NCBI GenBank assembly: GCA_022825745.1
Contig: JAJDWF010000118.1
Span: 1 to 57,432 of the forward strand
DNA: 57,432 bases
DNA from: Dehalococcoidia bacterium
GTDB lineage: Bacteria; Chloroflexota; Dehalococcoidia; Lucifugimonadales; UBA3495
Direction: 5' to 3'
In this document: in pieces, positions 1 to 57,432 of the stretch
Numbering within the stretch: position 1 is the first letter of the stretch
How the letters are laid out: every line of letters begins with the position of its first letter
Notes under the pieces: model-generated
The model's input: only the letters and a program-made list of their open reading frames with translations
Told to the model about the DNA's origin: nothing
Database searches by the model: none
Made by a program: the position numbers and the translations under genes

Positions 1-1905
1 CAACGTTGGAATTGCAGTAGGTGTCTGTGTTGGTGTAGCTACGACCGTGGGCGTAGCCGTAGGTGAGAGCGTGGCGGTTGCCGTTGGTGTCGAAGTCGGG
101 TAGATCGCCGGCGTGTCAATGACCGGGCGAGGCTGCGCCACCACGCCCACAATTTTGCCTAAAGTCTGCTTGCTGCCAGGGGTAAGCACGAATACCGCGC
201 CCGGCGACGCCAGTACCACGTCAATCGCTTCCGACTCCAGAGCGGCTGCTTTGTCAAGAGTCAGCAGCGACAACTGCAGCGAGTGTACGCCGGCCACGTG
301 GCCAGCGGTACCCCACTTCAACTGCACATTCGTCTGCGTGTTAGGCCCAACGGACACGCCAACCTCCTCCGCCACCAGTTGGAAATCGCCGCCGATCAGA
401 TAGTGCAACTGAACCGTGGCCGAACTCTCCGCCTCCTCAACACTACTGATAGCCACTGCAATGTTGACGGGTTCCCCTGCAATCCCAGCCAGCGAGCTTC
501 GCTCGGGAACTTCAATTCCCAATTGCGGCAGCGCCGTAGGCGTAGGCGTCAGCGTTGGTGTTGCCGTCGTTGTCGGCGGAGCGGTTGCCTCGGATGTGGG
601 AGTCGGAGTTCCCGTAGGGTAGATCGCCTGCGTGTCGATCATTGGCTGCGGCGCTGCCACTACACCCACAACTTTGCCCCCATTCCCGCCGCCCGACCCC
701 ATGAGCACGAATACGGCGCCGCCGGCAGGCGCCAGGATTATCGTGTGCTGCACACTGGTCAATGTGTAGGGCTCGTCCCCTTCCGAAAGTCCCGGAATCA
801 GAGCTGACAAGTGCAATGAGTGCGACCCACTGGCCCGGCCCGTAGTGTCCCACTCCAGGTTGACCGTTCCGCCATCCTGAGGTTGCGCTTTCGCCGCCGG
901 TTCCGCGCAGTCCGGTGAGCCAGCGCATAGCCGCACTTCCAGGTCATCCACATCCTCCCACTCGCCGGCAACCGTAGCGGGTATGCCGATGGTGTCTCCG
1001 ACTACACCCGCCCTTGGCGCTGTTGTCGATACGCTCAACTCCACCTCAGGCAGTGGCGTCGGGGTTGGCGTGGCCGCCGGCGTCGGCGTATTAGTCGGTG
1101 TAGGTTCCGGCGTAGGTGTCGGGGTGTTGGTAGGCGTGGGTGTAGGCGTAGGAGTATGAGTAGGGGTTGGCGTGAGCGTAGGTGTCGGTGTAGCTGTAGG
1201 TGTGGCGGTAGGCTCCTCAGTAGGTTCCGGCGTGGGTGTTTCGGTCGGCTCAGGCGTGGGCGTTGGCTCTTCAGTAGGTTCCGGCGTAGGCGTCGGTGTA
1301 TTAGCCGGCTCTACGGGGGGATCGTTAACGATGTTGATGTATTGCCCGGAAGTAACCGTGTTATTTGATAGATCAACGTCCGTAAAGCCCTCAGGCCCAT
1401 CGATTCTCACCGTGGCAACTACGTACTCTTTGTCAGCATTTGGATGCCGGCCGAGATCCCAAACAACTCGGATATACTCATGCCCATTACTAGCTCCGAT
1501 TTCGCATCCGTCCAGGCAAGCGTATTCGTCCGGGTTGGAATCTTTGTTTTGAATTAACGCATTGCTTACAGAGCCACGAAGTTCAACAGTAATTGTGAGG
1601 TCCGTGCAACTGTCGTTGTAGAGGTTATAGTAAATCTCGACGTTCTCTTCACCCGCGTAATCTGGAGGGTCTTTGAGTGGGCCTTGATTGTCAGGATCGC
1701 CCAAGCCCCAGTTTGGATCGATATAGATGCTCACGTCATCAGTGCCGGTGCACGTCCCTTGCGCCACCGCCGCCGCCGGCGCGCTATCGGGCGCGAGCGC
1801 ATCGCCCACGGCAGGCTGCGGAACCAGCAAGGCCGGCAGGAATACACCCAGAATTGCGGTAGTGGCCGCTGCCGACAGGACCGCCCATTTCAGGATTGAC
1901 GGCAT
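1..1905 (-). CDS. Secreted Pro-Thr-repeat surface protein with duplicated domains (3' end outside window)
   Basis: Reading the minus strand from the ATG at 1905 gives 635 codons with no stop up to the window edge, so the C-terminus is missing. The protein opens with a hydrophobic signal peptide (MPSILKWAVLSAAATTAILG) and then a roughly 200-residue extracellular domain. Long (PT)n/PEPTEEPT linkers separate this from two homologous modules of about 145 residues. Both modules carry W-x-T-x-G and HSL-x-LS motifs and end in GK(V/I)VGVVA...IDT-x-AIYPT; they resemble CARDB-like adhesion domains, but no family can be named securely. The gene follows the 1937-2929 gene by 31 bp on the same strand and is probably cotranscribed. 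A cell-surface or adhesion role is inferred from architecture only. Confidence 0.8.
   Translation of the reverse strand, partial: MPSILKWAVLSAAATTAILGVFLPALLVPQPAVGDALAPDSAPAAAVAQGTCTGTDDVSIYIDPNWGLGDPDNQGPLKDPPDYAGEENVEIYYNLYNDSCTDLTITVELRGSVSNALIQNKDSNPDEYACLDGCEIGASNGHEYIRVVWDLGRHPNADKEYVVATVRIDGPEGFTDVDLSNNTVTSGQYINIVNDPPVEPANTPTPTPEPTEEPTPTPEPTETPTPEPTEEPTATPTATPTPTLTPTPTHTPTPTPTPTNTPTPTPEPTPTNTPTPAATPTPTPLPEVELSVSTTAPRAGVVGDTIGIPATVAGEWEDVDDLEVRLCAGSPDCAEPAAKAQPQDGGTVNLEWDTTGRASGSHSLHLSALIPGLSEGDEPYTLTSVQHTIILAPAGGAVFVLMGSGGGNGGKVVGVVAAPQPMIDTQAIYPTGTPTPTSEATAPPTTTATPTLTPTPTALPQLGIEVPERSSLAGIAGEPVNIAVAISSVEEAESSATVQLHYLIGGDFQLVAEEVGVSVGPNTQTNVQLKWGTAGHVAGVHSLQLSLLTLDKAAALESEAIDVVLASPGAVFVLTPGSKQTLGKIVGVVAQPRPVIDTPAIYPTSTPTATATLSPTATPTVVATPTQTPTAIPTL
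98..1058 (-). repeat. Two tandem 519-bp coding modules (173 codons) in the surface-protein gene
   Basis: The DNA beginning gggtagatcg at 98 recurs at 617, a period of 519 bp, which is exactly 173 codons. The translated copies align over module plus linker, but the nucleotide sequences have diverged. This indicates an old internal duplication rather than recent slippage. Confidence 0.75.
1060..1312 (-). repeat. Low-complexity GTAGGC/GTTGGC tract encoding a Pro-Thr linker
   Basis: The plus strand is a degenerate GGTGTNGGCGT array. On the coding minus strand it reads as alternating PT, PEPTEE and NTPTP. Similar shorter tracts lie at about 530-615 and 1-97. It is coding low complexity that forms an extended, probably rigid, surface linker. 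Confidence 0.85.
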
Positions 1906-1936
1906 GGCTGCGCTCGGCGGAGCTCCGGCACACCGC

Positions 1937-2929
1937 CTACGGCTTGTCGTACAGCAGCATTACCACGCCGGCCGCCGACTCGCCTTCGCTAACTTCAACA
2001 GTCATCTGGTGCAAGCTGGTTTTGAGTGCGTTGTCCTCATCATACTCACGCTCCAAGACTACTGACGATACAGCCAATAGTCGTGGAGCCGTGGTTTTCA
2101 CTTCCCCTGCGTCAACTCGCACCTTAGCCCACTCTGAAGTATTGCCACGGTCCAAGTTAGAGGCGATCACCACCGCCGCCGAAGCTCGAATCTCCTTGAT
2201 GGTGCGCGGGATGACGAATTTGACCGGGCTAGACTCCCCGCCGATATTGACGGCGCTGAACAGGGCAAAGGCGTCGCAGTTCTCGTTCTCCCAGTCATAG
2301 TAGGCGACCGAGGAGTGCCCCACTCGCGCCGCGCTAGCGTCGTTGGCCTTCAGAACCTCGTTGATCGCCAACACTAGCAGATTGTTTGCGAGCTCCGCGT
2401 TCCCCGTGGTATCACCCACGGATTTGTACTTCCAGATTGCCGCCGCCGGCTTGCCAGTGGGCAAATAGGCCACGATCCAGCCCTGATCGTCGAAATATAC
2501 CGTCACGTTCTCGGTGGGCTTGGGACTGACAAAGGCGGCGTACATCGGGAGTCTTACGATGCCGAAGTTCAACCCCAGCTCAACCAGACCACCCGCTTCC
2601 CTGATTTCGGACTCCTTAGGATCCGACGTCAACGCATTGGCGATTGCCTTTACATTCAAACGCGGTTCGGAGTCCCCGCCATCCGGGACGCCAACCCGGT
2701 AGTATGCGGAAAACCCCGCTTCCTCCTCGGGAAATGCCGTGTCGGAGTCGGCTTTCGCAGCAGCGAAACCCAATGGCGGAGCCAGCGACTGAAACTCGGT
2801 GGGTTGCGAGCGCGTATGAGCGCTTTCCGCAATGTGTGGATATAACCACCAGGTCGCGACGAAAAAGGCCATGCCTATTGAAAAAGCTGTTATGAGACGT
2901 ATGGTTTGTATAATGATTGCAGTCTTCAT
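1937..2929 (-). CDS. Exported or membrane-anchored hypothetical protein
   Basis: A 330-residue protein from the ATG at 2929. The N-terminus (MKTAIIIQTIRLITAFSIGM and the following residues) is a signal anchor, and the rest is soluble and extracytoplasmic with no cysteine-rich or enzymatic motif I recognise. An upstream TTG at 2953 would extend the frame by eight residues, but it lies upstream of the predicted transcription start, so the ATG is preferred. A canonical promoter directly precedes the ATG, suggesting a nearly leaderless message. The gene heads a two-gene unit with the Pro-Thr-repeat protein, so a shared cell-surface role is possible. No function can be assigned. Confidence 0.7.
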   Translation of the reverse strand: MKTAIIIQTIRLITAFSIGMAFFVATWWLYPHIAESAHTRSQPTEFQSLAPPLGFAAAKADSDTAFPEEEAGFSAYYRVGVPDGGDSEPRLNVKAIANALTSDPKESEIREAGGLVELGLNFGIVRLPMYAAFVSPKPTENVTVYFDDQGWIVAYLPTGKPAAAIWKYKSVGDTTGNAELANNLLVLAINEVLKANDASAARVGHSSVAYYDWENENCDAFALFSAVNIGGESSPVKFVIPRTIKEIRASAAVVIASNLDRGNTSEWAKVRVDAGEVKTTAPRLLAVSSVVLEREYDEDNALKTSLHQMTVEVSEGESAAGVVMLLYDKP

Positions 2930-2939
2930 GATGGCGCGG

Positions 2940-2968
2940 AATTTAGCAGCCAATAATCCTTATGTCAA
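2940..2968 (-). promoter_or_regulatory. Sigma70-type promoter TTGACA-17-TAAATT
   Basis: On the minus strand TTGACA (2963-2968) is followed after 17 bp by TAAATT (2940-2945). The expected transcription start lies about four bases before the ATG at 2929, so the mRNA would have almost no leader. Confidence 0.6.
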
Positions 2969-2998
2969 GCGCATCATGCTGCTTGCTAAGTTAACCTG

Positions 2999-3023
2999 AA
3001 AAAGGGCAACCTTGTGGTTGCCC
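2999..3023 (-). terminator. Rho-independent terminator
   Basis: GGGCAACC-loop-GGTTGCCC is a perfect 8-bp stem with a 4-base loop (3004-3023). On the minus strand it is followed by five T (2999-3003). It ends the proB-proA-3079 operon. The stem resembles the dispersed GTAGGGGC...GCCCCTAC palindromes found elsewhere in this window. Confidence 0.8.
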
Positions 3024-3078
3024 CCAATCCCGCTGATCGCTGAATCCGGCGAGTCCTGATTCTGGGCTGTCGGCGCGT

Positions 3079-3444
3079 TCAGCCCCCACCGGGCGGCGGC
3101 AGAGGCCCGTGGCCCCGACCGTTGCCGTTTCCATTTCCGCCGTAGTCGCCGTAGTCCGTATCGCTGAACACTCGAATCTCCGTGCCTTGGAACACGTGGT
3201 ACATGTGCGAGTCCCGCTCCGTGCCCACGGTGTTCAGCATATCGGCGTCGATGTCCGAAATGATCTCCTCAATCTGTTCCGCCGTGACCTGTTGCTCAAC
3301 CGCGATGGCGATGTGGGCGATGCCGGGCATGAAGTGCGTGTCGATGCGGCCCACCGTCGTTTCCCCGTCCAGGATCAGGTACGCCTCGGAGTTGGCGGTG
3401 CGGACTTCGCGCTCGTAGTCGAAAGGCATCGGGTCTTCACTCAC
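3079..3444 (-). CDS. Small conserved hypothetical protein coupled to proA
   Basis: A 121-residue protein starting at the GTG at 3444, which overlaps the proA stop in a GTGA arrangement and implies translational coupling. Residues 1-95 look like a compact alpha/beta domain (SEAYLILDGETTVGRIDTHF, then an acidic helix). The C-terminus is a low-complexity Gly/Asn/Pro tail (DYGGNGNGNGRGHGPLPPPGGG-type) with no predicted fold. It is the third gene of proB-proA and is followed by a strong terminator. No function is recognised; the operon position does not establish a role in proline synthesis. Confidence 0.75.
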   Translation of the reverse strand: MSEDPMPFDYEREVRTANSEAYLILDGETTVGRIDTHFMPGIAHIAIAVEQQVTAEQIEEIISDIDADMLNTVGTERDSHMYHVFQGTEIRVFSDTDYGDYGGNGNGNGRGHGPLPPPGGG

Positions 3445-4712
3445 TCACGGACCTGGCCGGTGCCGCGCACGATCCATTTGTAGGTGGTCAGTTCCCGCAA
3501 CCCCAGCGGGCCGCGCGCGTGGAATTTCTGTGTGCTGATTCCCACCTCCGCGCCCAGCCCGAACTGCGCGCCGTCGGTGAACCGCGTGCTGGTATTGTGG
3601 TACACCGCCGCCGCGTCCACCTCGCTGAGGAACCGGCTGGCGGCGTCGGCGTCGTCCGTCACGATGGCTTCGGAGTGGCCGGAACCGTAGTCCTCGATGT
3701 GCGTCAGCGCGTCGTCCAGGCTGTCCACCACCTTGACCGACGCGATCAGCGCCAGAAATTCCTGGCCGAAATCCTCCGGCTCGGCCGGTACGACGTTCAA
3801 CCCGTTTCCCGGCCCCAGGATGCTCAACGCCCGGTGGTCGCAGCGCATCTCCACTCCGGCGCCGTTCAGCTGGGCCGCGATCTCCGGCAGGCACCGGGCA
3901 GCCGCTTCGGAGTGCACCAGCACCGTATCCAGCGCGTTGCACACCGTGGGCCGCTGCACCTTGGCGTTGAACACGATGCGCGCCGCCATCTCGGTATCTG
4001 CGTCCCGGTCAACATAAGTGTGGCAAACCCCCACGCCGCCGGTTATCGCCGGCATAGTCGCTTTCTCTGCCACCAGGTTAATCAATGCCGCTCCGCCCCG
4101 GGGTACTACCAAGTTGATGTACTGCTTCATGCCCAGCATCACGTCCACCAACGCCCGGTCGGTGTCGGCTACGAATTGCACGGCGTCGGTGGGCAGGCCG
4201 GCCTCGCCGATGGCCCGGTGAATCAGCGACACCAGCGCGGTGTTGGAGCGCAGCGTCTCCTTGCCGCCCCGCAGAATGCAGGCGTTGCCCGATTTCAGCG
4301 CCAGCGAAACGATGTCGGTGGTCACGTTGGGCCGGCTCTCGTAGATGCTGGCGAGCACGCCCAGCGGCACCCGCCGCTTTTCAACCTCCAACCCGTTTTC
4401 CAGGGTGAAGGATTCCATCAACTCGCCCACCGGGTCCGGCAGCGCGGCCACTCCGCGCACGTCCGCCGCCATTCCGTTCAATCGCTCCGGCGTCAGCAGC
4501 AGCCGGTCGAGAAAGGCGTCGTTGATTCCGGCGTCTTTCGCGTCCCGGTAGTCCGCCTCATTTGCCTCCAGCACCGGCCCCTGCTCGGCTTCCAACGCCT
4601 GGGCGATGTTCTCCAGCGCATGGTTTCTTGCATCCGACGCCTGCTGCGCCAACGTCGCCGATGCCGCCTGCGCCGCCTTTCCCTGTTGATAAAGTCGCTC
4701 GGTCGAGTTCAA
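3441..4712 (-). CDS. proA: Gamma-glutamyl phosphate reductase (glutamate-5-semialdehyde dehydrogenase)
   Basis: ProA performs the NADPH-dependent reduction of L-glutamyl-5-phosphate to glutamate-5-semialdehyde in cytosolic proline synthesis. The 423-residue product has the family's usual length, the SIYESRPNVTTD motif near residue 123, LRGGKE near 147 and the catalytic cysteine in QRPTVCNALD at about residue 258. The open frame extends further upstream, but that part overlaps proB. The TTG at 4712 has an excellent AAGGGGGAA ribosome-binding site about six bases upstream, so it is chosen. It follows the proB stop by 13 bp. Confidence 0.95.
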   Translation of the reverse strand: MNSTERLYQQGKAAQAASATLAQQASDARNHALENIAQALEAEQGPVLEANEADYRDAKDAGINDAFLDRLLLTPERLNGMAADVRGVAALPDPVGELMESFTLENGLEVEKRRVPLGVLASIYESRPNVTTDIVSLALKSGNACILRGGKETLRSNTALVSLIHRAIGEAGLPTDAVQFVADTDRALVDVMLGMKQYINLVVPRGGAALINLVAEKATMPAITGGVGVCHTYVDRDADTEMAARIVFNAKVQRPTVCNALDTVLVHSEAAARCLPEIAAQLNGAGVEMRCDHRALSILGPGNGLNVVPAEPEDFGQEFLALIASVKVVDSLDDALTHIEDYGSGHSEAIVTDDADAASRFLSEVDAAAVYHNTSTRFTDGAQFGLGAEVGISTQKFHARGPLGLRELTTYKWIVRGTGQVRE

Positions 4713-4725
4713 GACTTCCCCCTTG

Positions 4726-5937
4726 TCACAACAAAACCAGGTTGTTTCGATGCACCACTTCCTGGCCGTAGTGGTAGCCCAGCGCGTCCACGATGCGGTC
4801 GGAGCGCAGCCCCCGGATTTTCGCAACGTCGCCGGCCGGGTAATTCGCCATCCCGCAGGCTATGTGGTTCCCATCGGGGTCGGAGATGTAGATGATGTCG
4901 CCGCGTTCAAAGCTGCCCACTACGCTGCGCACTCCCGCCGGCAGCAGGCTCACGCTGTTGCGGCGCAGAGCCGATACGGCTCCATTGTCCACCACTACTT
5001 CGCCCCAACCGCTGTCGCCCACGCAGCTCAGCATCCAGCGTTTCCGCGCCTCCAGCTTGCTGCTGGCCGGACGGAAGTACGTCCCCACCGGCTCACCCCG
5101 CGCGGCTCTCACCACTACGTCCGGGTCCCGGCCGCGACAGATGCTCATGGCGATGCCCGAGGTAGTAACCAACCTGGCCGCGTCCAGTTTCGTGGGCATA
5201 CCGCCGCGCGCCCAGGCGTTGCGATGATGTCCCGCCATGGCGACCACCGTGTCGTCCACAAAATCCACGGTGTCGATCCGCGTCGCCGTGGCATCCGATT
5301 TGGGATCCGCGGTGTACAGGCCGTCCACGTCGGAGAGAATCACCAGCAGGTCCGCGTCGATCAGCGTCGCGATAAGCGATGACAAACGGTCGTTGTCGCC
5401 GAACACCTCCCCGATTTCGTCGGCGGCCACCACGTCGTTTTCATTGACGATGGGCAGGATCCCCAGGTCCAGCAACGAGAGCAGCGTGTTGCGGATGTTC
5501 AAGTACGATTGGCGTTGCGCCATATCCTTGATGGTCAGCAACACCTGGGACGTTACGACGCCACGCTGCTCGAACAGGCCGGCATACATGCTCATCAGCC
5601 GGCTTTGCCCCAATGCCGCCAGCACTTGCCGCGTGGGGATGTCGGGAATCGCCGGCACCGCCACCCGTTCCGCCAGCGCCTGGCGTCCCGCCGAAATGGC
5701 TCCTGACGTGACCAGCAGCACCTGCATCCCGTCAACCGACGCCAGGCGGGAAATCTGGTCCGCCAGGCTCGCCATCACGTCGGTATCGAGCCCGCCGTCC
5801 GCACTGCCGCCGGCCAGCACGTTGGTCCCCGCCTTCACCACAATGCGCCGGTAGGCCGCTTGTCCGCGCGGCGCGGATTCTCGACCGGCAGTCGCCTCCG
5901 TCGAGGTGTAACCGGGATTGTTCCGCACTGTGGTCAT
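4726..5937 (-). CDS. proB: Glutamate 5-kinase with C-terminal PUA domain
   Basis: ProB phosphorylates L-glutamate to glutamyl-5-phosphate, the first and normally proline-inhibited step of proline synthesis. The 403-residue protein has an amino-acid-kinase domain (RRIVVKAGTNVLAGG near residue 30, VTSGAISAGR, VNENDVVA, FGDNDRLSSLIA) and a PUA domain over roughly the last 110 residues (GVRSVVGSFERGDIIYI). The ATG at 5937 is chosen over a GTG at 5979, which overlaps the predicted promoter. An N-terminal extension of about 25 residues precedes the kinase core. It is the first gene of an operon with proA and the small 3079 protein, divergent from mfd. Confidence 0.95.
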   Translation of the reverse strand: MTTVRNNPGYTSTEATAGRESAPRGQAAYRRIVVKAGTNVLAGGSADGGLDTDVMASLADQISRLASVDGMQVLLVTSGAISAGRQALAERVAVPAIPDIPTRQVLAALGQSRLMSMYAGLFEQRGVVTSQVLLTIKDMAQRQSYLNIRNTLLSLLDLGILPIVNENDVVAADEIGEVFGDNDRLSSLIATLIDADLLVILSDVDGLYTADPKSDATATRIDTVDFVDDTVVAMAGHHRNAWARGGMPTKLDAARLVTTSGIAMSICRGRDPDVVVRAARGEPVGTYFRPASSKLEARKRWMLSCVGDSGWGEVVVDNGAVSALRRNSVSLLPAGVRSVVGSFERGDIIYISDPDGNHIACGMANYPAGDVAKIRGLRSDRIVDALGYHYGQEVVHRNNLVLL

Positions 5938-5969
5938 GGCGTCTAACAACCAAGCTCCAATATATGTGA

Positions 5970-5978
5970 ATTGTATCA
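5970..5978 (-). promoter_or_regulatory. Extended -10 promoter for proBA
   Basis: On the minus strand TGA-TACAAT (TGN plus a 5/6 -10 box) lies 32 bp before the proB ATG. No clear -35 box is seen, as expected for an extended -10 promoter. Confidence 0.5.
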
Positions 5979-6007
5979 CGCACGGCTCCCATCACCCGCA
6001 AATTCTC

Positions 6008-6037
6008 TTGAATCGCGAGGCCCGTCGGACGTACAAT
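6008..6037 (+). promoter_or_regulatory. Sigma70-type promoter for mfd
   Basis: TTGAAT (6008-6013), an 18-bp spacer and TACAAT (6032-6037). The start of transcription would be about 75 bases upstream of the mfd ATG. It is divergent from the proBA promoter. Confidence 0.5.
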
Positions 6038-6120
6038 GTCCCTACGGGGCTGTCTGCCGGACAGTCCCGCGTCGGCGTGTTTAACCACGGCCGGCGAAAA
6101 TCTGACGCTACGGAAACGAC

Positions 6121-9100
6121 ATGGCATTAACCGGACTCCTCTCCCTGCTCGGCGCTCAGCCCTGGCTGCAACGCCACCTCCGCAATCTGAACGCGCCCAA
6201 CGCCCGGGCCACGCTGACCATCCATTCCGACCACCAGCCGCTCTACCTGTCCGCCCTCTGGCAACTCCGGCAACGGCCGGTCGTCGTCATCGCTCCCCGG
6301 CTGGACGATGCCCGCCGCCTCCACGACCAGCTTCTGGCCTACCTTGGCGACGCTGCGCCGGTGTACCTGCTGCCCGAACCGGAGGTACTGCCCTTCGAGC
6401 GGCTCTCCGTGGACTCCCGTACCGGCAACCAGCGTCTGGCCGCCCTCGCGTCTCTGGCCGCTGCCCGGGAGGCCGGCGATGACGCGCCGCCTCCCCTGGT
6501 GGTGGCGTCGGTTTCGTCGGCCCTGCGCCTCACCATCCCGCCGGCCCTGGCGCTGGGACGCCATCCGTCTTTCGATAACACCGGCTCCTTGACCAGGGGC
6601 CAGCGGATCCGCTCCCTCGACAACACCCTCGCGGCGTGGGTGCAGCTGGGCTACCGCCGCGAACCACAGGTCGACACTCCCGGCTCCTTCAGCCTGCGCG
6701 GCGGAATCCTCGACGTTTTCCCGCCCAATGCCGACCTGCCCTACCGCATCGAACTCTGGGACGACGAGATTGACACCATCCGCCGCTTCGACCCCGGAAC
6801 CCAGCGTTCCATCTCCGACGCCGACTCGCTGAGCGTGATCGCCGCCGGCGAACAGCTCACCGACCTCTGCGACCCCGCCGTGTTCGACCAACGCCGCAGC
6901 CGCATCGACCTCTCGCCCTGCTCCGGCCCGTCCGTCGCCAGATTCCAGGAAGAGCTGGGCAATTTACTGACCGACCCCAACCCGGAGGTCCTGTCGTTCT
7001 ACAACGGCCTGCTCAACTCCCACACCCTGGCTGACTACATACCCGACGACGCCATCCTGGTGCTGGACCGTCCGGCCCGTCTCGCCGGTGAGGCCGAAGA
7101 GCAGGAGGCCAGGTACGAGCAGCAGCGCGCCAATCGTCAAGGCCGAGGGGAACTGCCCTACGGTTTCCCGTCGCCGGCCGCAGACTGGGCGACCGTTCGC
7201 GGCCAACTGGAACAGTCCGGCGTCGCCACCGTGGGCATCCTCCGCTGGGGCACCGACGAAGATTCCCGCCTCGTGGATACCCTCCCCGATACCCTGGCCG
7301 GCCTGCCCGCCTTCACCGACGACACTGCGGCGCGCATCTCTGACGACGGTGCCGTCGTCGCCGTCACCCAGCACGCCGGCCGCCTCGGCGAACTCCTGGA
7401 GGAGGCCGGCGTGTCGTCCAGTATCGTTGAAGACCTGCCGGCCCGCCCCCGCGCCGGCCGCGTCTATCTGATGCACGGCGCGCTCCGCAAGGGATGGCAG
7501 GTTGGAGCCGGCGGGAACGCGCCGCCCGTTGCCGTGTATAGCGACGCCGAGCTGTTCGGCACCGTCAAGCAGCGCAGCTACCGCCCGCCCAGTACCCGCC
7601 GCGACCTGGGCGACGCCGTTTCCCTCACCGACCTGACGCCCGGCAGCTACGTCGTGCATATCGACCACGGCGTCGCCAGGTTCGTCGGCACCACGCACCT
7701 GGAATCTACCGACGACGACCGCGAGTATCTTGTGCTGGAATACGCGGACGACGACCGGCTCTACGTGCCCACCGAACAGCTCGACCGCCTGGGCGCCTAC
7801 GTCGCCGCCACCGACCACGCGCCCACTTTGACCCGGCTCGGCGGCGGCGAATGGCAGCGCATCAAGGATCGCGCCGGCAGCGCCGCCCGCGAGATCGCCG
7901 CCGAACTCATCCGCCTGTACGCCACCCGCGAAACCGTCGCCGGCCACCGCTTCGGCCCCGACGCTGCGTGGCAGCGCGACCTGGAAGACTCTTTCCCCTA
8001 CGTGGAAACTCCCGACCAGCTCCGCGCCGCCGATGAAGTCAAGACCGACATGGAGGCATCCAAGCCCATGGACCGCCTGATCTGCGGCGACGTGGGCTAC
8101 GGCAAAACTGAGGTCGCTCTGCGCGCGGCTTTCAAGGCCGTCAATGAGGGCATGCAGGTCGCCGTCCTGGTGCCCACGACGGTCCTGGCCCAGCAGCACT
8201 ACGCCACCTTCTCCGAACGGCTTGCGCCCTATCCCGTCAAGGTCGAGGTATTGAGCCGGTTCCGCACCCATGGTGAACAGGCCGAAGTTGTCGAGGCGGC
8301 CAAATCCGGCGCGGTCGATATCGTCATCGGCACCCACCGCATCCTGCAAAAGGACGTCGGTTTCAACAATCTCGGGCTGGTCATCGTGGACGAGGAACAC
8401 CGCTTCGGCGTCGCCCACAAGGAACGCCTCAAGCAGATGCGCGCCGAGGTGGACGTGCTCACCCTCACTGCCACGCCGATCCCGCGCACCTTGCACATGG
8501 CCCTGGCCGGCGTCCGCGACATGAGCGTGATCCATACGCCGCCGGAGGAACGCCTGCCCGTCAAGACCTTCGTATCAGAGGACAGCGCCGACCTCGTCCG
8601 GGAGGCCATCCTGCGCGAACTGGAGCGGGATGGACAGGTCTTCTTCCTCCACAACCGTGTCCGCACCATTCAGCACGTGACCGAGGAACTCCAGAAGCTG
8701 GTACCCGAAGCTCGCTTCATCATCGGCCACGGCCAGATGCCCGAGTCCGAGCTTGAGGACGTTATGGTGGCCTTTTCCAACCGGGAGGCCGACGTGCTGG
8801 TCTGCACCACCATCATCGAGTCGGGCCTGGATATGCCCAACGTCAACACCATCATCATCGACCGGGCCGACCGCTTCGGCCTGGCCCAGCTCTACCAACT
8901 GCGCGGCCGGGTCGGTCGCGGCGACCACCGCGCTTACGCTTACCTGCTGCTTCCCGACAACCATGAGATCACCGAGACCGCCAGCCGGCGCATCCACGCC
9001 ATCCTGGAGGCCAACGAGCTGGGCTCGGGATTCCGCATCGCCATGCGCGACCTGGAAATTCGCGGCGCCGGCAATCTCCTGGGCGCCGACCAGAGCGGCC

Positions 9101-9813
9101 AGATCCACGCCGTCGGCCTGAACCTGTACTCCGAGTTACTGGCCCAGGCCGTCCAGGAACTCGATGACGAGGACTCCGGCGGCGCTTCAACCGAAACTGC
9201 CCCGCCGCCTCGCATCGACCTGCCCGTGCCGGCTGCGATTCCCACCGACTACATCGCCCACCTGCCGGCGCGCCTGGCCTTCTACCAGCGCCTTTCCAAC
9301 ATCACCGACCGCGAGCACATCCCAACCGTCCGAGCCGACATGCAGGACCGCTTCGGCCCATTGCCTCCCATGGTGGAAAACCTGCTGGCCGTCACCGACC
9401 TCCGCTGCCTGGGCGCAACTGCCGGCGTGGAGTCAATCGTCGGCGGTGGCGACGGCATCGTGACCGTGGTGTTCCGCCAGCCCGTGGGCGACGCCCGGTT
9501 CGCCCTGCAGAACAAGATGGGCACCGGCATCCGCGTGGGCCGGCGCGATATGGAAATCCGCACGTCCGGCGATGCCGACCACGGCCTGGCCCGCATCGCT
9601 CGCGCCCTGCGCCGTGTCGTGTCCTTTGTCGCCGAGATGCAGGAGGCTCTCGCCGCTGCCAACACCGCCTCATCCGCCGCCGACAACTCCCCATACGCTC
9701 ATGGTGAGCCTGTCGAACCACCGCCCGTTCCGGAAAACGGCAGCTCCGCTAAGCCTCCTCGTTCCCGCTCTCGCCGGCGTCGGCGTCAGCCGCAAGGGGT
9801 TGCCGCTGATTGA
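6121..9813 (+). CDS. mfd: Transcription-repair coupling factor Mfd
   Basis: Mfd pushes RNA polymerase stalled at DNA lesions off the template and recruits UvrA. The 1230-residue product has the full layout: an N-terminal UvrB-like module, an RNA polymerase-interacting domain near residues 500-570 (PGSYVVHIDHGVARFVG), a RecG-like translocase with Walker A GDVGYGKTEVALRA near 655 and DEEHRFG near 756, the SAT-PIPRT motif and QLRGRVGRG, and a C-terminal TRCF domain. The last 40 or so residues form a disordered basic tail (SRSRRRRRQPQ) containing a repeat-derived peptide. The final 65 bp overlap the opposite-strand lipoprotein gene. No strong ribosome-binding site precedes the ATG. uvrB lies 15 kb downstream. 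Confidence 0.96.
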   Translation: MALTGLLSLLGAQPWLQRHLRNLNAPNARATLTIHSDHQPLYLSALWQLRQRPVVVIAPRLDDARRLHDQLLAYLGDAAPVYLLPEPEVLPFERLSVDSRTGNQRLAALASLAAAREAGDDAPPPLVVASVSSALRLTIPPALALGRHPSFDNTGSLTRGQRIRSLDNTLAAWVQLGYRREPQVDTPGSFSLRGGILDVFPPNADLPYRIELWDDEIDTIRRFDPGTQRSISDADSLSVIAAGEQLTDLCDPAVFDQRRSRIDLSPCSGPSVARFQEELGNLLTDPNPEVLSFYNGLLNSHTLADYIPDDAILVLDRPARLAGEAEEQEARYEQQRANRQGRGELPYGFPSPAADWATVRGQLEQSGVATVGILRWGTDEDSRLVDTLPDTLAGLPAFTDDTAARISDDGAVVAVTQHAGRLGELLEEAGVSSSIVEDLPARPRAGRVYLMHGALRKGWQVGAGGNAPPVAVYSDAELFGTVKQRSYRPPSTRRDLGDAVSLTDLTPGSYVVHIDHGVARFVGTTHLESTDDDREYLVLEYADDDRLYVPTEQLDRLGAYVAATDHAPTLTRLGGGEWQRIKDRAGSAAREIAAELIRLYATRETVAGHRFGPDAAWQRDLEDSFPYVETPDQLRAADEVKTDMEASKPMDRLICGDVGYGKTEVALRAAFKAVNEGMQVAVLVPTTVLAQQHYATFSERLAPYPVKVEVLSRFRTHGEQAEVVEAAKSGAVDIVIGTHRILQKDVGFNNLGLVIVDEEHRFGVAHKERLKQMRAEVDVLTLTATPIPRTLHMALAGVRDMSVIHTPPEERLPVKTFVSEDSADLVREAILRELERDGQVFFLHNRVRTIQHVTEELQKLVPEARFIIGHGQMPESELEDVMVAFSNREADVLVCTTIIESGLDMPNVNTIIIDRADRFGLAQLYQLRGRVGRGDHRAYAYLLLPDNHEITETASRRIHAILEANELGSGFRIAMRDLEIRGAGNLLGADQSGQIHAVGLNLYSELLAQAVQELDDEDSGGASTETAPPPRIDLPVPAAIPTDYIAHLPARLAFYQRLSNITDREHIPTVRADMQDRFGPLPPMVENLLAVTDLRCLGATAGVESIVGGGDGIVTVVFRQPVGDARFALQNKMGTGIRVGRRDMEIRTSGDADHGLARIARALRRVVSFVAEMQEALAAANTASSAADNSPYAHGEPVEPPPVPENGSSAKPPRSRSRRRRRQPQGVAAD
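9698..9720 (+). repeat. Dispersed short repeat inside the mfd 3' end
   Basis: ctcatggtgagcctgtcgaa reads on the other strand as the widespread TTCGACAGGCTCA-x-x-ATGAGCG repeat. It is in frame and encodes the AHGEPVEPP part of the Mfd tail. A relative lies inside recG at 31595-31619. Confidence 0.6.
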
Positions 9814-11371
9814 CGCCATCGTTGCGCCCGGTGCTGTTCCGACGCAGCCGGCGTACCGCAAAGACGGCCCCGGCCGCGGCTCCCGCGACTACCACAACTC
9901 CCACAATCACCGCGACGGCGATCCAGGCCGCTTCCGAGCTGTCCCCGGTGTACACGTTAACCGTCAGCCGCGCGTTGGGCGCAGCGTCCGCCGGACCCTG
10001 ACCTACCGAGTGGAATTCCCAATTCTCGGCATCGCCCAGCGTCGTGCCAAAGTCCATGACGTTCCGCAGGTCAGACGCCCGGACAATCAACTCCATGTGG
10101 ACGTTCTCACTCTCGCCGTTATCCCAGCGCGATTCGTTCCAGCTCTCCGCGTAGCCGCCCAGGGATTCCGCGCGGGCGCGAATTTCGCCCGCCACCGCGA
10201 TGGGTTCCGCCGCCGACAGCGACAGCGATGCCGCGGAGTCAACGTTGGAGCGAATGGTCAGCGACAACCTGGCGTTCGGGGTATCCCCAACCGGCGCGGG
10301 ACCCACCGAATTCAGCCGGCGCTCCGACGGCTCGCCCAGGGTCGCGGCGTAGTCCATCAAACCGGCCAGGTCCACCGGCTTCACAAACGCCGCCAGCTCC
10401 ACTACCTGCCCGCGCCCTTCCTGGTACTCGCGCTGCCCTCCGACGTAACCGTTCAAAGACTCCACCTGTCCGGCGATGGCGTCGGCCGTAGCCCCCGGGT
10501 CGCCAACCGCCAGCGTCAACGACCCGTTGGGCGGGTCGCTGGCGAACCGGCCCGGCAGGTGCAGGTTGACCCGGATCAGTGACGCCGCCACCCGGTTCTC
10601 CAGGTTCCGCTGCGCCGCCGCCACGCTCTCGATGTCCGCCCGCACTTCGGAGATGCGACGCTCAATGTCAATCACGTCCTCCACCGTCGCCGCGTTCTCC
10701 AGCAGCACGATCAGCCGCTCCTCCTGTACCTTCCACGCCTCCATCCGCGCCTCGTTGTCGATCAGCCGGTCGGTAACATCCGTTGACGACACCCCCTCGT
10801 CGGTGACGCGCCCCAACGCCCGCAGGGTCTGCATCGCGTCGTCGAACCGGTCCGCCGGCACCCGCACGTTGATGTTCGCAGTGCGATAACCCGCCTCACC
10901 GACAATATCCGCCGACTCAACCCAGCCGCCTCTTTGCGCCGCTATCGTCTCAACCTGCCGCACCATGCTGTCGATTTCGTTCACTTCCAGGCTGACCCAC
11001 GCCTCCACGATCAGCTGCCGCCCGCTCTGCTGCTGCAACGAGCTGGACTCGCTGGCGCCGTCGGCCCCGGCGGGCCCGGGGGCGCCCGGCGGCCCGGCGG
11101 AGCTTTCCGACTCTTGAACGGCCATCGCTGCCGCAGGTATCGATGTCGGCGCGGCCTGTGGTTGCGCCGGTGCTTGCATCTGCGCTGCTGGCCCTTGTGC
11201 CCCGGCTGCCCCTGGTGGCCCGGAAGAATGCACCTCTTGCACCGCCAGGTCAGACGAGGGGAAGGATGCCGGCGCCGACTCCAAGGAATCGCCGCAACTC
11301 AAAGCTATCGCCATCAGCCCGATAGTCAACAAAACCACCGGCAGCACCCGTCGCCATCTTCCAGTTCGCAT
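9749..11371 (-). CDS. DUF4349-type lipoprotein with C-terminal membrane segment
   Basis: A 540-residue envelope protein. The N-terminal signal peptide ends in a lipobox-like ALSC (Cys about 26), so it is probably a lipoprotein. Next come a low-complexity region with two short collagen-like GPPGAAGAQGP/GPPGAPGPAG stretches, a DUF4349-like region (RQLIVEAWVSLEVNEIDSMV, then VRVPADRFDDAM and a coiled coil ERRISEVRADIESVAAAQRN), and a C-terminal transmembrane helix with a basic tail. Start choice: the ATG at 11392 has GGAGG too close, while the ATG at 11371 has GGGGGA seven bases upstream and yields a cleaner signal peptide. Two later segments of about 90 residues resemble each other (ARLSLTIRSNVD and ARLTVNVYTGDS). 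The role is unknown. Confidence 0.75.
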   Translation of the reverse strand: MRTGRWRRVLPVVLLTIGLMAIALSCGDSLESAPASFPSSDLAVQEVHSSGPPGAAGAQGPAAQMQAPAQPQAAPTSIPAAAMAVQESESSAGPPGAPGPAGADGASESSSLQQQSGRQLIVEAWVSLEVNEIDSMVRQVETIAAQRGGWVESADIVGEAGYRTANINVRVPADRFDDAMQTLRALGRVTDEGVSSTDVTDRLIDNEARMEAWKVQEERLIVLLENAATVEDVIDIERRISEVRADIESVAAAQRNLENRVAASLIRVNLHLPGRFASDPPNGSLTLAVGDPGATADAIAGQVESLNGYVGGQREYQEGRGQVVELAAFVKPVDLAGLMDYAATLGEPSERRLNSVGPAPVGDTPNARLSLTIRSNVDSAASLSLSAAEPIAVAGEIRARAESLGGYAESWNESRWDNGESENVHMELIVRASDLRNVMDFGTTLGDAENWEFHSVGQGPADAAPNARLTVNVYTGDSSEAAWIAVAVIVGVVVVAGAAAGAVFAVRRLRRNSTGRNDGVNQRQPLAADADAGESGNEEA

Positions 11372-11499
11372 TATCAAATCCCCCAACGTCATTACCCTCC
11401 ATACGGATTATACCGCCGACCGGACTCACAACCGCCGTTACCGCGTTCGCGGGAATCAAGCGTCTTGGTCCCTTATTTCAAGGGTAATCGGAGACGGTA

Positions 11500-11508
11500 T
11501 GCTATAAT
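11500..11508 (+). promoter_or_regulatory. Extended -10 promoter for tRNA-Pro
   Basis: TGC-TATAAT, a perfect -10 hexamer with the TGN extension, ends 12 bp before the tRNA. Confidence 0.65.
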
Positions 11509-11520
11509 CCAAATCGTAGT

Positions 11521-11596
11521 CGGGGTGTAGCGCAGTGGCTAGCGCGCCACGTTCGGGACGTGGAGGTCGGTGGTTCGAATCCACTCACCCCGACCA
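11521..11596 (+). tRNA. tRNA-Pro (anticodon CGG)
   Basis: Cloverleaf: acceptor CGGGGTG/CACCCCG, anticodon stem CCACG/CGTGG with loop TTCGGGA (anticodon CGG), T arm GGTGG-TTCGAAT-CCACT, discriminator A and an encoded CCA (11594-11596). Confidence 0.95.
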
Positions 11597-11622
11597 TTGC
11601 TATGCCCACACGGAGGGATAGC

Positions 11623-13227
11623 ATGACGCGTCGCAGTTTCTGGGCCTGGGGCAACGAGGATCGGGAGCCAACGTCGGCGGATTACGCCGCAATGGCCCAG
11701 CGAATCCACCAACGTTACGGCGTCGCGCTGGACGCGCCCCGGCCTCCCACCGACGCCGACCTGAACCTGCGCGCGCCCCGCATCCTGCCCCATCCGCTGG
11801 TCGCCGATTTCTGCTCCACCGACGACCACGACCGCGCCGCCCATACCTACGGGCGCAGCTTCCGGGACCGTATCCGGGCGTTCGACTGCCGGTTCCCCAA
11901 CCCGCCGGACGTCATCGCCTACCCGCGCAATGAGTCCGAACTGACCACCGTTCTGGACTGGTGCTCCAACTCCAACATCGTCGCCATACCCTACGGCGGC
12001 GGCAGCACCGTCGTCGCCGGCGTGGAGCCGCCGGAGGCCGACGCGGTGGTCACCATCGACCTCACCCGTCTCGACCAGGTGCTGGAGATTGATGACACCT
12101 CTCGCGCCGCTCGCATCCAGGCCGGCGTGCTGGGGCCGGCGTTGGAGGCGCAGTTGCGTCCCCATGGGTACACCCTGCGCCACTTCCCCCAGAGCTTCGA
12201 GTTCTCCACCCTGGGCGGCTGGATCGCCACCCGCAGCGGCGGTCACTATGCCACCAACCACACCCACATCGACGACTTCGTGGAATCCGTCCGCATGGTT
12301 ACGCCGTCGGGCGTGTGGGAATCCCGCCGGCTCCCCGGCAGCGGCGCCGGCCCGTCGCCCGACCGCATGGTCATCGGCAGCGAGGGCATCCTGGGCGTCA
12401 TCACCGAGGCGTGGATGCGAATCCAGGCCCGGCCCCGTTACCGCGCCTCCGCCGGCGTCGTGTTCGACGGCATGGCCGCCGCATCCGAAGGCGCGCGCCT
12501 CATCGCCCAGGCCAAGCAGTGGCCGGCCAACCTGCGGATGCTCGACCCGGGCGAGGCCCAGGACTTCGCCGGACTGGATGGTCAACAGGCGTTGCTCATC
12601 ATAGGGTTTGAGGCCGCCGAACTGCCCCAGGGCGAGAACATCCGCCAGGCCGTCGCCATCGCCCGCGATGCTGGCGGCTCCATCGACGAGGACGCCATCG
12701 TCATCGCCGACGCCGCCGAGCGGTCCGACTCGACGGCGGGACGGCAGGGCGCGGTTGGCAACTGGCGCAACTCGTTCATCAACGCACCGTACGAGCGCAA
12801 CGCCACCATCGGCTTCGGCATCGTCGCCGAGACCCTGGAAACGTCCATAACCTGGGAACGCTGGCCGGCCATGGACGAGATGGTTCGCTCCGCATTGCAG
12901 GACGCGCTGCAACGAACCTGCGGAGGCGGCCGCGTGTCCTGCCGGTTCACCCACGTCTATCCCGACGGCCCCGCTCCCTACTACACCTTCGAAGGCTTGG
13001 GCCAAGTCGGTGGTGAACTGGAAGCCCACGCCGAAATCAAGCAGGCCGCGTCCGACGCCGTGATGGCCGCCGGCGGCACCATCACCCACCACCACGCCGT
13101 GGGTCGCGCCCATCGTCCCTGGTACGACGGCCAGCGTCCCGACCCCTTCGCCGAAGCGCTGCGCTCCGTCAAGAAAGCCCTTGACCCCAACAGCATCCTC
13201 AACCCCGGCGTCCTCATCGACCCCTAA
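11623..13227 (+). CDS. FAD-binding oxidase, alkyldihydroxyacetonephosphate synthase-like
   Basis: A 534-residue cytosolic flavoprotein of the VAO/PCMH family. The FAD-binding domain shows PPDVIAYPRNESELTTVLDW, YGGGSTVVAGV and SFEFSTLGGWIATRSGG. The C-terminal cap domain carries THHHAVGRAHRPW near residue 490, the His-rich motif typical of AGPS-type enzymes, and the end DPNSILNPGVL matches the family. The substrate cannot be read from sequence; the AGPS likeness suggests an alkyl-ether lipid or 2-hydroxyacid-type reaction. The ATG at 11623 has GGAGGG five bases upstream; an in-frame extension would start inside the tRNA. It is followed 25 bp later by the alcohol dehydrogenase and probably cotranscribed. 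Confidence 0.88.
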   Translation: MTRRSFWAWGNEDREPTSADYAAMAQRIHQRYGVALDAPRPPTDADLNLRAPRILPHPLVADFCSTDDHDRAAHTYGRSFRDRIRAFDCRFPNPPDVIAYPRNESELTTVLDWCSNSNIVAIPYGGGSTVVAGVEPPEADAVVTIDLTRLDQVLEIDDTSRAARIQAGVLGPALEAQLRPHGYTLRHFPQSFEFSTLGGWIATRSGGHYATNHTHIDDFVESVRMVTPSGVWESRRLPGSGAGPSPDRMVIGSEGILGVITEAWMRIQARPRYRASAGVVFDGMAAASEGARLIAQAKQWPANLRMLDPGEAQDFAGLDGQQALLIIGFEAAELPQGENIRQAVAIARDAGGSIDEDAIVIADAAERSDSTAGRQGAVGNWRNSFINAPYERNATIGFGIVAETLETSITWERWPAMDEMVRSALQDALQRTCGGGRVSCRFTHVYPDGPAPYYTFEGLGQVGGELEAHAEIKQAASDAVMAAGGTITHHHAVGRAHRPWYDGQRPDPFAEALRSVKKALDPNSILNPGVLIDP

Positions 13228-13252
13228 ACCTGAAAACCGGAGGGATACCAAT

Positions 13253-14281
13253 ATGCGAGGCGTAGTTTTCACCGGAGATCGAGAGGTAGAAATCCGCACC
13301 CTGCCGGACCCGCATCCCGGCCCCGGCGAGGTGGTGATCCAGATGAAGGCATCGGGGCTGTGCGGCAGCGACCTGCGACACTACCGCGCGCCCAAGGCCG
13401 AGCGCGGCGACCCGGCCAACCTGAAAGTAGCCGGCCATGAGCCCTGCGGCGTCATCGCCGAAATTGGCTCCGGCGTTACGGAAGTGGCGGTGGGCGATAG
13501 TGTGATGATGCACCACTACACCGGCTGCCGCGCCTGCACCATGTGTCGCATCGGCTACACGCAGATGTGCCTGAACGGTTCAACCGTGTACGGCACCGGC
13601 GCCAACGGCGGCCACGAGGACTACCTGATCTGCCCCGCCTACACCTGCGTCAAGATGCCCGACGGCCTGGACTTTGACGAGGGATCGGCCTGCGCCTGCG
13701 GCACCGGCACGGCGTTCCACGCGCTGAAGCGCTTGGACCTGGCCGGCGACGACACCATCGCCATCTTCGGACAGGGTCCCGTGGGCGCCAGCGGCACCAT
13801 GTTCGCCAAGGCCATGGGCGCCCGCGTCCTCGCCGTGGACGTGGACTCGGAACGGCTGGACTTGGCCCAGCGTCTCGGCGCCGACGTCTGCATCGACGCC
13901 AGCAACCAGAACCCGGTGGAGGCCATCCGCGAACTGACCCACGGCGAGGGGACGCCGGCCGCCCTGGACTGCACCGGCCGGCCCGAGGCCCGGATCAACG
14001 CCGTCGATTCCGCCATGCTGTGGGGCCGCGTGTGCTTCGTTGGTGAGGGCAATACCACCACCTTCGACGTCAGCCCCCAGATCATCCACAAGCAGTTGAC
14101 CATCGTCGGCTCGTGGACGTTCAGCCTGAATGGGCTGGAAGAGGTGGCCCGGTTCGTGGTTGACCGGCAGGTGCCGCTCAAGGAGCTTTTCACCCACCGG
14201 TACACGCTGGACGATGCGGACGCCGCCTACAAGCTGTTCGACGCCGGCGGCACCGGCAAGGTGTGTTTCACCTGGGATTAG
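13253..14281 (+). CDS. Zinc-dependent alcohol dehydrogenase (MDR family)
   Basis: A 342-residue medium-chain dehydrogenase. The N-terminal GroES-like domain has the catalytic zinc ligands in GLCGSD and GHEPCG, and the structural zinc site is a complete C-x2-C-x2-C-x7-C in GCRACTMCRIGYTQMC. The Rossmann domain shows IFGQGPVGASGTMFAKAMGARVLAVD, where the aspartate after the second strand suggests NAD(H) preference. GGAGGG lies eight bases before the ATG at 13253. Probably cotranscribed with the FAD oxidase. Substrate unknown; the family includes threonine and polyol dehydrogenases. Confidence 0.92.
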   Translation: MRGVVFTGDREVEIRTLPDPHPGPGEVVIQMKASGLCGSDLRHYRAPKAERGDPANLKVAGHEPCGVIAEIGSGVTEVAVGDSVMMHHYTGCRACTMCRIGYTQMCLNGSTVYGTGANGGHEDYLICPAYTCVKMPDGLDFDEGSACACGTGTAFHALKRLDLAGDDTIAIFGQGPVGASGTMFAKAMGARVLAVDVDSERLDLAQRLGADVCIDASNQNPVEAIRELTHGEGTPAALDCTGRPEARINAVDSAMLWGRVCFVGEGNTTTFDVSPQIIHKQLTIVGSWTFSLNGLEEVARFVVDRQVPLKELFTHRYTLDDADAAYKLFDAGGTGKVCFTWD

Positions 14282-14307
14282 GGTCCCCGGCAAGCGCCAA
14301 ACGCTGC

Positions 14308-15354
14308 CTAGGCGGTCAGCTTGGGCAGCACCTTCTTGTTGAACAGCCTGAGCGACGCGGTTTGCATGTCGTCGGGCATCAGGTTGCCGTAGTTGATTTC
14401 GTAGATGAGCTGATCTAGGCCCAGGTTTTCTTCCAGTTCGGCCAGGCGCTCGGTCACCGCATCCGGCGTGCCGTACACCACCTTGTCCCGCAGCCAGTCG
14501 TCGTAGTCCATGCCCAGGATGATGCGGCTCTGCTCGCCCCAGTCGCCGGTGGTGCCGGCGCGGCCGGCGTAGGAGCCGACCCGCTCGCCCAGGCGGGTTA
14601 TCGAGTTCATGGCCGACTCCATCGGATTGCGGTACGCCGCCTCTGCATCCTCGTTGACGTAGATAGGCACCCGCAGTCCGACCTTGCCATCGCCGGGATG
14701 GCCCGCCGCTTTCCAGGCGGCGCGATATTCGGACATCGGCCCCGCCAGATCGTCCAGCGTGAATACGCGGGACGGGTTAACGATGAGGGGGTAGCCCATG
14801 GCTCCGATGATGGGAAAACTCTCGGCGGAGGTTACGCCGACGGTGATCGGTGGGTGAGGCTGCTGGTACGGCCTCGGCGTGACCGTCAGTTCGTCGCAGG
14901 AATAATGCTCCCCATGGAATGAGAAAGTTTCCTCAGTCCAGGCCGTCTTGACGATCTCAAGGAATTCGTCGAAACGGCTGCGGCTCTCCTCAAAGGTGAC
15001 GTTGAACCCCTCGTGGACGTTGGGGAAAGTGCCCCGACCCACGCCCAGCTCAACCCGCCCGTCGCTGATGTGGTCCAGGGTGGCCATCTCCTCGGCAACC
15101 CGTATCGGATGGCCCAACGGCAGGCAGTACACGGCCGTCCCGATGCGCATCGTGTGGGTCTTGGCGGCGATGGCAGTGGCGATCATCACCGGCGACGCCA
15201 GCACCCGCTCCATGTTGAAGTGGTACTCGGCCAGCCAGACGGAAGCCACCCCCAGGTCTTCGGCTTCCTGCACCAGCCGGAACGACTGGGTGAAAGCGTC
15301 GTGATGGTCGCCGTCGATGGGGCGGGGAAATTCAAGGAACAGTCCGTATTCCAT
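14308..15354 (-). CDS. Luciferase-like flavin monooxygenase (LLM class)
   Basis: A 348-residue TIM-barrel monooxygenase using FMN or F420. Signature segments are VASVWLAEYHF near residue 35, the MRIGTAVYCLPLGHPIRVAEE strand-helix, SDGRVELGVGRG, and the ITVGVTSAESFPIIGAMGYP flavin-phosphate region. AGGAG sits seven bases before the ATG at 15354. It is transcribed toward the alcohol dehydrogenase and preceded on its strand by the acyl-CoA ligase. It is one of three such proteins in the window; substrate unknown, with oxidation of recalcitrant organics a plausible role given the expansion of this family in SAR202 bacteria. Confidence 0.9.
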   Translation of the reverse strand: MEYGLFLEFPRPIDGDHHDAFTQSFRLVQEAEDLGVASVWLAEYHFNMERVLASPVMIATAIAAKTHTMRIGTAVYCLPLGHPIRVAEEMATLDHISDGRVELGVGRGTFPNVHEGFNVTFEESRSRFDEFLEIVKTAWTEETFSFHGEHYSCDELTVTPRPYQQPHPPITVGVTSAESFPIIGAMGYPLIVNPSRVFTLDDLAGPMSEYRAAWKAAGHPGDGKVGLRVPIYVNEDAEAAYRNPMESAMNSITRLGERVGSYAGRAGTTGDWGEQSRIILGMDYDDWLRDKVVYGTPDAVTERLAELEENLGLDQLIYEINYGNLMPDDMQTASLRLFNKKVLPKLTA

Positions 15355-15383
15355 ACCTGTTCTCCTTTCGCGATACTCACTTC

Positions 15384-15410
15384 GTCATTCCCGCGAAAGC
15401 GGGAAACCAG
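15384..15410. repeat. Dispersed palindromic repeat CGTCATTCCCGC-GAAA-GCGGGAA
   Basis: TTCCCGC and GCGGGAA form a 7-bp stem closed by a GAAA tetraloop (15388-15405). This matches a REP-like element common in bacterial intergenic DNA. It lies between two co-oriented genes. A variant occurs at 41890-41942. Confidence 0.75.
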
Positions 15411-15430
15411 TCGTTGCCGGCAGCCGATTG

Positions 15431-17050
15431 CTAAACCTGCGAGCCTTGTATGCGCCGCTCCTGCCCCTCCCACTCTTTGTCGCGCAGGATGTACTTCTGG
15501 ATTTTGCCCGTCGCAGTCTTGGGCAAATCGCCGAACTCGACGCTCTTGGGCGCTTTGAAATGGGCGATGCGGTCCCGGGTGAAGTTGATGATTTCCTCGG
15601 CGCTCACCGCGCCGCCGTCCCGGGGCACCACGAACGCCTTGGGCACCTCGCCCCACCGGTCATCGGGTACGCCGACGACGCATACCTCCAGAACCGATGG
15701 GTGCTCCATGATGACCTTTTCGACTTCCTGGCTGGAAATGTTTTCGCCGCCGGAAATGATGATGTCCTTGGAGCGGTCCTGAAGCTCGATGTAGCCATCG
15801 GGATGCCAGACGGCCAGGTCGCCGGAGTGGAACCAGCCGCCCCGAAAGGCCTCGGCGGTGGCGTCGGGATCATTGTAATAGCCTTTCATCACCGCGTCGC
15901 CCTGCATGACCACCTCGCCCATGGTCTCGGTGTCGCGGGGAACGTCGGCCATGTTCTCATCCACCACGCGCAACCCCGTCCCGTACACCATGAACGGAAC
16001 TCCCTGACGGGCCTTGACGCGGGCCAGTTCGTCGGATGGCAGCGAGTCCCAGTCGGGTTGCGGCGCGGCCACGGTGCAGGGGCCGTAGGTCTCGGTGAGG
16101 CCGTACACGTGGATGATCTGCGCGCCCATGCCTTCGATGGTGCGTATCACCTGCGGAGCCGGCGGCGCGCCGGCGGTCATGATGGTCAGGCCCGACAGGT
16201 CGGCGGACGCCGCTTCCGGCGCGGCGTACAGGCCGGTCAGCACAGTGGGCGCGGCGCACAGGTGGGACACCGATTCCTCCCGAATCAGGCGATACACCTC
16301 GGCCGGGTCCACACGGCGCAGGCACACATGGGTGCCGCCCACGGCGGTGACCGCCCAGGGGAAGCACCACCCGTTGGCGTGGAACATGGGCAGCGTCCAC
16401 AGGTAAATGCTGCGCCAGTTCATGCCCATTTCCATGGCCTCGCCCAGCGCGTTCAGGTAGGCACCGCGCGGCGTGTACTCCACGCCCTTGGGCATGCCCG
16501 TGGTGCCGGAAGTGTAGTTGATGGTAAGGGTGTCGGTTTCTGATGCCGTTCCTGGCAGCGAGGCGAGGGGCTCCACGCCGGCCAGCCACCCTTCGTACTC
16601 CAGGCTGGGAATGTCGCCAGCCAGCGGTACGGTGTCGCGCACCTGCACGTAGGTCTCAACGCCGGGGCAGTCGTCCCGAAGCTGCCGCACTGTATCCGCC
16701 AACTCCGAATCGAATACCAGCGCCTTCGCCCCCGAATGGTTGAGGATGTAGGCAATCTCGCGCGCCGACAGACGTATGTTGAGCGCCACAAGCACCGCGC
16801 CGATGCCCATGGGCGCAAAATTGGCTTCCAGCATGGATGGCAGGTTGGGCAGCAGATACGCCACTCGGTCGCCGGCTCCGACGCCGACGCTTTGCAGCGC
16901 GGCGGCGTGGCGACGCACCCGCTCGTAGAACTGGGCGTAGGTGGTGACGCCGCCGTTGTAGATGCAGGCGGCCTTGTCCGGATAGACGGACGCGCTGCGC
17001 TCCAGGAAGAGCAACGGGCTGAGGTTGGCGGATGTGGCGCTGGTCAACAT
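15431..17050 (-). CDS. Acyl-CoA synthetase (AMP-dependent ligase)
   Basis: A 539-residue ANL-superfamily ligase that activates a carboxylic acid as acyl-AMP and then acyl-CoA. The P-loop is INYTSGTTGMPKGVEYTPRG near residue 180; the adenine-binding motif is HVYGLTETYGPCT, the hinge is GWFHSGDLAVWHPDGYIELQDR, and the adenylation lysine is in PKTATGKIQKY near the C-terminus. These features resemble the medium-chain or fatty-acid/cinnamate branch. The ATG at 17050 has GGAG eight bases upstream. It is divergent from the UGSC gene and just upstream of the luciferase-like monooxygenase, suggesting a catabolic pair. Exact substrate unknown. Confidence 0.92.
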   Translation of the reverse strand: MLTSATSANLSPLLFLERSASVYPDKAACIYNGGVTTYAQFYERVRRHAAALQSVGVGAGDRVAYLLPNLPSMLEANFAPMGIGAVLVALNIRLSAREIAYILNHSGAKALVFDSELADTVRQLRDDCPGVETYVQVRDTVPLAGDIPSLEYEGWLAGVEPLASLPGTASETDTLTINYTSGTTGMPKGVEYTPRGAYLNALGEAMEMGMNWRSIYLWTLPMFHANGWCFPWAVTAVGGTHVCLRRVDPAEVYRLIREESVSHLCAAPTVLTGLYAAPEAASADLSGLTIMTAGAPPAPQVIRTIEGMGAQIIHVYGLTETYGPCTVAAPQPDWDSLPSDELARVKARQGVPFMVYGTGLRVVDENMADVPRDTETMGEVVMQGDAVMKGYYNDPDATAEAFRGGWFHSGDLAVWHPDGYIELQDRSKDIIISGGENISSQEVEKVIMEHPSVLEVCVVGVPDDRWGEVPKAFVVPRDGGAVSAEEIINFTRDRIAHFKAPKSVEFGDLPKTATGKIQKYILRDKEWEGQERRIQGSQV

Positions 17051-17146
17051 GCGACGGTCTCCGAATCACGCTAATTGTCATTGGGTCACGGCGTCATTCT
17101 GTACCGTGCGGCCCGAAATGTCCAGAACGGCGCGTTGTGTGCGGCG

Positions 17147-17155
17147 TGGTATCAT
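17147..17155 (+). promoter_or_regulatory. Extended -10 promoter for the UGSC gene
   Basis: TGG-TATCAT lies 26 bp before the ATG at 17182. No convincing -35 box is seen. Confidence 0.4.
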
Positions 17156-17181
17156 GCCGAAAACATGGAAGAGGTTGCGAG

Positions 17182-17736
17182 ATGACTACGCAGATAGCGC
17201 CGGTTTCCGAAGTGGGGCGAGTTACCTATCTGGACCCAACGGGGTTTGTTCACCAGGTGGAACGGCAATTGACGCCACGGCTGGATTCCGTAGCCGGCAA
17301 GGTTGCCGGGTTAATGGACAACGGCAACGACACGTCCAGCTACTTTTTCAACAGCCTGGCGGAGACGCTGGAGCGGGATTACGGCGTGGCAAAGGTGGTC
17401 CTGCGCACCAAGTTCACCTCCACGCGGCCGGCGGAATCCGCGCTGATTGATGAAATCGAGCAGGAAGCCGACTTTCTGATTGCCGGCGTGGCGCTTTGAG
17501 GGTCCTGCACGTCGGGCAGTATGCTCGACGCGGTGAACTTTGAGGACCGCGGCAAGCCGGCGGCGGTGGTTACAACCAGCAATTTCGTCAGGCTGGCCGG
17601 TTCGCTCGCCCGCGCCAATCACCTGGAAGAGTTGCCGCTGGTGACCATACCGCACCCTTTGGGCGACCCTCAGGCGGCGGCAAACCGAGCACGAGAGGTG
17701 GCGGCACAGGTGGTAGCGGCGGTAACGTCGGGATAA
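17182..17736 (+). CDS. UGSC-motif selenoprotein; TGA codon 106 read as selenocysteine
   Basis: Reading from the ATG at 17182 (GAGG seven bases upstream), 105 codons lead to an in-frame TGA at 17497-17499. It is followed without a frame change by GSCTSGSMLDAVNFEDRGKP and 78 codons in all, to a TAA at 17734-17736, giving 184 residues. The residues around the TGA read VAL-U-GSCT, the defining motif of the UGSC family, in which U is selenocysteine in some members and cysteine in others. A perfect-stem hairpin starts 10 bases after the TGA, as expected for a bacterial SECIS. A standard gene caller would call only residues 1-105. A redox or nucleophilic role for Sec106 with the nearby Cys109 is inferred; the reaction is unknown. 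The 17744 gene follows after 7 bp. Confidence 0.88.
17510..17530 (+). promoter_or_regulatory. Bacterial SECIS-like stem-loop after the Sec codon
   Basis: CGTCGGGC-AGTAT-GCTCGACG folds as an 8-bp stem (one G-U pair) with a 5-base loop. The loop begins 18 bases after the TGA and has G as its second base. Both fit the known bacterial SECIS rules: about 16-37 bases from the UGA to the loop, and a G among the first two loop bases. Confidence 0.7.
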
Positions 17737-17743
17737 GCGACCG

Positions 17744-18841
17744 ATGCTTAACCGGGAACAAGCTACCCGCCTGACCGGCCTGGATACCGTTCAGGGCGCG
17801 CTGGACACCATCGAGACCTATTTCGAGAACGGCTGGACGGACGGGCTGCCCATCGTTCCGCCTACCGAAGCCGCCGTGGCTGACTTCGTGGCGGCGTCCG
17901 GACGCGACGGTTCGGAAGTGCTGGGCCTGATGCCGCCGCGCATGGGCGTGGTGACGGTTGAGGCCGCCGCCACCAACGCGGTGATGGCGGGTTGCCGTCC
18001 CGAATACATGCCGGTGGTGCTGGCGGCGCTGGACGCGGCCCTGGACCCCCGGTTCGACATCCGAGGCTTGCAGGCTACCAGCGACCCGGCCGCGCCGCTG
18101 GTGATCGTCAGCGGCCCGGTGGTGGAGCAGGTCGGGATCAACCACGGCGTCGGACTGTTCGGACACGGCAGCCGGGCCAACGCCACCATCGGGCGCGCGC
18201 TGCGGCTGATGATGATCAACCTGGGCGACGGCCGGCCGGACACCGGCGACAAGTCAACGCTGGGCTCGCCGTCCAAGTATTCCTACTGCATCGGCGCGGA
18301 CGTTGCTTCGCCCTGGACGCCGATTCACACCGATTTCGGGTACGACGCCGACGAGAGTTGCGTTACGGTGTTCGCGGCGGACGCGCCCCGGGGCAACAAC
18401 CCGGGCGGCTCCGGCAGCATGGAATTCGCGCTATGGATTCTGGCTGACTCGCTGCGGAACCTGAACCACAACATGATCCACGGCGGGCACATGCTGGCGG
18501 TACTCAGCCCGCTGATCGCCCAGGGGTTGGCCGAAGAGGGCTGGACGAAGCGAGACGTGCAACTGTACCTCTACGAAAAGGGACGTATCCCGATTGAACG
18601 AGTGCGCCGGTACAAAGACCTGCGCTACGGGCGCAACGTGGAAGCGGGCGAGCCCTACTTCTGGCCCAAATGGCTCGACGCGGAGGACCCCACCGAACCT
18701 AACCCCAGGCTCCCCGTAGTCCGCGACCCCGACAACATAATGATCGTGGTGGCCGGCGACCCGGCTCGCTCCCGCTCCGCCTACTGCCCGCCGCGCCCCT
18801 ACAACCCACCGGTGACCAAGCCGGTGCGGATGCCGGAGTAG
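17744..18841 (+). CDS. Conserved protein of unknown function, partner of the UGSC selenoprotein
   Basis: A 365-residue soluble protein beginning seven bases after the UGSC stop, so the two are almost certainly cotranscribed and possibly translationally coupled. Notable segments are ENGWTDGLPIVPPTEAAV near residue 30, PPRMGVVTVEAAATNAVMAG near 66, INHGVGLFGHGSRANATIGR, SYCIGADVASPWTPIHTDFG and a proline-rich C-terminus. There is no signal peptide, transmembrane helix or nucleotide-binding loop. Several isolated Cys (VMAGC, SYC, DESC) and His residues could be catalytic. I cannot name a family. Its immediate position suggests it forms a complex with, or supplies substrate to, the selenoprotein. 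Confidence 0.8.
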   Translation: MLNREQATRLTGLDTVQGALDTIETYFENGWTDGLPIVPPTEAAVADFVAASGRDGSEVLGLMPPRMGVVTVEAAATNAVMAGCRPEYMPVVLAALDAALDPRFDIRGLQATSDPAAPLVIVSGPVVEQVGINHGVGLFGHGSRANATIGRALRLMMINLGDGRPDTGDKSTLGSPSKYSYCIGADVASPWTPIHTDFGYDADESCVTVFAADAPRGNNPGGSGSMEFALWILADSLRNLNHNMIHGGHMLAVLSPLIAQGLAEEGWTKRDVQLYLYEKGRIPIERVRRYKDLRYGRNVEAGEPYFWPKWLDAEDPTEPNPRLPVVRDPDNIMIVVAGDPARSRSAYCPPRPYNPPVTKPVRMPE

Positions 18842-18911
18842 TGCATCAACTGTCCATGTGCTACGATTTTGTATCCACATGCACAGGCTAAGTGACCAAC
18901 AGAGGCAAACC

Positions 18912-19187
18912 ATGACCACCAAATCAACGCGCAAACTGCCGGAACCGCCGGAGATTGTCCTTACGCCGCTGGCCGTCGTGAGCGACAAGAACCAACTTAC
19001 CGTTTCGGAAGGCGTTTTTGACGAGTTTCCGGACGCTGATTGCTTTGAGGTCACTATCGAGGACGGGCGGATAGTGCTGACGCCTTACCCTATCGTGACC
19101 GCCGATGACGTGCGCCTCAAGATAGCAGCTCTTGGTATCACTGAGGCAGACGTGGCTGAGGCTATCAGATGGGCGCGAGGACAATAA
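18912..19187 (+). CDS. Antitoxin of a type II toxin-antitoxin pair (AbrB/SpoVT-like)
   Basis: A 91-residue protein. Residues 20-60 (LAVVSDKNQLTVSEGVFDEF, then FEVTIEDGRIVLTPYP) resemble a swapped-hairpin AbrB/MazE DNA-binding fold, with a helical tail that would bind the toxin. The ATG at 18912 has AGAGG six bases upstream. The stop codon directly abuts the start of the PIN-domain gene, the usual antitoxin-first order. Such antitoxins normally repress their own promoter as the TA complex. The assignment rests on fold resemblance and pairing, not on a diagnostic motif. Confidence 0.75.
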   Translation: MTTKSTRKLPEPPEIVLTPLAVVSDKNQLTVSEGVFDEFPDADCFEVTIEDGRIVLTPYPIVTADDVRLKIAALGITEADVAEAIRWARGQ

Positions 19188-19634
19188 ATGCCGTTGTTGC
19201 GCGTTGTCCTTGATACCAATGTGCTCGTGTCTGCATTGGTGTTTCGCTCTCCATCCGTCGCGTGGTTGCTCTCTGCGTGGCAGTCTCTGATGTTTATCCC
19301 TCTAGCGAGCCAGATTACGATGGCAGAGTTGGAACGTGTGTTGCGTCACCCGAAGTTCAACCTGTTTCGTGCGCAAGCGGAAGCGCTGATCGAAGACTAC
19401 CGTCCTTGGTGCGAGATGGTCACCATTACCGAACCGCCGGATGTACCAGAATGCCGCGACCCCAGAGATCGGATGTTCCTGGAGTTGGCAGCAGCCGGAC
19501 AGGCCGATGCTTTGGTCACCGGGGACGGCGACTTGCTGGCTTTGGCGCCGGCGTTTGCCGTGCCTATTATCACGCCAACCGAGCTGACGGCGCGACTGGA
19601 ATATGACCGATTGGAAACCGATGACAATCGATAA
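19188..19634 (+). CDS. PIN-domain toxin (putative ribonuclease)
   Basis: A 148-residue PIN protein of the VapC/COG1569 type. The acidic active-site residues are seen in VVLDTNVLVSAL (Asp9), in the glutamate of MAELERVL, in PRDRMFLELAA and in DALVTGDGDLLAL, giving the expected D-E-D-D set. PIN toxins are Mg-dependent endoribonucleases that stop translation when free of antitoxin. The ATG follows the antitoxin stop with no gap. The C-terminus lies nine bases before the deacetylase gene, whose message may be read through. Confidence 0.88.
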   Translation: MPLLRVVLDTNVLVSALVFRSPSVAWLLSAWQSLMFIPLASQITMAELERVLRHPKFNLFRAQAEALIEDYRPWCEMVTITEPPDVPECRDPRDRMFLELAAAGQADALVTGDGDLLALAPAFAVPIITPTELTARLEYDRLETDDNR

Positions 19635-19643
19635 AGGTGCAAA

Positions 19644-20549
19644 ATGATAAATCACGAACGCGATTTCATCGGCTACGGCGCCAACCCGCCGATCATCCAG
19701 TGGCCCAACAACGCGCGTATCGCAGTCTCTGTAGTCGTTAACTACGAGGAGGGCAGCGAGACCTCGCTGCTTGACGGGGATGCGGCGCATGAGTCCAACA
19801 ACGAAGTTCCCTCGCCTATCCCTGCCGGGCAGCGGGATTTGTTCAACGAGTCGTTTTTTGAGTACGGCAGTCGCGTCGGCGTCTGGCGCATTCTCAACCT
19901 GCTGGACAAGTACGACGTGAGGAGCACGTTTTTCTGCTGCGCGGTGGCCTTCGAGCGCAACCTGGAGGTGGCGCGGGCCGTGGTGGAGCGTGGGCACGAG
20001 GTGTGCGGGCATGGCTATCGCTGGGAGGAATATCACAGCAAGACGCGGGATGAGGAAGCGGAGGCGATTCGCAAGACGGTGGCATCGCTGACGGAAACAA
20101 CCGGAGTTCGTCCGGTGGGCTGGTTCACGCGGTACGGGCCCAGCGTCAACACGCGGGAGTTGGTGGTCAACGAGGGCGGGTTCATCTACGACAGTGGTGT
20201 TTTCAACGACGACCTGCCGTATTACACGGAGGTTGGCGGGAAGCCCTGGCCGGTGCTGCCCTACAGCTTTGAGACCAACGATGCCCGGTTCTGGCGCGGC
20301 GGGCTGAACAGCGTCGGGGATTTCTACGAATACCTCAAGGACACCTTTGACGTGCTGTACGAAGAGGGCCGCACCCATCCCAAGATGATGTCGGTGGGGC
20401 TGCACTGCCGCATCGCGGGACGGCCGGCGCGGTCACGGGCATTGGACCGGTTCCTGCGGTACGCGAAGAGCCATCCGGGGGTGTGGTTCGCGCGGCGGGA
20501 CGAGATTGCGCGGTGGTGGCTGGAAAAGTACCCGCCGGGGACGCTATAG
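19644..20549 (+). CDS. Polysaccharide deacetylase-family protein, PuuE (allantoinase)-like
   Basis: A 301-residue protein of the carbohydrate esterase 4 fold. The N-terminus (ERDFIGYGANPPIIQWPNNA and AVSVVVNYEEGSE) is characteristic of the PuuE branch, some of whose members hydrolyse allantoin without metal. STFFCCAVAFER, EVCGHGYRWEEY and MMSVGLHCRIAGRPAR are the core motifs. AAAGG lies six bases before the ATG. Whether it acts on allantoin or another amide or N-acetyl group cannot be decided, because no purine-degradation genes lie nearby. Confidence 0.85.
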   Translation: MINHERDFIGYGANPPIIQWPNNARIAVSVVVNYEEGSETSLLDGDAAHESNNEVPSPIPAGQRDLFNESFFEYGSRVGVWRILNLLDKYDVRSTFFCCAVAFERNLEVARAVVERGHEVCGHGYRWEEYHSKTRDEEAEAIRKTVASLTETTGVRPVGWFTRYGPSVNTRELVVNEGGFIYDSGVFNDDLPYYTEVGGKPWPVLPYSFETNDARFWRGGLNSVGDFYEYLKDTFDVLYEEGRTHPKMMSVGLHCRIAGRPARSRALDRFLRYAKSHPGVWFARRDEIARWWLEKYPPGTL

Positions 20550-20572
20550 GGGCGAGTGTGAAACCCGCCCCT
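20548..20572. repeat. Palindromic AGGGGCG...CGCCCCT element at the deacetylase stop
   Basis: A 7-bp stem (20548-20554 with 20566-20572) plus partial inner pairing. It starts on the last two bases of the PuuE-like stop codon, between convergent genes. It belongs to the same family as 44141-44161, 51143-51172 and 55721-55747. It may act as a transcription terminator, but no T-run follows. Confidence 0.65.
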
Positions 20573-20580
20573 GCGCCAGT

Positions 20581-21381
20581 TTATTGCCAGTCGTTCAGCT
20601 TGATGACAGTGAATACTGCGCCCTCTGCGTCGCTCAGCACCGCGAAACGGGCGAAATCGGCAATGTCCGCCGGACCGTGCACCAGGCCGCCGCCCAGTTC
20701 CTGCGTTTTGGCCACGGTAGCCTCCACGTCGTTCACGCCGAAATAAACGCCCCAGTTGGGCGGGACCGGTCCCCAGTCCTCTCCAATCTGCACGATGCCG
20801 CCCACCATCTGGTCGTTGACGGTCATCAGCCAGTACGGAAAGTCCTCAATGTTTTCGTCCAGCTTGATTTCCACGCCCAGCGTCTGCTGATAAAAATCCC
20901 TGGCCGATTCCGGGTTGGTTGTCGCCAGTTCGAACCAGCACAGCGCTCCCGGCTCCATCATCACGCCCGCTCCGGCGTGGGCCACGGGATACCACAACCG
21001 CAGGAACGCGCCTTCCCGGTCCTGGATAATGGCCATGCGGCCAACGTTGTGGTCGGGCATGGGCGTTACGTCCATGGGGCCGAAGACGACGGTTCCGCCG
21101 GCGGCCTGGGCGCGCTCCACCGCCGCCTCCAGGTCGTCAACTGTTACGTACACGCTCCAGTGCGGCGGCAGGTTCTCCTGCCCCGGCCCGGCTTCGGCGG
21201 ACGCGCAGGCCGCCAGGCCGTTGTGCGAGAACATCGTATAGACCATGTCCGGCCCGGCCGGATGGTCGTCGTAAGTCCAGCCGAACAACGCGGTGTAGAA
21301 ATCCTTGGCCACCTGTCCGTCGCGGGCCAGCAGGTCGGCCCACGACGGAGTGCCGGGCGCGTACTGAGTCATTTCGGGCAT
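20581..21381 (-). CDS. VOC-family (glyoxalase/dioxygenase-like) protein, two domains
   Basis: A 266-residue protein made of two vicinal-oxygen-chelate domains. Domain 1 contains GTPSWADLLARDGQVAKDFY and ends at EGAFLRLWYP. Domain 2 contains GALCWFELATTNPESARDFY and ends at EGAVFTVIKL. The W-x-(D/E)-L pattern at each strand start is typical of the YdeP/CFP30-like branch. A metal role is possible but the ligand set is incomplete, so the catalytic state is uncertain. The ATG at 21381 has GGAGG seven bases upstream. It lies downstream of a luciferase-like monooxygenase on the same strand. Confidence 0.9.
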   Translation of the reverse strand: MPEMTQYAPGTPSWADLLARDGQVAKDFYTALFGWTYDDHPAGPDMVYTMFSHNGLAACASAEAGPGQENLPPHWSVYVTVDDLEAAVERAQAAGGTVVFGPMDVTPMPDHNVGRMAIIQDREGAFLRLWYPVAHAGAGVMMEPGALCWFELATTNPESARDFYQQTLGVEIKLDENIEDFPYWLMTVNDQMVGGIVQIGEDWGPVPPNWGVYFGVNDVEATVAKTQELGGGLVHGPADIADFARFAVLSDAEGAVFTVIKLNDWQ

Positions 21382-21457
21382 AAGGGAACCTCCAAGTGCG
21401 ATTTGCAATACCAGCGTAGCACACGACCTGGCCTGCGTCCCCAATGCCTGTCATCAA

Positions 21458-22657
21458 TTAGTTGTCGGCGGGGACGGAGACCTCGACCTTGGTGTCCTTG
21501 AAGGCGGGCATGACCTCTTCGGCGAACCACTGGAGTTGCTCCAGGATCATGGCTTGCGGGGTGCCGACGGGCTGGCCGACCTGGACGCGCTTGAGGCCGG
21601 GGTAGCGTTCCTCGACGCCCTTGAGTTGCTCGATGATGCGCTCAGGCGGGCCGGCGAGGACGCTGCCGTTTTCGATGGCGTCCTCGATGGTGGGGAGGCC
21701 GGCGTTGGGGGCGATTTCGGGGTTGCTGATGTCGCGGATCTGCTGTTCGGTGAGGCCGCGGGTCAGACGCAGGGGGCCGAACATCTTGAGGTTCTCCTCG
21801 TAGTACCGGGCGCCGGTGCGGGCGGCCTCCTCCACGGTGGGCGCGATCTGGAAGTGGAAGCCGACGGCCAGGTCCTCGCCGAGTTCGGCGTCGGGCTTGC
21901 CGTGGCGCTGCAAGGCGTCGCGGTAGGCGTGCATGATGCCGTCCATGGCGCCGCCCTCCGAAGAGCCGCCGCCGATGACGCCCTTAATGCCCATTTGAGC
22001 CATGAATTCCAGGGCGCGGCCGGTGCCGCCCTGGATGGGCTGCCAGCATTCCACCGGCAGGTTCTTGGGACGCGGGACTAGGGTCAGCTCTTCAAGGTTG
22101 TAGCCGCGGTAAGGCACCTGGGGCGGGAAGTCGTAGTGCTTGCCGTGGTGGGCGAAGGAACGCTCGTGGAACGCCTTGAAGAGCACTTCCACCTGCTCCT
22201 CGAAGAGTTCCCGGTTGGCCGGCTGGTCCATCAAGGGGGAGCCGAAAACCTCCACCTCGCGGGTGTGGTAACCGCGTCCGACGCCGAAGGTTACGCGGCC
22301 GTTGGTCAGCCAGTCGGCCATGGCGAAGTCCTCGGCCAGGCGGAGCGGGTGCCACATTGGGGCGATGTTGAAGCCGCAGCCGAAGCGCAGCCGCTCGGTG
22401 ACGTGGGCCAGGTGGACGATGAACATGAGCAGGTTGGGGATGCACTCGTAGCCCTCGGGCTGGAAGTGGTGCTCGGCCATCCAGAAGGTGTCGTAGCCGT
22501 TCCGGTCCAGGGTCTGGGCGATGGCGACGCCCTTGTCGAAGGCGGTGGCCAGGTATTCGTCGGAGAAGGTACGGTCGTTGACGGCGGTGCCGCCGTAGCC
22601 CACGTTGTCCATGTCCACGTGGCCGGCGTAAAGGCTGTCAAAAGTGGTGATCGCCAT
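21458..22657 (-). CDS. Luciferase-like flavin monooxygenase (LLM class), second copy
   Basis: A 399-residue TIM-barrel protein with TFWMAEHHFQPEGYECIPN near residue 60, FGCGFNIAPMWHPLRLAEDF, NGRVTFGVGRGYHTREVEVFG and the C-terminal helices of the bacterial luciferase family. The ATG at 22657 has GGAGG eight bases upstream. It is read toward the VOC gene (76 bp away). The sequence differs clearly from the 14308 and 40083 paralogs, so this is not a recent duplication. Substrate unknown. Confidence 0.9.
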   Translation of the reverse strand: MAITTFDSLYAGHVDMDNVGYGGTAVNDRTFSDEYLATAFDKGVAIAQTLDRNGYDTFWMAEHHFQPEGYECIPNLLMFIVHLAHVTERLRFGCGFNIAPMWHPLRLAEDFAMADWLTNGRVTFGVGRGYHTREVEVFGSPLMDQPANRELFEEQVEVLFKAFHERSFAHHGKHYDFPPQVPYRGYNLEELTLVPRPKNLPVECWQPIQGGTGRALEFMAQMGIKGVIGGGSSEGGAMDGIMHAYRDALQRHGKPDAELGEDLAVGFHFQIAPTVEEAARTGARYYEENLKMFGPLRLTRGLTEQQIRDISNPEIAPNAGLPTIEDAIENGSVLAGPPERIIEQLKGVEERYPGLKRVQVGQPVGTPQAMILEQLQWFAEEVMPAFKDTKVEVSVPADN

Positions 22658-22789
22658 GTCGGGTGCCTCCGGTAGTTGGCGGCGCGGGCGCGCCGGGGCG
22701 GTCAAGGAAAGACCGTCAAGGGTTGCGAGATGCCGGGCATTTTAGGGTAAGCGGGCGGCGCGTTCAACCTTGGGTGCGCGAGGGTCGTT

Positions 22790-22819
22790 TTGACCGGGTT
22801 GGCGGCGCGATGCTAGAAT
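22790..22819 (+). promoter_or_regulatory. Promoter of the yebC-ruvC-ruvA operon
   Basis: TTGACC (22790-22795), an 18-bp spacer and TAGAAT (22814-22819) with TGC extension. The rest of the 272-bp gap 22658-22929 holds the divergent leader of the luciferase-like gene and about 100 bases of yebC leader; I see no small gene in it. Confidence 0.65.
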
Positions 22820-22929
22820 CGTGATGTTACAAATTACATTGTGCAATATATGCGCTGGGCAGCGGTTGGGCAGAACCGGGCGATGATCGGTTCGATGTGG
22901 CAGTGGAATAAAGCGCGAGGAGGTGTCGG

Positions 22930-23694
22930 ATGTCCGGACATTCCAAGTGGTCAACAATCAAGCGTGCGAAGGGAGCGGCGGACGCCAAGCGGGGCGCCCT
23001 GTTCACCAAGTTGGCGCGGAACATCTCGCTGGCGGCCAAGGAAGGCGGCGGCGGCGACCCGGACATGAACTTTCGCCTGCGTATCGCTATTGATCAGGCG
23101 AAGTCCAACAACATGCCCCAGGACAGTATCACGCGGGCCGTGCGCCGGGGAACCGGCGAGAGCGGCGAGGGGATGGTGGATTTGTCGGCAGTTACCTACG
23201 AGGGATACGCGCCGGGCGGCGGCGCGATCCTGGTGCAGGCATTGACCGACAACCGGAACCGCACGGCGTCGGAGGTCCGGTCGGCGTTCAACAAGGGCGG
23301 CGGCAACTTGGGCGAAGCCGGCTGCGTGGCCTGGAATTTCGATAGCCGGGGGGTGATCACCCTGGAAATCGACGACGAGGATACGGCGGAAGAGTTGAGC
23401 CTGACGGCGATTGACGCGGAAGCGGAAGACGTGAAGTTCGAAGACGGCATCCTGGAAGTCTATACGGCCCCGGAGAACCTGTTGTCGGTGAAGTCGGCGC
23501 TGGAAAGCGAGGGAGCGGAGCCGTCCTCTGCGGATATCGCAATGGTGCCCAAGACGGTGGTGCCGCTGGAAAACAAGGCGGCGGAACAGACGCTGCGCCT
23601 GCTGGACATCCTGGAGGACCTGGACGACGTGCAGAAGGCATACACCAACGCGGACTTTCCGGCCGAGGCGCTGGAACGGTACGGTTCCGCCTGA
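22930..23694 (+). CDS. yebC: YebC/PmpR family protein (TACO1-like)
   Basis: A 254-residue protein with the family hallmark SGHSKWSTIKRAKGAADAKRG at the N-terminus, followed by FTKLARNISLAAKEGGGDP-type and NMPQDSITRAVRRGTG. Members were described as DNA-binding transcription regulators, and recent work links the family to relief of ribosome stalling at proline-rich stretches. The latter would fit a genome rich in Pro-Thr repeats, but that is inference. GGAGG lies seven bases before the ATG. The stop overlaps the ruvC start by one base. Confidence 0.95.
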   Translation: MSGHSKWSTIKRAKGAADAKRGALFTKLARNISLAAKEGGGGDPDMNFRLRIAIDQAKSNNMPQDSITRAVRRGTGESGEGMVDLSAVTYEGYAPGGGAILVQALTDNRNRTASEVRSAFNKGGGNLGEAGCVAWNFDSRGVITLEIDDEDTAEELSLTAIDAEAEDVKFEDGILEVYTAPENLLSVKSALESEGAEPSSADIAMVPKTVVPLENKAAEQTLRLLDILEDLDDVQKAYTNADFPAEALERYGSA

Positions 23695-24215
23695 TGCGCG
23701 TGCTGGCCATCGACCCGGGCACCCTGCGGATGGGGTTCGGCGTGGTGGACACCGGACCTACCCCGGAAGCCGACGACTACGGGGTCATCGCGCTGTCGGC
23801 GTCGATGCCCATTGAACAGCGTTTGTACCAGTTGCACACGCACATCCTGAACATGATCCACGTATTTCACCCGGATGCGATTGCGGTGGAGGACCCGTTC
23901 GTGGGCCGGGGTGAGCGTGCGTTCGCCAAGTCGGCGCTGGCGATTGGGCAGGCGCAGGCGGTGGTGCTGATCGGCGCGGCCAGCCAGGGGGTGCCCGTGC
24001 ATCGCTACGCGCCGGCGCGGGTGAAGCGGGCGGTTACGGACTACGGCGGGGCCACCAAGGAGCAGGTGCAGCGGATGACGGTGTCAACGCTGGGGCTGCA
24101 CGAGATGCCGGACTCGGACGCTGCGGACGCGCTGGCGGTGGGGTTGTGCCACATACAGCACATGACTGCTGACGATTTGAGCGCCCGCGAGATCAAGCCG
24201 GGCGAGGTGTTTTAG
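23694..24215 (+). CDS. ruvC: Holliday junction resolvase RuvC
   Basis: RuvC cuts four-way junctions symmetrically after RuvAB migration. The 173-residue protein has the four catalytic acids: Asp7 (AIDPGT), Glu66 (AVEDPF), and Asp142 and Asp145 (DSDAADALA). The RuvC family core VHRYAPARVKRAVTDYGGATKEQV is complete. The ATG overlaps the yebC stop (TGATG). ruvA follows after three bases. Confidence 0.95.
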   Translation: MRVLAIDPGTLRMGFGVVDTGPTPEADDYGVIALSASMPIEQRLYQLHTHILNMIHVFHPDAIAVEDPFVGRGERAFAKSALAIGQAQAVVLIGAASQGVPVHRYAPARVKRAVTDYGGATKEQVQRMTVSTLGLHEMPDSDAADALAVGLCHIQHMTADDLSAREIKPGEVF

Positions 24216-24218
24216 GCA

Positions 24219-24806
24219 GTGCTGGTCGGGGTGCACGGCGCGCTGGATGCCGTCGGCGCGGACTGGGTGAACGTGCAGGTGGGCGGGATCGTCCTGCAGG
24301 TGTTCGTCCCGGCGTCGTCGGTGGCGGGTCTGGGCAGCGTTGGCGATCCGGTGCGGCTGCACACGATATTGCGCATTCAGAACGAGCAGCCGGTGCTGTA
24401 CGGCTTTGCCGATGCCGGGTCGGTGGAGCTGTTCGGAGCGCTGAACGGAGTGAACGGGGTCGGGCCGCGCTCGGCGATGGCGATACTTTCCGAGCTTGGC
24501 GAGGACGGTTTCCGGCAGGCCGTCGCGTCCGAGGACGTAACGGCGCTGGCGCGGGCGCAGGGAGTCGGCCGGCGCATCGCGCAGCGGGTGGTGCTGGAAC
24601 TGCGGGGCAAGCTGCCGGACGCGGACGGCGCCGGCCCGGGCGGCGTCATTGCCGGCGGTACCGACGCCGAGGCGGTGGAGGCGTTGACGGCGTTGGGAAT
24701 GCCGCTGGCCGATGCGCGGCAGGCGGTGGCGGCGCTGGAATTGCCTTCGGATGCCTCGGTGGAGGACAAGGTGCGGCAGGCACTGGTGGGCATGGGCGGA
24801 GGGTGA
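24219..24806 (+). CDS. ruvA: Holliday junction branch-migration protein RuvA
   Basis: The 195-residue protein has an N-terminal OB-fold domain, a helix-hairpin-helix pair (LFGALNGVNGVGPRSAMAIL and LARAQGVGRRIAQRVVLELR) and a C-terminal domain of about 45 residues that would contact RuvB (AEAVEALTALGMPLADARQA). It starts at GTG 24219, three bases after ruvC. ruvB is not in this operon but 10 kb downstream. The length and domain set match the family. Confidence 0.95.
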   Translation: MLVGVHGALDAVGADWVNVQVGGIVLQVFVPASSVAGLGSVGDPVRLHTILRIQNEQPVLYGFADAGSVELFGALNGVNGVGPRSAMAILSELGEDGFRQAVASEDVTALARAQGVGRRIAQRVVLELRGKLPDADGAGPGGVIAGGTDAEAVEALTALGMPLADARQAVAALELPSDASVEDKVRQALVGMGGG

Positions 24807-24821
24807 GGTTGCGCTTTGGCG

Positions 24822-24827
24822 TATAAT
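24822..24827 (+). promoter_or_regulatory. Possible internal promoter for uvrB (TATAAT)
   Basis: A perfect TATAAT 28 bp before the uvrB ATG in the 49-bp ruvA-uvrB gap. No good -35 box. uvrB may be transcribed both from here and by read-through. Confidence 0.45.
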
Positions 24828-24855
24828 TTGGTGAAACGATGGGGAGCCGTTTGAG

Positions 24856-26856
<2,001 letters not shown>

Positions 26857-26860
26857 CGTT

Positions 26861-27724
26861 TCAGAGCCGTTCGTTCACGTAATCGTGCAACTCTTGGAGC
26901 ACCGCCGCGTTTTCTTCCAGGGTGAACTCGTCCACCAGGTAGTCGTGCTCGCCGGTTACGCCGGTGACCGCGCCGGAATCGACGAGAAAGCGGATGCAGT
27001 CGGCGTCGGTTTCGATGTCGGGCAGCAGGTTGCGCCCCACTTGCAGCGATAGAGCGGCGACCAGGCCGTAGCCGCCCCAGTTGGAAGTGCTGGCCGCAAT
27101 CAGGCGGTCGCAACCGACGACGGCCGGATGGTCGGGCAGTTGGTCGGCGGCGGCGATGACCTCCTGCAGGTTGCCCATGCCGATCTCGTTGCCGCCGTCT
27201 CCGATGCCGATGGAAGGCAGGCCCTGGGTGAACAGGTGGTCAATGCGCGCGGTCTGCGGCGAGATGTCCCGCGCTCGCATGTTGCGGTAGATGCCGTCGG
27301 CGTCGGGCGAACAGCGCTCGATGGAAATTAGCAGGGCCGGCTCCCGCTCCGTGATGGTTTCCCGAACGAAATGGCCATTGATATGGGCGTCGTCGATGAT
27401 GGGATACCTGATTATCGGCGACGGGTCGCGCTGGCGAGTCACCCACGATGCCATCATGTAGGCCATCGGTTCGTCGGCGGCGTAGCATACCGGGTGCCCC
27501 AGCTCCCGAAGGGCGTTGCCGATGGCGAAAGCCCCGGGCGGCCCGTCGGTTTCGGGAGCGTCGCTCATCAGGATGTAGAACCCGGTGACGATGATGACCG
27601 GCCCGGGATGTTCCAACAGGTACTGCGCCGCCTGGGTGCAGAAATCATCGGGGAGATGAGGACGCAGGGCGTTGATGCCCCGGCGGTCGTGGTTCAGGAT
27701 GATGTCTTCGATGGTTTGCGGCAT
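26861..27724 (-). CDS. DUF4392 protein, D-glutamate cyclase C-terminal half
   Basis: A 287-residue protein matching the DUF4392 (glutamate cyclase) family: GPVIIVTGFYI near residue 45, TDGPPGAFAIGNALRELGH, SIERCSPDADGIYRNMRARDIS, IGIGDGGNEIGMGN and STSNWGGYGLVAALS. It lies immediately after the DUF1445 gene (their ends overlap within a few bases of TGATTGGGGGG), and the ATG at 27724 is preferred over a TTG at 27736. In vertebrates the two domains are fused as the D-glutamate cyclase DGLUCY, which converts D-glutamate to 5-oxo-D-proline. The bacterial function is inferred from that. Confidence 0.85.
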   Translation of the reverse strand: MPQTIEDIILNHDRRGINALRPHLPDDFCTQAAQYLLEHPGPVIIVTGFYILMSDAPETDGPPGAFAIGNALRELGHPVCYAADEPMAYMMASWVTRQRDPSPIIRYPIIDDAHINGHFVRETITEREPALLISIERCSPDADGIYRNMRARDISPQTARIDHLFTQGLPSIGIGDGGNEIGMGNLQEVIAAADQLPDHPAVVGCDRLIAASTSNWGGYGLVAALSLQVGRNLLPDIETDADCIRFLVDSGAVTGVTGEHDYLVDEFTLEENAAVLQELHDYVNERL

Positions 27725-27736
27725 GACGCCCCCCAA

Positions 27737-28534
27737 TCAGATGACGGCGTAGTCGGAATCGCGCTTGTCGGTGATGAACATCTTGCCGGGGGCGTGGGTA
27801 ATCATCAGCGGCGGCTTGCAGTTGAGGGCGACGGCTTGCGGAGTGACGCCGCAGGCCCAGAACACCGGGGTTTCGCCGGGACGGATTTCCACCGCCTCTC
27901 CGAACTCCGGCGCGTCAATGTCGCGGATGCCGATGGCCGCCGGGTCGCCGATGTGCACGGGCGCGCCGTGAGTATCGGGGAACCGGGAGGTAACCTGGAC
28001 GGCGCGGACGATCTGTTCGCGGGGGATGGGCCGCATGCTCACCACCATTGGGCCGGAGAACATGCCGGCCGGCCGTGTGGCAATGTCGGTGATGTACATG
28101 GGTACGTTGCTGTTGGCTTCCTGGTGGCGCAGTGGTATGCCGGAGTCGGACATGGCCGCCTCGAAAGAGAAACTGCAACCCAGCAGGAACGAAACCAGGT
28201 CGTCGCGCCAGTGATCGGCCACTGACTGGAACTCGCCGACCATCTCGCCGTGCTCGTAGATGCGGTAGGCTGGCACGTCGGTGCTGATGTCGGCGCCCGG
28301 GGCTACAAATGACGGCTCCACGGAACCGGCCTCGATGACCTCCAGGATCGGGCAGGGCTGGGGATTGCGCTGGCAGAACAGCAGGAAGTCGAAAGCCAGG
28401 TCGCGGGGCAGGACGGCCAGGTTCGCCTGGACGTGTCCGTTGGCGAGGCCGGAAGTTACGCCGTCGTATTCGCCGGCGCGGATCATGCGGCGAATCTCCG
28501 CCGGTTGGGTTGGCAACAGGGTGGCAGTGGTCAT
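27737..28534 (-). CDS. DUF1445 (YcsI family) putative hydro-lyase, D-glutamate cyclase N-terminal half
   Basis: A 265-residue protein of the DUF1445 family: [71 protein letters not shown] and the diagnostic ending [33 protein letters not shown] lies six bases before the ATG at 28534. Together with the DUF4392 gene it reproduces the human DGLUCY layout as two cistrons. Possible role: recycling D-glutamate from peptidoglycan or environmental D-amino acids. Confidence 0.87.
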
Positions 28535-28587
28535 CAGAAGCTCCGGTTTTGGCGGATTTTGGGCATGGGTGAGCGACGCGCGGCGTG

Positions 28588-28596
28588 TGCTAGAAT
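28588..28596 (+). promoter_or_regulatory. Extended -10 promoter upstream of the response regulator
   Basis: TGC-TAGAAT; the predicted start is near 28603. A second -10-like TATACT lies at 28665-28670. Which drives the regulator is unclear, and this affects the choice of start codon. Confidence 0.45.
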
Positions 28597-28693
28597 TGCG
28601 CCGGCATGAGTGATAATAGACGGGGGATGCGCGAGCGTCAATTTAGGTGCGTCGCTGAGGCGACTATACTCGAACCGCCGTTGGGATAACAGC

Positions 28694-29368
28694 TTGTACA
28701 ACGTATTCCTACTGACACGTCCCGGTGAGGGGATGATGTCGCTGGTCAAGCAGATTGACGCCTCCGGCCTGTCCTGCCGGGCGGGCAGCGACATAGTGGA
28801 ACTGGAAGACGTGGCGCATACGACGAGCCTGGACGTGGTGCTGCTGGATATGTCGGCGGTAGGGATCGGCGCGCAAGCCGTGATCGAGCAGATCAGCCAG
28901 CTGAGCCTGCCGACGATGCTGGTGGTGGACGCGGGCTTTCTGGCCCAATACGATCCGACGATAAACCCGGACGACTTTATCATCGCGCCGCTGAACGCCG
29001 CCGAGTTGGCGGCAAGAGTCGGGCAGATCGTCTTCCGCCGGAATGGGCGGAACACTGACCAGGTAGTGCGCGTGGGCGAGCTGACCATCGACCTGCAAAG
29101 CTACGAAGTTTCCATGGCCGGCCGGCGCATCTCGCTCACCTACAAGGAGTTCCAACTGCTCACGCTGCTGGCATCCAACCCCGGCCGGGTCTATACGCGG
29201 GAGGCCCTGCTGAACCAGGTCTGGGGATACGACTACCTGGGCGGCACGCGCACCGTGGACGTGCACATCCGCCGGCTGCGCTCCAAGGTGGAGGATCCCG
29301 ACCACCTGTTTGTAGAAACCATCTGGAACGTGGGCTATCGCTTCCGGGACGTGGGGGCGGAGGCTTAA
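28694..29368 (+). CDS. OmpR/PhoB-type response regulator with degenerate receiver domain
   Basis: A 224-residue DNA-binding protein from the TTG at 28694, where receiver homology begins (LYNVFLLTRPGEG). The same frame is open from a GTG at 28610, which would add 28 residues. The C-terminal winged helix is intact (ELTIDLQSYEVSMAG, SLTYKEFQLLTLLASNPGRV, YDYLGGTRTVDVHIRRLRSK, VGYRF). The receiver keeps the aspartate in DVVLLDMSA but lacks the acidic pair at its start, and the conserved lysine of the KPF motif is alanine in IIAPLNA. Phosphorylation-independent or atypical control is therefore likely. No histidine kinase is adjacent. The stop overlaps the convergent recG stop. Confidence 0.85.
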   Translation: MYNVFLLTRPGEGMMSLVKQIDASGLSCRAGSDIVELEDVAHTTSLDVVLLDMSAVGIGAQAVIEQISQLSLPTMLVVDAGFLAQYDPTINPDDFIIAPLNAAELAARVGQIVFRRNGRNTDQVVRVGELTIDLQSYEVSMAGRRISLTYKEFQLLTLLASNPGRVYTREALLNQVWGYDYLGGTRTVDVHIRRLRSKVEDPDHLFVETIWNVGYRFRDVGAEA

Positions 29369-31971
29369 TCGCTGATGTGGGCCTGAACCCGCGTAAGGAA
29401 GCGGTCGCGTTCAGCGGCGATTCCGGCGTGGCGCGGCTTTTCCAGTTCCGGGTCTTGCTCGATGATTCCGGCTGCTTCTTGGCGGGCCAGGGCGAGCAGG
29501 TCCTGATCGAACACGTTGGCGATGCGGAGGACGGTCTGGTCGCCGCTCTGGGTGGTGCCGAATATGTCGCCCTCGTGTCGCATCTGCAAGTCAATCTCGG
29601 CTAGCTTGAAGCCGTCGCGCGTGGATTCCAGGGCGGCAAGGCGCTCGGCAGCGCGTTCTGACTCGGACTCCGACATGAGCAGGCAGTAGCTCTTGTGCTC
29701 GCCGCGCCCAACGCGCCCCCTGAACTGGTGGAGTTGGGACAGGCCGAACCGGTCCGCCCCGTCAATCAGCATCACCGTGGCGTTGGGCACGTCGATGCCC
29801 ACCTCGACCACGGCGGTGGCGACCAGAATGTCCAGCTCCGCGTCCCGGAATTGACGCATAACCTTGTCCTTGTCACGGGCAGAGAGACGTCCGTGCATCA
29901 GGCCGACGCGCAGATCCGGGAATACCTCTTCGGAAAGGCGCTTGTGCTCGTCAACGGCGGCGCGCACGTCCAGCTTGTCCGACTCCTCCACCAGGGGGCA
30001 GATGACGAACGCCTGGCGCCCGGCGGCGACCTGCTGACGGACGAATCCGTAGGCGGCCCGGCGCTTGTCCTCCGGTACGATGCGGGTCAGCGTTTCTTGG
30101 CGGCCCGGCGGGAGTTCGTCGATGGTGGAGATGTCCAGGTCGCCATAGAGCGTGAGTTGCAGGGTGCGCGGAATCGGGGTGGCCGACATCATCAGCGAGT
30201 GGGGTTGTTCCTCGCCGGCGCCGCGGAGGGCGGAACGCTGCTCCACGCCGAAGCGGTGTTGCTCGTCGGCGATGGCCAGGGACAGGTTGGGCAGCTCGAC
30301 GCCATCCTGGATAAGCGCGTGGGTGCCAATCAGCAGGTCCAGGTGTCCCTCCGACGCCATGCGGAGCAACTCGCGGCGCGGCGCGGCGCGGGTGCTGCCG
30401 GTGAGCAGCCCGAAGGTGAAAGGGCGCGGCAGGTTGGGCAGGTAGGCGGACAGCACGTTGGGCTGTTGCAACGGCTGCGCGAACCCCTCCAACAGTTGGC
30501 CAACGGTTCGGAAGTGCTGCTCGGCCAGCACCTCGGTGGGGGCCATCAGCGCGGACTGCCGGTGCGCGGATGCCACCGCCAGGACCGCGGCCAGGGCGAC
30601 AAGGGTCTTGCCGCTGCCAACCTCGCCCTGCAGCAGGCGGCTCATGGGCGGAGAACCACGGCCCATATCCTCCAATATCTCGGCGACGCAACGCAACTGC
30701 GCGGCGGTGGGCGTGAACGGCAGGCCGGTGAGGAAACCGTCCACCGTTGGCGCGTGGTACTTGATCGGCAGCCCGACGGCGTTGCGCTCGCGGTGGCGCC
30801 GGCGTCCCAGGATGGCCAGTTGGAATGCCAGGATTTCGTCGAAAGCCAGGCGCCGGCGTCCCCGGTCGGCGGCGGCCAGGTCGGTCGGATAGTGGACGTC
30901 TCGAATTGCGTCGGGCAAGCCGGCCAAACCTGTGCGCGGGAGCATGTCGTTGGGCAAAGGATCGGTTATGCCGCCGGCGGCCCGCGTGACGGCCAGCCAG
31001 GTCAGGCTGCGCAGGTTGCGGGCGGTCATGCCCTGTGTAAGGCGATAAACGGGGGTGATGCGCCCGGCGTTGAGCGGCGGCTGGCGCGGCGTGATGACGT
31101 CGTACTCCGGGGACGAGATGGACAGCCGGCCCCGGTGGATTTCCACCTTGCCGTTGACGACCATGTGGTTGCCGGGTTTCAGGGAGCGGGCCAGATAGCC
31201 CTGCCCGAACCATTGCAGTTCAATCTGCCCGGTGTCGTCGCTGAGGACGCCCTCGGCCAGTTGCAGGCGGCGCTGCCCCACGTTGGCGGAACGTATGTCG
31301 GTCAGTTGCCCCTCAACGGTGAATGTGCCGCCGGGGTACAGATCGGCGATGCTGGCGATGTCGGCGCGGTCGTCGTGGCGGCGCGGCAGCATGTAGAGCA
31401 GGTCGCGCACGGTGCGGACTTCCAGCTGCTCCAGGCGCTGCACGGTTTTGCCGTCCATGCGGCGCAGAGTCGCAACCGGCTGGTCGGGGTCAATTGTGTT
31501 GGCGGCCGGTGCGGGGGGCGCGGGCGGACGGCGGCGCATCCGCACGGACGGCAGGATTTCTTGTGGAGCGAACAGGCCCGGGGCAACGGGTTGTCCTTCG
31601 GCCGGCTCAGGATGAGCGGGTGCGGCGGGCTCAGTGTGAGCCGGCGGTGCCTGCGTTCCCGCCGGCGCGGAAGTGACGTGGGTAGGAGGAACGTCGGGTT
31701 GGGCCGAGGTTCCTTCCAGCGCGGCCTGCCAGCCGGAAACCCAAGCGCGGCGTTGGTCCGGGTCGAGATCCCGGTACGGTTGCTCGATGAGTTGCCGCGA
31801 CCGGGCATCATCGGCCAGGTATTCCCGAAGCTCGGGTTCCCAGCGCTCGATGAAGCGGCGGATGCCCCCGCTGACGGCGTTGTCGGCGTAGCCCTTGTGC
31901 GCTTCCAGGGCCAGGATTTTGCGGAGGGCGTCGCGCCAGATTGGTTCGTTGTCGCGGCGGTCAGCGTCCAT
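29365..31971 (-). CDS. recG: ATP-dependent DNA helicase RecG with N-terminal extension
   Basis: RecG remodels stalled forks and branch-migrates junctions. The 868-residue protein carries the wedge/OB domain (TFTVEGQLTDIRSANVGQRR), Walker A GEVGSGKT near residue 448, DEQH near 569, SATPIPRTLQLTLYGD, QFRGRVGRG and the C-terminal TRG-like motif FGTTQSGDQ. It is about 170 residues longer than typical RecG because of an N-terminal extension: a helical segment (1-90), then a Pro/Ala/Glu linker that includes a repeat-derived peptide near 116-128. A TATAAT lies seven bases before the ATG at 31971, so the mRNA may be leaderless. The stop TAA overlaps the opposing regulator stop in TTAA. Confidence 0.95.
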   Translation of the reverse strand: MDADRRDNEPIWRDALRKILALEAHKGYADNAVSGGIRRFIERWEPELREYLADDARSRQLIEQPYRDLDPDQRRAWVSGWQAALEGTSAQPDVPPTHVTSAPAGTQAPPAHTEPAAPAHPEPAEGQPVAPGLFAPQEILPSVRMRRRPPAPPAPAANTIDPDQPVATLRRMDGKTVQRLEQLEVRTVRDLLYMLPRRHDDRADIASIADLYPGGTFTVEGQLTDIRSANVGQRRLQLAEGVLSDDTGQIELQWFGQGYLARSLKPGNHMVVNGKVEIHRGRLSISSPEYDVITPRQPPLNAGRITPVYRLTQGMTARNLRSLTWLAVTRAAGGITDPLPNDMLPRTGLAGLPDAIRDVHYPTDLAAADRGRRRLAFDEILAFQLAILGRRRHRERNAVGLPIKYHAPTVDGFLTGLPFTPTAAQLRCVAEILEDMGRGSPPMSRLLQGEVGSGKTLVALAAVLAVASAHRQSALMAPTEVLAEQHFRTVGQLLEGFAQPLQQPNVLSAYLPNLPRPFTFGLLTGSTRAAPRRELLRMASEGHLDLLIGTHALIQDGVELPNLSLAIADEQHRFGVEQRSALRGAGEEQPHSLMMSATPIPRTLQLTLYGDLDISTIDELPPGRQETLTRIVPEDKRRAAYGFVRQQVAAGRQAFVICPLVEESDKLDVRAAVDEHKRLSEEVFPDLRVGLMHGRLSARDKDKVMRQFRDAELDILVATAVVEVGIDVPNATVMLIDGADRFGLSQLHQFRGRVGRGEHKSYCLLMSESESERAAERLAALESTRDGFKLAEIDLQMRHEGDIFGTTQSGDQTVLRIANVFDQDLLALARQEAAGIIEQDPELEKPRHAGIAAERDRFLTRVQAHISD
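31595..31619 (-). repeat. Dispersed short repeat inside the recG 5' region
   Basis: ccttcggccggctcaggatg plus agcgg resembles the TTCGACAGGCTCAGGATGAGCGG repeat family and matches the mfd copy (9698-9720, opposite strand) at about 18 of 25 bases. It is in frame and encodes the AHPEPAEG part of the RecG linker. Confidence 0.5.
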
Positions 31972-31978
31972 TGATTGG

Positions 31979-31984
31979 ATTATA
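31979..31984 (-). promoter_or_regulatory. -10 box directly upstream of recG
   Basis: TATAAT on the minus strand ends eight bases before the ATG at 31971, in the 24-bp gap after degV. The expected transcription start is at or one base before the ATG. Confidence 0.5.
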
Positions 31985-31995
31985 CGCCGCTACCG

Positions 31996-32832
31996 TCAGG
32001 GAAGGGTGGACACCGCCACGGCGCCGGGGCCGACGTGGGTGCCGATGGCGGAACCGACCTGCGCGGTGTAGGTATTTTCCGGGGAGGCCAGGTCGGACAG
32101 GCGGTTGCGGATTTCCTCCGCCGGGCCGGCGTCGGTGGTGTAGGCGACGGCCAACTTGGACACGGAGCCGCCCTGTTCGCGCACCAATTCTTCAAGTCGT
32201 TGCAAGCCGCGTCGGAGGTTGCGGGGACGGTCAACCGGGAGCACCTCGCCGTTGGCCACCTTCAGGATGGGCTTGACCTTGAGGATGGAACCCATGAACG
32301 CCTGGGCCTTGCCGATGCGGCCGCCCTTCTGGAGGTATTCCAGCGTGTCCACCATGGCGAGGCTGAAACTTGAGGCTGCACGAGCGGTGGCGGCCGCGGC
32401 GACGGATTCTGCCGTGGCGTCGGGAGCGGCGGCGTCCTCGGCCGCGGCGATGACCTGGAGCATGTGGCCCACCGATGCGGTGCCGGCATCGATCACGGTT
32501 ACGGCGCCGTCATCGAACTGCGATGCGGCCTGCACCGCCGAGTTGTAAGTGCCGCTGAGCTGTTGCGGCACAGTGATGCAAACAACCTGGTCGCCGGCGG
32601 AAACCAAAGGTTCCAGCCGTTCCGTAAAGTCCCTGGGCGTAGGCTGAGAGGTGCTCGGCATCTGGGAGGAAGAAGTCAGGCGAGCGTAGAACTGGGTGGG
32701 GTTGATGTCGATGCCCTGCCGGAACGACTCCTCGCCGAACAGGACGTAGGCCGGCACCACGGTAATGTCGAACTGCTCGACGGTTTCCCGGGAGATGTCG
32801 CAAGTGCTGTCGGTAACGATTTTCACTGCCAT
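31996..32832 (-). CDS. DegV family fatty-acid-binding protein (FakB-like)
   Basis: A 278-residue DegV protein: KIVTDSTCDISRETVEQFDI at the start, then VPAYVLFGEESFRQGID, TSQPTPRDFTERLE, ITVPQQLSGTYNSA and DTLEYLQKGGRIGKAQAFMG, which line the fatty-acid pocket in FakB structures. FakB presents a fatty acid to the kinase FakA to form acyl phosphate. The adjacent upstream FakA-like gene supports that role. The ATG at 32832 has GGAG eight bases upstream; the longer open frame overlaps the fakA gene and is rejected. recG follows after 24 bp. Confidence 0.92.
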   Translation of the reverse strand: MAVKIVTDSTCDISRETVEQFDITVVPAYVLFGEESFRQGIDINPTQFYARLTSSSQMPSTSQPTPRDFTERLEPLVSAGDQVVCITVPQQLSGTYNSAVQAASQFDDGAVTVIDAGTASVGHMLQVIAAAEDAAAPDATAESVAAAATARAASSFSLAMVDTLEYLQKGGRIGKAQAFMGSILKVKPILKVANGEVLPVDRPRNLRRGLQRLEELVREQGGSVSKLAVAYTTDAGPAEEIRNRLSDLASPENTYTAQVGSAIGTHVGPGAVAVSTLP

Positions 32833-32869
32833 GTTGAACGCTCCAGTAATGAGTATGGGTGAGCGGCAA

Positions 32870-34549
32870 CTATTCCACGGACACGAGGTAGGGGTAGTGG
32901 GGCTGTCCCCCGGCGTACACGTCGACCTCGGCGCCCCGATAGGACGTTTCCAGCGCCTCCGACAAACGAGCCGCCCGTTCTTCGTCGGCTGTGTCGCCCC
33001 AATAGAGGGTGATGATGCTGTCTTCGTCAATGGATGAGTGGGCGATGCCGTCGATGACTGCGCTTTCTGGGTCCGGCGTGAGAGCAACGAGGCTGCCGTC
33101 CAGGATGGCCATGAACTGGCCCTCGCTGACGGATTGGCCGTCAACTATGGAATCCCGGACGGCCTGGGTCACTTCCAGGGTTTCAATGGATGCGGCGGCC
33201 AGGTCCATGCTGGTGAGATTGTCGGCGACGGGCACTTCTGGGTTGAAACCGAGCATGGCCGCCGTGCCCTGGGGCATGGAGCGGGTGTTGACCACATGCA
33301 GGTTGACGCCTTCCGTGTCGGCTTCGGTGGCCTGCCCGGCGGTGAGGATTACGTTGCCGTTGTTGGGCAGCACGATGACGTCGGTAGTGCCGGTGGACAA
33401 CGCGGCGTCGATGATTTCGCTGGCGCTGGGGTTGAGGGTCTGGCCGCCGGGCACGATGGCGGCGCAGCCGGCGTCCTGGAACAGGGCGGCGATGCCGGGG
33501 CCGGAGGCGACGGCGATCACGGACACGCCGGGCCGGATTTCGTCGGGCCGGGCGCGCTCGCGGTGGCCGGTGGTCCAGTCCCGGTTCTGGAGGCTCATGT
33601 TGTCGATCTTGACTTCGTCAATGTCGCCGTGAGCCACGCCAAAGGTCAGCGCCGCGCCGGGGTCTTCGGTGTGAACGTGAACCCGAACCGCGGAACCCCC
33701 GCCGATGATGACGGTGGAATCGGCAATGGCATCCAGCCCGGCGCGCAGCACGTCAACGCTCAACTCCCGGCCGTGGATTACAAACTGCGTGCAGTAGCCG
33801 AATTCCTCTTCTTCGTGGGCTTCCAGAAAATCGCTATCGATAGATACCGAGGCGGTCTGCGTCGGGTCGATGAGGTTGCCCATGCTGCGGAGACCCAAGT
33901 CGTGGGCGGGGCCCATGTCGCCCTGGAGGTGTCGCAGCGCGCCGCCGATGATGGCGACGACGCCCAACCCGCCGGAATCCACCACGCCGGCCTCTTTGAG
34001 GACGGGCAACTGTTCCGGCGTCAACGCCAGGGCTTCGATAGCGCCGTCGTAGGCAATCTGCCACAGGGCGATAACGTCGCGCTCGCCGGCATCGTTGGCC
34101 CGAACCGAGGCGTCGGACGCGCCGCGAATCACGGACAGCATGGTGCCCTCGCGGGGCTGGCTGACCGCGCCGTAGGCGGAATCGGTGGCGGAACGGAAAG
34201 CGGCCACGGCGTCGGAGGTCTCGATGGTCTCGGAGCCGGCTACGCCGTCGGCGAATCCGCGCAGCAGTTGGGACAGGATCACGCCGCTGTTGCCGCGCGC
34301 GCCCCAAAACGCGCCGGTGGCGATGGACTCGGCGACCTCGCCGGCGGATTCCAGGTCCGCGTCCTTGTTCATCTGCTCGATGCCGGCGCGGAGGGTGAGC
34401 AGCATGTTGGTGCCGGTGTCGCCGTCGGGCACCGGGAATACGTTGAGCGCGTTGGCGGCGTCCCGGTAGAGTTCCATGTACGCGGCTGCGCCAAGCATGG
34501 CCTGCCGCAGGTCGGAACCGTGGAGGACGGTGGTGCTGGTGGTGGTCAT
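32870..34549 (-). CDS. DAK2-domain protein, FakA-like fatty acid kinase
   Basis: A 559-residue protein from the ATG at 34549. The N-terminal DAK2/DhaL-like domain contains the nucleotide-binding NVFPVPDGDTGTNML near residue 36, GARGNSGVILSQLLRGF and VDSGGLGV. A middle domain (EEFGYCTQFVIHG, GGGSAVRVHVHTEDPG) and a C-terminal DegV-like domain (GIAALFQDAGCAAIVPGGQT, VIVLPNNGNVILTA) complete the FakA layout. FakA phosphorylates fatty acids bound to FakB, feeding exogenous acids to phospholipid synthesis. degV follows on the same strand. A possible extended -10 promoter is 30 bp upstream. Confidence 0.9.
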   Translation of the reverse strand: MTTTSTTVLHGSDLRQAMLGAAAYMELYRDAANALNVFPVPDGDTGTNMLLTLRAGIEQMNKDADLESAGEVAESIATGAFWGARGNSGVILSQLLRGFADGVAGSETIETSDAVAAFRSATDSAYGAVSQPREGTMLSVIRGASDASVRANDAGERDVIALWQIAYDGAIEALALTPEQLPVLKEAGVVDSGGLGVVAIIGGALRHLQGDMGPAHDLGLRSMGNLIDPTQTASVSIDSDFLEAHEEEEFGYCTQFVIHGRELSVDVLRAGLDAIADSTVIIGGGSAVRVHVHTEDPGAALTFGVAHGDIDEVKIDNMSLQNRDWTTGHRERARPDEIRPGVSVIAVASGPGIAALFQDAGCAAIVPGGQTLNPSASEIIDAALSTGTTDVIVLPNNGNVILTAGQATEADTEGVNLHVVNTRSMPQGTAAMLGFNPEVPVADNLTSMDLAAASIETLEVTQAVRDSIVDGQSVSEGQFMAILDGSLVALTPDPESAVIDGIAHSSIDEDSIITLYWGDTADEERAARLSEALETSYRGAEVDVYAGGQPHYPYLVSVE

Positions 34550-34578
34550 AATGAACCTGGCGATGTCAGTATGGGCAG

Positions 34579-34587
34579 AGTATAGCA
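34579..34587 (-). promoter_or_regulatory. Extended -10 promoter for the fakA-degV operon
   Basis: TGC-TATACT on the minus strand, 29 bp before the ATG at 34549. Confidence 0.5.
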
Positions 34588-34645
34588 CGGAGGGTTTTCC
34601 GACACCGCGCGCCGGCGCTGCGATTTCGGGTATCATGTCGCCACC

Positions 34646-35740
34646 ATGGCAACAACGAGACAAGGCGCGGATGGTTCAGCCCACGACCCGGGGAACGACT
34701 TTGAGCGTCCGGTATCGCCGGACGTGCAGGGAGACGAACGCGAGCAGGAAACCCGGCTGAGGCCGGCCCGGTTGTCCGATTTCGTGGGCCAGCCACAGGT
34801 CAAGGAGAACCTGAGCATCGCCATGCAGGCGGCGCGGATGCGCGAAGAGCCGCTGGACCACGTGGTGATCTACGGGCCGCCCGGTCTGGGCAAGACCACG
34901 CTGGCCAACATCATCGCCAATGAGATGGGCGCGACCATCAAGGTAACGGCCGGACCGGCCATTGAGCGAGCCAGCGACCTGGCGTCCATCCTGACCGGAT
35001 TGCAACCCAACGACGTGCTGTTCATCGACGAGATCCATCGCTTGAACCGGGCGGTGGAAGAGGTGATGTACTCGGCGATTGAGGACTTCTTCCTGTCGTG
35101 GGTAGTTGGCAAAGGCCTGTCGGCGCGGAGCATCAACCTGCGGATCAACCCGTTCACGCTGGTGGGCGCAACGACGCGATACTCGCTGGTGAGCGGACCG
35201 CTGCGGGACCGGTTCGGCTCGGTGTTCCGCCTGGACTACTACTCCAACGAAGACATGGCGACGGTGGTGCGGCGCTCGGCGCGGATCCTGGGCATCGAAG
35301 CGGAAGACGAGGGCATCAACGAGGTGGCGATACGCTCGCGGGGCACGCCCAGGATCGCCAACCGCCTGCTGCGCCGGGCGCGGGACTATGCGCTGGTGAA
35401 AGCGGACAACCGCATCACCGGCCCGGTGGCGCGGGAATCACTGGATCGGCTGGGCGTGGATGCGCGGGGACTAGACGAGACGGACCACCGGCTGCTGACC
35501 AGCATCATCCACAAGTTCAACGGCGGGCCGGTGGGTCTGGACACGCTGGCCGCGTCCATGAGCGAGGACGCCAGCACGGTGATGGAGGTGCTGGAGCCGT
35601 TCCTGCTGCAGCAGGGGTTCCTGGAGCGCACGCCCCGGGGCCGCCTGGCAACGCGCCTGGCCTATGAGTACATGGGTTGGCCGTGGGGCGGCGGAGACGA
35701 CGACGGACGGCAGGCGCAGCTGTTTGGTGGCTCAGGATAA
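34646..35740 (+). CDS. ruvB: Holliday junction branch-migration ATPase RuvB
   Basis: RuvB is the hexameric motor loaded by RuvA. The 364-residue protein has an extra hydrophilic N-terminus of about 35 residues, then [19 protein letters not shown], Walker A GPPGLGKT (77-84), Walker B DEIH (128-131), [19 protein letters not shown] with the arginine finger, and the winged-helix domain ending [15 protein letters not shown]. It is divergent from fakA and is separated from ruvCA by about 10 kb, an arrangement seen in several phyla. A TATCAT at 34631-34636 ends nine bases before the ATG, so the leader may be only a few bases. Confidence 0.97.
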
Positions 35741-35826
35741 TTTACATAACCCGTTACCTGGTAGCCATTCGGCCCGTTTGAAGTGACATAATCTTTCTGT
35801 TGTTTCGATACCGGGCAGCGAGCGTC

Positions 35827-35855
35827 TTGAATGTTATCGGGCGCCTGCATAAAAT
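35827..35855 (+). promoter_or_regulatory. Promoter of the F420 biosynthesis operon
   Basis: TTGAAT (35827-35832), a 17-bp spacer and TAAAAT (35850-35855). Transcription should start near 35862, about 30 bases before the GTG start of cofG. The rest of the 150-bp gap after ruvB shows no other feature. Confidence 0.65.
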
Positions 35856-35892
35856 GGTTTGAGTTTTTGCTTTGCCGCCAGGAACCGCCAAC

Positions 35893-37113
35893 GTGACCTC
35901 CGTAATTTCCACTCCCCGCATCAGCCGACGACTGCCGTCCCCTGAGCGGCTGACAGCCGGCGGCTGGCTGTCCGCCCAGGATGCGCTGGGACTGGTGGAT
36001 GTTGACGGCGCGGGTATGGGCGAACTTTGCGACGCGGCGGCAGAGTTGCGGGACCGGGGACGGGGCAGAGTCATCACGTTTTCGCCCAAGGTGTTCATTC
36101 CGCTCACTCGCCTGTGCCGCGACTTCTGCGGGTACTGCACCTTCCGGCAATCGCCCGACGAAGCGGATGAGCTGTTCCTGTCGGGCGACGCCGTGTTGTC
36201 CGTAGCCAGGGCCGGCGAACGGCTGGGCTGCACCGAAGCGCTGTTCACGCTGGGAGAACGCCCGGAGCAGCGGTACGCCGAGGCCGGCCAGTGGCTGGAT
36301 GCTAACGGATACCGGACGACGCTGGCCTATCTCTCCGAAATGTGCCGGCGGGTGTTTGAGGAAACGGACCTGCTTCCCCACGGCAATCCGGGCACCATGA
36401 GCCGCCGGGAGCTGGAGGCGTTGCAGCCCACCAACCCGTCGATAGGCATCATGCTGGAAAGTTCCAGCGAACGGCTGTACCAGGCCGGCGGCCCGCACGA
36501 GTTCGCGCCCAGCAAGCGCCCCCGGGTCCGGCTGCGCACCATGGAACTGGCCGGCGAGTTGGGCATCCCGTTCACCACCGGCATCCTGATCGGCATCGGC
36601 GAGACGCGAACCGAGCGCGTGGAATCGCTGCTCGCGATTCGCGATTTGCACCGCCGGTTCGGGCACATCCAGGAAGTCATCGTGCAGAACTTCCGGGCCA
36701 AGGCGGATACGCCCATGGCCGACGTGCCCGACGCTGCCGGCGACGAACTGATGTGGACGACGGCGGTGGCCCGGCTGATCCTGGGCGAGCGAGTCAACAT
36801 CCAGGTGCCGCCCAACCTCAGCGAAGACTACGAACGGTACATCCACGCCGGCATCAACGACTGGGGCGGCGTATCGCCCTTGACCATCGACTACGTGAAT
36901 CCCGAAGCGCCGTGGCCGCAGTTGGCGGAATTGCAGTGGCGCACGGAGGCGGCCGGATACGAACTGCGACCACGACTGCCCGTCTATCCCGAGTATTTTG
37001 CCAACGGATCCGACTGGCCGTTGCCGCCGACGCTGAAAGAAAAACTCCTCCGCCTGACTGACCAGGACGGATACGTGAAAGGGGGAATACAACGCTATGC
37101 CCGGAATGATTGA
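35893..37113 (+). CDS. cofG: FO synthase subunit CofG (radical SAM)
   Basis: CofG with CofH joins 5-amino-6-ribitylamino-uracil and tyrosine into FO, the deazaflavin chromophore of F420. The 406-residue protein has the radical-SAM cluster C-x3-C-x2-C in LCRDFCGYCTF (Cys75, 79, 82), FTLGERPEQR, HGNPGTMS and GILIGIGET. GTG at 35893 is preferred over TTG at 35872 because AGGA lies nine bases upstream; the choice is not certain. The 3' end overlaps cofH by 17 bp. Confidence 0.93.
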   Translation: MTSVISTPRISRRLPSPERLTAGGWLSAQDALGLVDVDGAGMGELCDAAAELRDRGRGRVITFSPKVFIPLTRLCRDFCGYCTFRQSPDEADELFLSGDAVLSVARAGERLGCTEALFTLGERPEQRYAEAGQWLDANGYRTTLAYLSEMCRRVFEETDLLPHGNPGTMSRRELEALQPTNPSIGIMLESSSERLYQAGGPHEFAPSKRPRVRLRTMELAGELGIPFTTGILIGIGETRTERVESLLAIRDLHRRFGHIQEVIVQNFRAKADTPMADVPDAAGDELMWTTAVARLILGERVNIQVPPNLSEDYERYIHAGINDWGGVSPLTIDYVNPEAPWPQLAELQWRTEAAGYELRPRLPVYPEYFANGSDWPLPPTLKEKLLRLTDQDGYVKGGIQRYARND

Positions 37114-38416
37114 CCAAGATACTCCGACCACCCTTGCCGCGCTGATGACCGGAGTGCGGCCGGACGTTGCCGATGTGTTGAACCGGGCGCTGGCCGGCGA
37201 AGACATCACGGTGGCGGAAGCCGACCTGCTGTTTGCAACGGCGGGGGCCGAATTCACCGCTATGACCATGGTGGCCGACGAACTGCGCCGGCGGGCGGTG
37301 GGCGACCTGGTGACCTACGTGGTGAACCGGAACGTTAACTTCACCAACGTGTGCATCAAGCGGTGCGGGTTCTGCGCGTTCAGCCGGGACTTCCGGGAGG
37401 AGGAAGGCTACTTCCTGCCGGTGAGCGAGATTATCCGCCGGGCGAAGGAAGCCCAGGACTACGGCGCTACCGAGGTCTGCATCCAGGCCGGCCTGCCGCC
37501 GCAGATGGAGGGCGACCTGTACATCCGGCTCTGCGAAGCCATCAAGGAAGAGTTGCCCGACATGCACATCCACGGTTTCTCGCCCGAGGAAGTGCTGTAC
37601 GGTTCCGTCCGTTCCCGGTGCAGCATCCGCGAGTACCTGCAAGGCCTGAAGGACGCCGGCGTGGGCAGCCTGCCGGGAACGTCGGCGGAAGTGCTGGACC
37701 AGGAACTGCGGGACATCATCTCGCCGGGCCGCATCACCGTTGACCAGTGGATTGAGGTCATCACCAACGCCCACGACCTGGGCATCCCGACCACCTCGAC
37801 GGTCATGTTCGGACACCGGGAAACCAACGCGCAGATCGTGCGGCACATCGCGCTGCTGCGGGACATCCAGCAGAGCACCGGCGGGTTCACCGAGTTCGTG
37901 CCACTGAGTTTCGTCGCGTCGGAAGCGCCGATGTACTTCAAGCAGACGGTGGAGGGCGTGCGCTCCGGGCCCACAGGCATGGACGTCATCAAGGTACACG
38001 CCATCGCGCGCATCATGCTCAACAACTGGATTCCCAACATCCAGGCGTCGTGGGTGAAAGAGGGCAGCCGCATGTCGCAACTGCTGCTCACTGCCGGCGT
38101 CAACGACCTCGGTGGCACGCTGATCAATGAGAGCATCTCCACGTCGGCGGGGGCCATGCACGGGCAGCTGATGCGTCCGGGCGAGTTCCGGGGCATGATC
38201 CGCGAGGCGGGCCGCACGCCGGCCGAGCGTTACACCACCTACGGGCTGCGCCGCATCTACGGAGATACCGACGAAGTGCTGGACCCGCTGGACCTGGTGG
38301 GTGACAACGTCGAGGAAATTTTCGGTTCCTACAACCAACTGGTGCAGATGGACAGCTATCGTTTCGAGCACCCCCGGCACGAGCGGGAACAGGCCGCGGC
38401 CAATCCCTCGAGCTAG
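37097..38416 (+). CDS. cofH: FO synthase subunit CofH (radical SAM)
   Basis: The 439-residue partner of CofG adds the hydroxybenzyl group from tyrosine. The SAM cluster is C-x3-C-x2-C in NVCIKRCGFCAF (Cys86, 90, 93); ICIQAGLPPQ-type, HIHGFSPEEV, SLPGTSAEVLD and STVMFGHRET are CofH motifs. It is separate from cofG, unlike the fused FbiC of actinobacteria. The start overlaps cofG by 17 bp, and GGGGGA lies about ten bases upstream. Confidence 0.94.
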   Translation: MPGMIDQDTPTTLAALMTGVRPDVADVLNRALAGEDITVAEADLLFATAGAEFTAMTMVADELRRRAVGDLVTYVVNRNVNFTNVCIKRCGFCAFSRDFREEEGYFLPVSEIIRRAKEAQDYGATEVCIQAGLPPQMEGDLYIRLCEAIKEELPDMHIHGFSPEEVLYGSVRSRCSIREYLQGLKDAGVGSLPGTSAEVLDQELRDIISPGRITVDQWIEVITNAHDLGIPTTSTVMFGHRETNAQIVRHIALLRDIQQSTGGFTEFVPLSFVASEAPMYFKQTVEGVRSGPTGMDVIKVHAIARIMLNNWIPNIQASWVKEGSRMSQLLLTAGVNDLGGTLINESISTSAGAMHGQLMRPGEFRGMIREAGRTPAERYTTYGLRRIYGDTDEVLDPLDLVGDNVEEIFGSYNQLVQMDSYRFEHPRHEREQAAANPSS

Positions 38417-38419
38417 TCC

Positions 38420-39373
38420 ATGAGCGGCGCATCGGGGGGAAAGGTGCTGGCCCTGGCCGGCGGTGTCGGCGGGGCCAAGCTGGCGCTGGGTCTGGCCAGG
38501 ATACTGCCGCCGGAGCGGTTGACCATCGTGGTCAACACCGGTGACGATGAGGAGTTCCACGGCCTGCACGTATCACCCGACCTGGACACCATGACCTACA
38601 CCCTGTCGGGCTGGTACAACCGGGAAACCGGCTGGGGCGTCGCCGGCGATTCCTTTGAGACGCTGGCGATGCTGAAACGGTTGGGAGCCGATGCCTGGTT
38701 CAACCTGGGCGACCGCGACTTTGCCATGCACATCCGGCGCACGCAGTTGCTGCGGCAGGGCATGACGCTGTCGCAGGTAACGTCGGAATTGACCGGAAGG
38801 CTGGGCATCGAGCATTGCATCGTGCCCATGAGCGACCAACCGGTGCGGACGGTGCTGGAAACGGATGCAGGCACGCTGTCCATGCAGGAATACTTCGTGA
38901 AACACCGGGCCGGCCCGGCCGTGCGGTCGATTCGGTACGCCGGCGCGGAAAACGCGGAACCGTCGCCCGGATTTGCCGAGGCTTTGCGGTCGGCGGACGC
39001 GATAGTGTTCTGTCCGTCCAACCCGCACCTCAGCGTCGCGCCGATCATGGCGGTGCCGGGCGTGCGGGACGCTATCAGCGGGCATATGGCCTGCCGCGTC
39101 GCGGTGAGCCCCATCGTGGGCGGCGACGCGGTGCGGGGGCCGGCAGGCAAGATCATGGGCGAACTGGGCGCGGAGGTTTCAGCGGCTGGCGTGGCGCGAG
39201 AGTACCGGGGCCTGTGCGACGTGCTGGTGTTGGACACGCAGGACGCCGCGCTTTCGGACACGATACGGTCAGTCGGGATGACGCCTGCGGTCACGAATAC
39301 GATAATGCAGACGGACGACGACAAGATCGCGCTGGCCCGGACGGTATTGCAATTGGTCGAATCGGCGGAGTAA
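38420..39373 (+). CDS. cofD: 2-phospho-L-lactate transferase CofD
   Basis: CofD transfers the phospholactyl-type unit from the activated guanylyl donor to FO, giving F420-0 (or dehydro-F420-0). The 317-residue protein has VLALAGGVGGAKLALGLARI, NTGDDEEFHGLHVSPDLDT, MTYTLSG and the GDRDFAMHIRRT motif, all typical. It starts four bases after cofH; cofC follows after five bases. Confidence 0.95.
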   Translation: MSGASGGKVLALAGGVGGAKLALGLARILPPERLTIVVNTGDDEEFHGLHVSPDLDTMTYTLSGWYNRETGWGVAGDSFETLAMLKRLGADAWFNLGDRDFAMHIRRTQLLRQGMTLSQVTSELTGRLGIEHCIVPMSDQPVRTVLETDAGTLSMQEYFVKHRAGPAVRSIRYAGAENAEPSPGFAEALRSADAIVFCPSNPHLSVAPIMAVPGVRDAISGHMACRVAVSPIVGGDAVRGPAGKIMGELGAEVSAAGVAREYRGLCDVLVLDTQDAALSDTIRSVGMTPAVTNTIMQTDDDKIALARTVLQLVESAE

Positions 39374-39378
39374 ACAGG

Positions 39379-40068
39379 ATGTTGATGGAATCAGGAAACA
39401 ACGCTAACCCATCGGTGCTGCCGGTGGTGCCGATGAAACCGCTGTCCCAGTGCAAAACGCGCCTGGAACGGATCATGGGCCCGCAGGATCGGGAGGATTT
39501 GACCATCGGCATGCTGCGGCGGGTGTTGCTGGCGATCCGGGGCGCCGGCGTGGACCCCTTCTGGGTAATCGGCGGCGACGACCGCATACGCAACCTGTCC
39601 CGGACGCTCGGCGCGGTCTGGATGGAGGACTTGGGCCGGAACCTGAACGACACCATCACCAAGGCCTTTGAAAGCGCCCGGCTGCGGGAGGTTTCAGCCC
39701 TGTATCTGCCGGGCGACCTGCCGTTCATCAGGCCGGCCGACATCCACCAGCTGATCCGCAGCGCGCAGCACCAACATAACATCACGCTGTCGCCGGCGCG
39801 GCGGGACGGCGGCACCAACGCGATACTGGTGCCTTACGACCTGATACCGTACTTCAGGCCCGAACTTGGCAGCAACAGCTTCCGCAAGCACGTGGGCACC
39901 GCGGCGCGCATGGGCGTGTCGGTGGCGTTCTACTACAGCGGCGGCATGGGGTTCGACCTGGACGACGGGTCGGACCTGGACGAATACGAGCACATGGAAC
40001 CTGGACTGCTGGAGCGGCTCATGGGACGGAAACCGGATAACATGAACCGCACGCCGTTGCAATTGTGA
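39379..40068 (+). CDS. cofC: Phosphoenolpyruvate/2-phospho-L-lactate guanylyltransferase CofC (FbiD)
   Basis: A 229-residue nucleotidyltransferase making the guanylyl donor used by CofD. PVVPMKPLSQCKTRLERIMG at the start is the GTP-binding signature; GGDDRIRNLSR, LYLPGDLPFI and PARRDGGTNAILVP complete the fold. Whether it uses 2-phospholactate or phosphoenolpyruvate, as shown for bacterial FbiD, cannot be read here. The ATG at 39379 has GGAG eight bases upstream. A longer open frame overlapping cofD is spurious. No cofE, which adds the glutamate tail, is visible in the window. Confidence 0.9.
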   Translation: MLMESGNNANPSVLPVVPMKPLSQCKTRLERIMGPQDREDLTIGMLRRVLLAIRGAGVDPFWVIGGDDRIRNLSRTLGAVWMEDLGRNLNDTITKAFESARLREVSALYLPGDLPFIRPADIHQLIRSAQHQHNITLSPARRDGGTNAILVPYDLIPYFRPELGSNSFRKHVGTAARMGVSVAFYYSGGMGFDLDDGSDLDEYEHMEPGLLERLMGRKPDNMNRTPLQL

Positions 40069-40082
40069 GCGAGAGGTATACG

Positions 40083-41069
40083 ATGCCAGGGAAGGTACAA
40101 ATCGGCTGTTTGCTGCCCACGCGCGGGCTGCTGCTGGAGGACGACAAGCCGACGGACGCCGAGTCGGTGTTGAAGATGGCGACGTGGGCGGAGGAGGCCG
40201 GCCTCGATTCGGTGTGGGTGGGCGACAGCCTGACGGCTAAGCCCCGCCTGGAGGCCATGACCACGCTGGCCGCCATCGCGGCGCGAACCTCTCGGGTGCG
40301 GCTGGGCACGGCGGTAATGCTGATGGCCTTGCGGCATCCCGTGCTTCTGGCTCAGATGGTGGGCACGGTGGACCTGATTTCCGGCGGCCGGTTGCAGTTG
40401 GGCGTGGGCGTCGGCGGCGCCTTTAACGCCATGCAGCAGGCGGAGTGGCGCAACGCCCAGGTGAACCAGCGCACCCGCGCGCCCCGGCTGGAAGAGATGT
40501 TGCAGGTAATCAAGGGCCTGGGCAAAGAAGAACCGTTCAGCTTCACTGGCCGGCATTTTGAGTTGGACGACGTGGTGATGCAGCCCACGCCGGTGCAGGG
40601 CAGCGGCGTCCCGGTGTACCTGGGCGTGCACTGGCATGGTCGGGGAGACGGCCAGGGAGCGCAGCGGGAGCGGCAGGCGCGACGCGCGGCCCGGCTGGCC
40701 GACGGCATTATCTCCATCTCGGCGACGCCCGATGAGTTCGTGGAATTGAACGAGACGGTTGACGGCTATTGCGCCGAGTACGGCCGGGATCCTGCGGATA
40801 TGTCGTCGGTGATGTACCTCACCGTCAACTTGGACGAGGACGTGGCGCGCGCAGAGGCGGAAGCCGAGGACTGGCTGCTGGGATACTACGGCGCGAATAT
40901 CTGGGGCGACCGCTGGGGGCCATTCGGCGACGCCGAGCGGGTGCGCGAGCGCATCCATGCCTATACTGAGGCGGGGGCCGACCAGGTAGTGGTCCGGTTC
41001 GCTTCGTACCGGCAGGAAGAGCAGATGCAGACGTTCCTGGAGCAGGTCGCGCCCGATTTTGCGCGGTAA
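40083..41069 (+). CDS. Luciferase-like oxidoreductase, probably F420-dependent
   Basis: A 328-residue TIM-barrel protein with MATWAEEAGLDSVWVGDSL near residue 33, VRLGTAVMLMALRHPVLLAQ, SGGRLQLGVGVGGAFNAM and a C-terminal helical region. It follows cofC in the same operon, with GAGAGG six bases before the ATG at 40083, which makes F420 its likely cofactor. It could equally be FMN-dependent. Substrate unknown. Confidence 0.88.
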   Translation: MPGKVQIGCLLPTRGLLLEDDKPTDAESVLKMATWAEEAGLDSVWVGDSLTAKPRLEAMTTLAAIAARTSRVRLGTAVMLMALRHPVLLAQMVGTVDLISGGRLQLGVGVGGAFNAMQQAEWRNAQVNQRTRAPRLEEMLQVIKGLGKEEPFSFTGRHFELDDVVMQPTPVQGSGVPVYLGVHWHGRGDGQGAQRERQARRAARLADGIISISATPDEFVELNETVDGYCAEYGRDPADMSSVMYLTVNLDEDVARAEAEAEDWLLGYYGANIWGDRWGPFGDAERVRERIHAYTEAGADQVVVRFASYRQEEQMQTFLEQVAPDFAR

Positions 41070-41106
41070 AGCAGCTATCCGAAAGCAAACACAACGAGGT
41101 AAATGC

Positions 41107-41880
41107 GTGTACCCGATAGACTTGACCGGCCGCAATGCGGTCATCTTTGGTGTAGCCAACGACCGCAGCATCGCGTGGGCCATCGCCCGCACGCTGGCCG
41201 ATAGCGGCGCCCGCATCGCGTTGACCTACCAGAACGACCGGCTGAAGGACCGGGTGGCGCGGCTGGCGGATACGCTGGACGACGCGGTGATACTGCCGTG
41301 CGACGCATCCGAAGACGGGCAGATTCAAGAGGTCTTTGAGAGTTTGCAGGATCAGATGGGCAGCCTGTCGGTGCTGGTGCACAGCATCGCCTTCGCCAAC
41401 CGGGAGGACCTGTCGGGTCGGCTGGCCGACACTGGCCGCGACGGGTTCCGGCTGGCGCTGGAGATCAGCGCCTTCACCCTGCTGCCCATGGTGAAACACG
41501 CCGCCCCGCTGATGACGGACGGCGGCAGCGTCATCGCCATGACGTTCCACGCATCGAGCCGCGTGTATCCTGGCTATAACGTCATGGGAACCGCCAAGGC
41601 CGCCCTGGAGCACGAGGTGCGTCAACTGGCTCACGAGTACGGCGGCGACGGCATCCGGGTGAACGCGATTTCGGCGGGCCCTATTGACACTCTGGCCGCG
41701 CGTGGGATCAGCGGGTTCCTGGACATGAAACGCACCCACGCCGAGCGTGCCCCGTTGCAGCGCAACATCACCGCGGACGAGGTGGCGAAAACCGCGCTGT
41801 TCCTCAGCAGTGACCTATCGACGGGGGTTACCGGAACAGTGCTGCCGGTGGACGCCGGCTACCACATCATGGCCGTATGA
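41107..41880 (+). CDS. fabI: Enoyl-[acyl-carrier-protein] reductase FabI
   Basis: FabI performs the last, NADH-dependent reduction of each fatty acid elongation cycle. The 257-residue SDR protein has DLTGRNAVIFGVANDRSIAW (nucleotide-binding), ALTYQND, LVHSIAFANRED, and the catalytic YNVMGTAKAALE (Tyr157, Lys164) with Tyr154 ahead of it, the FabI-type Tyr-x6-Lys. GTG at 41107 has GAGG seven bases upstream. It probably ends the cof operon but is functionally unrelated to F420. Confidence 0.94.
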   Translation: MYPIDLTGRNAVIFGVANDRSIAWAIARTLADSGARIALTYQNDRLKDRVARLADTLDDAVILPCDASEDGQIQEVFESLQDQMGSLSVLVHSIAFANREDLSGRLADTGRDGFRLALEISAFTLLPMVKHAAPLMTDGGSVIAMTFHASSRVYPGYNVMGTAKAALEHEVRQLAHEYGGDGIRVNAISAGPIDTLAARGISGFLDMKRTHAERAPLQRNITADEVAKTALFLSSDLSTGVTGTVLPVDAGYHIMAV

Positions 41881-41889
41881 CATAACGAC

Positions 41890-41942
41890 CGTCATTCCTG
41901 GGAAAGAAAGTCCCCCGTACTTGATACGGGGCGGGAATCCAG
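41890..41942. repeat. Composite palindromic repeat between convergent genes
   Basis: An outer ATTCC/GGAAT pairing (CGTCATTCC...CGGGAATCCAG, same family as 15384-15410) encloses a second hairpin, CCCCGTA-CTTGA-TACGGGG (41913-41931, 7-bp stem). It may terminate fabI and the TPR gene, but no T-run is present. Confidence 0.65.
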
Positions 41943-41950
41943 CCGTACGC

Positions 41951-42718
41951 CTAAATCGCTTCCAGTTGGGCCTGGTCGGCGGCGGCTTTGTCGCTTAACC
42001 CCAACTCGTTGTAGGCTTTGGCCCGGTTGGCCCAAGCGTCGCGGTAGCGGGGGTCCAGTGCGATGGCCTTGGTGAACTGGTCCACGGCTTCGCGCACGCG
42101 GCCCTGGTTGAACAGGGTCAATCCGGCTTCCGTCATCGCCGATGCGGTCAACGGCTTGGTGATCTTCATCGGAGCGGCGGAGAATGCCGGCCCCGGGTCG
42201 GGTACTGGCGACGTGGGTTGAGTGGCAGCCGCACCCGCCTCCGCAGTCTGTTCGGCGGCCAGCACTGGATCGACGGTTGGCGTAGCCGCCGGATGCTCTG
42301 CCGCCGGTGCGGACTCGGCGGCGTCTTCAGTAGTTGACGCCATCACGGGTTCCGGCGCGGGCGATGCGTCCGACGTTGCCTCTTCGGTAGCATACGGCCG
42401 GCTCAGTTCCCAGCCGCAGTTGGTGCAGAAATTAGGGCCCGGCTCGTGGGCGTGCTGGCACCGGGGGCAATATACGTTGGGGTCCTCTTCTGCCTCCCCG
42501 TCGACGGCGGGTCGGGCCGGAATGAACACCAAGCCCACCATGGGCGCCATGCACAAGATGGTGAAGGCGTCAGGCAGCGCATCGATCAGATACACCGCGA
42601 TAGCCGGCAAGGCGGCGGCCCCGGCCCATAGCAACATATTGCGGCGCTTCCTGGAGGCCAGCCGAGCGGTCCACAAGACTACGAACAGGACCGACAGAAT
42701 TTGCAGAATTACGTCCAT
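41951..42718 (-). CDS. Membrane protein with zinc ribbon and C-terminal TPR
   Basis: A 255-residue protein. Two or three hydrophobic segments fill residues 1-70. A zinc ribbon CPRCQHAHEPGPNFCTNCGW (Cys84, 87, 98, 101) follows, then an Ala/Pro/Glu-rich linker, and finally a single TPR-like hairpin (AGLTLFNQGRVREAVDQFTK, then RDAWANRAKAYNELG). This layout suggests a membrane-tethered scaffold; no enzymatic function is seen. The ATG at 42718 fits a TATAAT promoter 30 bp upstream; the longer frame to 42859 crosses that promoter and is rejected. Confidence 0.8.
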   Translation of the reverse strand: MDVILQILSVLFVVLWTARLASRKRRNMLLWAGAAALPAIAVYLIDALPDAFTILCMAPMVGLVFIPARPAVDGEAEEDPNVYCPRCQHAHEPGPNFCTNCGWELSRPYATEEATSDASPAPEPVMASTTEDAAESAPAAEHPAATPTVDPVLAAEQTAEAGAAATQPTSPVPDPGPAFSAAPMKITKPLTASAMTEAGLTLFNQGRVREAVDQFTKAIALDPRYRDAWANRAKAYNELGLSDKAAADQAQLEAI

Positions 42719-42748
42719 ACTAACCCGGTATCCGTTGGTACGGATATT

Positions 42749-42778
42749 ATTATAACCGGATAACGCCAACGACGGCAA
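42749..42778 (-). promoter_or_regulatory. Promoter of the zinc ribbon/TPR gene
   Basis: On the minus strand TTGCCG (42773-42778), 18-bp spacer, TATAAT (42749-42754). Confidence 0.55.
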
Positions 42779-42817
42779 ACCTATGCTTGAGCCGATTGCG
42801 CCGTCGCGCCCCACAAA

Positions 42818-42847
42818 TTGACAGTGGTAAAGCGGCGATGCTATCGT
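42818..42847 (+). promoter_or_regulatory. Promoter of the FBP aldolase/phosphatase gene
   Basis: TTGACA (42818-42823), 18-bp spacer and TATCGT (42842-42847) with a TGC extension. The predicted leader is about 80 bases. Confidence 0.55.
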
Positions 42848-42932
42848 ACACTCCGTCAAATTCCAGTGAAACAGCGTTAAAACGCATCGTTCAGTCAGTA
42901 CACCATCCGATGCGATGAGAGGGAGAATTCAG

Positions 42933-44114
42933 ATGGATTTAACGATTTCCGTGCTGAAAGCCGACGTGGGTTCGATTGGCGGACACACCAAGCCGTCGGA
43001 CCGCATGATGGACGCCGTACGGGCCGCCACGGATAGGGCTATCAAGGACGGGTTGCTGATCGACGCATACGTCGGCCATACCGGGGACGACATCTGCATT
43101 ACCAGCACGCACACGCGCGGCGACAACGACGAGCGGGTGCACCAATTCGCCTGGGACTCATTCATCGAGGCCACGGAGATCGCGCGGCAATATGGCCTCT
43201 ACGGGGCCGGCCAGGACCTGCTGGTGGACGCGCCGTCGGGCAACATACGGGGCGCCGGGCCGGCTGTGGCCGAAATCACCTTCGACCATGACCCGGTTAA
43301 AACCAACCCGCTCCGGCCCGCCGAGTCCTTCTTCGTGCTCGCCGCCGACAAGTGCGGGCCGGGCGCGTACAACCTGCCCATGTTCCTGGGATTCGCCGAC
43401 CCCATGTACTGCGCCGGCCTGATGCTGCCGCGCCTGGGCGACGGTTTCACGTTCAACATCATCGACATGGACAACACCGACGGGGACAGCCTCATCTCGC
43501 TGAACGCGCCGGAGGACTACTACAAGATCACCGTGCTGCTGCGGGACAACGAGCGGTTTGCCATCGAGAGCATCGTGTCCCGTTACAGCGGCCAGACGGC
43601 GGCGGCGATCTCGGCGACCCGGCTGCACAACATTGCCGGCAGCTACACCGGCAAGGATGACCCGGTGGCCGTCGTGCGCAACCAGGGCATCTTCCCAGCG
43701 CCGGAAGAGTTGATTTCCCCCTACACCAAGGCCCACTTCATCGGCGGAGACGCGCGGGGCTCGCACGTTATGCCGCTGATGCCGGTGGCGATCAACACGG
43801 CGGTTACGGGCATGTACTGCCTGCCGCTGGTGTCCTGCGTGGGGTTCAGCATCAATGGGGAAGGCAAGTTCGCCGAATCCTCCACCGACTTCTTCGACAA
43901 CCCGGCGTGGGACTACACCCGCCAATTGGCCCAGGAGAAGGGTATCGCCATGCGCTCGCAGGGCTGGTCCGGCGCGGCCATGCTGCCCTACGGGGAGCTG
44001 GAGTACTCCGGCTTCCGGCAGAGCATCGGCGACCTGGTGGCCCGGTTCGCCATCCGCGCCAACGGCCACCAGCCGGCGGAAGCGGAGGCCATGGTCACCG
44101 GCGACAACGATTAG
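42933..44114 (+). CDS. Fructose-1,6-bisphosphate aldolase/phosphatase (archaeal type, class V)
   Basis: A 393-residue bifunctional gluconeogenic enzyme that condenses triose phosphates and dephosphorylates the fructose bisphosphate at one active site. Diagnostic segments are ISVLKADVGSIGGHTKPSD at the N-terminus, GHTGDDICITSTHTRG, GAGQDLLVDAPSGNIRGAGP, FDHDP, ADKCGPGAYNLPMF and the MRSQGW/MLPYGELEYSGF end; Asp and His residues in these bind the Mg ions. It is common in archaea and found in some deep-branching or thermophilic bacteria, including Chloroflexota. GGGAG lies seven bases before the ATG at 42933. Confidence 0.93.
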   Translation: MDLTISVLKADVGSIGGHTKPSDRMMDAVRAATDRAIKDGLLIDAYVGHTGDDICITSTHTRGDNDERVHQFAWDSFIEATEIARQYGLYGAGQDLLVDAPSGNIRGAGPAVAEITFDHDPVKTNPLRPAESFFVLAADKCGPGAYNLPMFLGFADPMYCAGLMLPRLGDGFTFNIIDMDNTDGDSLISLNAPEDYYKITVLLRDNERFAIESIVSRYSGQTAAAISATRLHNIAGSYTGKDDPVAVVRNQGIFPAPEELISPYTKAHFIGGDARGSHVMPLMPVAINTAVTGMYCLPLVSCVGFSINGEGKFAESSTDFFDNPAWDYTRQLAQEKGIAMRSQGWSGAAMLPYGELEYSGFRQSIGDLVARFAIRANGHQPAEAEAMVTGDND

Positions 44115-44131
44115 CCAGTCGCAACATCAAC

Positions 44132-44161
44132 AAAAAACTAGGGCGGGTTTTATACCCGCCC
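44132..44161 (-). terminator. Terminator of the aspS-aminotransferase unit (palindromic repeat)
   Basis: GGGCGGGT-TTTAT-ACCCGCCC, 8-bp perfect stem (44141-44161), followed on the minus strand by TAG and six T. It lies between convergent genes, so it may also slow plus-strand transcription from the aldolase/phosphatase gene. It belongs to the dispersed GTAGGGGCGGG palindrome family. Confidence 0.75.
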
Positions 44162-44190
44162 CTACTTATTGGTGGATGATGCGGTGTCGG

Positions 44191-45378
44191 CTAGCCGTTG
44201 AAAATACCGTGCCGCTCGAAAATGTTGGCCAGTTCCGCGATTCCCTCGGAGACGGTTTCGGCGGTGGGATGGCCGAAGCACAGACGCGCCATGTTTGCGC
44301 CGTTGCCCTCGGGCGAGAACATCGTCCCGTTATAATAGCCGACGCCCTCCTGGAATGATTGCTCTTGCAGGCCGGCCAGGTCGGTGCCTTCCGGCATGGT
44401 GAGCCAAAGGTACAGTCCGCCTTCGGGCTTGGTCCAGGCGGCGCGGTTGCCGAAGTGTTCGCCCAGGGCGGCCAGCATGGCGTCGCGCTTGACCCGGAGG
44501 GCCTGGTTCTCCTCGTCGATGTGGTCGTACATGTGGTTGCGCAGGTATTCCTCGATGGCGAGCGCGGCGAACTGGTTGACTCCGCCGGACTTGAAGCTGA
44601 GGGCGCGCTGGCGTACCTCTTCCGGAGCGACCAGGTAGCCCATGCGGACGCCGGGCGCGATGATCTTGGACATTGAGCCGACGTAGAGTACCTGCCCGCT
44701 GTCGTCCATGCTGCCCATGGAGGTGACGTCTTCCCCTTCAAACCGCAGGTCAACGTAGCAGTCGTCCTCCAGGATCGGGACGCCGTGGCTCTGGCAGATT
44801 TCCAGGGTGCGCTGCCGGCGTTCCAGGGTCATGGTCCAGCCCAGCGGGTTCTGGAACGTCGGAATGGTGTAGAGGAACTTGACCCGCTTGCCGGCGGCGG
44901 TCTGCGCGCGGATGGTCTCGTCCAGCGCCTCGGGGATCAAACCCTGGTCGTCGCATTTCACGCCGACCACCTGGGCGCTCCACAGCCGCATCTGGCGCAT
45001 GGTGCCGAGGTACACGTACTCCTCGGTGAGCAGCACGTCGCCGGGGTCGGTGAGGGCCTGAATCAGCATGTTGATGGCCTCGCCCGAGCCGGAGGTGAGG
45101 ATGATGTCCTCGGCGGACACGTCCATCTCGCGGTCGCGGCGCAGCTTGTCGGCAACCAACTCCCGCAGCGGCGGGTAACCGGCGGCCACGGGGTAATAGG
45201 CCAGGTCGCGGCCCTCGCGTTCCAGCGCCACGCGCAGGGAGTCAACCAGGCCCTCCAGCGGCAGCGTGTCGGGGTCGGGATAGGCGACCGCGAAGTCGTA
45301 CTTGGCGTTGCGGTTTGCGCCCCGCGTAGTGATGGGCGCGTTCGCGGCAAACAAGGAATCATAGTTGAACTGGGTCAT
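44191..45378 (-). CDS. PLP-dependent aminotransferase (LysN/2-aminoadipate-like, fold I)
   Basis: A 395-residue class I/II aminotransferase: YYPVAAGYPPLRELVADKLR near residue 61, ILTSGSGEAINMLIQALTDPGD, YTIPTFQNPLGWTM, EDDCYVDLRFEG, and the PLP lysine in GSMSKIIAPGVRMGY. These are the motifs of the aminotransferase module of MocR/LysN-type enzymes; there is no N-terminal helix-turn-helix, so it is an enzyme, not a regulator. GAGGAG lies seven bases before the ATG. It follows aspS by 12 bp; substrate unknown (2-aminoadipate or branched/aromatic 2-oxo acids are typical). Confidence 0.9.
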   Translation of the reverse strand: MTQFNYDSLFAANAPITTRGANRNAKYDFAVAYPDPDTLPLEGLVDSLRVALEREGRDLAYYPVAAGYPPLRELVADKLRRDREMDVSAEDIILTSGSGEAINMLIQALTDPGDVLLTEEYVYLGTMRQMRLWSAQVVGVKCDDQGLIPEALDETIRAQTAAGKRVKFLYTIPTFQNPLGWTMTLERRQRTLEICQSHGVPILEDDCYVDLRFEGEDVTSMGSMDDSGQVLYVGSMSKIIAPGVRMGYLVAPEEVRQRALSFKSGGVNQFAALAIEEYLRNHMYDHIDEENQALRVKRDAMLAALGEHFGNRAAWTKPEGGLYLWLTMPEGTDLAGLQEQSFQEGVGYYNGTMFSPEGNGANMARLCFGHPTAETVSEGIAELANIFERHGIFNG

Positions 45379-45390
45379 GGTATGTCTCCT

Positions 45391-47196
<1,806 letters not shown>

Positions 47197-47225
47197 ATTG
47201 CAGGCTGAAGGCCGGCGCTTGCCGG

Positions 47226-49022
47226 TCAGCCCAAAAGGTCAAGGACATTCTGGAAAGGACTTTCCGTGACCATGCCGCCTCCGGCTACGGCATCGGCCAG
47301 CGCGGACGGGTCGGAAACCGGCGGATAGCATACCGTATCGAGGCAGACGTGGGCCTGGGCCGGCGCTGTGCCGTTATCGGCGGCTGCCAGCTTGATGAGC
47401 AGATTCGGAGAATCCAACTCCATTGCGGCGGCCAGCATGGCATCGGCGTCGGGAGCGCCGGGAAAGGCCTCAACTGTCACTTCAACCACGGGATTCACGT
47501 ACCGGTCGATGGCGACGGCGTAGTCGGCGGCCAGCTCGCCGTAGTCGCGGTTGGCTTCCGCGTAGGCGCTCAGCGTGTGGTGCGCCGTATGCAGGTAACG
47601 CTCCTCAAAGGTAACATGGCTCAGGCGCATCATGCCGAGGGCGGCGGCCACGTTTTCCGCCAGCGGCTTTTCCCGCACCTGGAGGTAGCCGGCACGGTCG
47701 GGCGTATCCTCGATGTCGAAGAACCCGCCGCGCTGCCCGTCCAGGAACCGTTCGTACAGGACGCTGGCGGCCTTTTCGGCGGCTTGGCGATAACGGTCGC
47801 TGGCCGACGGCACCGCGTCGTGGCCGTCCAGGGCGGCGAGGAGTAACCAGGCCCAATCGACCAGCAGGTCGCCATCCGCGGGTGGCACGTCGCCAATCGG
47901 GGGATAAACGTGGGACAGCCGGTCGGACGCTGCCGACTCCACCAGCGCGTCCAGCGTTTGGCCGGCAACGCCCGTCAGCTCGGGACGCCCCAGCTTCCAC
48001 GCCGCTGAAAAGAGCATGGACACCGCTTGCGCCGTCAGGGAAGCGTAGCCGTGGGGATCGACGGCAGGCGCCGGTATGGCGGCGCGCACGGGCGCGGGTT
48101 CGCCGAAGTAATCGGAGTGGGCGCCCTGGCTGCCGCGGACTGTTGACCCGTCGGCATGGAGCAGCGTGTTCAGGATGTAGTTCACGGTTGTGCCGGCGTG
48201 GCGCAGGTAGTCGGCACGTTGCAGCAGGATTCCGGCGTCCATCAAGACGTTGGCGAGGCTGATGTTATCCTCGGCCATCTTTTCGTGCTGGGGCTGCGTC
48301 CAGTCCGCCGACATGGTGAAACGGAAGAAGCCCCCGTCGATGTGGTCGTGCAAAGCTCCGCTGACCAGCGCGTCCAGGCTTTTCTCCAGCATCACGCGGA
48401 AGAAGGGTTCGCGGGTGGTGCGGTAGCGATGCAGCAGCAGGCGCAGCATCGGGGCCGCCGGGAATTTGGGCGCGGTGCCAAATCCGCCGTTGCTGGGATC
48501 GTAAGTTCCGGCGACGCGGCGGGTGATGGCGTCAACTAGGCCGGCATCGGGTTCCTGGCCGGCGGCGACCCGGGCGGCGTGTTCGCGGCGCTGCCGCCGG
48601 ATGTCGTTGCCCTGCTCATACAGCTCCGGCTTGCGGTCGGAGTAGGCGCGGCTGACCTCGTCGAGCATGGCCAGGAACTGGTCGGCCGGCAGGTAGGTGG
48701 CGCCGGCAATGTACCCGCCGTGGGGGGTCAGGAACGAAGTCGTAGGCCACCCACCCACGTTGTAGCGGGCGTTGATGTCGGGCCGATGATCGGTGTCCAC
48801 CCGCACGGGGATGAAGCGCTCGTTGAGGAAACGGGCCACGTCCGGGTCGGAGTACGTCCCGTCGTCCATCTCGTGGCACCAGTAGCACCACACGGCGTTG
48901 ATGGACAGCAGAATGGGTAGGTCAAGCTGCTGGGCTGTGGCGAAAGTCTCGGCGTCCCAGGGCTGCCAGGCCACGGTCGAGGAGAGGTCGGCGACTGAGG
49001 GTTTACCGGATGTTGTGCTCAC
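47226..49022 (-). CDS. YyaL-type thioredoxin-domain protein (DUF255)
   Basis: A 598-residue protein with an N-terminal thioredoxin-like domain (LLSINAVWCYWCHEMDDGTY, the C-x2-C of the family with Trp, near residue 47) and a large alpha/alpha barrel of the glucosidase/cellobiose-epimerase type (GGFGTAPKFPAAPMLRLLLH, DHIDGGFFRFTMSADWTQPQ, HEKMAEDN). This matches the spermatogenesis-associated protein 20/YyaL family, whose function is unknown. The family usually has C-H-W-C-H; here it is C-Y-W-C-H. GTG at 49022 has AAGGA eight bases upstream. Confidence 0.9.
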   Translation of the reverse strand: MSTTSGKPSVADLSSTVAWQPWDAETFATAQQLDLPILLSINAVWCYWCHEMDDGTYSDPDVARFLNERFIPVRVDTDHRPDINARYNVGGWPTTSFLTPHGGYIAGATYLPADQFLAMLDEVSRAYSDRKPELYEQGNDIRRQRREHAARVAAGQEPDAGLVDAITRRVAGTYDPSNGGFGTAPKFPAAPMLRLLLHRYRTTREPFFRVMLEKSLDALVSGALHDHIDGGFFRFTMSADWTQPQHEKMAEDNISLANVLMDAGILLQRADYLRHAGTTVNYILNTLLHADGSTVRGSQGAHSDYFGEPAPVRAAIPAPAVDPHGYASLTAQAVSMLFSAAWKLGRPELTGVAGQTLDALVESAASDRLSHVYPPIGDVPPADGDLLVDWAWLLLAALDGHDAVPSASDRYRQAAEKAASVLYERFLDGQRGGFFDIEDTPDRAGYLQVREKPLAENVAAALGMMRLSHVTFEERYLHTAHHTLSAYAEANRDYGELAADYAVAIDRYVNPVVEVTVEAFPGAPDADAMLAAAMELDSPNLLIKLAAADNGTAPAQAHVCLDTVCYPPVSDPSALADAVAGGGMVTESPFQNVLDLLG

Positions 49023-49065
49023 TGAGCGCTTCCTTGAAGACGGGCCGGGATGACGAGCCGGAGCG

Positions 49066-49093
49066 TCGATAGCCGGGTATCAACAGCCATCAA
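49066..49093 (-). promoter_or_regulatory. Possible promoter for the YyaL-like gene
   Basis: TTGATG (49088-49093), 16-bp spacer, TATCGA (49066-49071) on the minus strand. Confidence 0.35.
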
Positions 49094-49136
49094 CATTAAC
49101 ACAGGCGCACGGCATTAGCAATTTGCGGCGCGCCGG

Positions 49137-50174
49137 TCAGCGCGTGCGCGGGTTGAAGGCGTCGTTCACCGCGTCGCCCAGGATGTTGAAGCAGAAGAAC
49201 AGGAGCGTCACCGCGCCGATGGGGAACAAAATCAGGTGGGGATGGTTCAACAGCACCTGGGGGCTCCCGTTTTCAAAAAGCATCCGGCCCAGGCTGGGCG
49301 TCGGCGGGAAAACCCCGACCCCGATCCAGCTCAGCACCAGCTCGGCTCCCGCTACTCCGGCCAGCCCCGCCGAAACCGACACGATCAACGGGCTGAGGAT
49401 GTTGCGCAGCATGTGCACCCGCAGAATGTGGGCGGTGGACGCCCCGGTGACCAACGCGGCCTCGATGTACTGACTTTCCCGGGCTTGCAGCACCTGGCCT
49501 CGTACCAGCCGGGCCATGCCGAACCACCCGAAGATTGCCAGGCCCACGGATATGATCATGAAGTCCAGCACGCCCAGGCGGATAATCCAGTCGAGGCCCG
49601 TCGCATCCTCGAAAGCCTGAACCGCGGTCAGCAGGCGAGGCCGGAACGCGGAGACGAATATGAGCAGCAGCAGGATTTCGGGGAATGACGAAGTTACCTC
49701 TCCCATGCGCATGATGACGGCGTCAACCCAGCGCCCCATGTAGCCGCTCAACAGCCCCAGGACCACGCCCAGCACCAGCGTGCCGCCCAACAATGAGGTG
49801 ATGGTGATGATGACGGTGGTGCGCACGCCGAAAATTACCCGGGTGAGCATGTCCCTGCCCTGGCGGTCCGTGCCAAAGGGGTGGGCCAGTGAGGGCCCCT
49901 GCCGCGTGTTCTGGAGGTCCACCGCGCGGAAGTCGTAGGGAGTTATCAGCGGCGAAAACAACGAGCCGACGTACATGAATGCAATGATCGATATGCAGAC
50001 CATCGCGAGCTTTTTGCGATACAGGCGCCGGAATGCCAGGCTCCAGTAGCTGTGCCCTCGGATGGGCTGGCTGTCCATCTCAAGGATCTGTTCCCCCGAG
50101 AGTTCGCTTTCCGCCCAGTCCAGCCGGTCAGCCTGGGATTCGCGCGTGGACACGCCGGAACGGTCAGGTAACAT
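49137..50174 (-). CDS. ABC transporter permease, DppC/OppC-type
   Basis: A 345-residue inner-membrane protein. A cytoplasmic N-terminus of about 50 residues precedes the first helix (KLAMVCISIIAFMYVGSLFS), then HPFGTDRQGRDMLTRVIFG (the OppC signature) and further helices. The EAA loop with conserved Gly (EAALVTGASTAHILRVHMLRN) contacts the ATPase. It overlaps the DppB-like gene by 11 bp. No ATPase gene is in the window, so the ATPases would lie elsewhere or be shared. Confidence 0.93.
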   Translation of the reverse strand: MLPDRSGVSTRESQADRLDWAESELSGEQILEMDSQPIRGHSYWSLAFRRLYRKKLAMVCISIIAFMYVGSLFSPLITPYDFRAVDLQNTRQGPSLAHPFGTDRQGRDMLTRVIFGVRTTVIITITSLLGGTLVLGVVLGLLSGYMGRWVDAVIMRMGEVTSSFPEILLLLIFVSAFRPRLLTAVQAFEDATGLDWIIRLGVLDFMIISVGLAIFGWFGMARLVRGQVLQARESQYIEAALVTGASTAHILRVHMLRNILSPLIVSVSAGLAGVAGAELVLSWIGVGVFPPTPSLGRMLFENGSPQVLLNHPHLILFPIGAVTLLFFCFNILGDAVNDAFNPRTR

Positions 50175-51111
50175 GGCCGGCTCCCAGCCTGATGCGCGGG
50201 TCCAACCACGGGTACATCAGGTCAACTATCAGGTTCGCCAGCACGAAGAAGGTGGTGGCGATGATGGCGAATCCCATGAGCACTGGGTAGTCCCTCGCGT
50301 TCAGCGCTTCAAGGGACAGGCGCCCGACGCCGGGTATCCCGAAGTAGATTTCCACGATGAATGTGCCGCCGGCCAGTCCGGCCAGGATGAACCCGAAACT
50401 GGTGGTTACGGGAATCAGGGCATTGCGCAGAATGTGCCGGTACCGCACCGTGAGTTCCGGCAAGCCCTTGGCCCGGGCGGTGCGGACGTATTCCTGCCCC
50501 AGCACGTCGAGGACGCTGGCGCGCACTAGCCGCACCACGATGGCGATGCCCGGCACGCCCATGACGATGGCGGGCATGACGATTTTCGGAGAGAAAAATC
50601 CTCCCCATCCGCTGGTGGGGAGGACGTCAAGGTGCAGGGCGAACACCAGCAGCATGACCGGCGCGGTGATGAAAACCGGCAGGGACTGAAAGGCCAGCGC
50701 GATGGACACAATCAGATTGTCCCAACCGGTGCCCTGGCGCAGGGCGGCCAGCAACCCCACGGGTATGCCGATTCCCAGGGTGATGATGATAGCGGCCAGG
50801 TTGAGCTGCATGGACACCAGGATGCGCGTCCCGATAACCTCCCGCACCGACTTGCCCCGGAACTTGAAGCTCTCGCCAAAGTCCAGCCGGGTTATCACGC
50901 CTTCCATGTACCTCGCGTACTGGATAAAAAGGGGATCGTCCAGGCCCAACTTGGCGCGGATGCGCTCCCGCACCTCGTCGTTCTGGTGCTGCCCCAACCA
51001 GATTTGCACCGGATCGCCGGGGCCGAGCCGCAGCATGGCGAAGGTGATGAAGGTTACGATGACCACCAGGAACGGCAGCCAGATCAGCCTTCTGATTACG
51101 TAAACGCCCAT
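50164..51111 (-). CDS. ABC transporter permease, DppB/OppB-type
   Basis: A 315-residue inner-membrane permease: VYVIRRLIWLPFLVVIVTFI first helix, RLGPGDPVQIWLG (OppB signature), FGESFKFRGKSVREVIGTRI, and the EAA loop EYVRTARAKGLPELTVRYRH. It pairs with the DppC-like subunit to form the channel for the solute bound by the 51184 lipoprotein. The ribosome-binding site is weak. Between it and the binding-protein gene lies a 30-base palindrome that may damp read-through. Confidence 0.94.
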   Translation of the reverse strand: MGVYVIRRLIWLPFLVVIVTFITFAMLRLGPGDPVQIWLGQHQNDEVRERIRAKLGLDDPLFIQYARYMEGVITRLDFGESFKFRGKSVREVIGTRILVSMQLNLAAIIITLGIGIPVGLLAALRQGTGWDNLIVSIALAFQSLPVFITAPVMLLVFALHLDVLPTSGWGGFFSPKIVMPAIVMGVPGIAIVVRLVRASVLDVLGQEYVRTARAKGLPELTVRYRHILRNALIPVTTSFGFILAGLAGGTFIVEIYFGIPGVGRLSLEALNARDYPVLMGFAIIATTFFVLANLIVDLMYPWLDPRIRLGAGHVT

Positions 51112-51142
51112 TGGAAATTGGCCTTGCTCGGCGTTGGCACGG

Positions 51143-51172
51143 CGTAGGGGCGAATAATCATCCGCCCCTACG
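51143..51172. repeat. Palindrome CGTAGGGGCG...CGCCCCTACG
   Basis: A perfect 10-bp inverted repeat around a 10-base centre, in the gap between the binding-protein gene and the permease genes. No T-run. Position after a highly expressed first gene suggests mRNA 3'-end protection or partial termination. Confidence 0.7.
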
Positions 51173-51183
51173 TGTCGCAGTAG

Positions 51184-53067
51184 CTACTTGTTGAAGTAGA
51201 TGTAGCGGTACTTGGGTATGCTCATCTGGAGCAGGAAGTAGTCGGACACCTCAGGTTTGATCAGGGCGTAGCCCTCGCCCCGGTACCAGGTCCAGACCCA
51301 GGGAGCGTCGTCCAGTACCATCTGCTCGACCTGGTTGTAGATCTCGAAGCGGCGGTCGCGGTCCCGCTCGGTTCGCGCCTCTTCCAGGAGGCGGTTCACC
51401 TCTGGATTGCTGTAGGACGTGTGATTGTTCTGGCTTTCGCCGTGGAACAGCAGGTCCAGGAAGTTCTCGGGGTCGGGATAGTCGGCAATCCAGCCGAGAG
51501 AGAACATCTGGTACTTCTTGTCGTTGACATCCTGCAGGAAGGTGGCCCATTCGGTCTGCTGGATGTCGATCTCGATACCCAGGGCGCGCCACTGTTCCAG
51601 CATGACCTCCAGGTAAGTGGGTACCGTGGCGCCAAAGCTGCCGGAAATGGTGAGCGTGATGCGCGGGAAATCACCGCTGGCCAGGGCGTCTGCGTAGGTG
51701 GAACTTTCCAGCAACTCCCGGGCCAGATCCGGGTTGAACGTGTAGCCCCGCAGGTTATCGTTGTAGGACGGGAAGCCCGGGGGAATGACGCCGGTGGCCT
51801 TGGAAACGCGATTGTCCAGCACGTTCTCGGCGATGCCCGGCAGGTCGATGGCGTAGTTCATGGCCTGGCGGACCTTGGGATCGTCGAAGGGCGGGTCATT
51901 GACGTTCAGCCCGATGTAGAAGACCGAGAAGTCCTGGGCCGAACGATGCAGTTCCGGGTTGAGCGGGTCGTTGGGGTCCAGCAGGCGCGGCAGGTCGTCG
52001 GTGCCGACACCGGTGAGGTGGATCTCGTCGTTTTCGTACATGATCATCGCGGTGCCGCCGCTCAGGATCATGTGCACGCTGTCGATGTGGGGCGGCCCCA
52101 GGTGGTAATGCTCGTTGCGCTCCAGGATGAGCAACTCCCCGATGTCGTACTGGGCCAGCCGGAAGGGTCCGGTGCCGTTGGGCTGGTCGAGCCATGAGCC
52201 GTCCTCGGTGACCTGGTCCTGGTCCAGCACGTAGGCGGTGGGGTAGGAGAGCTTGGCCAGGAAGTAGGCTTTGGGAGCGTCCAGGGTGAACTCGACGGTG
52301 CGGTCGTCGATGACCTGCACGCCGCGGACTTCGTCGGCGATCGTGCACTCGCCGGCGCCTTGAGCCTCTTCGGTGCAAAGCTTGTCCTTGACGCCGACGA
52401 TGTCTCCCAGGTAAGTCTCGGCGGTGGTGGAGAGGGTGTCGGGGTCGGCGGCGCGTTCTATGGACCACTTGACGTCCTGGGCGGTGACCGGACTGCCGTC
52501 CTGGAAACTGGCGTTTTCCCGCAGCACGAAGGTGTAGGTGAGTCCGTCGTCGCTGACCGAGCAACTCTCGGCGAGGTCAAGGACGGGCTGGTAGTCCAGG
52601 CTGAGGGTAACCAGGCCGCCGAAAACCTCGTTGGTGATGACGCTGGAGGTGGCGTCGCTCACCAGGTGCGGGTCGATGCTCGGCGGGTCGGCGTAAAGCC
52701 TCACCAGGGTGCCGCCCTGGGGCGGCCGGTTATCGAAAGTCAGATCGGCTGACGGGGCGCAGTTCTCGCCGGCCGTCGGCGCCGCCAGGGGCGCGACGGT
52801 GGGCACCGCCCCGGATGTGGACGCCTGGCCCGGAACCGATTCGCGGGTGGGCGCCTGCGCCTGCGTGGCGGCGCCCGTTCCGGCGTCGGCAGCCGGCTGG
52901 GTTGCCGTCGGTGCGGCAGCGGCGCGGGCCGGCAGTGTCGGCGTCGGCTCGGTGGCTGCGGGGGACGTTTCGATTTCAGGAGGGCTGCCGCCGCCGCAGG
53001 CTATTACCAATACCAAAAGCGATAGCATTGCGGGCAGAATCAACAAACGAAATGCAGTGAGTACCAT
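51184..53067 (-). CDS. ABC transporter substrate-binding lipoprotein (family 5)
   Basis: A 627-residue peptide/nickel-type binding lipoprotein. The signal peptide ends in the lipobox VIAC (Cys24), followed by a low-complexity Pro/Thr/Ala linker of about 90 residues, then the SBP_bac_5 fold: GGTLVRLYADPPSIDPHL, LTYTFVLRENASFQDGSPVT, AQDVKWSIERA, FDDPKVRQAMNYAIDL and SLGWIADYPDPENFLDLLFH. GGAGG lies five bases before the ATG at 53067; a longer open frame begins inside the tRNA-Arg gene and is rejected. It precedes the two permeases. Ligand is unknown. Confidence 0.94.
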   Translation of the reverse strand: MVLTAFRLLILPAMLSLLVLVIACGGGSPPEIETSPAATEPTPTLPARAAAAPTATQPAADAGTGAATQAQAPTRESVPGQASTSGAVPTVAPLAAPTAGENCAPSADLTFDNRPPQGGTLVRLYADPPSIDPHLVSDATSSVITNEVFGGLVTLSLDYQPVLDLAESCSVSDDGLTYTFVLRENASFQDGSPVTAQDVKWSIERAADPDTLSTTAETYLGDIVGVKDKLCTEEAQGAGECTIADEVRGVQVIDDRTVEFTLDAPKAYFLAKLSYPTAYVLDQDQVTEDGSWLDQPNGTGPFRLAQYDIGELLILERNEHYHLGPPHIDSVHMILSGGTAMIMYENDEIHLTGVGTDDLPRLLDPNDPLNPELHRSAQDFSVFYIGLNVNDPPFDDPKVRQAMNYAIDLPGIAENVLDNRVSKATGVIPPGFPSYNDNLRGYTFNPDLARELLESSTYADALASGDFPRITLTISGSFGATVPTYLEVMLEQWRALGIEIDIQQTEWATFLQDVNDKKYQMFSLGWIADYPDPENFLDLLFHGESQNNHTSYSNPEVNRLLEEARTERDRDRRFEIYNQVEQMVLDDAPWVWTWYRGEGYALIKPEVSDYFLLQMSIPKYRYIYFNK

Positions 53068-53128
53068 GATCTCCTCCCGGACAAAAGGTGTTATGGAACG
53101 ATACGGGTACCTGCCCGGAATCGGATTG

Positions 53129-53157
53129 ATTTTATACAGCGCAGGCCTTTGTTTCAA
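53129..53157 (-). promoter_or_regulatory. Promoter of the ABC importer operon
   Basis: TTGAAA (53152-53157), 17-bp spacer and TAAAAT (53129-53134) on the minus strand; predicted leader about 55 bases. Confidence 0.7.
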
Positions 53158-53194
53158 TCGGGGCCGGCGGTAATCAACTTGCAATATCGGCGTA

Positions 53195-53223
53195 TTGTCT
53201 GGATTTGGCAGGTGTGCTAACCT
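53195..53223 (+). promoter_or_regulatory. Promoter of the tRNA-His/tRNA-Arg unit
   Basis: TTGTCT (53195-53200), 17-bp spacer, TAACCT (53218-53223) with a TGC extension. Confidence 0.5.
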
Positions 53224-53267
53224 GTAACGGTAGCCGGCAGCCCGAGAGTTGCTGGCGTCATGTGCGC

Positions 53268-53345
53268 GGCGAGCATAGCCAAGTGGTCGAAGGCGCCTGT
53301 CTGTGGCACAGGAGATCACGGGTTCGAATCCCGTTGCTCGCCCCA
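53268..53345 (+). tRNA. tRNA-His (anticodon GTG)
   Basis: Acceptor GCGAGCA/TGCTCGC with the histidine-specific extra G-1 (53268) opposite discriminator C73 (53342). Anticodon stem CCTGT/ACAGG with loop CTGTGGC (GTG at 53303-53305). CCA is encoded (53343-53345). Confidence 0.95.
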
Positions 53346-53373
53346 TCATCCAACCCATTGACGCGCCAACCGT

Positions 53374-53449
53374 GCGCCTGTAGCTCAATGGACAGAGCAC
53401 TGGGCTTCGGACCCAGGGGTTGCGGGTTCGAGTCCTGCCAGGCGCGCCA
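53374..53449 (+). tRNA. tRNA-Arg (anticodon TCG)
   Basis: Acceptor GCGCCTG/CAGGCGC, anticodon stem CTGGG/CCCAG with loop CTTCGGA (anticodon TCG), T arm TGCGGGTTCGAGTCCTGCC-like, discriminator G, CCA encoded (53447-53449). Confidence 0.93.
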
Positions 53450-53459
53450 CCGAAAACCG

Positions 53460-53494
53460 GGCCGACGGCGAATTCGCCGTCGGCCTTTCATTTT
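53460..53494. terminator. Bidirectional terminator for tRNAs and the HtrA gene
   Basis: GGCCGACGGCG-AATT-CGCCGTCGGCC, an 11-bp perfect stem (53460-53485), followed by TTTCATTTT on the plus strand and by CGGTTTTC on the minus strand. Confidence 0.85.
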
Positions 53495-53507
53495 CGCGGA
53501 GGACGCA

Positions 53508-54842
53508 TCACTGCGTGGGTCTGGCGTCCATGGTGATGTTGACCGTGGTTTCGGCGCCGTCGCGGAGCACGGTGAATACCGAGGTGTCGCCCGGCCGGGT
53601 ATGTTCCACCACGTACGCCAACAGATCGTCCATGCTGCGGATGGCGGTTCCGTCGATGTCGATGATGACGTCGCCGCCGATGGGTACTTCGGTGCCGTCG
53701 ATCACCGTGAGGCGGTCGGAGGCCCTCAGGCCGCCCCGGCTGGCGGCGCTGTCCGTGCCTATGGCCAGCACCAGCGCTCCCCGGGTGTCGGGCGGGAGTT
53801 CCATCGCCATTGCGATATCCGGGCCGACGGACGTGCCCCGGATGCCGATGTACGGGTATTCGTAGTGCCCTTCGGTGATCAACGCGGGGATCACCAATTT
53901 GGCGAGGTTCACGGGGATGGCCAGACCTACGCCGGAAAACGCGCCGGTCTGGCTGATAATCTGGGCGTTGATGCCCACCAGTTCGCCCTTGCGATTCAGC
54001 AGCGGGCCGCCGGAGTTGCCCGGGTTGGTGGCGGCGTCGTGCTGTATCACTCGCGGGATAGCGAAGTTGCTCTCCGAGGGACTGATGGTGCGGCCCAGGG
54101 CGCTGATGACGCCCGAGGTCATGGAAAATCCCCGGGAGAAGGGATCGCCGATGGCGACGGCCAACTGTCCCGGCCTGATGGTGTCGCTGTCGCCCAATGT
54201 GAGAGGCGGCGGGCGAACGGAATCATCTGTGATCTTGATCACGGCCAGGTCGGAATCCGGGTCTTGACCCACGATCTCCGCGTCGGCCTGGGTTCCGTCG
54301 CTGAGCACGACCACGATGCGCTCCGCCGATTCGACAACGTGCCGGTTGGTGACCACGTGGCCCTGGTCATCCCAGACGAATCCGGAACCGCTGGCCCTGG
54401 AGAACAGGTCGTTGGGCATGCCCTGGGGTACGTTGACTCCTACCGTTACGGGTTGGATGACCCGAAGGCCGACCACTGAAGGGACAGCGCGCTCGTACAT
54501 GCCGCTCATGATCGCATCATGCGCGGCGGTAATCTGGTCGGCAGTCAGCTCTTGAACCAGCGGTTGCGCCGGCGCCGGAGTAGGCTCGGCCGCCGCCAGG
54601 GCGGGTTCGGTTGCCTGCGGTTCCTGCGTCTCGGCTGCCTCCGGCTGAGCCGGGGCGGCCGGCGCCACCGTGTTGATCGGCGGCGGAGGCGTCAATTCCA
54701 CGACGGTCGGGCCGGCGGCGGGTTCGCTCGGCTGCCCGCAGGCCAGGGCGAGAATCAGCGCTGCGGTCGCCAAAACCGTTAAGAAACTACCAGGGGTCAA
54801 AGTGGCGCGAAACAGGCGATAGCGATGGCTTTTCGATTCCAA
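53508..54842 (-). CDS. HtrA/DegP-like serine protease lipoprotein with PDZ domain
   Basis: A 444-residue envelope protease. The N-terminal signal ends in the lipobox ALAC (Cys35), then a Pro/Ala/Glu-rich linker, the trypsin-like domain with catalytic His168 (TNRHVV), Asp198 (DSDLAVI) and Ser277 (GNSGGPLL), and one C-terminal PDZ domain (GALVLAIGTDSAASRGGLRA and GGDVIIDIDGTAIRSMDDLL). It should degrade or chaperone misfolded exported proteins. TTG at 54842 has GGAG nine bases upstream. It shares its terminator with the tRNA unit. Confidence 0.94.
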   Translation of the reverse strand: MESKSHRYRLFRATLTPGSFLTVLATAALILALACGQPSEPAAGPTVVELTPPPPINTVAPAAPAQPEAAETQEPQATEPALAAAEPTPAPAQPLVQELTADQITAAHDAIMSGMYERAVPSVVGLRVIQPVTVGVNVPQGMPNDLFSRASGSGFVWDDQGHVVTNRHVVESAERIVVVLSDGTQADAEIVGQDPDSDLAVIKITDDSVRPPPLTLGDSDTIRPGQLAVAIGDPFSRGFSMTSGVISALGRTISPSESNFAIPRVIQHDAATNPGNSGGPLLNRKGELVGINAQIISQTGAFSGVGLAIPVNLAKLVIPALITEGHYEYPYIGIRGTSVGPDIAMAMELPPDTRGALVLAIGTDSAASRGGLRASDRLTVIDGTEVPIGGDVIIDIDGTAIRSMDDLLAYVVEHTRPGDTSVFTVLRDGAETTVNITMDARPTQ

Positions 54843-54936
54843 TTTAGGAAGCTCCGTCGGGGTTGTGGGTTGATGATGCCGTCACGTGCTATACGTAATC
54901 AAAAGATGTTCAGATTGTGTGAAGGCGCGCTGCCGA

Positions 54937-54945
54937 TGCTATACT
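54937..54945 (+). promoter_or_regulatory. Extended -10 promoter for the NIPSNAP gene
   Basis: TGC-TATACT, with a weak TTGTGT 19 bp upstream. The predicted start is about 80 bases before the ATG. Confidence 0.5.
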
Positions 54946-55030
54946 ACTGCCGGCGGGGGCGCGCTGCCAATCGGCACCCGGATTGAACCGCCGCCAAAAC
55001 TCTGAAACTCGCCCGGCAAGGAGAGAAGCG

Positions 55031-55690
55031 ATGCTTTACGAACTCCGTATCTACGACGCGGTCGCCGGTCGCCTGCCCGACATCAGCGGCCGGTTCGCCA
55101 ACCACACCTGCGCCCTGTTCCGCAAGCACGGCGTCAAGTACCTGGGCTTCTGGACCGACGAAATCGGACGCAGCAACCGGCTCACCTACATCAACGTTTT
55201 TGACAGCATGGCCGACCGGGAGAGCCGGTGGGCCAAGTTCGGCAGCGACCCGGACTGGCTGGAAGTGCGCAAGCAGACCGAGGCCAACGGCCCGCTGGTT
55301 GACGCCGTCACCAATCGCTTCCTGCGACTGACCCCCTACTCGCCGGAGCCGAAAATCTCCACTGCGGTTCAGGAACTGCGGATCTACGAGGCGATGCCGG
55401 GCCGACTGCCCGACGTCCATAACCGTTTTGCCAACCACACCATCGGCCTGTTCGAGAAGCACGGCATCGAGAACATCGGCTACTGGTCGGAGGACGTTGG
55501 CGTCAACAACGTGCTGGTGTACATGCTCGGCTATCCCAGCCTTGGTGACCGGGAAAAGAGCTGGCGCTCGTTCCAGGCCGACCCCGAGTGGAACAAGGCC
55601 CGCGCCGCCAGCGAGGTGGACGGCCCCATCGTTCGAATGTCCCGCCACAGCATCATGCGGCCCACCGATTACGCTTTCACCAGCGACTAG
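55031..55690 (+). CDS. NIPSNAP-family protein with two tandem domains
   Basis: A 219-residue protein with two NIPSNAP (dimeric alpha/beta barrel-like) repeats: [20 protein letters not shown] and [20 protein letters not shown], each followed by FANHT..LF-KHG and a second strand ([16 protein letters not shown]). Function in bacteria is unknown; members are often beside catabolic enzymes. AAGGAGAG lies five bases before the ATG at 55031. The mutase gene follows, after a strong palindrome. Confidence 0.9.
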
Positions 55691-55720
55691 TCGGAACCGT
55701 CGCAGGCGGTCTATCACAGC

Positions 55721-55747
55721 CGGGGGCGGGTTTCAAACCCGCCCCCG
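55721..55747 (+). terminator. Palindromic element after the NIPSNAP gene
   Basis: CGGGGGCGGGTT-TCA-AACCCGCCCCCG, 12-bp perfect stem with a 3-base loop, 30 bp past the stop codon. There is no clean T-run, so termination is probable but not certain. Member of the GTAGGGGCGGG palindrome family. Confidence 0.6.
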
Positions 55748-55770
55748 CGTCGTTTCAGGATGCTTGGCGA

Positions 55771-55779
55771 TGGTAGAAT
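55771..55779 (+). promoter_or_regulatory. Extended -10 promoter for the mutase gene
   Basis: TGG-TAGAAT, about 48 bp before the ATG at 55827; -35 not clear. Confidence 0.4.
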
Positions 55780-55826
55780 GGCGGCGCGAATCCGTATCAC
55801 CGCGGTCGGTTGGAGGGCTGGGCAGT

Positions 55827-57432
55827 ATGTCAACGAACAAGCAGGAATGGCAGGATGCCACGCTTTCCCGCGTAACCCAGCGGTTTGGCGAGCGGCGAGC
55901 AGCCTTTGAGACTGATTCCGGGCTGAGCCTGGATACCGTCTATACGCCTGAAGACGATGGCTCCGGCGGCTATCACGACTCCATCGGCTACCCGGGCGAA
56001 TTTCCATACACCCGCGGCGTGCAGCCGAACATGTACCGGGGGCGGGTATGGACGATGCGCCAGTACGCCGGCTACGCCACCGCTGCCGCCACCAACGAAC
56101 GCTACCGCTACCTCCTGGAAAACGGGCAGACCGGCCTCTCAGTAGCTTTTGACCTGCCGACGCAGATCGGCTACGACAGCGACCACCCGCTGGCCGAGGG
56201 TGAGGTTGGCAAAGTGGGTGTGCCCATCTGCTCGCTGGCCGACATGGAAACCCTTTTCGACGGCATTCCGCTGGACAAGGTCAGCACCTCCATGACCATC
56301 AACGCCACCGCTGCGGTGCTGCTGTGCCTGTACATCGCCGCCGGCAAGCAGCAGGGCGTGGAGCCGGCGCAGTTGAGTGGCACCCTCCAGAACGATATCC
56401 TCAAGGAATACATCGCCCGCGGCACCTATGCTTACCCGCCCCGCCCGTCGATGCGCCTGGTGGTGGACGTGTTTAAATACTGCGCTGAGAACGTGCCCCG
56501 CTGGAACACCATCAGCATCAGCGGCTACCACATGCGGGAGGCCGGCGCGACGGCGACGCAGGAACTGGCCTTCACCTTCGCCAACGCCATCGCCTACGTG
56601 GAGGCTGCCGTCGCCGCCGGCCTGCCCGTCGATGACTTTGCCCCGCGCCTGTCCTTCTTCTTCGTGGCCCAGAACAATCTGTTTGAGGAGGTCGCCAAGT
56701 TCCGCGCCGCCCGCCGCCTGTGGGCAAAAATCATGCGGGACCGTTTCGGCGCCACCAATCCGCGCTCCATGATGCTGCGGTTCCACACCCAAACGGCCGG
56801 CGTAACCCTGACGGCTCAGCAGCCGGACAACAACGTGATCCGCAGCACGGTGCAGGCCCTGGCCGCCGTGCTCGGCGGAACCCAGTCGCTGCACGTCAAC
56901 TCCCGCGACGAGGCGTTGAGCCTGCCCACCGAGGAATCGGCGCAACTCTCCCTGCGCACCCAGCAAATCCTCGCCCACGAGAGCGGCGCCGGCGACGTGG
57001 TGGACCCGCTGGGCGGTTCCTGGTACGTGGAGAATCTCACCGGCCGGCTGGAGGCCGGCGTGGTGGAATACATCGAGCGCATCGACCGCATGGGCGGCGC
57101 GGTGGCGGCCATCGAGGACGGATTCCAGGTGCGGGAAATCGGTGAGGCTGCTTTCGCCCACCAGCGTTCCGTGGATGACGGGGAGCGCGTAGTGGTAGGC
57201 GTCAATCAATACGTTACGGAATCGCCGCCCATTTCCGACCTGCTGCGCGTGGACGCCGCCGCCGCTGCCGAGCAGGTGGAACGGCTCAAAACCCTGCGCC
57301 GGGAGCGGGACAATATGGCGGTGCAGATCAGCCTCGCCCGCCTGGCCGACGCGGCCCGGTCCGAGGACGCCAACACCATCCCGCCGATGATGGAGTGCGT
57401 GGAGAAATACGCCACCCTGGGCGAGATCTGCG
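55827..57432 (+). CDS. Methylmalonyl-CoA mutase-type large subunit (3' end outside window)
   Basis: The visible 535 codons match the acyl-CoA mutase alpha/large chain: [88 protein letters not shown] (the catalytic His) and [20 protein letters not shown]. The N-terminal TIM barrel is nearly complete; no cobalamin-binding DXHXXG motif is visible, which suggests a split mutase with a separate small chain, as expected for a protein of about 550-560 residues. It interconverts methylmalonyl- and succinyl-CoA or a related acyl pair. GGAGGG lies nine bases before the ATG. Confidence 0.95.

Follow-up and report, generated by a model that had tools for sequence, protein, structure and literature searches.

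A UGSC-family gene with an in-frame TGA codon most likely decoded as selenocysteine, one of nine copies accompanied by a partner gene in a Dehalococcoidia genome

The window analysed here, a stretch of 57,432 nucleotides from a Dehalococcoidia bacterium, contains a gene of the UGSC family which carries a TGA codon in frame. This codon is almost certainly decoded as selenocysteine, and the intact gene, read through the TGA and taken together with its partner gene (Table 1), probably represents one of nine likely separate selenium-dependent enzymes of this organism. The presence of a partner at every copy, the homology to the selenoprotein GrdB and the number of nine copies lead to a testable hypothesis, namely that the two proteins form one complex and that each complex acts on one substrate.

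Table 1. Coordinates of the features of the UGSC locus in the window.
Feature	Position	Strand	Description
UGSC-family gene	17182..17736	+	184 residues with TGA as selenocysteine; ATG at 17182, TAA at 17734-17736
In-frame TGA, near-certain selenocysteine codon, residue 106	17497..17499	+	From the sequence and its read-through translation; Cys in sense-codon homologues
GSCT codons (remainder of the U-G-S-C-T motif)	17500..17511	+	From the read-through translation
Predicted SECIS-type hairpin	17510..17530	+	8-bp stem, 17510-17517 with 17523-17530; loop AGUAU at 17518-17522; 8 of 8 pairs formed
Partner gene	17744..18841	+	Product of 365 residues that matches no Pfam or NCBIfam family

A standard ORF listing ends the gene at the TGA. 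The preliminary description of this DNA had proposed that the two segments are a single gene with normal codon use downstream of the TGA, coding for one protein of 184 residues with the motif U-GSCT exactly at this codon, and all parts of this proposal were borne out. The joined protein, with GSCT directly after U106, matched the Pfam family PF24696 with 136.6 bits (gathering threshold 25), its residues 16-182 covering positions 2-171 of the 172 positions of the profile. Each half also matched the family alone, the first at positions 2-91 with 51.6 bits and the second at positions 94-171 with 66.0 bits. Because these ranges are consecutive, the segment behind the TGA belongs to the same protein and cannot be an unrelated fragment. 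The GC content at third codon positions was 0.73 before and 0.76 after the TGA, with values of 0.85 for the partner gene and 0.88 for a UvrB-like gene. The NCBIfam equivalog model NF041046 (UGSC_fam) scored the window protein with 104.3 bits, which is below its cut-off of 125 bits, and an annotation relying on that cut-off would therefore leave the protein unnamed; five of the nine UGSC paralogues of the genome passed it.

The database entries of close relatives are affected in the same way. A protein search found 229 close homologues, and the 120 listed among them all end exactly one residue before the selenocysteine site, so that these entries cover just the first half of the protein. A wider profile search of the protein database found 873 proteins, of which 120 were listed and 118 of those were new. 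Of these 118, 99 are short, and every one of the 99 ends in IAD, the residues preceding the selenocysteine site. Judging from the DNA of related loci, the short database proteins apparently end at a TGA. The suspicion that genes of this organism may be widely mis-annotated holds for the UGSC family, as seen in the 120 listed close homologues. The preliminary description had also named Cys or selenocysteine as the residues to look for at position 106 of homologues, and Cys was found there in all 19 listed sense-codon proteins of at least 130 residues, 18 with the motif CGSC and one (P0258) with CGAC. One further database protein (P0122, 637 residues) looks like a tandem pair of partner domains.

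The TGA is followed by a SECIS-type hairpin with compensatory base changes, as judged by comparing 120 sites with a TGA, taken from the nine paralogues and from related loci. Scored against dinucleotide shuffles, the 48 bases from the TGA onwards gave a mean folding z-score of -1.51 versus -0.23 in a control stretch 90 bases further on (n = 120); folding of single copies was unimpressive, with z-scores from 0.44 to -2.2 among the nine paralogues. In the 117 distinct sites, the apical loop lies at a fixed distance of 18 nt past the TGA. The five inner pairs of the stem are formed in 95, 90, 89, 98 and 100% of these sites and show 42, 0, 14, 12 and 2 changes on both sides, respectively, and the outer three pairs are formed in just 54-57%. 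A G occurs within the first two loop positions at 113 of the 117 sites, and the loop of L040 is without this usual G. Over all eight pairs, 79.7% of the cells were paired, where 500 shuffles gave a maximum of 72.3% and eight slid versions of the pairing a maximum of 53%, and changes on both sides totalled 77, compared to at most 42 in the shuffles and 21-62 in the slid versions (62 at slide -6); because the hairpin was named after folding the same, related sequences, these shuffle figures are not probabilities. In a subset of 19 sites sharing less than 75% with one another, pairing was seen in 72.4% of the cells, with 16 changes on both sides. The inner stem with its five pairs is weaker in three Cys-type genes, which retain only 3, 3 and 2 of them.

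The components for decoding UGA as selenocysteine were all detected in the same assembly (92% complete), in agreement with the earlier claim that the organism uses selenocysteine. The genes selA, selB and selD scored 553, 369.5 and 378 bits, respectively, the last with an internal in-frame TGA, and a tRNA-Sec with UCA anticodon scored 66.4 bits (gathering threshold 47). In 14 control genomes, scores above cut-off were obtained once for selA, twice each for selB and selD and five times for tRNA-Sec; because the tRNA-Sec family passes its cut-off in 5 of the 14 controls, this hit rests also on the independent agreement of ARAGORN. Across the order, UGSC proteins were found in 156 of 247 genomes (588 matches), and each of the 150 listed matches of these 588 contains exactly one TGA. 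The selA gene is present in all 84 UGSC-bearing genomes with a completeness of at least 90%, and the 18 of 156 UGSC-bearing genomes in which it was undetected are all less than 90% complete. The selD gene itself (L001, 1501-2424) carries its TGA near the start (HCAG-TGA-AAKLS), and its product is likely a selenoprotein.

Searching the genome with PF24696 returned nine places, all scoring above the cut-off and each with exactly one TGA. Their motifs are UGSCSSC, UGSCTAW, UGSCSAC, UGGCSSG, UGSCTAC (twice), UGSCTSG, UGSCVAR and UGGCTSW. When the genome was searched with a profile of the partner protein, exactly nine places were found, and they are the same nine. At the eight UGSC copies outside the window, the partner homologue is adjacent in six cases, separated from UGSC in L036 by one predicted gene roughly 0.7 kb long, and fused to UGSC in a single frame of 614 residues in L040. 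The partner comes first at six of the nine places and UGSC at two, the remaining one being the fusion; this variation argues against simple inherited gene order. Fusions of the two families occur in both orders. The distances between UGSC paralogues correlate with those between their cognate partners (r = 0.63 for nine pairs, two of the nine partners being cut by contig ends), a value reached by 58 of 20,000 random pairings. A Pfam search with the partners yielded one chance-level match in one of the nine members, and Cys84 is invariant in the partner alignment; Asn146 and Arg151 also belong to the conserved positions of the partner.

The same association was found beyond this genome. In the order, 154 of 247 genomes contain both families, two only UGSC (G200 and G231) and one only the partner (G116), and among 132 comparable genomes, 108 have as many copies of the one family as of the other. 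One relative has at least thirteen UGSC copies. We also examined the best 80 of 584 partner loci, which derive from Chloroflexota, Rokubacteria, Methylomirabilota, Betaproteobacteria and others. UGSC was present within the fetched flanks at 69 of these 80 loci and was not found in them at 11, and all 85 UGSC matches at these loci had a partner match on the same strand. Among the 85, the selenocysteine site is TGA in 80, Cys in three, neither in one and cut off in one. The case with neither residue is a UGSC-like gene beside a partner (L102, 2008-2523; motif GEGGNPT), which is perhaps a non-catalytic paralogue. L096, L107, L143, L144, L148, L149, L151 and L158 contain a further subtype of UGSC, which has the motif UGSCTPAV(L/V), scores low against the main profile and in several of these loci lies near a UGSC gene of the first type and a partner.

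A structure model of the window protein (pLDDT 91.7) predicts an alternating alpha/beta domain in which Sec106 is placed after the third strand and before a helix. Its solved structural neighbours are many unrelated Rossmann- or flavodoxin-like domains, and none of these matches names a function. Thioredoxin-like selenoproteins share the UxxC motif with UGSC but appear to differ from it in the predicted strand order and in the listed PDB neighbours.

In its C-terminal half, UGSC is most likely remotely homologous to the selenocysteine domain found in protein B of glycine/sarcosine/betaine reductase (GrdB, GrdF and GrdH; PF07355, TIGR01918) and in the D-proline reductase protein PrdB. NCBIfam models of protein B matched five of the nine paralogues weakly (E-values up to 0.1, best 5.4e-5). 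The window protein reached 17.9 bits with TIGR01918 (cut-off 65.45), aligning to the C-terminal positions 335-413 only, and gave no match with PF07355. For a direct comparison, twelve loci of the GrdB family from the same order (L164-L175) were used. The profile of UGSC residues 95-184 matched that of the GrdB selenocysteine domain with an E-value of 5.5e-6 and a probability of 86%, and with the twelve motif columns masked still with 3.7e-5 and 71%, compared to E-values of 0.11 or worse for controls with five column-shuffled profiles and unrelated ones. In all twelve GrdB-family loci, the PF07355 match ends one codon before an in-frame TGA, after which the protein continues for about 75 residues starting with UGTSTRSG; the PF07355 model thus appears to stop at the selenocysteine site, and both Cys of the motif are replaced by Ser in these loci. 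According to the excerpts of a 2026 review used here (PMC13188914), GrdB has the motif UxxCxxC and interacts with GrdA; four of the nine UGSC paralogues show the same UxxCxxC motif.

UGSC was also considered as a member of the GrdB family, and this assignment was rejected: the large N-terminal part is missing (full GrdB has about 430 residues), the scores are far below the cut-off, and GrdA and GrdE were undetected, with no match for either in the own genome (92% complete) and the 13 listed genomes of the same genus. The GrdB profile gave no match with the partner either. Order-wide, GrdA occurs in 19 and GrdE in 23 of 247 genomes. No PF07355 match was obtained in the own genome at 1e-10. Twelve of the 13 listed same-genus genomes each match PF07355 once and weakly, over the C-terminal part of the profile (E-values from 1.8e-11 to 6.7e-14; e.g., G142:C68:2139-2564), located in an open frame of about 160-200 residues which is perhaps PrdB-like. 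In five genomes of relatives (G079, G091, G110, G128 and G236), a single GrdA match holding a TGA stands beside PF07355 matches numbering five to eight and at least six matches of GrdE, which represents a multi-substrate reductase set beyond the usual clostridia. The occurrence of several GrdB and GrdE copies per genome in some relatives resembles that of the multicopy UGSC genes.

In GrdB, a partner chain holds the substrate on which the selenocysteine acts. A similar division of labour may apply to the UGSC pairs. SelB and tRNA-Sec would insert selenocysteine at the UGA marked by the hairpin, and Sec106, at the N-terminus of a helix in the predicted alpha/beta domain, would serve as the catalytic nucleophile, as in protein B of glycine, sarcosine or proline reductase. 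Cys109, where present, may help to resolve the selenium adduct. UGSC would thus supply the selenolate, and the partner would bind and activate the substrate and set the specificity. Because neither GrdA nor GrdE was detected in the genome, turnover would use a different electron donor or the thiols of the partner, with the invariant Cys84 as a candidate. L140, L156 and L132 (in its first copy) have Ser instead of the second Cys of the motif and all keep U or C at the first position; together with the UGTS motif in the GrdB relatives, this favours a selenocysteine nucleophile over an obligatory dithiol-type cycle of the UxxC motif. The genes around the UGSC loci code for luciferase-like monooxygenases, short-chain dehydrogenases (SDR), Rieske oxygenases, MR/MLE enzymes, TctC receptors and family III CoA transferases, and suggest a role in small-molecule catabolism with a different substrate for each of the nine pairs. 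Because the neighbours differ among the nine loci, no single pathway can be named.

It is unlikely, though still worth weighing, that the pair works instead as a general thiol-disulfide oxidoreductase of the thioredoxin type which protects or reduces proteins, rather than as a substrate-specific catabolic enzyme. The UxxC motif would fit such an activity, and the authors of the GOS survey expected a thioredoxin-like fold, according to the excerpts of that paper (PMC2398784), whereas the predicted fold (pLDDT 91.7) has the selenocysteine after strand 3 of an alternating alpha/beta domain and apparently does not follow the thioredoxin order. The replacement of the second Cys by Ser in L140, L156 and the first L132 copy, with U or C kept, and the homology to GrdB also argue against an oxidoreductase of this type, and substrate specificity agrees better with an expansion to nine pairs that differ from each other and lie next to catabolic genes. 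As a tentative extension of the main reading, that of nine separate selenium-dependent enzymes, and one which we regard as possible rather than probable, the pairs may constitute a new class of two-protein selenoenzymes that operate independently of GrdA and GrdE, each combining a free-standing selenocysteine domain of the GrdB type with an unrelated subunit for substrate binding, and that have been duplicated here into nine pairs with individual substrates. If true, this Chloroflexota lineage would possess a selenium-based catabolic toolkit.

A further reading assumes that both products matter, the 105-residue form being produced under selenium shortage and the full selenoprotein when selenium is available. 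Bacterial UGA decoding competes with release, and of the five predicted strands, three lie within the first 105 residues. We consider a physiological role of the short form very unlikely, because it would lack the proposed catalytic residue as well as two of the strands and three helices from the predicted domain, and because selection is about equal on both gene parts. Compared with the nearest relatives of the window copy that have the same TGA (L084, L085 and L086, from Chloroflexota or Chloroflexi), dN/dS values were 0.19, 0.11 and 0.16 before the TGA and 0.10, 0.14 and 0.16 after it (dS being near saturation for L085 and L086), and purifying selection acts on the gene downstream of the TGA as it does upstream. 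With dN/dS of 0.10-0.16 downstream and the same TGA in the same motif in nine diverged paralogues, in all 150 matches listed for the order and in 80 of the 85 found across several phyla, there is practically no room for the view that the gene is a decaying pseudogene and its TGA the result of a nonsense mutation or of faulty sequencing or assembly, as the stop in the standard ORF listing might suggest. An equally negligible chance is left to a genome-wide change of the code, with TGA standing for an ordinary amino acid such as tryptophan, which would likewise leave the frame open: because TGA is the terminal stop of two housekeeping-like genes in the window, which we take to be YebC-like and RuvA-like, it is not reassigned wholesale, and tRNA-Sec (UCA), selA, selB and selD are present and the homologues carry Cys, not Trp.

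UGSC has been known as a selenoprotein family since at least 2008, when the GOS survey described 255 selenocysteine and 21 Cys forms as well as a fusion with a conserved domain named 'Unknown_1', according to the excerpts used here (PMC2398784). Excerpts of later work list 33 UGSC selenoproteins from 26 organisms in the table of a 2016 bacterial survey (PMC5029168), attribute 8.2% of selenoprotein genes to UGSC in a 2021 survey, and place it among the families with largely uncharacterised functions in a 2026 review (PMC13188914), even though, as far as these excerpts go, it belongs to the commonest selenoprotein families in aquatic metagenomes. The window protein shares the U-GSC motif with its Cys forms, the length and a match over the whole domain with the family as described in these excerpts (PF24696; PMC2398784), and differs from it by the nine paralogues, the partner at every copy and the predicted fold, which is apparently not thioredoxin-like. 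The partner rule, the nine-copy expansion and the link to GrdB were not found in the excerpts of the UGSC literature covered (PMC2398784, PMC5029168, PMC13188914, PMC9312934, PMC7539508 and PMC5330540). A literature search on SAR202 together with selenoprotein, or on selenocysteine together with Chloroflexota and sponge, likewise found nothing.

Directly downstream of the partner gene, at positions 18858-19634 of the window, an ORF of 109 residues is followed by a gene for a PIN-domain toxin (PF13470), in an arrangement resembling a toxin-antitoxin system.
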